DNA of 35,284 nt from assembly GCA_903914615.1 (NCBI GenBank), contig CAIWPS010000831.1, positions 1 through 35,284 on the forward strand. Reading direction: 5' to 3'. The notes under the pieces are model-generated. The model did no database searches. It was not told the origin of the DNA and worked only from the letters and a program-made list of their open reading frames with translations. This document shows, one piece after another, positions 1 to 35,284 of the stretch. This stretch comes from an uncultured beta proteobacterium. Lineage in GTDB: Bacteria > Pseudomonadota > Gammaproteobacteria > Burkholderiales > Burkholderiaceae_C. A program made the position numbers and the translations under genes. Each line of letters starts with the position of its first letter. Within the stretch, counting starts at the first letter, position 1.

Positions 1-1
1 C

Positions 2-643
2 TCGCGGCTGGCGCAGGCGCAGGCCACCGCGGCGATCCTGAAGGACGAGGTCTGGAAGCGCATGCCCTGGGCCTGCGGCGCCGACGGCGGCCCGACGCTG
101 CCGACCACCACCGACCCCGTCGAAGGGCTGCTCAACCGCACTTGGCGGCCCACGCTCAGCGTCACCGGGGTCGACGGCTTCCCCGAGCTGAAGAGCGCCG
201 GCAACGTGCTGCGGCCCTACACCGCCTTCAAGCTCAGCCTGCGCCTGCCGCCGCTGGTGGACGGCAACGAGGCCAGCCTGAAGCTCAAGACGCTGCTGGA
301 GGACAACGCGCCCTACAACGCCAAGGTCACCTTCCACCCCGACGGCCGCGCCGGCGCCCTGGGTGCCACGGGCTGGAACGCGCCCGATCTCGCGCCCTGG
401 CTGGAGACGGCGCTGGACAGCGCCTCGCAGGCCCACTTCGGCGCCCCGCTGGGCTATGTGGGGCAGGGCGGCACGATCCCGCTGATGAGCATGCTGCAGC
501 AGGGCTTCCCGGCGGCGCAGATGATGGTCTGCGGCGTGCTGGGCCCGAAGAGCAACGCCCACGGGCCCAACGAGTTCCTGCACGTGCCCTACGGCAAGAA
601 GCTCACCGCGGCGGTGGCGCAGGTCATCGCGGCCTGCCCGTGA
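2..643 (+). CDS. M20 family metallopeptidase, C-terminal part (5' end outside window)
   Basis: This is the last 213 codons of a zinc peptidase of the M20 (dipeptidase/carboxypeptidase) family; the reading frame is open from base 2, so the start lies upstream of the window. The visible part holds the end of the dimerisation domain (around VDGFPELKSAGNV) and the end of the catalytic domain, with the family-typical stretch GQGGTIPLMSML followed by VLGPKSNAHGPNEFLH. The His in NAHGPNE is the usual last metal ligand of M20 enzymes. The N-terminal metal-binding motifs cannot be checked. Such enzymes hydrolyse dipeptides or N-acyl amino acids, usually in the cytoplasm; the substrate cannot be named from this fragment. 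The gene ends one base before the stop codon of the convergent DedA gene, leaving no room for a terminator between them. The family call is firm, the substrate unknown. Confidence 0.85.
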   Translation, partial: SRLAQAQATAAILKDEVWKRMPWACGADGGPTLPTTTDPVEGLLNRTWRPTLSVTGVDGFPELKSAGNVLRPYTAFKLSLRLPPLVDGNEASLKLKTLLEDNAPYNAKVTFHPDGRAGALGATGWNAPDLAPWLETALDSASQAHFGAPLGYVGQGGTIPLMSMLQQGFPAAQMMVCGVLGPKSNAHGPNEFLHVPYGKKLTAAVAQVIAACP

Positions 644-1291
644 TCAGGTGGCGGGCGCGGCGCGCCGCGCCCGCCAGGCGCCCAAGAGCACCAGCACGCC
701 GGGGATGAAGATCATCGCCCAGATGATGTGCGACAGATGCTGCTTCACCAGCGGGATGTTGCCGAAGAGGTAGCCCGCCGCCAGGATGCCGCAGACCCAC
801 AACGCGCCGCCGCTGACGTCGAAGAGCGTGAACTTGCGCCGCGTCATCTGCGCCACCCCGGCGACGAAGGGCGCGAAGGTGCGCAGGAAGGGCATGAAGC
901 GCGCCAGCACGATGGTGATGCCGCCGTAGCGCTCGTAGAAGGCGTGCATGCGGTCGAAGGCGCCGCGGTTGAACCAGCGCGAGTCGGGCCAGGCGAAGAC
1001 GCGCGGTCCGATGCTGCGGCCGATCGTGTAGTTGGTCTGGTTGCCCAGCACCGCGGCCGCGGTCAGCAGCGCCATCGCCAGTGGCAGGTTCATCAGCCCC
1101 AGCCCGCAGAGTGCGCCGACGACGAAGAGCATCGAGTCGCCTGGCAGGAAGGGCATCACCACCAGCCCGGTCTCGACGAAGATGATGAGGAACAGCAGGG
1201 CATAGACCCAGCCGCCGTAGGCCTGCACGAAGTCCGAGAGGTGGCGGTCGACGTGGAGGATGAAGTCGACGAGAAAGGCGGCGTATTCCAT
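644..1291 (-). CDS. DedA family inner-membrane protein (VTT domain)
   Basis: A 215-residue polytopic membrane protein of the DedA/VTT family. These proteins act in envelope homeostasis, and some members are undecaprenyl-phosphate or phospholipid transporters. Recognisable elements are ETGLVVMPFLPGDSMLF near residue 40, GNQTNYTIGR near residue 83, and FYERYGGITIVLARFMPFLR, the re-entrant-loop region with the conserved acidic and Arg residues. AGVAQMTRRKF follows, then C-terminal hydrophobic segments. The length is typical. The start is an ATG, and the next gene upstream on the same strand (an ABC exporter) ends 23 bases away, so the two are probably co-transcribed. The exact physiological role cannot be read from the sequence. 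Confidence 0.88.
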   Translation of the reverse strand: MEYAAFLVDFILHVDRHLSDFVQAYGGWVYALLFLIIFVETGLVVMPFLPGDSMLFVVGALCGLGLMNLPLAMALLTAAAVLGNQTNYTIGRSIGPRVFAWPDSRWFNRGAFDRMHAFYERYGGITIVLARFMPFLRTFAPFVAGVAQMTRRKFTLFDVSGGALWVCGILAAGYLFGNIPLVKQHLSHIIWAMIFIPGVLVLLGAWRARRAAPAT

Positions 1292-1314
1292 CGCCGCGAT
1301 TGTCGCCGCCGCGC

Positions 1315-3192
1315 TCAGGCGTCTGCCGTGACCTGGTCCTCGCTCTGGACTTCGTCGGGCAGGAAGCCGCCGCTCTGGTGCGCCCAGAGCTTGGCGTAGT
1401 GCCCGCCCAGCTGCAGCAGCTGCGCGTGCGTGCCCTCCTCGACGATGCGGCCCTGCTCGAGCACGATGAGCCGGTCCATGCGCGCGATGGTGGACAGGCG
1501 GTGGGCGATGGCGATCACCGTCTTGCCTTCCATCAGCCCCAGCAGCTGGCTCTGGATCGCGAGTTCGACCTCGCTGTCCAGCGCCGAGGTGGCCTCGTCC
1601 AGCACCAGGATGGGCGCGTCCTTGAGGATCACGCGCGCGATGGCCACGCGCTGGCGCTGGCCGCCGCTGAGCTTGACGCCGCGCTCGCCGACGTGCGCTT
1701 CGTAGCCGGTGCGGCCCTTCCAGTCCTGCAGGCCGAGGATGAACTCGTGCGCCTGCGCCTTCTTCGCCGCGGCGACGATCTCGTCCAGCGTCGCGCCGGG
1801 GCGGCCGTAGCCGATGTTGGCGGCGATCGAGCGGTGCAGCAGCGAGGTGTCCTGCGTCACCATGCCGATGGCCGCGCGCAGGCTTTCCTGGCTGAGTTCA
1901 CGCACGTCGTGGCCGTCGATGCGCAGGCTGCCCTGCTCGAGGTCGTGGAAGCGCAGCAGCAGGTTCACGAGCGTGCTCTTGCCGGCGCCCGAGCGGCCGA
2001 CCAGGCCGACGCGCTCGCCGGGGCGGATGACGAGGTTGAGGTCGTCGAGCACCTTCTTGCCGTCGTCGCGGCCGTAGGTGAAGGTGAGGTGCTCGAAGCG
2101 GATCTCGCCGCCCTCGGGCGCCGCCTGCACGGCGAGCTCGCGCGCGCCGGCGCGGTCGGTCATGGCGTGCGGCACGGCGATGGTCTCCATGCCTTCCTGC
2201 ACCACGCCGACGTTCTCGAAGATGCCGGTCACTTCCCAGCTCACCCAGCCGGCGACGTTGACGATCTGCCAGGCCAGCGGCAGCGCCGTGGCCACCACGC
2301 CGGCACCGATGCGGCCCTGCGCCCACAGCGTGATGCCGATGCCCGCGGTGCCGGTGAGCAGCGCGGCGTTGAGCGTGGACAGCGTGGTCATGAACTGCGT
2401 CGTCAGCCGCATGTGGGCGGCGATGGCGGCGGTGTGCTCGTCCACCACCTCGCGCACGTAGGCGTCCTCGTCGCGGGCGCGGGCGAAGAGCTTGACCGTG
2501 AGGATGTTGGTGTAGCTGTCGACGACGCGGCCCATCACCAGCGAGCGCAGCTCCGAGCTCGCCTTGGCCAGGCCGCGCATGCGCGGCACGAAGCGGCGCA
2601 GGAAGAGGATGTAGCCGGCGAACCAGAGCAGCGTGGGCAGCGCCAGCCGCCAGTCGGCCGCCGCCAGCAGGCCCAGCGTGGTGAGGCCGAAGACGACGAT
2701 GTACCAGATGGCGCGGATGCTGCTGACCACGCTCTCGCGCACGGCGTTGCTGGTCTGCATGACGCGGTTGGCGATGCGGCCCGCGAAGTCGTTCTGGAAG
2801 AAGGGCCAGCTCTGCCGCACCACGTGCCAGTGGCTCTGCCAGCGGATGAGGTTGGTCACGCCGGGCACGACGGCGTTGTTGCGCAGCAGGCTGTCGCACA
2901 TCAGCACGGCCGGGCGCACGAACAGCACCACGGCGGCCATCCCCAGCAGCATCGGCAGCGCGGCCTGGAAGGCGGCAGCGCGGTCGGCGGCCTGCATCAG
3001 TGTCACCAGGCGGCCGATGAACTGCGGGATCAGCGTGTCCACCAGCGCCACCACCACGCCGCTGACGAACATGGCGCCGAACAGGCCCTTGGTCTGGCGC
3101 ACGTAGTGCCAGTAGAAGGCCATCAGCCCGGCGGGCGGCGCGGTGCCGGGGCGGGCGGTGGGGCGGATGCGGGATTCGAAGAAGGCGAACAT
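1315..3192 (-). CDS. ABC exporter, fused permease and ATPase
   Basis: A 625-residue half-transporter with an N-terminal type IV exporter membrane domain (about residues 20-330, several hydrophobic helices) and a C-terminal ATPase. The ATPase has Walker A GRSGAGKST near residue 400, signature LSGGQRQR near 507, Walker B ILVLDEATSALD near 529 and the switch His in IAHRLSTI near 562. All catalytic residues are present, so it should be active as a homodimer exporting lipid, drug or peptide; the substrate is not evident. I chose the ATG at 3192 (MFAFFESRI). A longer frame starts 23 codons upstream, but its extra residues (Arg/Pro/Gly-rich) do not resemble the family and run towards the divergent LysR gene. 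The dedA gene follows 23 bases downstream. Confidence 0.9.
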   Translation of the reverse strand: MFAFFESRIRPTARPGTAPPAGLMAFYWHYVRQTKGLFGAMFVSGVVVALVDTLIPQFIGRLVTLMQAADRAAAFQAALPMLLGMAAVVLFVRPAVLMCDSLLRNNAVVPGVTNLIRWQSHWHVVRQSWPFFQNDFAGRIANRVMQTSNAVRESVVSSIRAIWYIVVFGLTTLGLLAAADWRLALPTLLWFAGYILFLRRFVPRMRGLAKASSELRSLVMGRVVDSYTNILTVKLFARARDEDAYVREVVDEHTAAIAAHMRLTTQFMTTLSTLNAALLTGTAGIGITLWAQGRIGAGVVATALPLAWQIVNVAGWVSWEVTGIFENVGVVQEGMETIAVPHAMTDRAGARELAVQAAPEGGEIRFEHLTFTYGRDDGKKVLDDLNLVIRPGERVGLVGRSGAGKSTLVNLLLRFHDLEQGSLRIDGHDVRELSQESLRAAIGMVTQDTSLLHRSIAANIGYGRPGATLDEIVAAAKKAQAHEFILGLQDWKGRTGYEAHVGERGVKLSGGQRQRVAIARVILKDAPILVLDEATSALDSEVELAIQSQLLGLMEGKTVIAIAHRLSTIARMDRLIVLEQGRIVEEGTHAQLLQLGGHYAKLWAHQSGGFLPDEVQSEDQVTADA

Positions 3193-3291
3193 CGGCAATG
3201 CGCAGCCCCCGCCGCCTGCGTGGGCAGGCGCCGGGCGGCGTCGAAATGGGGAGACCCGCATTGTCTTCGCAACCCGGGCAAGATGCGCGGC

Positions 3292-3311
3292 CGGACGGCA
3301 TAGGCCGTCCG
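3292..3311. promoter_or_regulatory. Inverted repeat upstream of lysR-type gene, possible operator
   Basis: Perfect 8-bp arms CGGACGGC and GCCGTCCG are separated by ATAG, lying 36 to 55 bases before the ATG of the regulator gene and inside the divergent region shared with the ABC exporter. LysR-type proteins commonly bind dyads in the divergent promoter they control. No T-N11-A core is obvious, so the assignment is tentative. It could equally be a simple RNA hairpin in the leader. Confidence 0.3.
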
Positions 3312-3346
3312 ATCGATGGGAGAGACGTCTGGATCAGCTCAAGGCC

Positions 3347-4291
3347 ATGAAGGTTTTCGCGCGCGTTGCCGACGAGGGCGGCTTCGCCAGGGCGGCGCGC
3401 GCGCTGGACATGGCGCCGCCCGTGGTCACGCGCCTGGTGGCCGAACTGGAGAACCACCTCGGCGCGCGGCTGCTCAACCGCAGCACGCGCAGCATCTCGC
3501 TCACCGAGGTCGGCGAGCAGTACCTGGAGAAGGTGCGCGCCATCCTGATCGACGTCGACGAGTCCGAGGCCCTGGCCAGTGCCTCGACCAAGGTGCCGCG
3601 CGGCCACCTGCGGCTGCTGTGCCCGCCGGCGGTGGCCGTGCACCAGCTGGCCAAGCACCTGCCGCGCTTCCAGGCCGCCTATCCCGAAGTGACGCTGGAG
3701 GTGGCCTCGCCGGGCGTGGTGGACACCGTCGACGAGGCCTACGACATCACGGTCTTCACCCGCCGCGACGCCCCCGACGGCGACTTCATCGCCCGCCGCC
3801 TGGCACGCACCGAGGTGGTGGTGTGCGCCAGCCCCGAATACCTGCAGCGCCGCGGCCGGCCGCGCCACCCGGCCGACCTGGCCCGGCACGAGGCCGTGGT
3901 GCCGCCCATCTCCTCGATGCAGGGCGGGCTGGTCTTCTACCGCGGCACGGGCCCGCAGGCCGAGGCCTACACCGTGCCGCGCGAGCGCCACCCCGCGCTG
4001 TCGACGACCCACATCGACACCATGTACGCGGCGGCGCTGGCCGGCTTGGGCATCGCCGGCCTGCCGTCCTACGTCATCGAGGACGCGCTGATGGAGAACG
4101 CGCTGGAGCGCGTCCTGCCCGAGTGGCACCTCTTCGACGTCACGCTGTGGGCCGGCATGCCCACGCGCAGGCACCTGCCGGCGCGCACGCGGGCCTTCCT
4201 GGACTTCCTGCTGCAGATCTTCGGCGGCGAGGACCGCGACCCGTGGCTGGCCGCTGCCGGCTGCGAGACGCGGATCGAGGTGCCGGCCTAG
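3347..4291 (+). CDS. LysR-family transcriptional regulator
   Basis: A DNA-binding regulator of about 314 residues. The N-terminal winged helix-turn-helix covers VFARVADEGGFARAARALD through PVVTRLVAELENHLGARLLNRSTRSISLTEVG, the classic LysR pattern. A periplasmic-binding-protein-like effector domain follows (about residues 85-290). The ATG at 3347 leaves only MKVFARV before helix 1. Family members usually start about six residues earlier, and the codon CTG at 3329 (giving LDQLKAM) lies 4 bases after GGGAGAG, so a CTG start is possible. The ligand is unknown. Its divergent neighbour is the ABC exporter, which is a natural candidate target. The gene overlaps the 3' end of the convergent kinase gene by 4 bases (CTAG). 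Confidence 0.87.
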   Translation: MKVFARVADEGGFARAARALDMAPPVVTRLVAELENHLGARLLNRSTRSISLTEVGEQYLEKVRAILIDVDESEALASASTKVPRGHLRLLCPPAVAVHQLAKHLPRFQAAYPEVTLEVASPGVVDTVDEAYDITVFTRRDAPDGDFIARRLARTEVVVCASPEYLQRRGRPRHPADLARHEAVVPPISSMQGGLVFYRGTGPQAEAYTVPRERHPALSTTHIDTMYAAALAGLGIAGLPSYVIEDALMENALERVLPEWHLFDVTLWAGMPTRRHLPARTRAFLDFLLQIFGGEDRDPWLAAAGCETRIEVPA

Positions 4292-5337
4292 AAGGTGTAG
4301 CCGGCCCCGACCCGGGCGCCCGACAGCGGCTCCAGCAGCCGCAGCAGCGGCTTCAGCGGCCCGTAGCGCAGCGCCACCTTGCCGGCATAGGCCAGGAAGC
4401 GTGGCAGGTCGGCGGCGTAGCGCGGCTTGCCGTCGCGGTGCTTCAGGCGGCAGAAGATGCCCATCACCTTGAGGTGCCGCTGCAGGCCCATCCATTCCAG
4501 GGCGCGCCAGAACTCGCCGAAGTCGGCATCCACCGGCAGCGCGGCGGCGCGCGCCTGCTGCCACCAGCGCACGGCCCAGTCGAGTTCCTGGGCTTCGTCC
4601 CAGCTGATGAAGGCGTCGCGCAGCAGCGAGGCGAGGTCGTAGCTGATGGGGCCGGCAACGGCGTCCTGGAAGTCGAGGATGCCGGGCTGCGCCGCGCCGC
4701 GCATCAGGTTGCGCGGCATCCAGTCGGCATGCACGGCGACCACGGGTTGGGCCAGCGCGTTGTCGATGAGCAGGCGGCAGCTGCGCTGCCACACCGCGGT
4801 TTCTGCCGCGCTCCAGGTGATGCCGAACTCACGCTGCACGCACCATTCGGGGAAGAGCGCGAGTTCACGCGCCAGCAGCGATTCGTCGAAGGGCGGCAGC
4901 GCCGCGGCCGGCACGGCCTGCTGGAACCGCACCAGCGCCGTCAGCGCATCGCGCATCAGCGCATCGGCCGCGGCCGGCGTGGCGCCGCGCAGGGCGTCGA
5001 GGTAGACCTCGCTGCCGAGGTCGGTGAGCAGCAGGAAGCCCCGTTCGATGTCGGCCGCCAGCACCCGCGGCGCGTGCAGGCCGGCGGCCTGCAGCAGGCC
5101 GGCGACGTGGACGAAGGGGCGCACGTCCTCCAGCGGCGGTGGTGCATCCATGACGATGCAGCTGCCGCCGCCGCGCGTGGCCAGGCGCAGGTAGCGGCGG
5201 AAGCTGGCGTCGGCCGAGGCCGGCTGCAGGCTGTCGATTTCAAGGTCGTGGGCCGGGGCCGCGGCGCGCAGCCAGCCCTCGAAGGCGGCCTGGCGCGCGG
5301 CATCGGGCCAGGCGATCGGGGGGTGGGTTTCCAGCAT
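4288..5337 (-). CDS. amgK: AmgK-like anomeric sugar kinase (aminoglycoside phosphotransferase fold)
   Basis: A 349-residue small-molecule kinase of the aminoglycoside phosphotransferase family. The catalytic-loop motif is VHADWMPRNLM (the HxDxxxxN pattern) and the metal-binding segment is ILDFQDAVAGPISYD. In Pseudomonas and many beta-proteobacteria the homologue next to lptD is AmgK. It phosphorylates MurNAc and GlcNAc at the anomeric carbon in cell-wall recycling and passes the product to MurU. The divergent position next to lptD supports that assignment here. Its usual partner murU is not adjacent: the next gene downstream is the convergent LysR gene, overlapping by 4 bases. The assignment to AmgK rests on context plus family motifs; the precise substrate is inferred. 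Confidence 0.8.
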   Translation of the reverse strand: MLETHPPIAWPDAARQAAFEGWLRAAAPAHDLEIDSLQPASADASFRRYLRLATRGGGSCIVMDAPPPLEDVRPFVHVAGLLQAAGLHAPRVLAADIERGFLLLTDLGSEVYLDALRGATPAAADALMRDALTALVRFQQAVPAAALPPFDESLLARELALFPEWCVQREFGITWSAAETAVWQRSCRLLIDNALAQPVVAVHADWMPRNLMRGAAQPGILDFQDAVAGPISYDLASLLRDAFISWDEAQELDWAVRWWQQARAAALPVDADFGEFWRALEWMGLQRHLKVMGIFCRLKHRDGKPRYAADLPRFLAYAGKVALRYGPLKPLLRLLEPLSGARVGAGYTF

Positions 5338-5346
5338 GGATAATCG

Positions 5347-5374
5347 ATTCTACGAACCCGGCCTTCGCTTCCAA
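5347..5374 (-). promoter_or_regulatory. Candidate sigma-70 promoter of amgK, almost leaderless
   Basis: On the minus strand TTGGAA (5374-5369) and TAGAAT (5352-5347) are separated by 16 bases. The predicted transcription start, about 7 bases beyond the -10 box, falls 2 to 4 bases before the amgK ATG at 5337. No ribosome-binding site could fit, so the transcript would be leaderless or nearly so. The region is shared with the divergent lptD gene, for which I see no equally good promoter. Confidence 0.4.
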
Positions 5375-5393
5375 ACCGCCTGCCCTGCTCCTG

Positions 5394-7823
5394 ATGCGCA
5401 TCACACCGCTGGCCCTGGCGGCCGGCCTGCTCGCCAACGGCGCGGCAGCGTGGGGCCAGGGCGCGACGCCCCCGGCCGTGCCTGCCAGTGCCGCTGCGCC
5501 CGCTTCGGCCGCTTCGGCCGCTTCAGCCGCCGGCGGGCTGCAGGCCAGCGAGCGCCTGCGGTCGCTGCCCCGCGGCGCCGCTGCCGCGCAGCTGCCCACG
5601 CTGATGATGGCCCAGCGCCTCAGCAGCCAGCCCGACCTGCAGACGGTGGCCGAAGGCAAGGCCGAGTTCCGCCGTGGCGGCATGGTGATCAAGGCCGACC
5701 GGCTGGTCTACGACAGTGCCGAGGACCTGGCCAGCGCCACCGGCCAGGTGCGCATCAGCCGCGACGGCGCGGTCTACAGCGGCCCCGAGATGCAGTTGCA
5801 CGTGCAGCGCTTCGAGGGCTGGTTCCTCGACCCCACCTTCGAGTTCACGCAGTTCGGCGCCGGCGGCCACGCCGAGCGCATCGACTTCCTCGACGGCGCG
5901 CGCTCGCGCGCCACGAAAGCCGAGTACACGAGCTGCCGCCGCGACGGGCCCGAAGAGCCCGCCTGGGTGCTGCGCACCGACAGCGTCACGCTCGACCTCG
6001 ACGCCAACGAGGGCGTCGCCGAGGGCGCGGTGCTGCGCTTCCTGGACACGCCCATCCTGGCCCTGCCTTCGCTGAGCTTCCCGCTCGGCGACACGCGGCT
6101 TTCGGGCTGGCTGCCGCCCACCTTCGACACCGACAACCGCAGCGGCGTCGAGATCGCCGTGCCCTACTACTGGAACCTGGCGCCCAACCGCGACGCCACG
6201 ATCACGCCGCGCGTCATCACGCGCCGCGGGCTGGGCCTGAACGGCGAGTACCGCTACCTCGAGAAGGACTACAAGGGCACGCTCAACCTGGACTGGCTGC
6301 CCTACGACCGCCTCACCGGCCGCGCGCGCGAGGCGCTGCAGTGGACGCACGAGGGCGCCCTGGGCGGCGGGCTGCGCGTGAGCACCGAAGGCGTGCGCGT
6401 CTCCGACGACGACTGGTGGAAGGACTTCCCCAGTGCCACGCGCGGCCTCACGCCGCGGCTGCTGCCGCAGCGCGCCGCGCTGGAGCGGCCCTTCGCGCTG
6501 CCCGACGGCGAGGGCCTGGTCTACGCACGCGCCATGCGCTGGCAGGTGCTGCAGGACACCAGCGCCGTGCTCGTGGCGCCCTACGAGCGCAGCCCGCAGA
6601 TCGGCGTGCGCCTGGGCGGCGAAGCGGCCGGCCTCGTCTACGGCGCCGAGGGCGAGTTCAACCGCTTCAGCCTGCCCGGCGGCGAACTGGCGCAGGCCGG
6701 GCGCAGCGGCGGCGACCGCTGGCATTTCCTGGGCGACCTCAGCTACCCCTGGCGCGAGCCGGGCTGGTTCGTGGTGCCCAAAGCCAGCGTCAACGCCGCC
6801 ACCTATGCCGACAGCGGCCTCCTTCCCAACACCTCGCGGCGCGTCGGCCGCGTCATTCCCACCTTCAGCCTGGACGGCGGGCTGGAACTGGAGCGCACCA
6901 CCGAGGCCTTCGGTCGCAGCTTCCGCCAGACCCTGGAGCCGCGCCTGCTGTACGTGCTGACCCCCTACCGCCAGCAGAGCCAGCTGCCCGACTACGACGC
7001 GGCGGCCAAGGACTTCAACTTCAACTCGATCTACTCGACCAACCAGTTCTCGGGCATCGACCGCGTCTCCGACGCCAACCTGATCACCGCCGGCGTGACC
7101 ACGCGCTTCGTCGACGCCAACAGCGGCGCCGAGGCATTGCGCCTGGGCCTGGTGCAGCGCTACCTGTTCCGCCCGCAGCGCGAGACGGCGCAGGCCGACG
7201 GCACGCCCGACGGCCCGGCGGTGGACAAGAAGCTGTCGGACGCGCTGCTGCTGGGCTCGACCAACCTGCTGCCGAGCTGGGTGCTGGACGGATCGGTGCA
7301 GTACAGCCCCGACACGGGGCGTTCGGTGCGCACCGTCATCGGCATGCGCTACACGCCGGGGCCCTTCCAGACCGTCAGCGCCACCTACCGCCTCACCCGC
7401 GGCCTGACCGAGCAGATGGAGCTGGGCTGGCAATGGCCGGTGTGGTCGCGCCAGCCGGCGTCCAACCGTGCCACCGGACGCAGCAGCAGCAGCGCTTCGG
7501 GCAACAGCTGCACCGGCACGCTGTACGCCGTCGGGCGGCTGAACTACAGCCTGCTGGACAGCCGCATCACCGATTCGATCTTCGGCGTCGAGTACGACGC
7601 CGGCTGCTGGATCGGCCGCATCGTCGCCGAGCGCCTGTCCACCGGCAGCAGCCAGGCGACGACGCGGCTGATGCTGCAGCTGGAGCTCGTAGGTCTGTCA
7701 CGCATCGGCTCCAACCCCTTGCAGGTCTTGAAGGACAATATCCCTGGTTACCGCCTGCTGCGCCAAGACCGCAGCAGTGCGTCGCCCACCGACGACCGGC
7801 TGCCCGATGCTTCCAATGAATGA
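5394..7823 (+). CDS. lptD: LPS-assembly protein LptD, outer-membrane beta-barrel
   Basis: An 809-residue protein that inserts lipopolysaccharide into the outer leaflet of the outer membrane together with LptE, which is encoded at 20.5-21.0 kb. The start MRITPLALAAGLLANGAAAWGQ is a signal peptide, followed by an Ala/Ser-rich linker. The periplasmic beta-jellyroll (OstA-like) domain spans about residues 75-190, including VAEGKAEFRRGGMVIKADRL. The barrel begins near LSGWLPPTFDTDNRSGVEIAVPYYWNLAPN and ends with LVGLSRIGSNPLQVLKDNIPGY. Only three cysteines are present, at about 181, 706 and 738. The adjacent pair known from E. coli (724-725) is Gly-Cys here, and no cysteine lies near the mature N-terminus. 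The gene is divergent from amgK and its last codons overlap surA, indicating one operon. Confidence 0.96.
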   Translation: MRITPLALAAGLLANGAAAWGQGATPPAVPASAAAPASAASAASAAGGLQASERLRSLPRGAAAAQLPTLMMAQRLSSQPDLQTVAEGKAEFRRGGMVIKADRLVYDSAEDLASATGQVRISRDGAVYSGPEMQLHVQRFEGWFLDPTFEFTQFGAGGHAERIDFLDGARSRATKAEYTSCRRDGPEEPAWVLRTDSVTLDLDANEGVAEGAVLRFLDTPILALPSLSFPLGDTRLSGWLPPTFDTDNRSGVEIAVPYYWNLAPNRDATITPRVITRRGLGLNGEYRYLEKDYKGTLNLDWLPYDRLTGRAREALQWTHEGALGGGLRVSTEGVRVSDDDWWKDFPSATRGLTPRLLPQRAALERPFALPDGEGLVYARAMRWQVLQDTSAVLVAPYERSPQIGVRLGGEAAGLVYGAEGEFNRFSLPGGELAQAGRSGGDRWHFLGDLSYPWREPGWFVVPKASVNAATYADSGLLPNTSRRVGRVIPTFSLDGGLELERTTEAFGRSFRQTLEPRLLYVLTPYRQQSQLPDYDAAAKDFNFNSIYSTNQFSGIDRVSDANLITAGVTTRFVDANSGAEALRLGLVQRYLFRPQRETAQADGTPDGPAVDKKLSDALLLGSTNLLPSWVLDGSVQYSPDTGRSVRTVIGMRYTPGPFQTVSATYRLTRGLTEQMELGWQWPVWSRQPASNRATGRSSSSASGNSCTGTLYAVGRLNYSLLDSRITDSIFGVEYDAGCWIGRIVAERLSTGSSQATTRLMLQLELVGLSRIGSNPLQVLKDNIPGYRLLRQDRSSASPTDDRLPDASNE
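5502..5528 (+). repeat. Three tandem 9-bp units in the lptD linker
   Basis: GCTTCGGCC occurs twice and is followed by GCTTCAGCC, encoding Ala-Ser-Ala three times just after the signal peptide of LptD. The unit length is a multiple of three, so copy-number change would only alter the length of a flexible linker. Confidence 0.8.
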
Positions 7824-9153
7824 TCCCGTTCCGCACAGGCCGCGGCTGGCCCTCGCCGCCCTGTGGCTGGCCGTGCTGGGCTGCAGCCTGACATCCATGC
7901 CCATCGCCGCCGCGCAGGGGCGCGAGGGCGCGCGCAGCGGCGACTACATCGCCGTCATCGTCAACCAGGAGCTCGTCACCGCCGGCGAGGTCGAACGCCG
8001 CGTCGAACGCGCCGTGGCCGAGGCCGGCCGCGGCGCGGCGCTGCCGCCCGAAGCCGAGCTGCGCCGCCAGGCGCTGGACTCGCTGATCGACGAGCGGGTG
8101 ATGATCTCCAGCGCGCGCGAGAGCGGCATGCGGGTCGAGGAGTCGGAGATCGACCGCGCCGTGCAGAGCATCGCTTCGCAGAACCAGATCAGCATGGACG
8201 TGCTGCGCGAGCGGCTGCGCGCCGAAGGCACCGACTACGGGCGCTTCCGCAATAACGTGCGCGACCAGATCATGATCGAGAGGCTGAGCGAGCGCGAGGT
8301 CTACCAGCGCATCAAGATCTCCGACGAGGAGGTCGACCGCTACATCGCCAAGCAGCGCGAGGCGGCCAATGCCGACCCGGAAACCAACCTGGCGCAGATC
8401 CTCGTCACGGTGCCCGACGACGCCGACGCGGCGACGGTGGCCGCGCGGCGCGCCATGGCCGAGGCGGCGCTGGCGCGGGTCAAGGCCGGCGAGCCCTTCG
8501 ATGCCGTCGCGCGCGCCGTGTCCGAGGACGCCAACCGCAAGAACGGCGGCGAGATCGGCCTGCGCCTGTCTTCGCGCCTGCCCGACCTCTTCGTCGAGTC
8601 GACCAAGGACCTGAAGGTGGGCGAGGTGACGCCGCAGCTGGTGCGCTCGGGCGCCGGCTTCCACATCCTCAAGGTCGTCGCCCGCAAGGAAGCGGTGGCC
8701 GGCCGGGTCACGCAGACGCGCGCCCGCCACGTGCTGCTGCGCACCTCGCCGCAACTCAGCGCCGAAGTCGCGACGCGCCGGCTGGCCGAGTACCGCAAGC
8801 AGATCGAGGCCGGCACGCGCAGCTTCGAGGACATCGCCAAGCAGTACAGCGAGGACGGCTCGGCGGCGGCCGGCGGCGACCTCGGCTGGGCTTCGCCCGG
8901 TGTCATGGTGCCCGAGTTCGAGGCGGCGATGAACGAGCTGCCGATCGGCGGCATCTCGGCGCCGGTGGTCTCGCGCTTCGGCGTCCACCTCATCCAGGTG
9001 CTCGAGCGGCGCGAGGTGGCGCTGGAAGTGAAGCAGCTGCGCGAGCAGGCGCGCAACGCGCTGCGCGAACAGCGCTTCGAGCAGGCCTACCTCGACTGGA
9101 CCAAGGAGCTGCGTTCGCGCGCCTACGTCGAGTACCGCGAGCCGCCGCAGTGA
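7807..9153 (+). CDS. surA: Periplasmic chaperone and peptidyl-prolyl isomerase SurA
   Basis: A SurA-type chaperone of about 448 residues for unfolded outer-membrane proteins, acting in the periplasm, with LptD among its known clients. The N-terminus contains a signal sequence ([26 protein letters not shown]). The SurA N-domain follows ([22 protein letters not shown]). Two parvulin domains come next, around residues 180-285 ([14 protein letters not shown]) and 290-395 ([15 protein letters not shown] with [20 protein letters not shown]). A C-terminal helix completes the chaperone module. The start at 7807 gives MLPMNDP; ATG 7816 is equally possible. Either way the gene overlaps the lptD stop (7821-7823), implying translational coupling. 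rsmA starts 16 bases after its stop. Confidence 0.95.
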
Positions 9154-9169
9154 CGGCGCCGCCGGCACG

Positions 9170-9928
9170 GTGAAGCACACCGCGCGCAAGCGCTTCGGCC
9201 AGCATTTCCTCACCGACGAGGCGGTCATCGACCGCATCGTGCGCACCATCGACCCGCGGCCCGGCGAGGCCCTCGTCGAGATCGGCCCCGGCCTGGGCGC
9301 GCTCACCGGGCCCTTGCTGGAGCGTTGCGAGCGGCTGACCGTGATCGAGCTCGACCGCGACCTTGCCGCGCGGCTGCGCCGCGATGCCAGGCTCGATGTC
9401 GTCGAGGCCGACGTGCTCAACGTCGACTTCGGCGCGCTCGCCGAGAGCGCCGGGCAGCCGCTGCGCGTCGTCGGCAACCTGCCCTACAACATCTCCACGC
9501 CCATCCTGTTCCACCTGCTCGAGCATTCGGCGCAGGTGCGCGACCAGCACTTCATGCTGCAGAAGGAAGTTGTGCAGCGCATGGCCGCGGCGCCCGGCGG
9601 CAAGGACTACGGCCGCCTGAGCGTGATGCTGCAGTGGCGCTACCGTATCGAGTCGGTGCTGGACGTGCCGCCGACGGCCTTCGAGCCGCCGCCGCGCGTC
9701 GACTCGGCGGTGGTGCGCATGGAGCCGCTCGCGCGCGACGACAGCATCGACGCGGCACGCCTCGGCGAGCTCGTCGGCGTGGCCTTCTCGCAGCGGCGAA
9801 AGATCCTGCGCCACACGCTGGGGCGCTGGTTCGAGCAGCAGGGCCTGGCGCCGGCCTTCGACCTGCAGCGCCGCGCCGAAGAAGTGCCCGTGGCCGAGTA
9901 CCTGGCGCTGGCGCGCAGGGCCGCCTAG
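9170..9928 (+). CDS. rsmA: 16S rRNA dimethyladenosine transferase RsmA (KsgA)
   Basis: A 252-residue methyltransferase that dimethylates two adjacent adenines near the 3' end of 16S rRNA, a late quality check in small-subunit assembly. It begins with a GTG codon ([17 protein letters not shown], the canonical N-terminus). It carries the SAM-binding motif [11 protein letters not shown], the acidic residue in VIELDRDL, the catalytic motif NLPYNIST and the motif [14 protein letters not shown]. Length is normal. It is the last gene of lptD-surA-rsmA. The pdxA gene found between surA and rsmA in enterobacteria is absent, as is usual in this group. A strong GC hairpin follows 8 bases after the stop. 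Confidence 0.96.
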
Positions 9929-9936
9929 AAACGAAA

Positions 9937-9958
9937 GGGCCCTCGCAAGCGAGGGCCC
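9937..9958 (+). terminator. GC-rich hairpin after rsmA, probable terminator
   Basis: The arms GGGCCCTCG and CGAGGGCCC are perfect 9-bp complements around the loop CAAG, 8 bases after the rsmA stop. The T-tract on the plus strand is lacking. On the minus strand the hairpin is followed by CTTTCGTTTC, so it may also stop transcription coming from the barstar side. Confidence 0.55.
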
Positions 9959-10002
9959 GGTCCGGCGCGGCGGAGCGCGCTCAAGCCACGTTCAGGACGC
10001 CT

Positions 10003-10197
10003 TCACGCGGCGTTCAGCCACGCCGCGGTGTCGAACGCACTGCTCATCAAGGGCATGTTCATGCCGAAGTTGGGGTTGACGCCGTTCTTGGGCACCACCT
10101 TCACCGCCGGCTTCACTGCACTTGCCTGGGCCACCTCAGCAGCCCGCTCCCATGACCCTATTTCCTGGGAGCGGGCTACTGAAAAGAATAAAAGCAC
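10003..10197 (-). CDS. Possible small protein or gene remnant downstream of barstar
   Basis: A 64-codon frame starting at a GTG inside the last codons of the barstar gene, in a different frame. I do not recognise it. The first 20 codons run through a hairpin and are AT-rich (MLLFFSVARSQEIG). The last 42 or so have G or C at nearly every third position, like real genes in this genome, and give a natural-looking sequence ending VNPNFGMNMPLMSSAFDTAA plus five residues. This suggests either a short protein starting at an internal GTG or ATG, or the surviving 3' end of a gene cut by the arrival of the RNase/barstar cassette. No domain, cysteine or signal peptide is evident. Confidence 0.3.
   Translation of the reverse strand: MLLFFSVARSQEIGSWERAAEVAQASAVKPAVKVVPKNGVNPNFGMNMPLMSSAFDTAAWLNAA
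10136..10182 (-). terminator. Long hairpin spanning the barstar stop codon
   Basis: Perfect 12-bp arms AGCCCGCTCCCA (10141-10152) and TGGGAGCGGGCT (10166-10177) enclose a 13-base loop. One mismatch and four further pairs (TCAG/CTGA) extend the stem. The TAG stop of barstar (10178-10176) lies in the arm. There is no U-run after the stem on either strand, so it may protect the mRNA end or mark a cassette boundary rather than act as a classical terminator. Confidence 0.45.
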
Positions 10198-10571
10198 CTG
10201 AATGGTATTCGTCGTTCGCCCCAGAACTCGGCGGCGTCGCGGAAGACCTCCAGCAGCTGTTCGCGCGCCTCGCGGTCGAAGCGCGGGTTGTCGGGCAGCT
10301 GTTCCAGCACGACGACGAAGCCGGGCTGCTGGCCCGACTTGTGCACGAGGTCGGTCATGCAGTCGTACAGCGCGTCCAGGTTCTTGCCGAAGTGCGCCGG
10401 GAACAGGAAGGACTGGGCGATCCCTTCGAGCACCTCCTGCTTGGACTGCGCGGAGGACAGGTTGGCGTAGAGGAAATGCTGGCCCGCGGCGTGAGCCGCC
10501 GACATCAGATCCTCGACGCGATAGGCCCGAATGGCCTGGACGAGATTGGGGCGGATGGTCTGCAACTCCAT
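10176..10571 (-). CDS. Barstar-family ribonuclease inhibitor
   Basis: A 131-residue cytoplasmic protein of the barstar family, which plugs the active site of barnase-type ribonucleases. The core motif KNLDALYDCMTDL matches the barstar segment NLDALWD, keeping both acidic residues that contact the enzyme (Asp35 and Asp39 in Bacillus barstar); the Trp is replaced by Tyr. An N-terminal extension of about 35 residues precedes the barstar fold (compared with the 90-residue Bacillus protein). The start at 10571 is fixed by an ideal AGGAGG 9 bases upstream; a longer frame starts 20 codons earlier but lacks such a site. It lies 56 bases downstream of the ribonuclease gene on the same strand, so it is the immunity partner of an RNase-inhibitor operon. 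Confidence 0.88.
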   Translation of the reverse strand: MELQTIRPNLVQAIRAYRVEDLMSAAHAAGQHFLYANLSSAQSKQEVLEGIAQSFLFPAHFGKNLDALYDCMTDLVHKSGQQPGFVVVLEQLPDNPRFDREAREQLLEVFRDAAEFWGERRIPFRCFYSFQ

Positions 10572-10627
10572 GGTCGCGATCCTCCTGACAGGGCGAAGGG
10601 GTGATTCGAGGACTTGTGGGCCGGCGT

Positions 10628-11056
10628 TCATTGCACGATGAGGCGATAGCTCGCGTAGTGGTCGTCGGTGTAGTAGCAGGCGGCGGGGGCTGTCGGGGGC
10701 TGGCCGCCGCAGACGATGCGTCGGGCCCCGCGGTTGCGTACGCCAGGGGTCTTCACGGTGTACTCGCGGTAGTAGCCGCGAGGGTGCGCGGGCAACTGCC
10801 TTTCACGGTTGCCGAATACGATGCCGTCCTTCGGGTAGGGAAATGGGCCGCCTTGGCGGATCAGCCGATAGGTGCTCTGGGCTTGCTCGGGCAGCGCTGA
10901 AAGCGCCACCACCGCTGCCGGTTGCTCCGGCGTGCGGGCCCAAGCGGTCGACGACATTCCGGTTGCCAAGCCGGCCGTTGCCACCACGGCAAAAGCCCAC
11001 TTGCACAACGCCCGCCGCAGCACCGCGCCAGGCGCAGCCAAACCGGTCGAAAACAC
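10628..11056 (-). CDS. Secreted barnase/RNase Sa-type guanyl-specific ribonuclease
   Basis: A 142-residue exported endoribonuclease of the microbial N1/barnase family. It starts at GTG with a signal peptide (RRALCKWAFAVVATAGLA, cleavage likely after STAWA). The mature part shows the family blocks LPEQAQSTYRLI, GGPFPYPKDGIVFGNRE and RGYYREYTVKTPG, then RGARRIVCG and YYTDDHYASY. The catalytic triad is complete: Glu in REYTV as base, Arg in RRIVC, His in DDHY as acid. Two cysteines (in IVCGG and AACYY) may form a disulfide after export. Base composition is less GC-rich than its neighbours, suggesting transfer. The barstar gene follows 56 bases downstream and protects the producer before export. 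Role in competition or nutrient scavenging is inferred. Confidence 0.9.
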   Translation of the reverse strand: MFSTGLAAPGAVLRRALCKWAFAVVATAGLATGMSSTAWARTPEQPAAVVALSALPEQAQSTYRLIRQGGPFPYPKDGIVFGNRERQLPAHPRGYYREYTVKTPGVRNRGARRIVCGGQPPTAPAACYYTDDHYASYRLIVQ

Positions 11057-11083
11057 GGGTTAACCCTGAAAAAACAAACGTGA

Positions 11084-11112
11084 ATGCTACCTGAACCCCC
11101 CCAGAAACTCAA
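11084..11112 (-). promoter_or_regulatory. Sigma-70-like promoter of the RNase-barstar operon
   Basis: On the minus strand TTGAGT (11112-11107) and TAGCAT (11089-11084) are spaced by exactly 17 bases. The predicted start near 11077 gives a leader of about 20 bases before the GTG at 11056. A SmaI-like C-run and AT-rich bases lie between. A perfect 10-bp palindrome GGGTTAACCC (11057-11066) sits directly before the start codon. Confidence 0.5.
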
Positions 11113-11116
11113 GCCA

Positions 11117-11135
11117 TTGCCCAATATTGGGGCAA
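11117..11135. promoter_or_regulatory. Palindrome just upstream of the RNase promoter, possible operator
   Basis: CCCAATATTGGG is a perfect 12-bp palindrome, extended by TTG and CAA with one extra G on the right. It lies 4 bases upstream of the -35 box of the RNase-barstar promoter, where an activator or repressor could act. The binding protein is unknown. Confidence 0.35.
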
Positions 11136-11256
11136 CAGGGAAGGGCTATCAGTGTGCGCTCACATGTTCAGGGCGCATCTCCACACGAAGGTCGTCCCGC
11201 CTCCCCTTGCAGGGCGCGGTCAGCGCACGAGATGGGCTGACCTCCTCGGCTGGCGA

Positions 11257-11280
11257 GCGTCAGGCCGCAGGGCCTGACGC
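11257..11280 (-). terminator. Perfect hairpin across the maeB stop codon
   Basis: The arms GCGTCAGGCC and GGCCTGACGC are perfect 10-bp complements with the loop GCAG. The TGA stop of maeB (11262-11260) lies in one arm. No U-run follows on the minus strand, so it may terminate weakly or stabilise the 3' end of the maeB mRNA. Confidence 0.45.
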
Positions 11281-13611
11281 ACGTCCTGCCTCGGCATCGG
11301 CCACCGTGAGCGCGGTCATGTTGACGATGCGCCGCACCGTCGCCGACGAGGTCAGCACATGCACCGGCCTGTCGGCGCCCAGCAGCACGGGGCCGATGGC
11401 GATGCCGCCGCCGGCGGCGGTCTTCAGCAGGTTGTAGGCGATGTTGGCGGCGTCGATGTTGGGCAGCACGAGCAGGTTCGCCTCGCCCTGCAGCGTGCTG
11501 GCGGGCATCACCTTCTTGCGTTCCTGCGCGTCCAGTGCCAGGTCGCCGTGCATCTCGCCGTCCACCTCCAGCCAGGGCGCCTGCTCGCGCAGCAGGGCCA
11601 GCGTGCGGCGCATCTTCACCGCGCTGGGCTGGTCGCTGGTGCCGAAGTTGGAGTGCGAGAGCAGCGCTGCCTTGGGCGTGATGCCGAAGCGCATCATCTC
11701 TTCGGCGGCCATTACGGTGATCTCGCACAGCTCCTCGGCGCTGGGGTCGGCGTTGACGTGGGTGTCGACCAGGAAGACCTGCCGCCCCGGCAGCATGAGC
11801 CCGTTCATGCAGGCATAGACCTGCACGTCCTGCGGCGTGCTCGGGCTGCCGCCCTGGCGCTTGCCGATGACCTGGTCGATGTAGTGCAGGTGCTGCGCCG
11901 TCGTGCCCCAGGTTCCGCACAGCATGCCGTCGACCTCGCCCTTCTTCAGCAGCATGGCGCCGATCAGCGTCAGCCGCCGCCGCATCTCGATCTTGGCCAT
12001 CTGCACCGAGATGCCCTTGCGTTCGGTCATGCGGTGGTAGGTCTGCCAGAAATCGCGGTAGCGGTGGTCGTTCTCGACGTTGACGACGTCGTAGTCCAGC
12101 CCTTCCTTCAGGCGCAGGCCGAACTTCTCGACGCGTGCGGCGATCACCGCCGGCCGGCCGATCAGCGTCGGCCGCGCCAGCCCTTCGTCGACCACCACCT
12201 GCACTGCGCGCAGCACGCGCTCTTCCTCGCCCTCGGCATAGGCCACGCGCTTGTGCAGCGCCTGCTTGGCCTGCGTGAATATGGGCTTCATCGTCGTGCC
12301 CGAGGCATAGACGAAGTTCTTCAGCTTCTCGCGGTAGGCGTCCAGGTCGTGGATGGGCCGCTGCGCCACGCCCGATTCGGCCGCCGCCTTGGCCACGGCC
12401 GGCGCGATCATCATCATCAGCCGGTGGTCGAAGGGCTTGGGGATCAGGTACTCGGGCCCGAAGGACAGGTTGGCGCCGGCGTAGGCCGCGGCCACGACCT
12501 CGCTCTGTTCGGCCTGCGCCAGCTCGGCGATGGCGTGCACCGCGGCGATCTCCATCGCGTCGGTGATCGTGGTCGCGCCGCAGTCCAGCGCGCCGCGAAA
12601 GATGTAGGGGAAACACAGGACGTTGTTGACCTGGTTCGGGTAGTCGGTGCGGCCGGTGGCGATGATGGCGTCGGGCCGCGCTGCCTTGGCCGCCTCGGGC
12701 GCGATCTCGGGCGAGGGGTTGGCCAGCGCGAAGATCAGCGGCTGCGGCGCCATGGCCGCCACCATCTCGGGCTTGAGGACGCCGGCGGCCGACAGTCCCA
12801 GGAAGACGTCGGCGCCGTGCAGCACCTCGGCCAGCTTGCGCAGCGGCGTCTTCTGCGCGAACTGGGCCTTGTCGGCGTCCATCAGTTCGACGCGGCCTTC
12901 GTAGACAACGCCCGCCAGGTCGGTGACCCAGATGTTCTCGCGCCGCACGCCCAGCTTCAGCAGCAGGCCCAGGCAGGCCAGCGCCGCGGCGCCGGCGCCC
13001 GAGGTGACGAGCTTGATCTCGCCGATGCGCTTGCCCACCACCTTCAGCGCATTCAGCAGCGCCGCGCCGACGACAATGGCGGTGCCATGCTGGTCGTCGT
13101 GGAAGACGGGGATCTTCATGCGCTCGCGCAGCTTGCGCTCGACGTAGAAGCAGTCCGGCGCCTTGATGTCCTCGAGGTTGATGCCGCCGAAGGTAGGCTC
13201 CAGCGCGGCGATGACGTCGACGAGCTTGTCGAGGTTCTTCTCGTTGACCTCGATGTCGAAGACGTCGATGCCGGCGAACTTCTTGAACAGCACCGCCTTG
13301 CCTTCCATCACCGGCTTGGCGGCCAGCGGGCCGATGTCGCCCAGCCCCAGCACCGCGGTGCCGTTGGTGACGACGCCGACGAGGTTGCCGCGCGCCGTGT
13401 AGCGGAAGGCATTCGCCGGGTCGGCGACGATCTCCTCGCAGGCCGCGGCCACGCCCGGGCTGTAGGCCAGCGCGAGGTCGCGCTGGTTGATCATCTGCTT
13501 GGTGGCAATGACCTCCAGCTTGCCCGGCGTCGGGAACTCGTGGTACTCGAGCGCCGCCTGCCTGAGCTCGGTGGCCCGCGATTCGGCCGCGGTCTTTTCG
13601 GGGGTGGGCAT
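11260..13611 (-). CDS. maeB: NADP-dependent malic enzyme with phosphotransacetylase-like domain
   Basis: A 783-residue enzyme that oxidatively decarboxylates malate to pyruvate with NADP. The N-terminal malic domain contains [14 protein letters not shown] and the metal-site region [17 protein letters not shown] with [11 protein letters not shown]. An NAD(P)-binding domain follows ([20 protein letters not shown]). The C-terminal 330 residues resemble phosphotransacetylase ([17 protein letters not shown]), the usual regulatory module of MaeB proteins. The ATG at 13611 has the well-placed AGGAGA upstream; a longer frame begins 49 codons earlier with Arg/Pro-rich sequence and was not chosen. A TACAAT -10-like box lies at 13681-13676 on the minus strand without a clear -35. 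The gene is divergent from a two-component system that may control C4-dicarboxylate use. Confidence 0.95.
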
Positions 13612-13781
13612 GGCGGGGTCTCCTGGGTTTTTCCGGCGCGGCCGGCGCGCTGGGCATGGCGCAGGGCGGGCGCGGATTGTAGGAGCGCAGTGTGCGCCCG
13701 CGCCGCGGCCGGCTCGATGCGAGAAACTGCTTAGCGGCGCGCGCCGGTCCGCGGCCAATACTGCCGGCCCAGGCCCTCCGC

Positions 13782-15851
13782 ATGAACCGCCACCTCACCG
13801 CACCCTCCCTGCCGCGCCCGCGCCCGCGCCTGCGTCGGGCGCTGCTGTGGGTGGCGCTGCTGGCGCTGCTGGGCGTGGCGCAGACGCTGCTGTTGGCCTT
13901 GACCATCGGCTACGAGTCGGTGCGCGCGCAGGACGAGGTCGACGGCGTCACCACCGAGACCGCGGCCGATATCCGTCACCAGCTGCTCGGCGCGATCCAG
14001 ACGCTGCAGGCGCTGGCCTGGTCGGAAGCGCCGCAGGCCGACGGGCACAGCGGCGCCGCCGAACTGCTGAAAAGCCGCGCCGAGCTCAAGCGCGTCGAAT
14101 GGCGCAGCCTCGCGCTGGCCGTCACCGATGCCGTCGACACGCCCTACCTGCCGCACCTGTTCGCACAGATGCCGCGCGGCGACCTCGACGCCGAGGCCGT
14201 GGCCGCCTGCAGTGCCGCCCACCGTGCCGCCGCCCCGATGTTCTCGCGCAGCTACTTCGTGCCTCTGCCCGGCGGCCTGGGCCTGGAAGTCATCGACCTG
14301 TGCGTGCCCGAGCAGCACGCCGGCCACGACACCGGCTTCCTCGTCGGCACCTTTGCCCTGGCGCAGGTGCTCGAAGCCGTGCTGCCGGCGCGGCAGGCGC
14401 GGCGCCACGAGTTCAGCTTCGTCGAGGGCGACGGCACGCGGCTGGCGCGCGCCGGCCTGCCGCGCGGCGCCGGCGTCTACGTTGCCGAGCGTGTCGTCGA
14501 CCTGCCCGGCGTGACGCTGCAGCTGCGCGCCGACAGCGCCTCCGGCCGCCCCAGCCTGATCCCCAACCTCGCCACGGCGCTGGTGCTGGGCCTGTCGTTC
14601 GCGCTCTTCGCGCTGGTGTTTCTGCTGGCGCGCGACGTGCGCCGGCGCGCCCAGGCCGAGCGCGCGCTGGCCGAGGCGCTGGCCTTTCGCAAGGCGATGG
14701 AGGACTCGCTGTCCACCGGCCTGCGCGCGCGCGACCTGCAGGGCGCCATCACCTACGTCAACCCGGCCTTCTGCGCCATGGTCGGCTTCAGCGCCGAGGA
14801 ACTGCTGGCCGCCGCCGACCCGCGCTCGCCGCCGTACTGGCCGCCCGAGCTGGCCGCCGCCTATCTGCAGCGCCAGCAGCTGCGGCTGGAAGGCGCCGGC
14901 CGCACACCCGGCGAGCTGCGCGAGGGCTTCGAGTCGGTCTTCATCCGCAAGAACGGCGAGCGCTTCCCGGTCATGATCTACGAGGCACCGCTGGTCGACG
15001 GCGGCGGCCGCCAGACGGGCTGGATGAGCGCCGTGCTCGACCTCAGCGCGCAGCGGCGCGTCGAGGAGATCTCGCGCCAGCAGCAGGACCGCCTGCAGGC
15101 CACCGCGCGGCTGGCCACGGTGGGCGAGATGGCCTCGCTGCTCAGCCACGAGCTGAACCAGCCGCTGGCGGCCATCGCCAGCTACGCCACCGGCTCGCTG
15201 AACCTGCTGGCCGAGCCCGACGAAGGCACGCCGGGGCTGATGAAGCAGGCGCTGGAACGCATCGCCGAGCAGGCCGAGCGCGCCGGCCGCGTCATCAAGA
15301 GCGTGCACGACTTCGTGCGCCGCCGCGAACAGCTGCACGAGGCCACGCCGGCCGAGCTGCTGCTGGAAGCCGTGCTGCCGCTGGCGCGCATGCAGGCGCG
15401 CAAGAGCGGCGCCCGCATCGAGCTCGACCTGCCGGCGGCGCCGGCGCGCGCGCCGCGCGTGCGCTGCGACCGCACGATGGTCGAGCAGGTGCTGCTGAAC
15501 CTGGCGCGCAACGGCATCCAGGCGATGGAGGCGGCGACGCCGGTGGCCGAGCGCGTGCTGACGCTGCGCGTGCGCCAGACGCATGCGCGCTGGGTCACCT
15601 TCGCCGTCGTCGACCGCGGCCCGGGCATCGCGCCGGCGGTGGCGGCGCAGCTCTTCACGCCCTTCTTCACGACCCGCGCCGAGGGCATGGGCCTGGGCCT
15701 GAGCCTGTGCCGCACCGTCATCGAGCAGCATGGCGGCGCGCTGGACTACGGCCCCGGCCCGCAGGGCCGCGGCACCGAATTCCGCTTCACGCTGCCGGCG
15801 GCGGTGGTCGCCGAAAGCGGCGAAACTCCGCGCTCCTCCGCCGTCGCCTGA
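13782..15851 (+). CDS. Membrane sensor histidine kinase, DctS-like
   Basis: A 689-residue sensor kinase. A first transmembrane helix (about residues 20-42), a periplasmic sensor region of about 215 residues and a second helix (about 263-283) precede a PAS domain (DLQGAITYVNPAFCAMVGFSAEEL, about 305-420). The transmitter follows: H-box LLSHELNQPLAAIASYATGS with the phosphorylated His near 454, N-box LLNLARNGIQAME, and G-boxes VDRGPGIAP and EGMGLGLSL. The architecture and PAS wording resemble DctS, the C4-dicarboxylate sensor of Rhodobacter-type systems. Divergence from maeB supports a dicarboxylate ligand, but the ligand is inferred. The response regulator gene follows 12 bases downstream. The ATG at 13782 was chosen because the preceding 30 codons are not signal-like. 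Confidence 0.88.
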   Translation: MNRHLTAPSLPRPRPRLRRALLWVALLALLGVAQTLLLALTIGYESVRAQDEVDGVTTETAADIRHQLLGAIQTLQALAWSEAPQADGHSGAAELLKSRAELKRVEWRSLALAVTDAVDTPYLPHLFAQMPRGDLDAEAVAACSAAHRAAAPMFSRSYFVPLPGGLGLEVIDLCVPEQHAGHDTGFLVGTFALAQVLEAVLPARQARRHEFSFVEGDGTRLARAGLPRGAGVYVAERVVDLPGVTLQLRADSASGRPSLIPNLATALVLGLSFALFALVFLLARDVRRRAQAERALAEALAFRKAMEDSLSTGLRARDLQGAITYVNPAFCAMVGFSAEELLAAADPRSPPYWPPELAAAYLQRQQLRLEGAGRTPGELREGFESVFIRKNGERFPVMIYEAPLVDGGGRQTGWMSAVLDLSAQRRVEEISRQQQDRLQATARLATVGEMASLLSHELNQPLAAIASYATGSLNLLAEPDEGTPGLMKQALERIAEQAERAGRVIKSVHDFVRRREQLHEATPAELLLEAVLPLARMQARKSGARIELDLPAAPARAPRVRCDRTMVEQVLLNLARNGIQAMEAATPVAERVLTLRVRQTHARWVTFAVVDRGPGIAPAVAAQLFTPFFTTRAEGMGLGLSLCRTVIEQHGGALDYGPGPQGRGTEFRFTLPAAVVAESGETPRSSAVA

Positions 15852-15863
15852 AAGCCCGTACCC

Positions 15864-16535
15864 TTGACCGCCACGCTCGACCCCAGCCTGGGCCTGCCCG
15901 TCGTCTACCTCGTCGACGACGAGGACGTGGTGCGCGACGCGCTGGCCTGGCTGCTGCGCTCGCGCCGGCTGCTGTCCGAGGGCTATGCCAGCGCCGAGGC
16001 CTTCGAGGCCCTGCTGGCCGAGGTCGGTGCCGCGGGCCGCGCGCCCTGGCCGCAGTCGCCTTCGTGCCTGGTGCTGGACGTGCGGATGCCCGGCACCAGC
16101 GGCCTCGTGCTCTTCGAGCGCCTGGCGCAGCGCGGCCTGCTGCCGCTGCTGCCGGTGATCTTCCTCACCGGCCATGGCGACGTGCCGACGGCGGTGGCCG
16201 CGGTCAAGCGCGGCGCCTTCGACTTCGTCGAGAAGCCGTTCTCCAACAACGCCCTCGTCGACCGCGTCGAGCTGGCACTGCAGGCCAGCGCGCAGGCGCT
16301 GCTGCTGCGCCGCGCGCAGCGGGCACGGTCGCGCGCGCTGGCCGAGCTGACCGAGCGCGAGCGCGACGTCATGCGGCTGGTCATCGCCGGGCGGCCGAAC
16401 AAGCTCATCGCCGAAGAGCTGGAGATCAGCGTGCGCACGGTGGAAGTGCACCGGGCGCGGGTGTTCGAGAAGCTGGACGTGAAGTCGGCGGTGGAGCTGG
16501 CCAACCTGATGCGCGACGTCGAGGAGCCCCGCTGA
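15864..16535 (+). CDS. FixJ/NarL-type response regulator, DctR-like
   Basis: A 223-residue two-component regulator, partner of the kinase 12 bases upstream. The receiver domain has the acidic pocket LVDDEDVV, the phospho-accepting Asp in CLVLDVRMPGTSG (about residue 72), the Thr of FLTGHGD and the Lys of FVEKPFSNN. A LuxR-type helix-turn-helix follows (LTERERDVMRLVIAGRPNKL, then VRTVEVHRARVFEKL). This FixJ-like arrangement is that of DctR. The start is a TTG codon giving TATLDPSLGLPVVYLVDDE; no ATG is available before the receiver core. Its TGA overlaps the ATG of thiL by one base (TGATG), so the regulator is translationally linked to an unrelated thiamine gene. Confidence 0.9.
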   Translation: MTATLDPSLGLPVVYLVDDEDVVRDALAWLLRSRRLLSEGYASAEAFEALLAEVGAAGRAPWPQSPSCLVLDVRMPGTSGLVLFERLAQRGLLPLLPVIFLTGHGDVPTAVAAVKRGAFDFVEKPFSNNALVDRVELALQASAQALLLRRAQRARSRALAELTERERDVMRLVIAGRPNKLIAEELEISVRTVEVHRARVFEKLDVKSAVELANLMRDVEEPR

Positions 16536-17491
16536 TGCCCGGCGAGTTCGATCTGATCGCGCGCCACTTCACGCGGCCGGCGCGGCGCGCCGTGCTCGGC
16601 GTGGGCGACGACTGCGCGCTGCTGGTGCCGGCGCCGGGCATGCAGCTGGCGGTGTCCTGCGACATGCTGGTCGAGGGCCGTCACTTCCTGGCCACGGTGG
16701 CACCCGAGCGGCTGGGCCACAAGGCGCTGGCGGTGAACCTGAGCGACCTCGCGGCCTGCGGCGCCGAGCCGCTGGTCTACACGCTGGCCCTGGCGCTGCC
16801 GCGCGCCGACGAGGCCTTTCTGGCCGGCTTCGCGCAGGGCCTGCATGCGCTGGCCGACGCGCAGGGCATCGAGCTCGTCGGCGGCGACACCACGGCCGGG
16901 CCGCTGAACATCTGCATCACCGTCATCGGCCAGGTGCCTTCGGGGCAGGCGCTGCTGCGCAGCGGCGCGCGCGCCGGCGACGAGATCTGGGTCAGCGGGC
17001 AGCTGGGCGACGCGCGGCTGGCGCTGGAGGTCTTCCGCGGCCGCGTCGCGCTGCCCGGCGCGGAGTTCGAGGCCGTGCGCCGCGCCATGGAGCAGCCGCA
17101 GCCGCGGGTGGCGCTGGGGCGCTCGCTGCGCGGCATCGCCAGCAGCGCCATCGACCTCAGCGACGGCCTCGTCGGCGACCTCGGCCATGTGCTGCAGCGC
17201 TCGGGCATCGGTGCGCGCATCGACGTCGATGCGCTGCCGCGCAGCACCGTGCTGGTGGCGCAGCCGGCAGCGCTGCAGCACGAATGCCTGCTCGCCGGCG
17301 GCGACGACTACGAGCTGCTGTTCACCGCACCCGCGGCGCGGCATGCCGACGTGCTGCAGGCCGCGCGCCATGCTGGCGTGGCGGTGACGCGCTGCGGCGC
17401 CATCGAGGCCGCGGCCGGGCTGCGCATCGTCGATGCGCAAGGCCGCCCGGTGCCGCAGCGCTTCCGCGGCTTCGACCACTTCGCGGCATGA
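16535..17491 (+). CDS. thiL: Thiamine-monophosphate kinase ThiL
   Basis: A 318-residue enzyme that phosphorylates thiamine monophosphate to the cofactor thiamine pyrophosphate with ATP. Family markers are EFDLIARHF at the N-terminus, the metal/ATP-binding VGDDCALL, the segment SCDMLVEGRHF, NLSDLAACGAEP, GGDTTAGPLNI and SSAIDLSDGLVGDLGH, and LAGGDDYELLFT near the C-terminus. Length is normal for the PurM-like family. The ATG overlaps the stop of the upstream response regulator, and its own TGA overlaps the pgpA start (ATGA). ThiL followed by PgpA is a common order in beta-proteobacteria. Confidence 0.95.
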   Translation: MPGEFDLIARHFTRPARRAVLGVGDDCALLVPAPGMQLAVSCDMLVEGRHFLATVAPERLGHKALAVNLSDLAACGAEPLVYTLALALPRADEAFLAGFAQGLHALADAQGIELVGGDTTAGPLNICITVIGQVPSGQALLRSGARAGDEIWVSGQLGDARLALEVFRGRVALPGAEFEAVRRAMEQPQPRVALGRSLRGIASSAIDLSDGLVGDLGHVLQRSGIGARIDVDALPRSTVLVAQPAALQHECLLAGGDDYELLFTAPAARHADVLQAARHAGVAVTRCGAIEAAAGLRIVDAQGRPVPQRFRGFDHFAA

Positions 17492-18015
17492 GCGCCGTCC
17501 GCGCCAGCGCCGGCTTCATGCTGCGCCACCCGGCACGCTGGGTGGCGCTGGGCTTCGGCAGCGGCCTGTCGCCGCGCGCCCCGGGCACCGTGGGCACGCT
17601 GTGGGGCTGGGTGGCCTACCTGGTGCTGTCGCGCTGGCTCGGGCCCGCGGGCTGGGGCTGGCTGATCGCGGCCTCGCTGCCCCTCGGCTGGTGGGCCTGC
17701 ACCGTCACCGCCCGCGACATGGGCGTGGCCGACCCCGGCGCGGTGGTGTGGGACGAGATCGTCGCCATCTGGATCGTCCTCTGGCTGGTGATGCCGGCGC
17801 CGTGGTGGCTGCAGCTGCTGGCCTTCGCGCTTTTCCGCGCCTTCGACGCGATCAAGCGCGGGCCGGTGGGCTGGGCCGACCGCCTTTGCAAGCTGCGGCC
17901 GGGGCAGGCCATAGGCTGGCGCCAGGGCTTCGGCATCCTCTTCGACGACCTCGTCGCCGCCGGCTGCACGCTGCTGTGCCTGGCCCTGGGCAAGGCGCTG
18001 TGGACATGGACCTGA
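17488..18015 (+). CDS. pgpA: Phosphatidylglycerophosphatase A
   Basis: A 175-residue inner-membrane phosphatase that removes phosphate from phosphatidylglycerol-3-phosphate to give phosphatidylglycerol. Typical elements are GFGSGLSPRAPGTVGTLWGW, four hydrophobic segments, the catalytic acidic pair in VVWDEIVAIW, and FDAIKRGPVGWADR followed by GILFDDLVAAG. The ATG at 17488 overlaps the thiL stop by 4 bases; longer frames upstream lie inside thiL and are artefacts. The 3' end overlaps pncC by 10 bases. Confidence 0.94.
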   Translation: MSAVRASAGFMLRHPARWVALGFGSGLSPRAPGTVGTLWGWVAYLVLSRWLGPAGWGWLIAASLPLGWWACTVTARDMGVADPGAVVWDEIVAIWIVLWLVMPAPWWLQLLAFALFRAFDAIKRGPVGWADRLCKLRPGQAIGWRQGFGILFDDLVAAGCTLLCLALGKALWTWT

Positions 18016-18521
18016 GCGACTTCGAAGGCGCCGTGCTGGCGCTGGCCGGCGGGCTTCGCGCGCGGGGCTGGCGCATGGCTGCGGCCGAGAGCTGCACCGG
18101 CGGCCTCATCGCCGCCGCCTGCACCGCGGTGGCCGGCTCCAGCGACTGGTTCGAGCGTGGCTTCGTCACCTACAGCAATGCCGCCAAGACCGAATTGCTG
18201 GGCGTGCTGCCTCAGCTCATCGACGCCCATGGTGCGGTCAGCGAAGAGGTGGCGCTGGCGATGGCCGGCGGTGCGCTCACCCACGCCCCGGTGCAGCTGG
18301 CGGTGGCCGTCACCGGCATTGCCGGGCCCGGCGGCGCGGTGCCGGGCAAGCCGGTGGGCACGGTGTGGCTGGCCTGGGGCACGGCGACGGGCTTGCGCGC
18401 CGAACGGCTGCAGCTGCCCGGCGACCGCAGCGCCGTGCGTGCGGCGACCGTGCAGGCCGCGCTGCAACGCTTGCTGCACGCGGCACTGGCGGCGCCAGAA
18501 GCGCCGCCGGCACGGCGATGA
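18006..18521 (+). CDS. pncC: Nicotinamide-nucleotide amidase (CinA C-terminal domain protein)
   Basis: A 171-residue stand-alone CinA C-terminal domain, the family of PncC, which deamidates nicotinamide mononucleotide to nicotinate mononucleotide in NAD recycling. Clear motifs are AAAESCTGGLIAAACTAVAGSS with the catalytic Ser, FERGFVTYSNAAKTELLGV, GAVSEEVALAMAGGAL and AVTGIAGPGG, with KPVGTVWLAW at the end of the sheet. The start ATG lies within the last codons of pgpA (10-base overlap) and the stop overlaps the next gene by 4 bases, so expression is coupled. Confidence 0.93.
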   Translation: MDLSDFEGAVLALAGGLRARGWRMAAAESCTGGLIAAACTAVAGSSDWFERGFVTYSNAAKTELLGVLPQLIDAHGAVSEEVALAMAGGALTHAPVQLAVAVTGIAGPGGAVPGKPVGTVWLAWGTATGLRAERLQLPGDRSAVRAATVQAALQRLLHAALAAPEAPPARR

Positions 18522-19429
18522 AGGTGCTGCTCTGCGGCGACCTCGCCGCCACGGGCTGGGACACCTGGCAGGTGTGGCAGCGCGCGCTGGCCGCGGCGAT
18601 GCCCGAGGCGCAGTGGCTGGACCTTGCGCAAGCCCGGCGCGAGCCTGCGGACGTGGATGCTGCGGTGGTCGCCAACCCGCCGCCGGGCAGCCTGCAGGGC
18701 CTGCCGAAGCTTCGCCTCGTCCAGAGCCTGTGGGCCGGCGTCGACCGCCTGCTGGCCGACGCCACCTTGCCTGCGGGCGTGCCGGTGGCGCGCATGGTCG
18801 ACCCGGCGATGACCGCGGCGATGGCCGAGACCGCGCTGTGGGCCGTGCTGTCGCTGCACCGCGGCTTCTTCGCCTACGCGCAGCGCCAGCGCGAGGGCCG
18901 CTGGCGTGTGCACGCGCAGCGCCGCGCCGACGAAGTGCGCGTGCTCGTGCTCGGCCAGGGCGAGATGGGCCGCGCCGCCGCGGCGCGCCTGGCCGCGCAG
19001 GGCTACGCGGTGCAGGGCTGGCGGCGCGACGGCAGTGCGCTGGCGCCGCGGCTGGCGGCGGCCGACATCGTCGTCAACCTGCTGCCGCTGACGCCGGCCA
19101 CCACCGGCCTGCTCGACGCCGGCTGCTTCGCCGCACTGCCGCCGCAGGCCGCGCTGGTGAACCTGGGCCGCGGCGCGCATGTCGTCGATGCCGACCTGCT
19201 GGCGGCGCTGGACAGCGGCCGGCTGCGCCATGCCGTGCTGGATGTCTTCCACGAAGAGCCGCTGCCGGCGGGGCACCCCTTCTGGCAGCACCCGCGGGTG
19301 ACCGTGCTGCCGCATGCCGCGGCCCAGACCGACCCGCGCAGTGCCGCGGTGGTGGCGGCCCTGAACCTGCGCGCGGTGCGCGACGGCGCTCCGCTGCGGC
19401 ACCTCGTCGAGGCTGGTCGCGGCTACTGA
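18518..19429 (+). CDS. D-2-hydroxyacid dehydrogenase, glyoxylate/hydroxypyruvate reductase GhrA-like
   Basis: A 303-residue NAD(P)-dependent reductase of the D-isomer 2-hydroxyacid dehydrogenase family. The nucleotide-binding motif is VLVLGQGEMGRAAAARLAAQG (GxGxxG). The catalytic set is visible: Arg in the NLGRGAHVV region, Glu in FHEEPLP and His in LPHAAAQTDP. VQSLWAGVDRLL in the substrate domain and the length fit the GhrA group, which reduces glyoxylate or hydroxypyruvate; the exact substrate is inferred. The ATG at 18518 overlaps the pncC stop by 4 bases. The 3' end overlaps the convergent holA gene by 7 bases. Confidence 0.9.
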   Translation: MKVLLCGDLAATGWDTWQVWQRALAAAMPEAQWLDLAQARREPADVDAAVVANPPPGSLQGLPKLRLVQSLWAGVDRLLADATLPAGVPVARMVDPAMTAAMAETALWAVLSLHRGFFAYAQRQREGRWRVHAQRRADEVRVLVLGQGEMGRAAAARLAAQGYAVQGWRRDGSALAPRLAAADIVVNLLPLTPATTGLLDAGCFAALPPQAALVNLGRGAHVVDADLLAALDSGRLRHAVLDVFHEEPLPAGHPFWQHPRVTVLPHAAAQTDPRSAAVVAALNLRAVRDGAPLRHLVEAGRGY

Positions 19430-20505
19430 AGTGCCAGCTGTCGGCGGCGGCCGCCGGCGGGCGCCGGCGTCTGCGCTTCCATCACCATCAGCATCAGCCG
19501 GCGCAGCGCCGGCCAGGGCTCGTGCGGCCATTCGGGGTGCTTCAGGCCCTTGACGATGCCGTCGCAGACGCTGGCGGCCTGCAGCAGGTGGGCCAGCTGG
19601 TGGTCGGCCAGCAACGGCAGCGCGCGCTCGAACAGCCGCTCCTTCAAGCCCCAGGCCTGCGCTTCCTTCAGCGCCATCGGCAGCGGCTTGCCGGCGTCCA
19701 GCGCGGCGCGGCCGCGCGCGAGCTTGCGCAGGTCGTCGGCCAGCGTCCAGTGCACCAGCACGGCGGCCTCGCCCTCGGCCTGCAGGCCGTCCAGCATGCG
19801 CAGCGCGCGCGCGGTCTGGCCGGTCCACACCGCCTCGGCGAGCTTGGGCAGGTCGTAGCGCGCGACGTTCAGCACCGCGGCCTCGATCTGCTCGTAGCTG
19901 AGCTCGCCGGCCGGGTGCAGCAGCGCCAGCTTCTGCAGTTCCTGGTGCGCCGCCAGCAGGTTGCCTTCGATGCGGTCGGCGAAGAAGGCCAGCGTGCGCT
20001 GCCCGGCCTCGCCGGCCTGCACGCGCTGGCCCTGGCGCGCCAGGCGCTGCGCCAGCCAGGCGGGCAGGGCGCGGCGCTCCAGCGTCTCCACGCGCAGCAT
20101 CACGCCGGCAGCGTCCAGCGCCGTGAACCAGGCCGCCTTCTGCTGCTGGAAGTCCAGCCGCGGCAGCTGCACCAGCGTCAGCACGTCGTCCGAGAGCTGG
20201 CCGCAGTAGCGCTGCAGCGCCTCGCTGCCGTCCTTGCCGGGCTTGCCGCCGGGGATGCGGATCTCGATCAGCTGGCGGTCGGCGAACAGGCTCAGCGCCT
20301 GCGCCGCGCCGAGCACGCCGCTCCAGTCGAAATGCGCGCCGCTGACGTTGAAGACCTGGCGTTCGGCGAACCCGGCGGCGCGCGCCGCGGCACGGATGGC
20401 GTCGCCGGCCTCCTGCGCCAGCAGCGGCTCGTCGCCGTGGATGGTGTACAGGCGCTTGAGGCCGCGGGTCAGCTGGCCTTCGAGCTGCTCGGGCTTGATC
20501 TGCAT
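19423..20505 (-). CDS. holA: DNA polymerase III delta subunit
   Basis: A 360-residue clamp-loader subunit that opens the sliding clamp and is essential for replication. The N-terminus MQIKPEQLEGQL with RLYTIHGDEPLLAQEAGDAI is characteristic, followed by the inactive AAA+-like domain (FADRQLIEIRIPGGKPGKDG) and the C-terminal collar domain. The middle segment FFADRIEGNLLAAHQELQKL is a strong family signature. The gene starts 3 bases after the lptE stop, and lptE-holA downstream of leuS is a widely conserved order. Confidence 0.95.
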   Translation of the reverse strand: MQIKPEQLEGQLTRGLKRLYTIHGDEPLLAQEAGDAIRAAARAAGFAERQVFNVSGAHFDWSGVLGAAQALSLFADRQLIEIRIPGGKPGKDGSEALQRYCGQLSDDVLTLVQLPRLDFQQQKAAWFTALDAAGVMLRVETLERRALPAWLAQRLARQGQRVQAGEAGQRTLAFFADRIEGNLLAAHQELQKLALLHPAGELSYEQIEAAVLNVARYDLPKLAEAVWTGQTARALRMLDGLQAEGEAAVLVHWTLADDLRKLARGRAALDAGKPLPMALKEAQAWGLKERLFERALPLLADHQLAHLLQAASVCDGIVKGLKHPEWPHEPWPALRRLMLMVMEAQTPAPAGGRRRQLALQ

Positions 20506-20508
20506 GGC

Positions 20509-21012
20509 CTAGACGTGCACGGCGGCCAGCCGGCGCAGCACCTGGGCGACGACGTCGGACTGCATTTCGCGGTACAGATCGGCCTCTTCCTGCTCCTTGG
20601 CCAGCGCGAAGAGCTCGGTGTAGCTGAGGTCGCGCGTCAGCAGCAGCTCGGCGCGCGGAATCAGCTCGCGGCCGGCAGGGGTGTGGGCGCGGAAGGTGAA
20701 GCGCAGGCGCAGCGTGAATTCACGAACCTGCGCCGCCGCGGTGGTGGCGACGACGCTCTTGTCGCGCAGGTCTTCGACGGCCTGCAGCACGACGTCGGCC
20801 TTGTCCGGCCCTTCCAGCACCTTCACCTGCAGCGCCAGTTCCTTGCGCAGCGCCAGCGCCAGCGGCGAGCGCGCTGCGAAGCCGGTCAGCGCGATGCTGC
20901 CGAAGGCCAGCCTGGGCGGCCGCCGCAACTCGAAGCCGCAGCCCGTGAGCAAAGCAGCGCCGGCGCTGGCGGCCAGCGCGGCGAGCAGGGCCCGCCGTTC
21001 AGGCCGCCGCAT
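20509..21012 (-). CDS. lptE: LPS-assembly lipoprotein LptE
   Basis: A 167-residue outer-membrane lipoprotein that plugs the LptD barrel. The signal peptide LLAALAASAGAALLTGCGFELR has a lipobox with the acylated Cys at about residue 25, preceded by RRPERR. The mature protein shows the LptE pattern FGSIALTGFAARSPLALALRKEL and ends in alternating strands and a helix (LFALAKEQEEADLYREMQSD). The start at 21012 was chosen because it gives the complete signal peptide. It lies 11 bases after the leuS stop and 3 bases before holA, inside one operon. Confidence 0.93.
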   Translation of the reverse strand: MRRPERRALLAALAASAGAALLTGCGFELRRPPRLAFGSIALTGFAARSPLALALRKELALQVKVLEGPDKADVVLQAVEDLRDKSVVATTAAAQVREFTLRLRFTFRAHTPAGRELIPRAELLLTRDLSYTELFALAKEQEEADLYREMQSDVVAQVLRRLAAVHV

Positions 21013-21023
21013 CGGTGTCCAGC

Positions 21024-23717
<2,694 letters not shown>

Positions 23718-23793
23718 GCGGCCATTGTATGGACCGCGCCTGGCGCGCCGCCTCTTGCAGCTTGGGGATGGTGCAGCGCGGCGAAGGCCGCGT

Positions 23794-24213
<420 letters not shown>

Positions 24214-24214
24214 G

Positions 24215-24871
24215 TCAGCGCCCTGCCGCGGCTTCCAGCGCCATCTCGCGCAGGTCGTGGGCCCAGCCCTCGAGCTCGGCCTCGCAGGCGGCGACGCGCT
24301 TGCCGAAGACGTTGTAGGCCAGCACCGCGGGCACCGCCACGGCGATGCCCGCGGCGGTCATCACCAGCGCCTCGCCGATGGGCCCGCTGACCTTGTCGAT
24401 GGTGATGCTGCCGGCCGCGGCAATGCCCGTCAGCGCATGGTAGATCGCCCACACGGTGCCGAAGAGGCCGACGAAGGGCGCCGTGCTACCGACCGAAGCG
24501 AGCAGCACCTGGCCGAACTGCAGGCGCGCAAGGCCCCGGTGCAGGGCGTCGCGCAGGCGCCGCGTGAGCTGGCTTTCCAGCCGGCCGGCAGCTTCCAGCG
24601 TGCCGGCGGGCGCCTGGGCCGCCGCGGCGTCCAGCAGCGGCAGCAGCACGCCTTCGCGGTCCATCGCTGCCAGCCGGGCGCGGCCGTCGGCCAGCGTGGC
24701 GGCGTCCCAGAAGGCAGGCACGGCGCGCGCGATGTCGGCGCTGGCGCGGCGCAGCAGGCGGCCCTTCCACAGGATCAGCACCCAGGCCGCCACCGACATC
24801 GCCAGCAGCAGCAGCGAGACGGCGCGGCCGACGAAGTCGCTGCCGTCCCAGAACTGCGCCAGGCTCTGCAT
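24215..24871 (-). CDS. exbB: MotA/TolQ/ExbB proton channel family protein
   Basis: A 218-residue polytopic membrane protein of the TolQ/ExbB family. An N-terminal transmembrane helix (FVGRAVSLLLLAMSVAAWVLIL) and cytoplasmic loop precede the core helices with the signature STAPFVGLFGTVWAIYHALTG and the segment EALVMTAAGIAVAVPAVLAYN. It partners with ExbD immediately downstream as a proton-motive-force transducer. The ATG abuts the dapB stop codon with no gap, so it is transcribed after bamE and dapB. Confidence 0.92.
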   Translation of the reverse strand: MQSLAQFWDGSDFVGRAVSLLLLAMSVAAWVLILWKGRLLRRASADIARAVPAFWDAATLADGRARLAAMDREGVLLPLLDAAAAQAPAGTLEAAGRLESQLTRRLRDALHRGLARLQFGQVLLASVGSTAPFVGLFGTVWAIYHALTGIAAAGSITIDKVSGPIGEALVMTAAGIAVAVPAVLAYNVFGKRVAACEAELEGWAHDLREMALEAAAGR

Positions 24872-25678
24872 TCAGGCCGACCCGAGGCCCAGCACGTCGT
24901 CCATGCCGTACAGGCCCGGGCCGCGGCCGGCGAGGAAGCGCGCCGCGCGCAGGCTGCCGTCGGCGTAGTTGGCGCGGCTGCCGCTCTTGTGGCTGATCTC
25001 GAGGCGCTCGCCGGTGCCGGCGAAGTAGACGGTGTGCTCGCCGACGATGTCGCCGCCGCGCAGCGTCGCGAAGCCGATGGCCCCTTCGGGCCGTTCGCCG
25101 GTGTGGCCGTGCCGCGCAAAGACGCCCTCGGTGGCGAGGTCGATGCCGCGCGCCTGGGCCAGCACTTCGCCCATCGCCAGCGCGGTGCCGCTGGGGGCGT
25201 CGACCTTGTGCCTGTGGTGGGCTTCCAGCACCTCGATGTCGTAGCCCGGCCCGAGGGCACGCGCGGCCTGGTCCAGAAGCCGCAGCATGACGTTCACGCC
25301 CACGCTCATGTTGGCCGCGAAGACGACGGCCACCTGCTGCGCGCGGGCAGCAATCTCGGCCTTCTGCGCCGGCGTGAAGCCGGTCGTGCCGACGACGGCG
25401 CGCACGCCCAGTTCGGCACACAGCGCCAGGTGCGCCAGCGTGCCTTCGGGGCGCGTGAAGTCGATCAGCACGTCGGCGCCGGCGAGGCCGGCACGCAGGT
25501 CGGCGGTGATCGCCACGCCCGCCGTGCGGCCGAGGAAGGCGCCGGCGTCCTGGCCCAGCGCGGGGCTGCCGGCATGTTCGAGCGCGCCGCTGAGCGCACA
25601 GTCGCCGCTGGCCAGCACGGCCTCGATCAGCATGCGGCCCATGCGGCCCGAGGCGCCGGCTACGGCGACTCTCAGCAT
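24872..25678 (-). CDS. dapB: 4-hydroxy-tetrahydrodipicolinate reductase DapB
   Basis: A 268-residue reductase of the diaminopimelate/lysine pathway, supplying both lysine and the peptidoglycan cross-linking residue. The NAD(P)-binding motif is [12 protein letters not shown] at the N-terminus. Further motifs are [19 protein letters not shown] and the catalytic segment [15 protein letters not shown], with the His pair and Lys. The ATG at 25678 gives the canonical N-terminus [11 protein letters not shown]. Upstream, two shifted copies of the same start region form short leader ORFs, and no Shine-Dalgarno sequence is visible, so initiation probably depends on coupling to upstream translation. exbB follows with no gap. 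Confidence 0.95.
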
Positions 25679-25710
25679 GACGGCGCGCCGGCTACGGCGA
25701 CTCTCAGCAT
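25672..25710 (-). CDS. Leader ORF 2, twelve residues, overlapping dapB start
   Basis: This ORF encodes [12 protein letters not shown] and stops at TGA inside ATGCTGA, whose ATG is the dapB start. The first nine residues copy the DapB N-terminus. It has no recognisable Shine-Dalgarno site. Termination and reinitiation at the 7-base overlap could feed ribosomes to dapB. Whether the peptide is made is unknown. Confidence 0.45.
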
Positions 25711-25742
25711 GATGGCGCGCCGGCAACGGCTGTCTTCAGCAT
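25704..25742 (-). CDS. Leader ORF 1, twelve residues, overlapping leader ORF 2
   Basis: This ORF encodes [12 protein letters not shown], starts 10 bases after the bamE stop and ends at TGA inside the ATGCTGA that starts leader ORF 2. It derives from the diverged third repeat copy yet keeps its start, frame, length and stop, which hints at more than chance. Evidence is sequence geometry only. Confidence 0.4.
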
Positions 25743-25752
25743 CGCCGCCGAC

Positions 25753-26283
25753 TCAGCTGGCGGCTTCCAGCGGCGGGTAGTCGCGCACCGGGCCCACGGG
25801 CTCCACGGGTGCGGCTTCGCGCTTGGGCGGCATCGGCAGCGCGGCGCGTTCTTCCTCGCTCAGTTCCAGCTTGGGCGCACGCAGGTCCTTGAAGCGGCTG
25901 ATCGAGGCCACGAAGTCGCGCTCGGATGGCAGCTCGGGCGCCTCGATGGCCTTGACGACGTCGCTGTCGAAGGTGACGACGACGCTGCGCCGCTGCGGCT
26001 GCGCCCCGGGCCGGCGCAGCGTGAAGATGTAGTCCCAGCGGCCGGCGTGGAAGGGGTCGGCGATGAGCGGCGTGCCCATGATGTCGCGCACCTGCAGCCG
26101 CGACAGCCCGGGCTTGATGAGCGCCACCTGTTCGCGCGTGATGGCGTTGCCCTGCACGATGTCGATGCGGTAGGGGGTGATGAAGCCGAGCAGGCTGTCG
26201 GTGCGCTGCAGCGACTCGCAGCCGGCCAGGGGCAGGGCGAGCGCGCCGAGGGCCATCGAGGTGACGAGAAGACGACGTGTCAT
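25753..26283 (-). CDS. bamE: Outer-membrane assembly lipoprotein BamE (SmpA/OmlA)
   Basis: A 176-residue lipoprotein subunit of the BAM complex that inserts beta-barrel proteins such as LptD. The signal peptide (LLVTSMALGALALPLAGC) carries a lipobox with the acylated Cys at about residue 22. The BamE fold includes YRIDIVQGNAITREQVALIK, LSRLQVRDIMGTPLIADPFH and RWDYIFTLRR. A C-terminal extension of about 60 residues, rich in Pro, Glu and Arg (ALPMPPKREAAPVEPVGPV), makes it longer than the E. coli protein (113 residues). The start at 26283 gives the whole signal peptide. It is divergent from fur, a conserved pairing, and dapB follows after the leader repeats. Confidence 0.93.
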   Translation of the reverse strand: MTRRLLVTSMALGALALPLAGCESLQRTDSLLGFITPYRIDIVQGNAITREQVALIKPGLSRLQVRDIMGTPLIADPFHAGRWDYIFTLRRPGAQPQRRSVVVTFDSDVVKAIEAPELPSERDFVASISRFKDLRAPKLELSEEERAALPMPPKREAAPVEPVGPVRDYPPLEAAS

Positions 26284-26362
26284 GGGCGGCAGCGCAGGGA
26301 ACGGGACGGGGCAGGCCGAGGGGCGCCACGGCGGCGCGGGCCGCAGACGGCGCGGGCCCGGC

Positions 26363-26372
26363 TGGCTATGAT
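26363..26372 (+). promoter_or_regulatory. Candidate -10 region of fur
   Basis: TGGCTATGAT holds a good -10 hexamer TATGAT (26367-26372) with an upstream TG, similar to the TGGCTATACT before metX. The -35 region (CAGACG at 26344-26349) is weak. The start would lie about 38 bases before the fur ATG. No clear Fur box is visible. Confidence 0.4.
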
Positions 26373-26416
26373 CGGCGCATTCTACCGAGGGCCTGCTTCG
26401 CGGCCGGTGACGTGCC

Positions 26417-26845
26417 ATGACGCATGTGGATGAACTCAAGAGCAGCGGCCTGAAGGCGACGCTGCCGCGGCTGAAGATCCTCGAGATCTTCCAGCACGCC
26501 GAGCGCCGCCACATGACGGCCGAGGACGTCTACAAGGCCCTGCTCGCCGAGGGCGCCGACATCGGCCTGGCCACCGTCTACCGCGTGCTGATGCAGTTCG
26601 AGCAGGCCGGGCTGCTGACGCGCAGCAACTTCGAGTCGGGCAAGGCGGTGTTCGAGCTCAACGAGGGCCAGCACCACGACCACCTGGTGTGCCTGGACTG
26701 CGGCCGCGTCGAGGAGTTCTACGACGCCGAGATCGAGACCCGCCAGCGCGCCGTCGCCGCCGAGCGCGGTTTCGCGCTGCAGGAACACACGCTGGCGCTG
26801 TACGCGCGCTGCACCAAGGCCGGCTGCAGCCACCGCCAGAAGTAG
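26417..26845 (+). CDS. fur: Ferric uptake regulator Fur
   Basis: A 142-residue metal-dependent repressor of iron uptake genes. The winged-helix domain includes [21 protein letters not shown] and [21 protein letters not shown]. The metal sites are intact: [20 protein letters not shown] with the His cluster and CxxC, and [11 protein letters not shown] at the C-terminus giving the second cysteine pair. Length and order fit Fur rather than Zur or PerR, though these cannot be separated with certainty by eye. It is divergent from bamE and ends 3 bases before the convergent hprK stop. Confidence 0.94.
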
Positions 26846-26848
26846 GCT

Positions 26849-27805
26849 TCAGCCGCCCTCGTTCTTCTCCATCGCCTTCTGGTGGCGGCGGATGAATTCC
26901 TGGTACGTATCGATGCCGCGCAGCTGCAGCACCGTGTTGCGCACGGCGGCTTCCACCAGCACGGCCAGGTTGCGCCCGGCGTCGACCGCGATCACCACCT
27001 TGCGCACCGGCAGGGCCAGGATCTCCTCGTACAGCGGCTCGTAGGGCAGGCGCTCGAACTCGCGTTCCATCGTCTCCTTGCGCACCAGGTGGACCAGCAG
27101 GTGCACCTTCATCTTGCGCCGCACCGCGGTCTCGCCGAAGATGGCCTTGATGTCGAGCAGGCCGATGCCGCGCACCTCCAGCAGGTTCTGCAGCAGCTCG
27201 GGGCAGCGGCCCTCGAGCGAGGTCTGCGAGACGCGGTAGATATCCACTGCGTCGTCGGCCACCAGCCCGTGGCCGCGGCTGATCAGCTCCAGGCCCAGCT
27301 CGCTCTTGCCCAGGCCCGACTCGCCGGTGAGCAGCACGCCCAGGCCCAGGATGTCCATGAACACGCCATGGCGCGTCAGCCGCTCGGCGAAATGCTGGCC
27401 CAGGTAGCCGCGCACGACGTCGATGACGTGGCCGGCCGACTCGCCGGTGACGAAGAGCGGGATCTCGGCGCGGTCGCACATCGCCACCATGCGGTCGGGC
27501 GGGATCTGGCCGTCGGCGACGATGAGTACCGGCGGCTCCAGCGTCACGATGCGCGAGATGCGGCGTTCCTGGTCCTCGGGCGAGGACGCGGTGAGGTAGG
27601 CCACCTCGCGGCGGCCCACCAGCTGCACGCGGTAGGGGTGGATGTAGTTGAGGTAGCCGACGAGGTCGGCGGCGCTGCGCGCGTCGCGCACGGCGGCGTC
27701 GTCGAAACGGCGTTCCGGGTGGGCGTGGCCGGCGATCCACTCCCAGTGCAGCGCTTCGCGGTGGGCCTCGAAGAGCCCCTCGGCGCTGATCGAGGTCGGC
27801 TTCAT
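26849..27805 (-). CDS. hprK: HPr kinase/phosphorylase
   Basis: A 318-residue bifunctional enzyme that phosphorylates and dephosphorylates a serine of the phosphocarrier HPr. The Walker A motif is [17 protein letters not shown] near residue 160. [10 protein letters not shown] contains the acidic catalytic residues, and [15 protein letters not shown] is the HPrK signature. In proteobacteria without full sugar PTS the protein works with PtsN in a regulatory branch controlling carbon and nitrogen metabolism. It lies 16 bases downstream of ptsN on the same strand, forming an operon, and its stop is 3 bases from that of convergent fur. Confidence 0.95.
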
Positions 27806-27821
27806 GCCGTCGGCAGTGCCG

Positions 27822-28292
27822 TCATGCCACCGATTTGAGCGGCTCCCAGTCGGAGATCAGCTTGTGCACGGCGGCCGCGTCGGGCTCGGTCTTCAGGCGC
27901 TCGCGCAGGTCGCGGTCGGACAGCATCTCGGCGATCTCGGAGAGGATTTCCAGGTGCCGCTGCGTCGCCGCCTCGGGCACGAGCAGGAATATCAGTAGCG
28001 ACACCGCCTCGTCGTCGGGGGCGTCGAAGGGGATGGGTTGCAGCACGCGCACGACGGCGGCCAGGGGCGTCTTCAGGCCCTTGATGCGGCCGTGCGGGAT
28101 GGCCACCGCGTGGCCGAGGCCGGTCGAACCCAGGCGTTCGCGCGCGAACAGGTTGTCGGTGACGGTGCCGCGGGCGATCGAATGCTGGTTCTCGAACAGC
28201 AGACCGGCCTGTTCGAAGACGCGCTTCTTGCTGGTCGCATCCACGTTCACCAGCACGTTGCTGGCCGGCAGGATCGCGGCGAGACGGTTCAT
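27822..28292 (-). CDS. ptsN: PTS IIA-Ntr nitrogen-regulatory protein PtsN
   Basis: A 156-residue EIIA-Ntr protein that receives phosphate from NPr and regulates potassium transport, nitrogen and envelope functions. The phosphorylation-site motif is [17 protein letters not shown], with His near residue 69. The fold ends [20 protein letters not shown]. The start [28 protein letters not shown] is typical for the family. hprK follows in the same operon. The hpf gene upstream is separated by a terminator, so ptsN has its own promoter. Confidence 0.95.
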
Positions 28293-28360
28293 GGGCCCAT
28301 TCCCCTTGTCGCCGCAGACTGCTGGCCGGGCGGCGACCGAAGGTGTTACTGAAGCGGACG

Positions 28361-28366
28361 ATGATA
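28361..28366 (-). promoter_or_regulatory. Candidate -10 box for ptsN-hprK
   Basis: TATCAT on the minus strand lies 69 bases upstream of the ptsN start, downstream of the hpf terminator. No -35 element resembling TTGACA is present at 16 to 18 bases, so this is a weak call that rests mainly on the need for a promoter here. Confidence 0.25.
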
Positions 28367-28450
28367 GACCGCGGTCCCCGGCACGTGGCTAGGGTCCGGG
28401 CCCCGAAACAGGTGGAATCCGGTACGGTTGCGGCGCTGCAGCAACAAACG

Positions 28451-28474
28451 AAACGGCCCCGCAGGGCCGTTTTT
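28451..28474 (-). terminator. Intrinsic terminator after hpf
   Basis: The arms AAACGGCCC and GGGCCGTTT form a perfect 9-bp stem with a 4-base loop. T-rich sequence follows on both strands (TTTTT on plus; CGTTTGTTG on minus), so it can work in both directions. It lies 20 bases after the hpf stop and separates hpf from ptsN-hprK. Confidence 0.8.
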
Positions 28475-28494
28475 CACAAGGCAGGCGGGGCGGG

Positions 28495-28836
28495 CTACAG
28501 CACGCTGGCGTTCTGCCGCTTGGGCGACTCGTGGTGGTGGTTCTGCAGCCGGTCCTTGTGGCGCACCACCTGGCGGTCGAGCTTGTCCATCAGCTGGTCG
28601 ATGGCGGCGTAGAGGTCTTCATGCGACTGCTCGACGAAGATGTCGCGCCCCTTCACGTGCAGCGTGACTTCGGCCTTCTGCCTTCGTTCCTTCTCCTTCA
28701 GCTTTTCCACCGTCAGCAGCACCGTCACGTCGACGACCTGGTCGAAGTGCCGGGTCACGCGTTCCAGCTTGGTGAGCACGTACTCACGGAGAGCCGGGGT
28801 GACTTCCAGATGATGTCCGCTGATCGTCAAGTTCAT
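28495..28836 (-). CDS. hpf: Ribosome hibernation promoting factor, short form
   Basis: A 113-residue protein of the HPF/YfiA family that binds the 30S decoding region in stationary phase and promotes inactive ribosome dimers. It shows [23 protein letters not shown] at the N-terminus and the conserved [20 protein letters not shown] and [18 protein letters not shown]. It lacks the C-terminal dimerisation domain of long HPF. The start is fixed by the strong AAAGGAGG 5 to 12 bases upstream; the longer frame upstream is rejected. In relatives hpf usually follows rpoN, but here a divergent deaminase gene lies upstream, so hpf is the first gene of its transcript. Confidence 0.94.
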
Positions 28837-29108
28837 CAAAACCTCCTTTGCGAGGGTGGCAGAGATGCCGACGCGAAGAGCCGCCGGCGGGGAGAGAACC
28901 GGGGGATGTCCTGAAGGGGGGGGAGGGGTGGGCCGAAGCGACTGCAGGCGTGGGGGCGCCGTTCGGCCCAGTGTGCACCTCTTGCCAGGCGAAGACAAGC
29001 GCCGGCGCGCCCTGCCGCAGTGACCGCAAGTGACGGAAGTGACGGACATCAAGCCCCGGGCCTGGCAGGACTTATGCTGGCACGACCGACGCTTGTCCCT
29101 GGCTGCCG
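28837..29108. other. Divergent intergenic region between hpf and the deaminase gene
   Basis: This 272-base gap holds the hpf ribosome-binding site and a G-rich tract at 28916-28932 (runs of 8, 4 and 3 G separated by single A and T) that fits a G-quadruplex. Three GTGAC repeats start at 29020, 29030 and 29039, and -24/-12-like sequences lie near 29063-29093. I see no RNA gene or coding frame of natural composition. Confidence 0.5.
29063..29078 (+). promoter_or_regulatory. Candidate sigma-54 promoter of the deaminase gene
   Basis: TGGCAGGACTTATGCT matches the sigma-54 consensus TGGCACG-N4-TTGCW at all but two fixed positions, with GG and GC ten bases apart as required. The predicted start lies about 20 bases before the ATG at 29109. 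A second weaker GG-N10-GC sequence overlaps downstream (29078-29093). No enhancer-binding site is recognised. Confidence 0.3.
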
Positions 29109-30428
29109 ATGAACGACGCCCCGCCCCTGCTGATACGCCATGCCACCCTGCCCGACGGCCGCGGCGGCATCGACCTGCTGGCGCAGGCCGGCCGCGTCGC
29201 TGCGCTGGGCCCGGCGCTGCCGGCGCCCCCCGGTGCCGTGGTCGTCGACGCCCAGGGCTGGCTGCTCAGCCCGCCCTTCGTCGACGCCCATTTCCACCTC
29301 GACTCGGCGCTGAGCTACGGCCTGCCCCGCGTCAATGCCAGCGGCACGCTGCTCGAAGGCATCGCGCTGTGGGGCGAGCTCAAGCCGCTGCTGACCGAGG
29401 AGGCCCTCGTCGACCGCGCGCTGCAGTACTGCGACTGGGCGGTGGCGCGCGGGCTGCTGGCCGTCCGCTCGCATGTCGATGTCTGCGACGACCGCCTGCT
29501 GGCCGTGCGTGCGCTGCTGGAGGTCAAGCGCCGGGTGGCGCCCTACCTCGACCTGCAGCTGGTGGCCTTCCCGCAGGACGGCGTGCTGCGCCGCCCCGGC
29601 ACGCTGGCCAACCTGCAGCGGGCGCTCGACCTGGGCGTGGACGTCGTCGGCGGCATCCCGCATTTCGAGCGCACGGCCGAGGAGGGTGCCGCCAGCGTCA
29701 AGCTGCTGTGCGAGCTGGCGGCCGCACGCGGCCTGCGCGTGGACATGCATTGCGACGAGAGCGACGACCCGCTGTCGCGCCACGTCGAGACCCTGGCACT
29801 GCACGCGCAGCGCCTGGGCCTGCAGGGGCGCGTCACCGGCTCGCACCTGACGTCCATGCACTCGATGGACAACTACTACGTCAGCAAGCTCATCCCGCTC
29901 ATAGCCGAGGCACAGCTGCAGGTGGTGGCCAACCCGCTCATCAACATCACGCTGCAGGGCCGCCACGACAGCTACCCCAAGCGCCGCGGCATGACGCGCG
30001 TGCCCGAGCTGCTGGCCGCCGGCATCAACGTCGGCTTCGGCCACGACTGCGTGATGGACCCCTGGTACGCGCTGGGCTCGGCCGACATGCTGGAGGTGGC
30101 GGCGATGGGCCTGCACGTGGCGCAGATGACTTCCGTGGCCGGCCAGCGGCAATGCTTCGACGCCGTCACCGTCAACAACGCCCGCATCCTGGGCCTGGAA
30201 GGCTATGGCCTGGAACCCGGCTGCCGCGCCGACTTCATGCTGCTGCAGGCGCGCACGCCGGCCGAGGCCATCCGCCTGCGGGCACAACGCCTGCTGGTGG
30301 TGCGCGGCGGCACCGTGGTGTCGCGCATGGCACCGGCCACGGCCGAGCTGACCCTGCCCGGGCGCCTACCCCAGGGCGTGGATTTCACGCGACAGCCTTC
30401 CCCTGCTTCAGGCGGGGTCGCTCGCTAG
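29109..30428 (+). CDS. Cytosine deaminase-like amidohydrolase (CodA family)
   Basis: A 439-residue metal-dependent hydrolase closely following the CodA pattern. Metal ligands His61 and His63 are in VDAHFHLD, and the catalytic segment is [29 protein letters not shown] carries the next His. [20 protein letters not shown] matches the CodA substrate loop, and [19 protein letters not shown] carries the metal-binding Asp. Known members convert cytosine to uracil, isoguanine to xanthine or related pterins. The residue after the metal-binding Asp, Asp314 in E. coli CodA, is Cys here, so substrate preference may differ. No transporter such as CodB is adjacent. The divergent neighbour is hpf. A glutathione transferase gene follows after 44 bases. 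Confidence 0.87.
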
Positions 30429-30472
30429 AATGGAATTGCCCCAGGGAAGAGACGAGAAGCGCGCACTCCACA

Positions 30473-31087
30473 ATGAAACTCATCGGTTCACTCACCAGCC
30501 CCTACGTGCGCAAGGTCCGCGTCGTGATGGCCGAGAAGAAGCTCGACTTCCAGCTCGACCTCGAAGACGTCTGGGGCAACGACGCCATCCTCAAGAGCAA
30601 CCCGCTGGGCAAGGTGCCCTGCCTGGTGATGGAAGGCGGCGAGGCGGTATTCGACTCGCGCGTCATCGTCGAGTACCTGGACACCCTGTCGCCGGTGGGC
30701 AAGCTCATCCCGCCGCTGGGCCGCGAGCGCACCGAGGTGCGTACCTGGGAAGCGCTGGCCGACGGCCTGCTGGACGCCAGCATCCTGGCCCGCCTGGAGG
30801 CCACCTGGCCGGGCCGCAGCGCCGAGCAGCGCTCGCAAGCCTGGATCGACCGCCAGATGCGCAGCGTGCACGGTGCCATCAAGGCCTTCAGCCAGGGCCT
30901 GGGCGACAAGCCTTTCTGCGCCGGCAACCACTTCACGCTGGCTGACGTGGCCGTGGGCTGCGCCCTGGGCTACCTCGACTTCCGCTTCCCGCAGATCGAC
31001 TGGCGCGCCGACAACCCCAACCTGCAAAAGCTCTACGACAAGCTGGTCGCGCGGCCGAGCTTCGTCGACACCGCGCCGCCGGCCTGA
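30473..31087 (+). CDS. Glutathione S-transferase family protein
   Basis: A 204-residue GST-fold protein. The N-terminal thioredoxin-like domain begins MKLIGSLTSPYVRKVRVVMAEKK, with the active-site Ser region in SLTSPYVRK and the glutathione-binding NPLGKVPCLVM and VFDSRVIVEYLD. The C-terminal helical domain includes FCAGNHFTLADVAVGCALGYLD, the conserved N-capping box. Such proteins conjugate or reduce small electrophiles; the substrate is unknown. The ATG at 30473 gives the standard N-terminus. A TAGAAT sequence at 30426-30431, overlapping the stop of the upstream deaminase gene, could be a -10 box. The last 55 bases overlap the convergent glutamate-synthase-like gene. Confidence 0.92.
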   Translation: MKLIGSLTSPYVRKVRVVMAEKKLDFQLDLEDVWGNDAILKSNPLGKVPCLVMEGGEAVFDSRVIVEYLDTLSPVGKLIPPLGRERTEVRTWEALADGLLDASILARLEATWPGRSAEQRSQAWIDRQMRSVHGAIKAFSQGLGDKPFCAGNHFTLADVAVGCALGYLDFRFPQIDWRADNPNLQKLYDKLVARPSFVDTAPPA

Positions 31088-32790
31088 GCGGCTTCGCGCG
31101 AGGGCGGCAGGCCGTCGTCGCGCGCGGGCTGGAAGGTGTCGCTGCGCGTGGGCTGGAAGCTGTCGCTGCGCGCCAGCGGCCAGTACAGCTCGAACACCTT
31201 GTGCGGCCACGGCGCTTCGCCGGCGATGGCCGCCAGCAATTCGCCCGGCTTCACGAAGGGCAGCAGGTTGGCCAGCAGCCGCACGTCGCCGTCGGGCAGC
31301 CGGCGCACGATGTGCGCGGCGGTGATGTCCTGCGGGTGCGCCAGCCCCGCGGCCTGCACCAGTTCCTGCAGCGCGTGCAGCGTCAGTTCGTGGAAGCGCC
31401 AGACGCGTTCGATCTTGTCCGGCACCACCAGCGCCTTCTGGCGCTGCGGGTCCTGCGTCGTCACACCAGTGGGGCAGGCGCCGGTGTGGCAGGTCTGCGC
31501 CTGCAGGCAGCCCAGCGCGAACATGAAGCCGCGCGCTGCATTGCACCAGTCGGCACCCAGCGCCATGTGGCGCGCGATGTCGAAGGCTGTGATGACCTTG
31601 CCGGCGCAACCGATCTTGATGCGCGATCTCAGGTTCAGCCCGGTCAGCGTGTTGTGCACGAGCAGCAGCCCTTCCTGCAGCGGCGCGCCGACATGGTCGG
31701 TGAACTCCAGCGGCGCCGCGCCGGTGCCGCCCTCGGCGCCGTCGACGACGATGAAGTCGGGCAGCAGGCCGCTCTCCTGCATCGCCTTGGCGATGGCGAA
31801 CCATTCCCAGGGGTGGCCGATGCACAGCTTGAAGCCCGTGGGCTTGCCGCCGGACAGCCGGCGCAGCCGCTCGACGAACTGCAGCAGTTCCAGCGGCGTC
31901 GAGAAGGCGCCGTGGCGCGCCGGGCTGATGCAGTCGATGCCCACGGGCACGCCGCGCGCCGCCGCGATCTCGGGCGTCACCTTCGGCCCCGGCAGCACGC
32001 CGCCGTGGCCCGGCTTGGCGCCCTGGCTGAGCTTGATCTCGATCATCTTCACCTGCGGGTCCAGCGCGTTGGCGACGAAGCGCTCCTCGCTGAAGCTGCC
32101 ATCCTCGTTGCGGCAGCCGAAGTAGCCGCTGCCGATTTCCCAGATGAGGTCGCCGCCGTGCACGCGGTGGTGCTGGCTGATCGAGCCCTCGCCGGTGTCG
32201 TGGGCGAAGCGGCCCTTCTTCGCGCCGCCGTTCAGCGCCAGGATGGCGTTGGCGCTGAGCGCGCCGAAGCTCATCGCCGAGATGTTGAAGACGCTGGCTT
32301 CGTAGGGCTGGGTGCAGGAACTGCCGCCGCTGCCGATGGTGATGCGGAAGTCGTGGCCGGCCAGCTTGGTCGGCGCGATGGAGTGGTTGATCCACTCGTA
32401 GCCCGCCACCTTGACGTCGAGCTGGGTGCCGAAGGGCCGGTTGTCGGCGTCGCCCTTGGCGCGCTGGTAGACCACCGAGCGCTGCGAGCGCGAGAAGGGC
32501 ATCGCCTCGGTGTCGCTCTCGATGAAGTACTGGCGGATCTCGATGCGCACGAACTCGAAGAGGAAGCGCAGGTGGCCGATGACCGGGTAGTTGCGCAGCA
32601 CCGAATGGCGGCGCTGCCGCGTGTCGCGCCAGCCCAGGCCGAGCAGGAAGAGGCACACCAGCAGCGCCACGCCGCCCTTGCCGCCGGCCAGCCACATGAA
32701 GCCGAACACGAGCACACCGAGGGCGCTGGCCGCCCAGACGGTGTAGCGCACCGGAAACAGGCGGTCGATCTTGTTCAGCCACTCGTGCAT
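31033..32790 (-). CDS. FMN-binding glutamate synthase family protein, membrane-anchored
   Basis: A 585-residue protein with two N-terminal transmembrane helices (VWAASALGVLVFGFMWLAGG and VALLVCLFLLGLGW). A glutamate-synthase central/FMN domain follows. Recognisable blocks are ISAMSFGALSANAILALNGG, LSQGAKPGHGGVLPGPKV, VVDGAEGGTGAAPLEF and GCLQAQTCHTGACPTGV, the last giving the C-x5-C-x4-C pattern of the [3Fe-4S] cluster. It lacks the glutaminase domain of GltB, so ammonia-dependent synthesis or another FMN reaction is possible; the function is not established. The C-terminus ends in a 45-residue extension with an 8-residue repeat and runs 55 bases antisense into the GST gene. ATG 32790 is chosen over a longer frame extending upstream. 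Confidence 0.88.
   Translation of the reverse strand: MHEWLNKIDRLFPVRYTVWAASALGVLVFGFMWLAGGKGGVALLVCLFLLGLGWRDTRQRRHSVLRNYPVIGHLRFLFEFVRIEIRQYFIESDTEAMPFSRSQRSVVYQRAKGDADNRPFGTQLDVKVAGYEWINHSIAPTKLAGHDFRITIGSGGSSCTQPYEASVFNISAMSFGALSANAILALNGGAKKGRFAHDTGEGSISQHHRVHGGDLIWEIGSGYFGCRNEDGSFSEERFVANALDPQVKMIEIKLSQGAKPGHGGVLPGPKVTPEIAAARGVPVGIDCISPARHGAFSTPLELLQFVERLRRLSGGKPTGFKLCIGHPWEWFAIAKAMQESGLLPDFIVVDGAEGGTGAAPLEFTDHVGAPLQEGLLLVHNTLTGLNLRSRIKIGCAGKVITAFDIARHMALGADWCNAARGFMFALGCLQAQTCHTGACPTGVTTQDPQRQKALVVPDKIERVWRFHELTLHALQELVQAAGLAHPQDITAAHIVRRLPDGDVRLLANLLPFVKPGELLAAIAGEAPWPHKVFELYWPLARSDSFQPTRSDTFQPARDDGLPPSREAAQAGGAVSTKLGRATSLS
31126..31173 (-). repeat. Tandem 24-bp duplication in the C-terminal tail
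   Basis: Two copies of a 24-base unit begin at 31126 and 31150 and differ at only two or three positions. In the glutamate-synthase-like protein they encode RSDSFQPT followed by RSDTFQPA. The unit is a multiple of three and keeps the frame, shifting the end of the protein downstream. Confidence 0.85.
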
Positions 32791-32893
32791 GCGTCTTGTC
32801 CCCAGGGGCGGCGGTCCATGCCGCCTTGTCGCGCGATGGTAGCCAGGGCTTACAGCACCGTCGCGCAAAGATGGGCGACCGTGGCGGCCCTGT

Positions 32894-33802
32894 TCAAGCG
32901 CCGAAGAAGGCGCGCAGTGCCTCGGCGGTGGGCCCGGGCAGTTCCTCGGGGATGAAATGCCCTGCCGGCAGCGCCTGCCCCTGCACGCGCGCGCTGCACT
33001 GCGCCTGCCACAGCGCCAGCGGGTCGAACAGCGCCTGCACGACGCCACGCGCGCCCCACAGCACGAGCAGCTCGCAGGCGATCTTCTGCCCGGCAGCGCG
33101 CGTGGCGCGGTCGTGGTCCAGGTCGATGCCGGCGCTGGCGCGGTAGTCCTCGCAGGCGGCATGGATGGCCTGCGGCCGGCAGAAGCAGCGCTCGTACTCG
33201 GTCAGCGCCTCGGGCTCGATGTGGGCCAGGCCGCCGCTGCCCCAGCCACCGAGCTTGGCGTGCAGGTAGTCGCTGGCGCAGCCGCCGATCATCTTCTCCG
33301 GCAGGGGGTAGGGCTGGATGAGGTGGAACCAGTGGTAGTACGCCCGTGCAAACCGGAAGTCGGTGGCCGCGTACATGTCCAGCGTCGGCGCGATGTCGAT
33401 CAGCGCCAGCCGGCTCACTGCCGCCGCATGGTCCAGCGCCAGCCGGTGCGCCACGCGCGCGCCGCGGTCGTGGCCGCAGACGGCGTAGCGTTCGTGGCCC
33501 AGTGTGCGCATCAGCAGCGCCAGGTCCTGCGCCATCGCACGCTTGCTGTAGTTGGCGTGGTCGGCTTCGCCCGCGGGCTGGGCGCTGTCGCCGTAGCCGC
33601 GCAGGTCGGGCAGCACGAGCGCGAAGTGCGGCGCCAGTTGCCGGGCCACGCGTTGCCACATCGCGTGCGTCTGCGGGAAGCCGTGCAGCAGCAGCAGCGG
33701 CGGCGCGCCGCGCCGGCCGCCGGTGCGCGCATGGATGCGGGTGCCGTCGAGCTCGAAGGCGCGGGCCTCGAAGCCGTCGAACCAGGGCGCAGCGTCGGTC
33801 AT
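32894..33802 (-). CDS. Haloacetate (fluoroacetate) dehalogenase-like alpha/beta hydrolase
   Basis: A 302-residue hydrolase matching fluoroacetate dehalogenases throughout. Counting from MTDAAPWFDG, the nucleophile Asp112 is in CGHDRGARVAHR with carboxylate-binding Arg113 and Arg116. Asp136 (LALIDIAPT) and His282 (PAGHFIPEE) complete the triad. His157, Trp158 (YYHWFHLIQPYPLPE) and Tyr220 (CEDYRAS) correspond to the halide pocket. All seven or eight residues known for the Rhodopseudomonas enzyme are present at the same spacing, so hydrolysis of fluoro- or chloroacetate to glycolate is a reasonable prediction. An alternative start four codons upstream (MLALM) exists. The next gene on the strand begins 103 bases downstream; the divergent neighbour is metX with its riboswitch. 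Confidence 0.85.
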   Translation of the reverse strand: MTDAAPWFDGFEARAFELDGTRIHARTGGRRGAPPLLLLHGFPQTHAMWQRVARQLAPHFALVLPDLRGYGDSAQPAGEADHANYSKRAMAQDLALLMRTLGHERYAVCGHDRGARVAHRLALDHAAAVSRLALIDIAPTLDMYAATDFRFARAYYHWFHLIQPYPLPEKMIGGCASDYLHAKLGGWGSGGLAHIEPEALTEYERCFCRPQAIHAACEDYRASAGIDLDHDRATRAAGQKIACELLVLWGARGVVQALFDPLALWQAQCSARVQGQALPAGHFIPEELPGPTAEALRAFFGA

Positions 33803-33840
33803 CAGGGCCAGCATAGCGCGGCATCGGCACGCCTGGCGGC

Positions 33841-33850
33841 TGGCTATACT
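33841..33850 (+). promoter_or_regulatory. -10 region of the metX transcript
   Basis: TGGCTATACT contains TATACT (33845-33850), with a TG just upstream. The predicted start near 33857 falls exactly at the first stem of the riboswitch, which supports the call. No strong -35 box is seen. Confidence 0.5.
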
Positions 33851-33857
33851 CCGCGCC

Positions 33858-33914
33858 CTCAGCGCCGATTTGTTCCGACTTGCGGGCGCTTTAACAAATG
33901 CCGCTAAAAGGGGA
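33858..33914 (+). ncRNA. SAM-II (SAM-alpha) riboswitch upstream of metX
   Basis: The sequence follows the SAM-II consensus. The P1 arms AGCGCC (33861-33866) and GGCGCT (33885-33890) enclose GATTTGTTCCGACTTGC, and the 3' part TTAACAAATGCCGCTAAAAG then GGG can form the pseudoknot. The patterns GATTT, CCG, TTGC, AAATG and GCTAAAAGGGG line up one to one with known SAM-II aptamers. Location upstream of metX, the first committed step of methionine synthesis, is the classic context. When S-adenosylmethionine is abundant the RNA should switch expression off. Here an intrinsic terminator lies between aptamer and start codon, favouring transcriptional control. Confidence 0.9.
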
Positions 33915-33922
33915 CACCGACG

Positions 33923-33959
33923 ACCCGGTGCCCGCCTGGCAGGCGGCGCCGGGTTTCTT
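33923..33959 (+). terminator. Intrinsic terminator between the riboswitch and metX
   Basis: Arms ACCCGGTGCCCGCCT and AGGCGGCGCCGGGT pair over 13 to 14 base pairs with one bulged C and a GGC loop, followed by TTTCTT. The stem ends about 10 bases before the metX ATG at 33965. It probably serves as the expression platform of the SAM-II riboswitch. No Shine-Dalgarno sequence separates it from the start. Confidence 0.75.
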
Positions 33960-33964
33960 CGTTG

Positions 33965-35284
33965 ATGGCCTCACTCGGTCTGGTCACTCCGCAGCAGATG
34001 CGCTTCGATGCGCCGCTGCCGCTGAAAAGCGGCGCGGCGCTGGCCGCCTGTGAGCTCACCTACGAGACCTACGGCACGCTGAACGCCGCACGCAGCAACG
34101 CCGTGCTGGTGTGCCATGCGCTCAACGCCAGCCACCACGTGGCCGGCCGCCATGCCGACGGCGCGGTGGGCTGGTGGGACAACCTCGTCGGCCCCGGCAA
34201 GCCGCTGGACACCGACCGTTTCTTCGTCATCGGCGTCAACAACCCGGGCTCCTGCTTCGGGTCGACCGGGCCCATGCACGCCGACCCGGCCACAGGCCGC
34301 ATCTACGGCGCCGATTTCCCCGTGGTGACGGTGGAAGACTGGGTCGACGCGCAGTGCCGCCTGGTCCAGGCACTGGGCATCGAGCAGCTGGCGGCCGTCC
34401 TTGGCGGCAGCCTGGGCGGCATGCAGGCGCTGGACTGGGCACTGCGCCACCCGCAGCGGCTGCGCCACTGCGTCGCGGTGGCCACGGCGCCCAGCCTGTC
34501 GGCGCAGAACATCGCCTTCAACGAAGTGGCGCGGCGCGCCATCGTCACCGACCCCGACTTCCACGGCGGGCATTTCTACGCCCATGGCGTGGTGCCCCGG
34601 CGCGGCCTGCGCGTGGCGCGCATGCTGGGCCACATCACCTACCTCGCCGGCGACGCCATGGACGAGCGCTTCGGCCGCCAGCTCAAGGCCGCGGAGCTGG
34701 CCTACAGCACGCAGCAGATCGAGTTCCAGGTCGAGAGCTACCTGCGCCACCAGGGCGACAAGTTCAGCGAGTACTTCGACGCCAACACCTACCTGCTGAT
34801 CACGCGTGCGCTGGACTACTTCGATCCCGCGCGCGACCACGGCGGCGACCTCGCACGCGCCTTCGCCGCGGCCCGCGAGAACCGCTTCCTGCTCGTGAGC
34901 TTCACCACCGACTGGCGCTTTCCGCCCGCGCGTTCGCGCGAGATCGTCAAGGCGCTGGTGGACAACCGCATCGCCGTCAGCTACGCCGAGATCGACGCCC
35001 CGCACGGCCACGACGCCTTCCTGCTCGAGGACCCGCGCTACCACGGCGTCATGCGGGCGTATTTCGAGCGCATCGCGGCCGAGTCTGAAGGGGCCGAGCG
35101 CCGGGCCGCTCCCAAGCCGGCCCCTGTCCCCTCGGTGGACGAGGGGTCCCAAGGAGCGAGCGCGCCGACCTCGACCTGCTGGCCGACCTCGTGCCGGCGG
35201 GCAGCCGGGTGCTCGACCTCGGCTGCGGCAGCGGCGAGCTGCTGGCCCACCTGCGCGACCGCAAGGGCTGCAGCGGCTACGGCA
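33965..35284 (+). CDS. metX: Homoserine O-acyltransferase MetX, open past its normal end
   Basis: An alpha/beta-hydrolase-fold acyltransferase that activates homoserine for methionine synthesis; metX paired with metW often indicates succinyl transfer. The N-terminus is [20 protein letters not shown]. The segment [14 protein letters not shown] is followed by nucleophile Ser149 in [13 protein letters not shown]. Asp in [10 protein letters not shown] and His near 349 in [13 protein letters not shown] complete the triad. Homologous sequence ends near residue 373 ([11 protein letters not shown]), where the family normally stops. Here no stop follows: the frame runs through a repeat-like segment and on over metW in the wrong frame to the window edge, so the true 3' end is unseen. 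Transcription is governed by the SAM-II riboswitch and terminator upstream. Confidence 0.93.
35086..35160 (+). repeat. Foldable GC-rich element between metX and metW
   Basis: About 75 bases with two nested hairpins: GGGGCCG/CGGCCCC (35090-35096 and 35118-35124) and CCCCTCG/CGAGGGG around GTGGA. A longer-range pair CGCTCC/GGAGCG encloses them. The segment replaces the expected metX end and metW start and looks like the dispersed intergenic repeats known in Burkholderiales; no second copy is visible in this window. Confidence 0.5.
35161..35284 (+). pseudogene. metW: metW, 5' part, no usable start codon (runs off window)
   Basis: The frame reads [20 protein letters not shown] followed by [21 protein letters not shown], the beginning of MetW, a methyltransferase-fold partner of MetX in methionine synthesis, with the SAM-binding motif LDLGCGSGE. 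In this frame an upstream stop (TGA 35086-35088) is followed by no ATG, GTG or TTG before the homologous region. The first such codon is GTG at 35191, which would delete the first helix. AAGGAG at 35151-35156 is a good ribosome-binding site without a start behind it. The gene may be inactivated, start at a non-standard codon, be made by frameshift from metX, or reflect a sequence error. The remainder lies outside the window. Confidence 0.65.

Follow-up and report, generated by a model that had tools for sequence, protein, structure and literature searches.

A probable coupling-preserving repeat between operon genes of Burkholderiales, found at a suspect contig end within metX-metW

The 35,284-nucleotide stretch analysed here (the window, contig C831 positions 1-35284 in an assembly of 866 contigs and 5.88 Mb, with 98% completeness and 2% contamination) ends in a metX-metW junction at which metX seems to have no stop and metW no start. 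An error at the contig end most likely explains this anomaly. The spacer between the two genes belongs to a dispersed repeat, probably an insertion element that preserves the coupling of the genes it separates. The source genome falls in the Burkholderiales, closest to MAGs of the Rubrivivax type. Judged by MetW, the named relatives nearest to it are MAGs of Burkholderiales and Rubrivivax, with 90% for the best match.

Results

The metX-metW junction at the contig end

The original prediction described the raw layout correctly. The metX frame is open from the ATG at 33965 to 35284, and homology to MetX ends near 35083, with NCBIfam MetX models matching through residue 371-373 (35077-35083). 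In the metW frame, the TGA at 35086 is followed by no early start, and the first in-frame ATG, GTG or TTG is a GTG at 35191 within the conserved part. The metX and metW frames differ both in the window and in the overlapping contig C737, leaving no single open frame. As 35284 is the last base of C831, the anomaly sits on the terminal bases of the contig. All differences from C737 are confined to 35109-35208. C737 encodes a complete metW (196 aa) from its base 167, the sole full-length MetW match in the assembly, and its metX stop and metW start share an ATGA in an ordinary overlap. The normal start on C737 contradicts a proposed non-AUG metW start after AAGGAG. Loss of the metX stop and metW start had also been claimed. 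That claim is not supported, because a separate stop and start, named by the prediction itself as contrary evidence, is found on the overlapping contig and in 104 of 106 relatives' junctions. An assembly indel had been among the suggested alternatives; the overlap with C737 shows six substitutions and zero indels.

Table 1. Features at the metX-metW junction, in window coordinates
Feature	Position	Strand	Remark
metX conserved part, 373 codons	33965..35083	+	scores above the NF047916 cut-off (NCBIfam; homoserine O-succinyltransferase MetX)
Contig-end overlap with C737:1-299	34986..35284	.	six substitutions, no indels
TGA in metW frame, not in metX frame	35086..35088	+	immediately 5' of element
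Dispersed intercistronic element copy	35088..35157	+	covariance model R1, 62.5 bits, E 2e-11
Element hairpin 1	35089..35125	+	fold; covariation in family
Hairpin CCCCTCG / CGAGGGG	35128..35146	+	fold; alternative pairing columns counted
metX-stop/metW-start overlap position (NTGA)	35152..35155	+	ATGA in C737; window without NTGA there
metW 5' part, 44 codons up to contig end	35152..35284	+	complete gene on C737

We favour an erroneous or minor sequence in the last ~180 bases of the contig as the source of the missing stop and start. The competing explanation is a real strain variant lacking the stop/start overlap, in which metX would run on and metW would start late or never. Such a variant is unlikely, if still a serious contender. 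A:C/G:T makes up five of the six changes, and transitions are absent. Between close relatives, by contrast, A:C/G:T accounts for 47 of 300 differences and transitions for 58% (P of at least five in six about 5e-4; the spectrum comes from three close-relative pairs, two of them probably the identical pair, and with one of these two left out the count is 29/198). At position 35153, all 96 relatives with metW aligned from residue 1 carry the C737 base and none the window base. None of the 106 relatives' junctions resembles the window, and the stretch is the terminal part of a contig. Other observations fit a strain variant better. At the four other metW differences the window base occurs in 11, 6, 6 and 12 of the 96 relatives, with the C737 base, the commoner of the two, in 28, 84, 22 and 77. 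Two of the six changes share a single codon and yield a conservative exchange. At 35109, the window rather than C737 carries the consensus base of the element family. With the family base at 35109 and both bases present among relatives, the window allele is not plainly made of errors throughout.

Two other contig ends were tested, of which one is divergent. C519 and the opposite end of C831 share exactly 141 bases without a mismatch, which appears to resemble the overlap of assembly-graph neighbours. The far end of C737 meets a divergent C14 (C737:18978-19178 against C14:201-399, 90% identity over 201 bases, divergence rising away from the end). This may reflect strain mixture or a wrong join. 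A real strain mixture may thus exist in the bin, and this second divergent overlap counts in favour of a strain variant at metX-metW as well.

The same junction in relatives

The survey covered 109 loci (29 plus 80 named, from two overlapping source sets with duplicates kept), three of which have no metX. Among the 106 junctions holding both genes, stop and start overlap in 83, the genes lie apart in 21, and two are fused in frame. The fused genes span 702-2561 of L087 (JANYKR010000002.1) and 750-2609 of L090 (JANYJJ010000104.1), from two Burkholderiales/Betaproteobacteria MAGs (GL140 isolates). Both proteins cover all 370 positions of a MetX model (1-370); of the 194 positions of the MetW model, they cover 4-193 and 2-193. 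PF07021 was found in 267 of 300 order genomes. Among the matches listed, eight have an open frame of 515 aa or longer, and none of these eight is fused. A plasmid search with metX returned only 60-80% matches.

These genuine fusions in two of the 106 junctions, together with the metX frame open to the window end, are what could be cited for a programmed -1 shift or read-through fusing MetX and MetW into a single polypeptide, as had been predicted. Given the ordinary overlap on C737, and slip sites (CCCC at 35128 and GGGG at 35143) that do exist but form the two arms of a repeat-made second hairpin, this mechanism is scarcely credible here. A joined MetX-MetW is rejected for this genome, as C737 has separate genes.

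The spacer as a copy of a dispersed element

The spacer had been described as repeat-like, which was borne out: it is one of many copies of an element dispersed across genus and family genomes. The further proposal that the insertion joins MetX and MetW as one protein is replaced by a linkage of the genes through an overlap arrangement. The window copy is shortened, with 22 model positions reduced to one base, and in its fold the CCCCUC and GAGGGG arms are directly opposed. The 3' arm of the second hairpin contains the Shine-Dalgarno (SD)-like GAGGGG, so that pairing of the SD is predicted for the window copy. The hairpins of the predicted foldable spacer exist, but shuffled sequences fold about as well (MFE -39.5 kcal/mol, z -1.18, 27/200 shuffles equally good), so foldability by itself lies within chance. 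At metX-metW there is no in-frame stop before the element, and the MetX of C737 has the element peptide as its tail. Rfam 15 gave nothing at gathering in window 33700-35284, and six hits at E<=5, all under gathering scores, at nine further loci (eight core-pattern copies and one weaker copy).

Junctions of metX and metW were found both with and without the element. R1 matches there at E<=1 in 18 of 23 chosen sources, three of them weakly (E 0.04-0.5), with 62.5 bits in the window, 63.8 in C737 and 89.7 in L075. In the same 23 sources, no R1 match was obtained at metX-metW of L106, L087, L090, L015 and L021. A full-length copy is present at metX-metW of G356 (L204). In Methylibium rhizosphaerae (L094 1395-2006), R1 matches four times between the two genes, at a spacing of 174 bases.

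Distribution and host junctions

At E<=1e-4, R1 has matches in 112 of the 200 genomes of the family and in 89 of the 141 genera. In many of the 112 genomes the matches are weak and number no more than one or a few; lone weak matches of this kind could be chance hits or could come from sister repeats. The best match reaches E<=1e-10 in 51 of the 200 genomes, and ten family genomes have at least 21 matches. A 30-nt core pattern, which omits the 3' end of the element, hits 54 sites spread over 18 of the 60 genus genomes, against none for the reversed control pattern. Leaving out the two own matches (C831, C737) gives the genus set of 52 copies. A plasmid search with one element copy gave no match, and no description of the element was found among open-licence papers.

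Ten junctions were hand-picked from 49, with partner genes assigned by Pfam. They comprise IspD-YgbB (IspF), SdhA-SdhB type, ABC-PhoU, LolB-GHMP kinase, GlyQ-GlyS, MurG-MurC type, PdxJ-AcpS, ABC-ABC2 permease, PntA-PntB type and alpha/beta hydrolase (MetX)-MetW. At sdhA-sdhB, the element occurs in one of 30 fetched loci besides the query. Where the element is absent, sdhA-sdhB loci lack an NTGA overlap, and in the closest pair the difference goes beyond a clean insertion.

Position, frame and structure of the element family

The modelled part of the element measures ~90 nt, rising to ~115 nt with the 5' part. The 5' flanks of L253, L256, L264, L271 and L212 share, by eye, a similar ATGAGACACCCTGTGTC-like stretch. 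The full element may thus be ~115 nt long, with the ATGAGACACCCTGTGTC-like 5' stretch lying between the first NTGA and hairpin 1. In an alignment of 17 spacer-similar copies from outside metX-metW, most end in GAGGGG-5 nt-ATGA, beyond the matched part of the query.

A start codon stands at a fixed place in 48 of the 52 genus copies (a stricter second filter accounts for the difference between counts of 48 and 47 canonical starts). In 44 copies the start is followed by A, forming an NTGA, compared to 6 of 2946 nearby background positions; the exceptions are four copies without a start at this place and four with a start not followed by A. The downstream coding frame agrees with the fixed-place start in 43 of 48 copies and another frame scores best in the other five. 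The upstream gene is co-oriented in 48 of 52, and four copies have an upstream opposite-strand score, one of them weak. The upstream stop lies 6-49 nt before the core in 42 copies and inside the 3' NTGA in six. An exact GAGGGG precedes the start by 5 nt in 37 of 52 copies and by 4 nt in two, while the remaining copies have an altered G-run or lack a start there.

The upstream stop is often itself part of an NTGA (34 of 39 genus copies with a stop before the core under the stricter filter). This 5' NTGA is in frame with the 3' TGA in 28 of the 34 (P 6e-9 against an expectation of 1/3) and out of frame in six. Of the 52 genus copies, 27 have a mini-ORF of 29-44 codons that runs from the 5' NTGA to the start of the downstream gene; in six others the upstream gene reads through the element. 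The family sample consists of 34 core-like copies from 30 loci, one per genome. Of these, 28 have the start and six have no canonical start, where the count of starts is biased because the copies were picked by a model that includes the 3' NTGA. The family copies include 22 with a 5' NTGA and 21 with the mini-ORF, and the 5' NTGA is in frame with the 3' TGA in 21 of 22 (P 1e-9 against 1/3).

Similar peptides can be read from many copies, raising the idea that the mini-ORF encodes a functional small protein that has spread in many copies. In the 3' half, however, minority letters are fewest at third codon positions (71 of 611, compared to 120 and 90 at the others), which makes conservation of the peptide itself unlikely. 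In 12 of the 47 distinct copies in the alignment, one base added between hairpins 1 and 2 puts the first half into another frame. Despite this 1-nt insertion an open ORF often persists, because the 5' start is shifted as well. Two peptides that were tried had no NCBIfam match, and a functional small protein is altogether very improbable.

The RNA structure was assessed in alignment A3, which holds 48 of the 52 copies (47 distinct) and leaves out L191, L194, L200 and L231. In it, 95.1% of cells pair. Changes on both sides occur in 11 of 28 pairs, spread over three of the four helices. Cells with both sides changed number 60, compared to 13.9 in shuffles (0 of 500 as high) and 3-15 in slid structures. 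As shuffled sequences fold about as well, the support for the stems comes from covariation alone. The conserved CCCCUC can pair with GAGGGG in most of the 47 distinct copies, among which this SD pairing shows no covariation; CCCCUC also forms a hairpin of its own.

Discussion

The element is probably a coupling-preserving insertion element. We infer mobility, translation of the mini-ORF and coupling from the measured position, frame, orientation, covariation and distribution. The element sits between co-oriented operon genes, with the NTG of its 3' NTGA serving as start of the downstream gene. At its usual 5' end, the TGA of a second NTGA stops the upstream gene and the NTG opens the mini-ORF, which runs to the 3' TGA. 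Because the mini-ORF spans the element between the two NTGA, a ribosome leaving the first gene could restart, unfold the hairpins and reach the second gene. An insertion at an NTGA would be expected to break coupling, and the ORF between the two overlaps, along with the G-rich SD before the second, might then pass ribosomes onward. In a minority of copies, metX-metW among them, the first gene instead reads through the element, with its own stop overlapping the start of the second gene. The context of the upstream stops, which is ATGA in 18 of 39 genus and 21 of 27 family copies compared to 2 of 29 and 6 of 25 for the stops of downstream genes, suggests movement of the element into NTGA sites. 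On balance, we lean towards a mobile mini-gene spread through the family of these Burkholderiales. Such a mini-gene would insert into operon stop/start overlaps and rebuild the overlap at both ends, so that ribosomes could cross a 29-44-codon linker ORF and three hairpins, with selection acting on the open frame and RNA structure and not on the peptide.

The element might otherwise be a domesticated cis-regulator, such as an SD-sequestering switch or thermosensor, instead of a tolerated insertion element. A regulator would account for the covarying stems, the complementarity of CCCCUC to GAGGGG in most distinct copies, the near-fixed distance to the start codon, and the housekeeping genes that follow at the ten hand-picked junctions. 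However, the presence of the element is patchy at one site, sdhA-sdhB, and the functions of the sampled genes have no obvious signal in common. The separate hairpin of CCCCUC and the lack of covariation in the SD pairing also speak against sequestration. Hence, we consider a regulatory role rather doubtful compared to a coupling-preserving insertion element.

Several known repeats share parts of this layout. Rickettsia palindromic elements are located inside coding sequences and translated in frame. The element recalls them as a palindromic repeat translated in frame inside a gene or at its end, as in the metX tail, but differs in marking the boundary between two genes instead of being intragenic. 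Mycobacterial interspersed repetitive units (MIRUs), reportedly described by Supply et al. in 1997, are likewise short dispersed repeats at start codons with an ORF linked by overlaps, a likeness of layout and description. According to a 2025 review of coupling, MIRUs insert at start codons, bring an ORF of their own that is coupled at -4 nt, and are considered mobile with minimal effect on the expression of the gene (PMC12548453). The element differs in belonging to another phylum, in the covariation measured for three helices, in a G-run conserved ahead of the start, and in a 5' end that usually overlaps the upstream stop too. It could thus be viewed as a MIRU-like arrangement in a different phylum, here with measured RNA covariation. 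As described by Hot et al. (2011), the beta-proteobacterial repeat element (BRE) is similar in being ~90 bp, multi-copy, found in Betaproteobacteria, sometimes in tandem and mobile-like (PMC3110155). BRE has convergent gene pairs at 4 of 13 loci in Table 3 of that paper, whereas, going by these descriptions, the present element is bound to co-oriented genes (48/52) and a start codon (48/52).

Dropping the broken-gene reading removes a false pseudogene or fusion call at metX-metW. The copies also form a large natural set in which one RNA element separates diverse gene pairs and keeps a near-fixed distance from the start codon. Enzyme-subunit pairs of the GlyQ-GlyS, SdhA-SdhB and PntA-PntB type with or without the element make translational coupling directly testable. 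If mobility were shown, MIRU-like insertion at stop/start overlaps would extend beyond mycobacteria, and odd C-terminal tails on conserved enzymes would be accounted for. The metX-metW spacers of L011, L012, L027, L063, L132 and G000:C690 (L179) contain differently sequenced repeats that match R1 more weakly or not at all. Their layout consists of a C-rich hairpin, a second hairpin, a G-run and a start, and they are possibly sister families.
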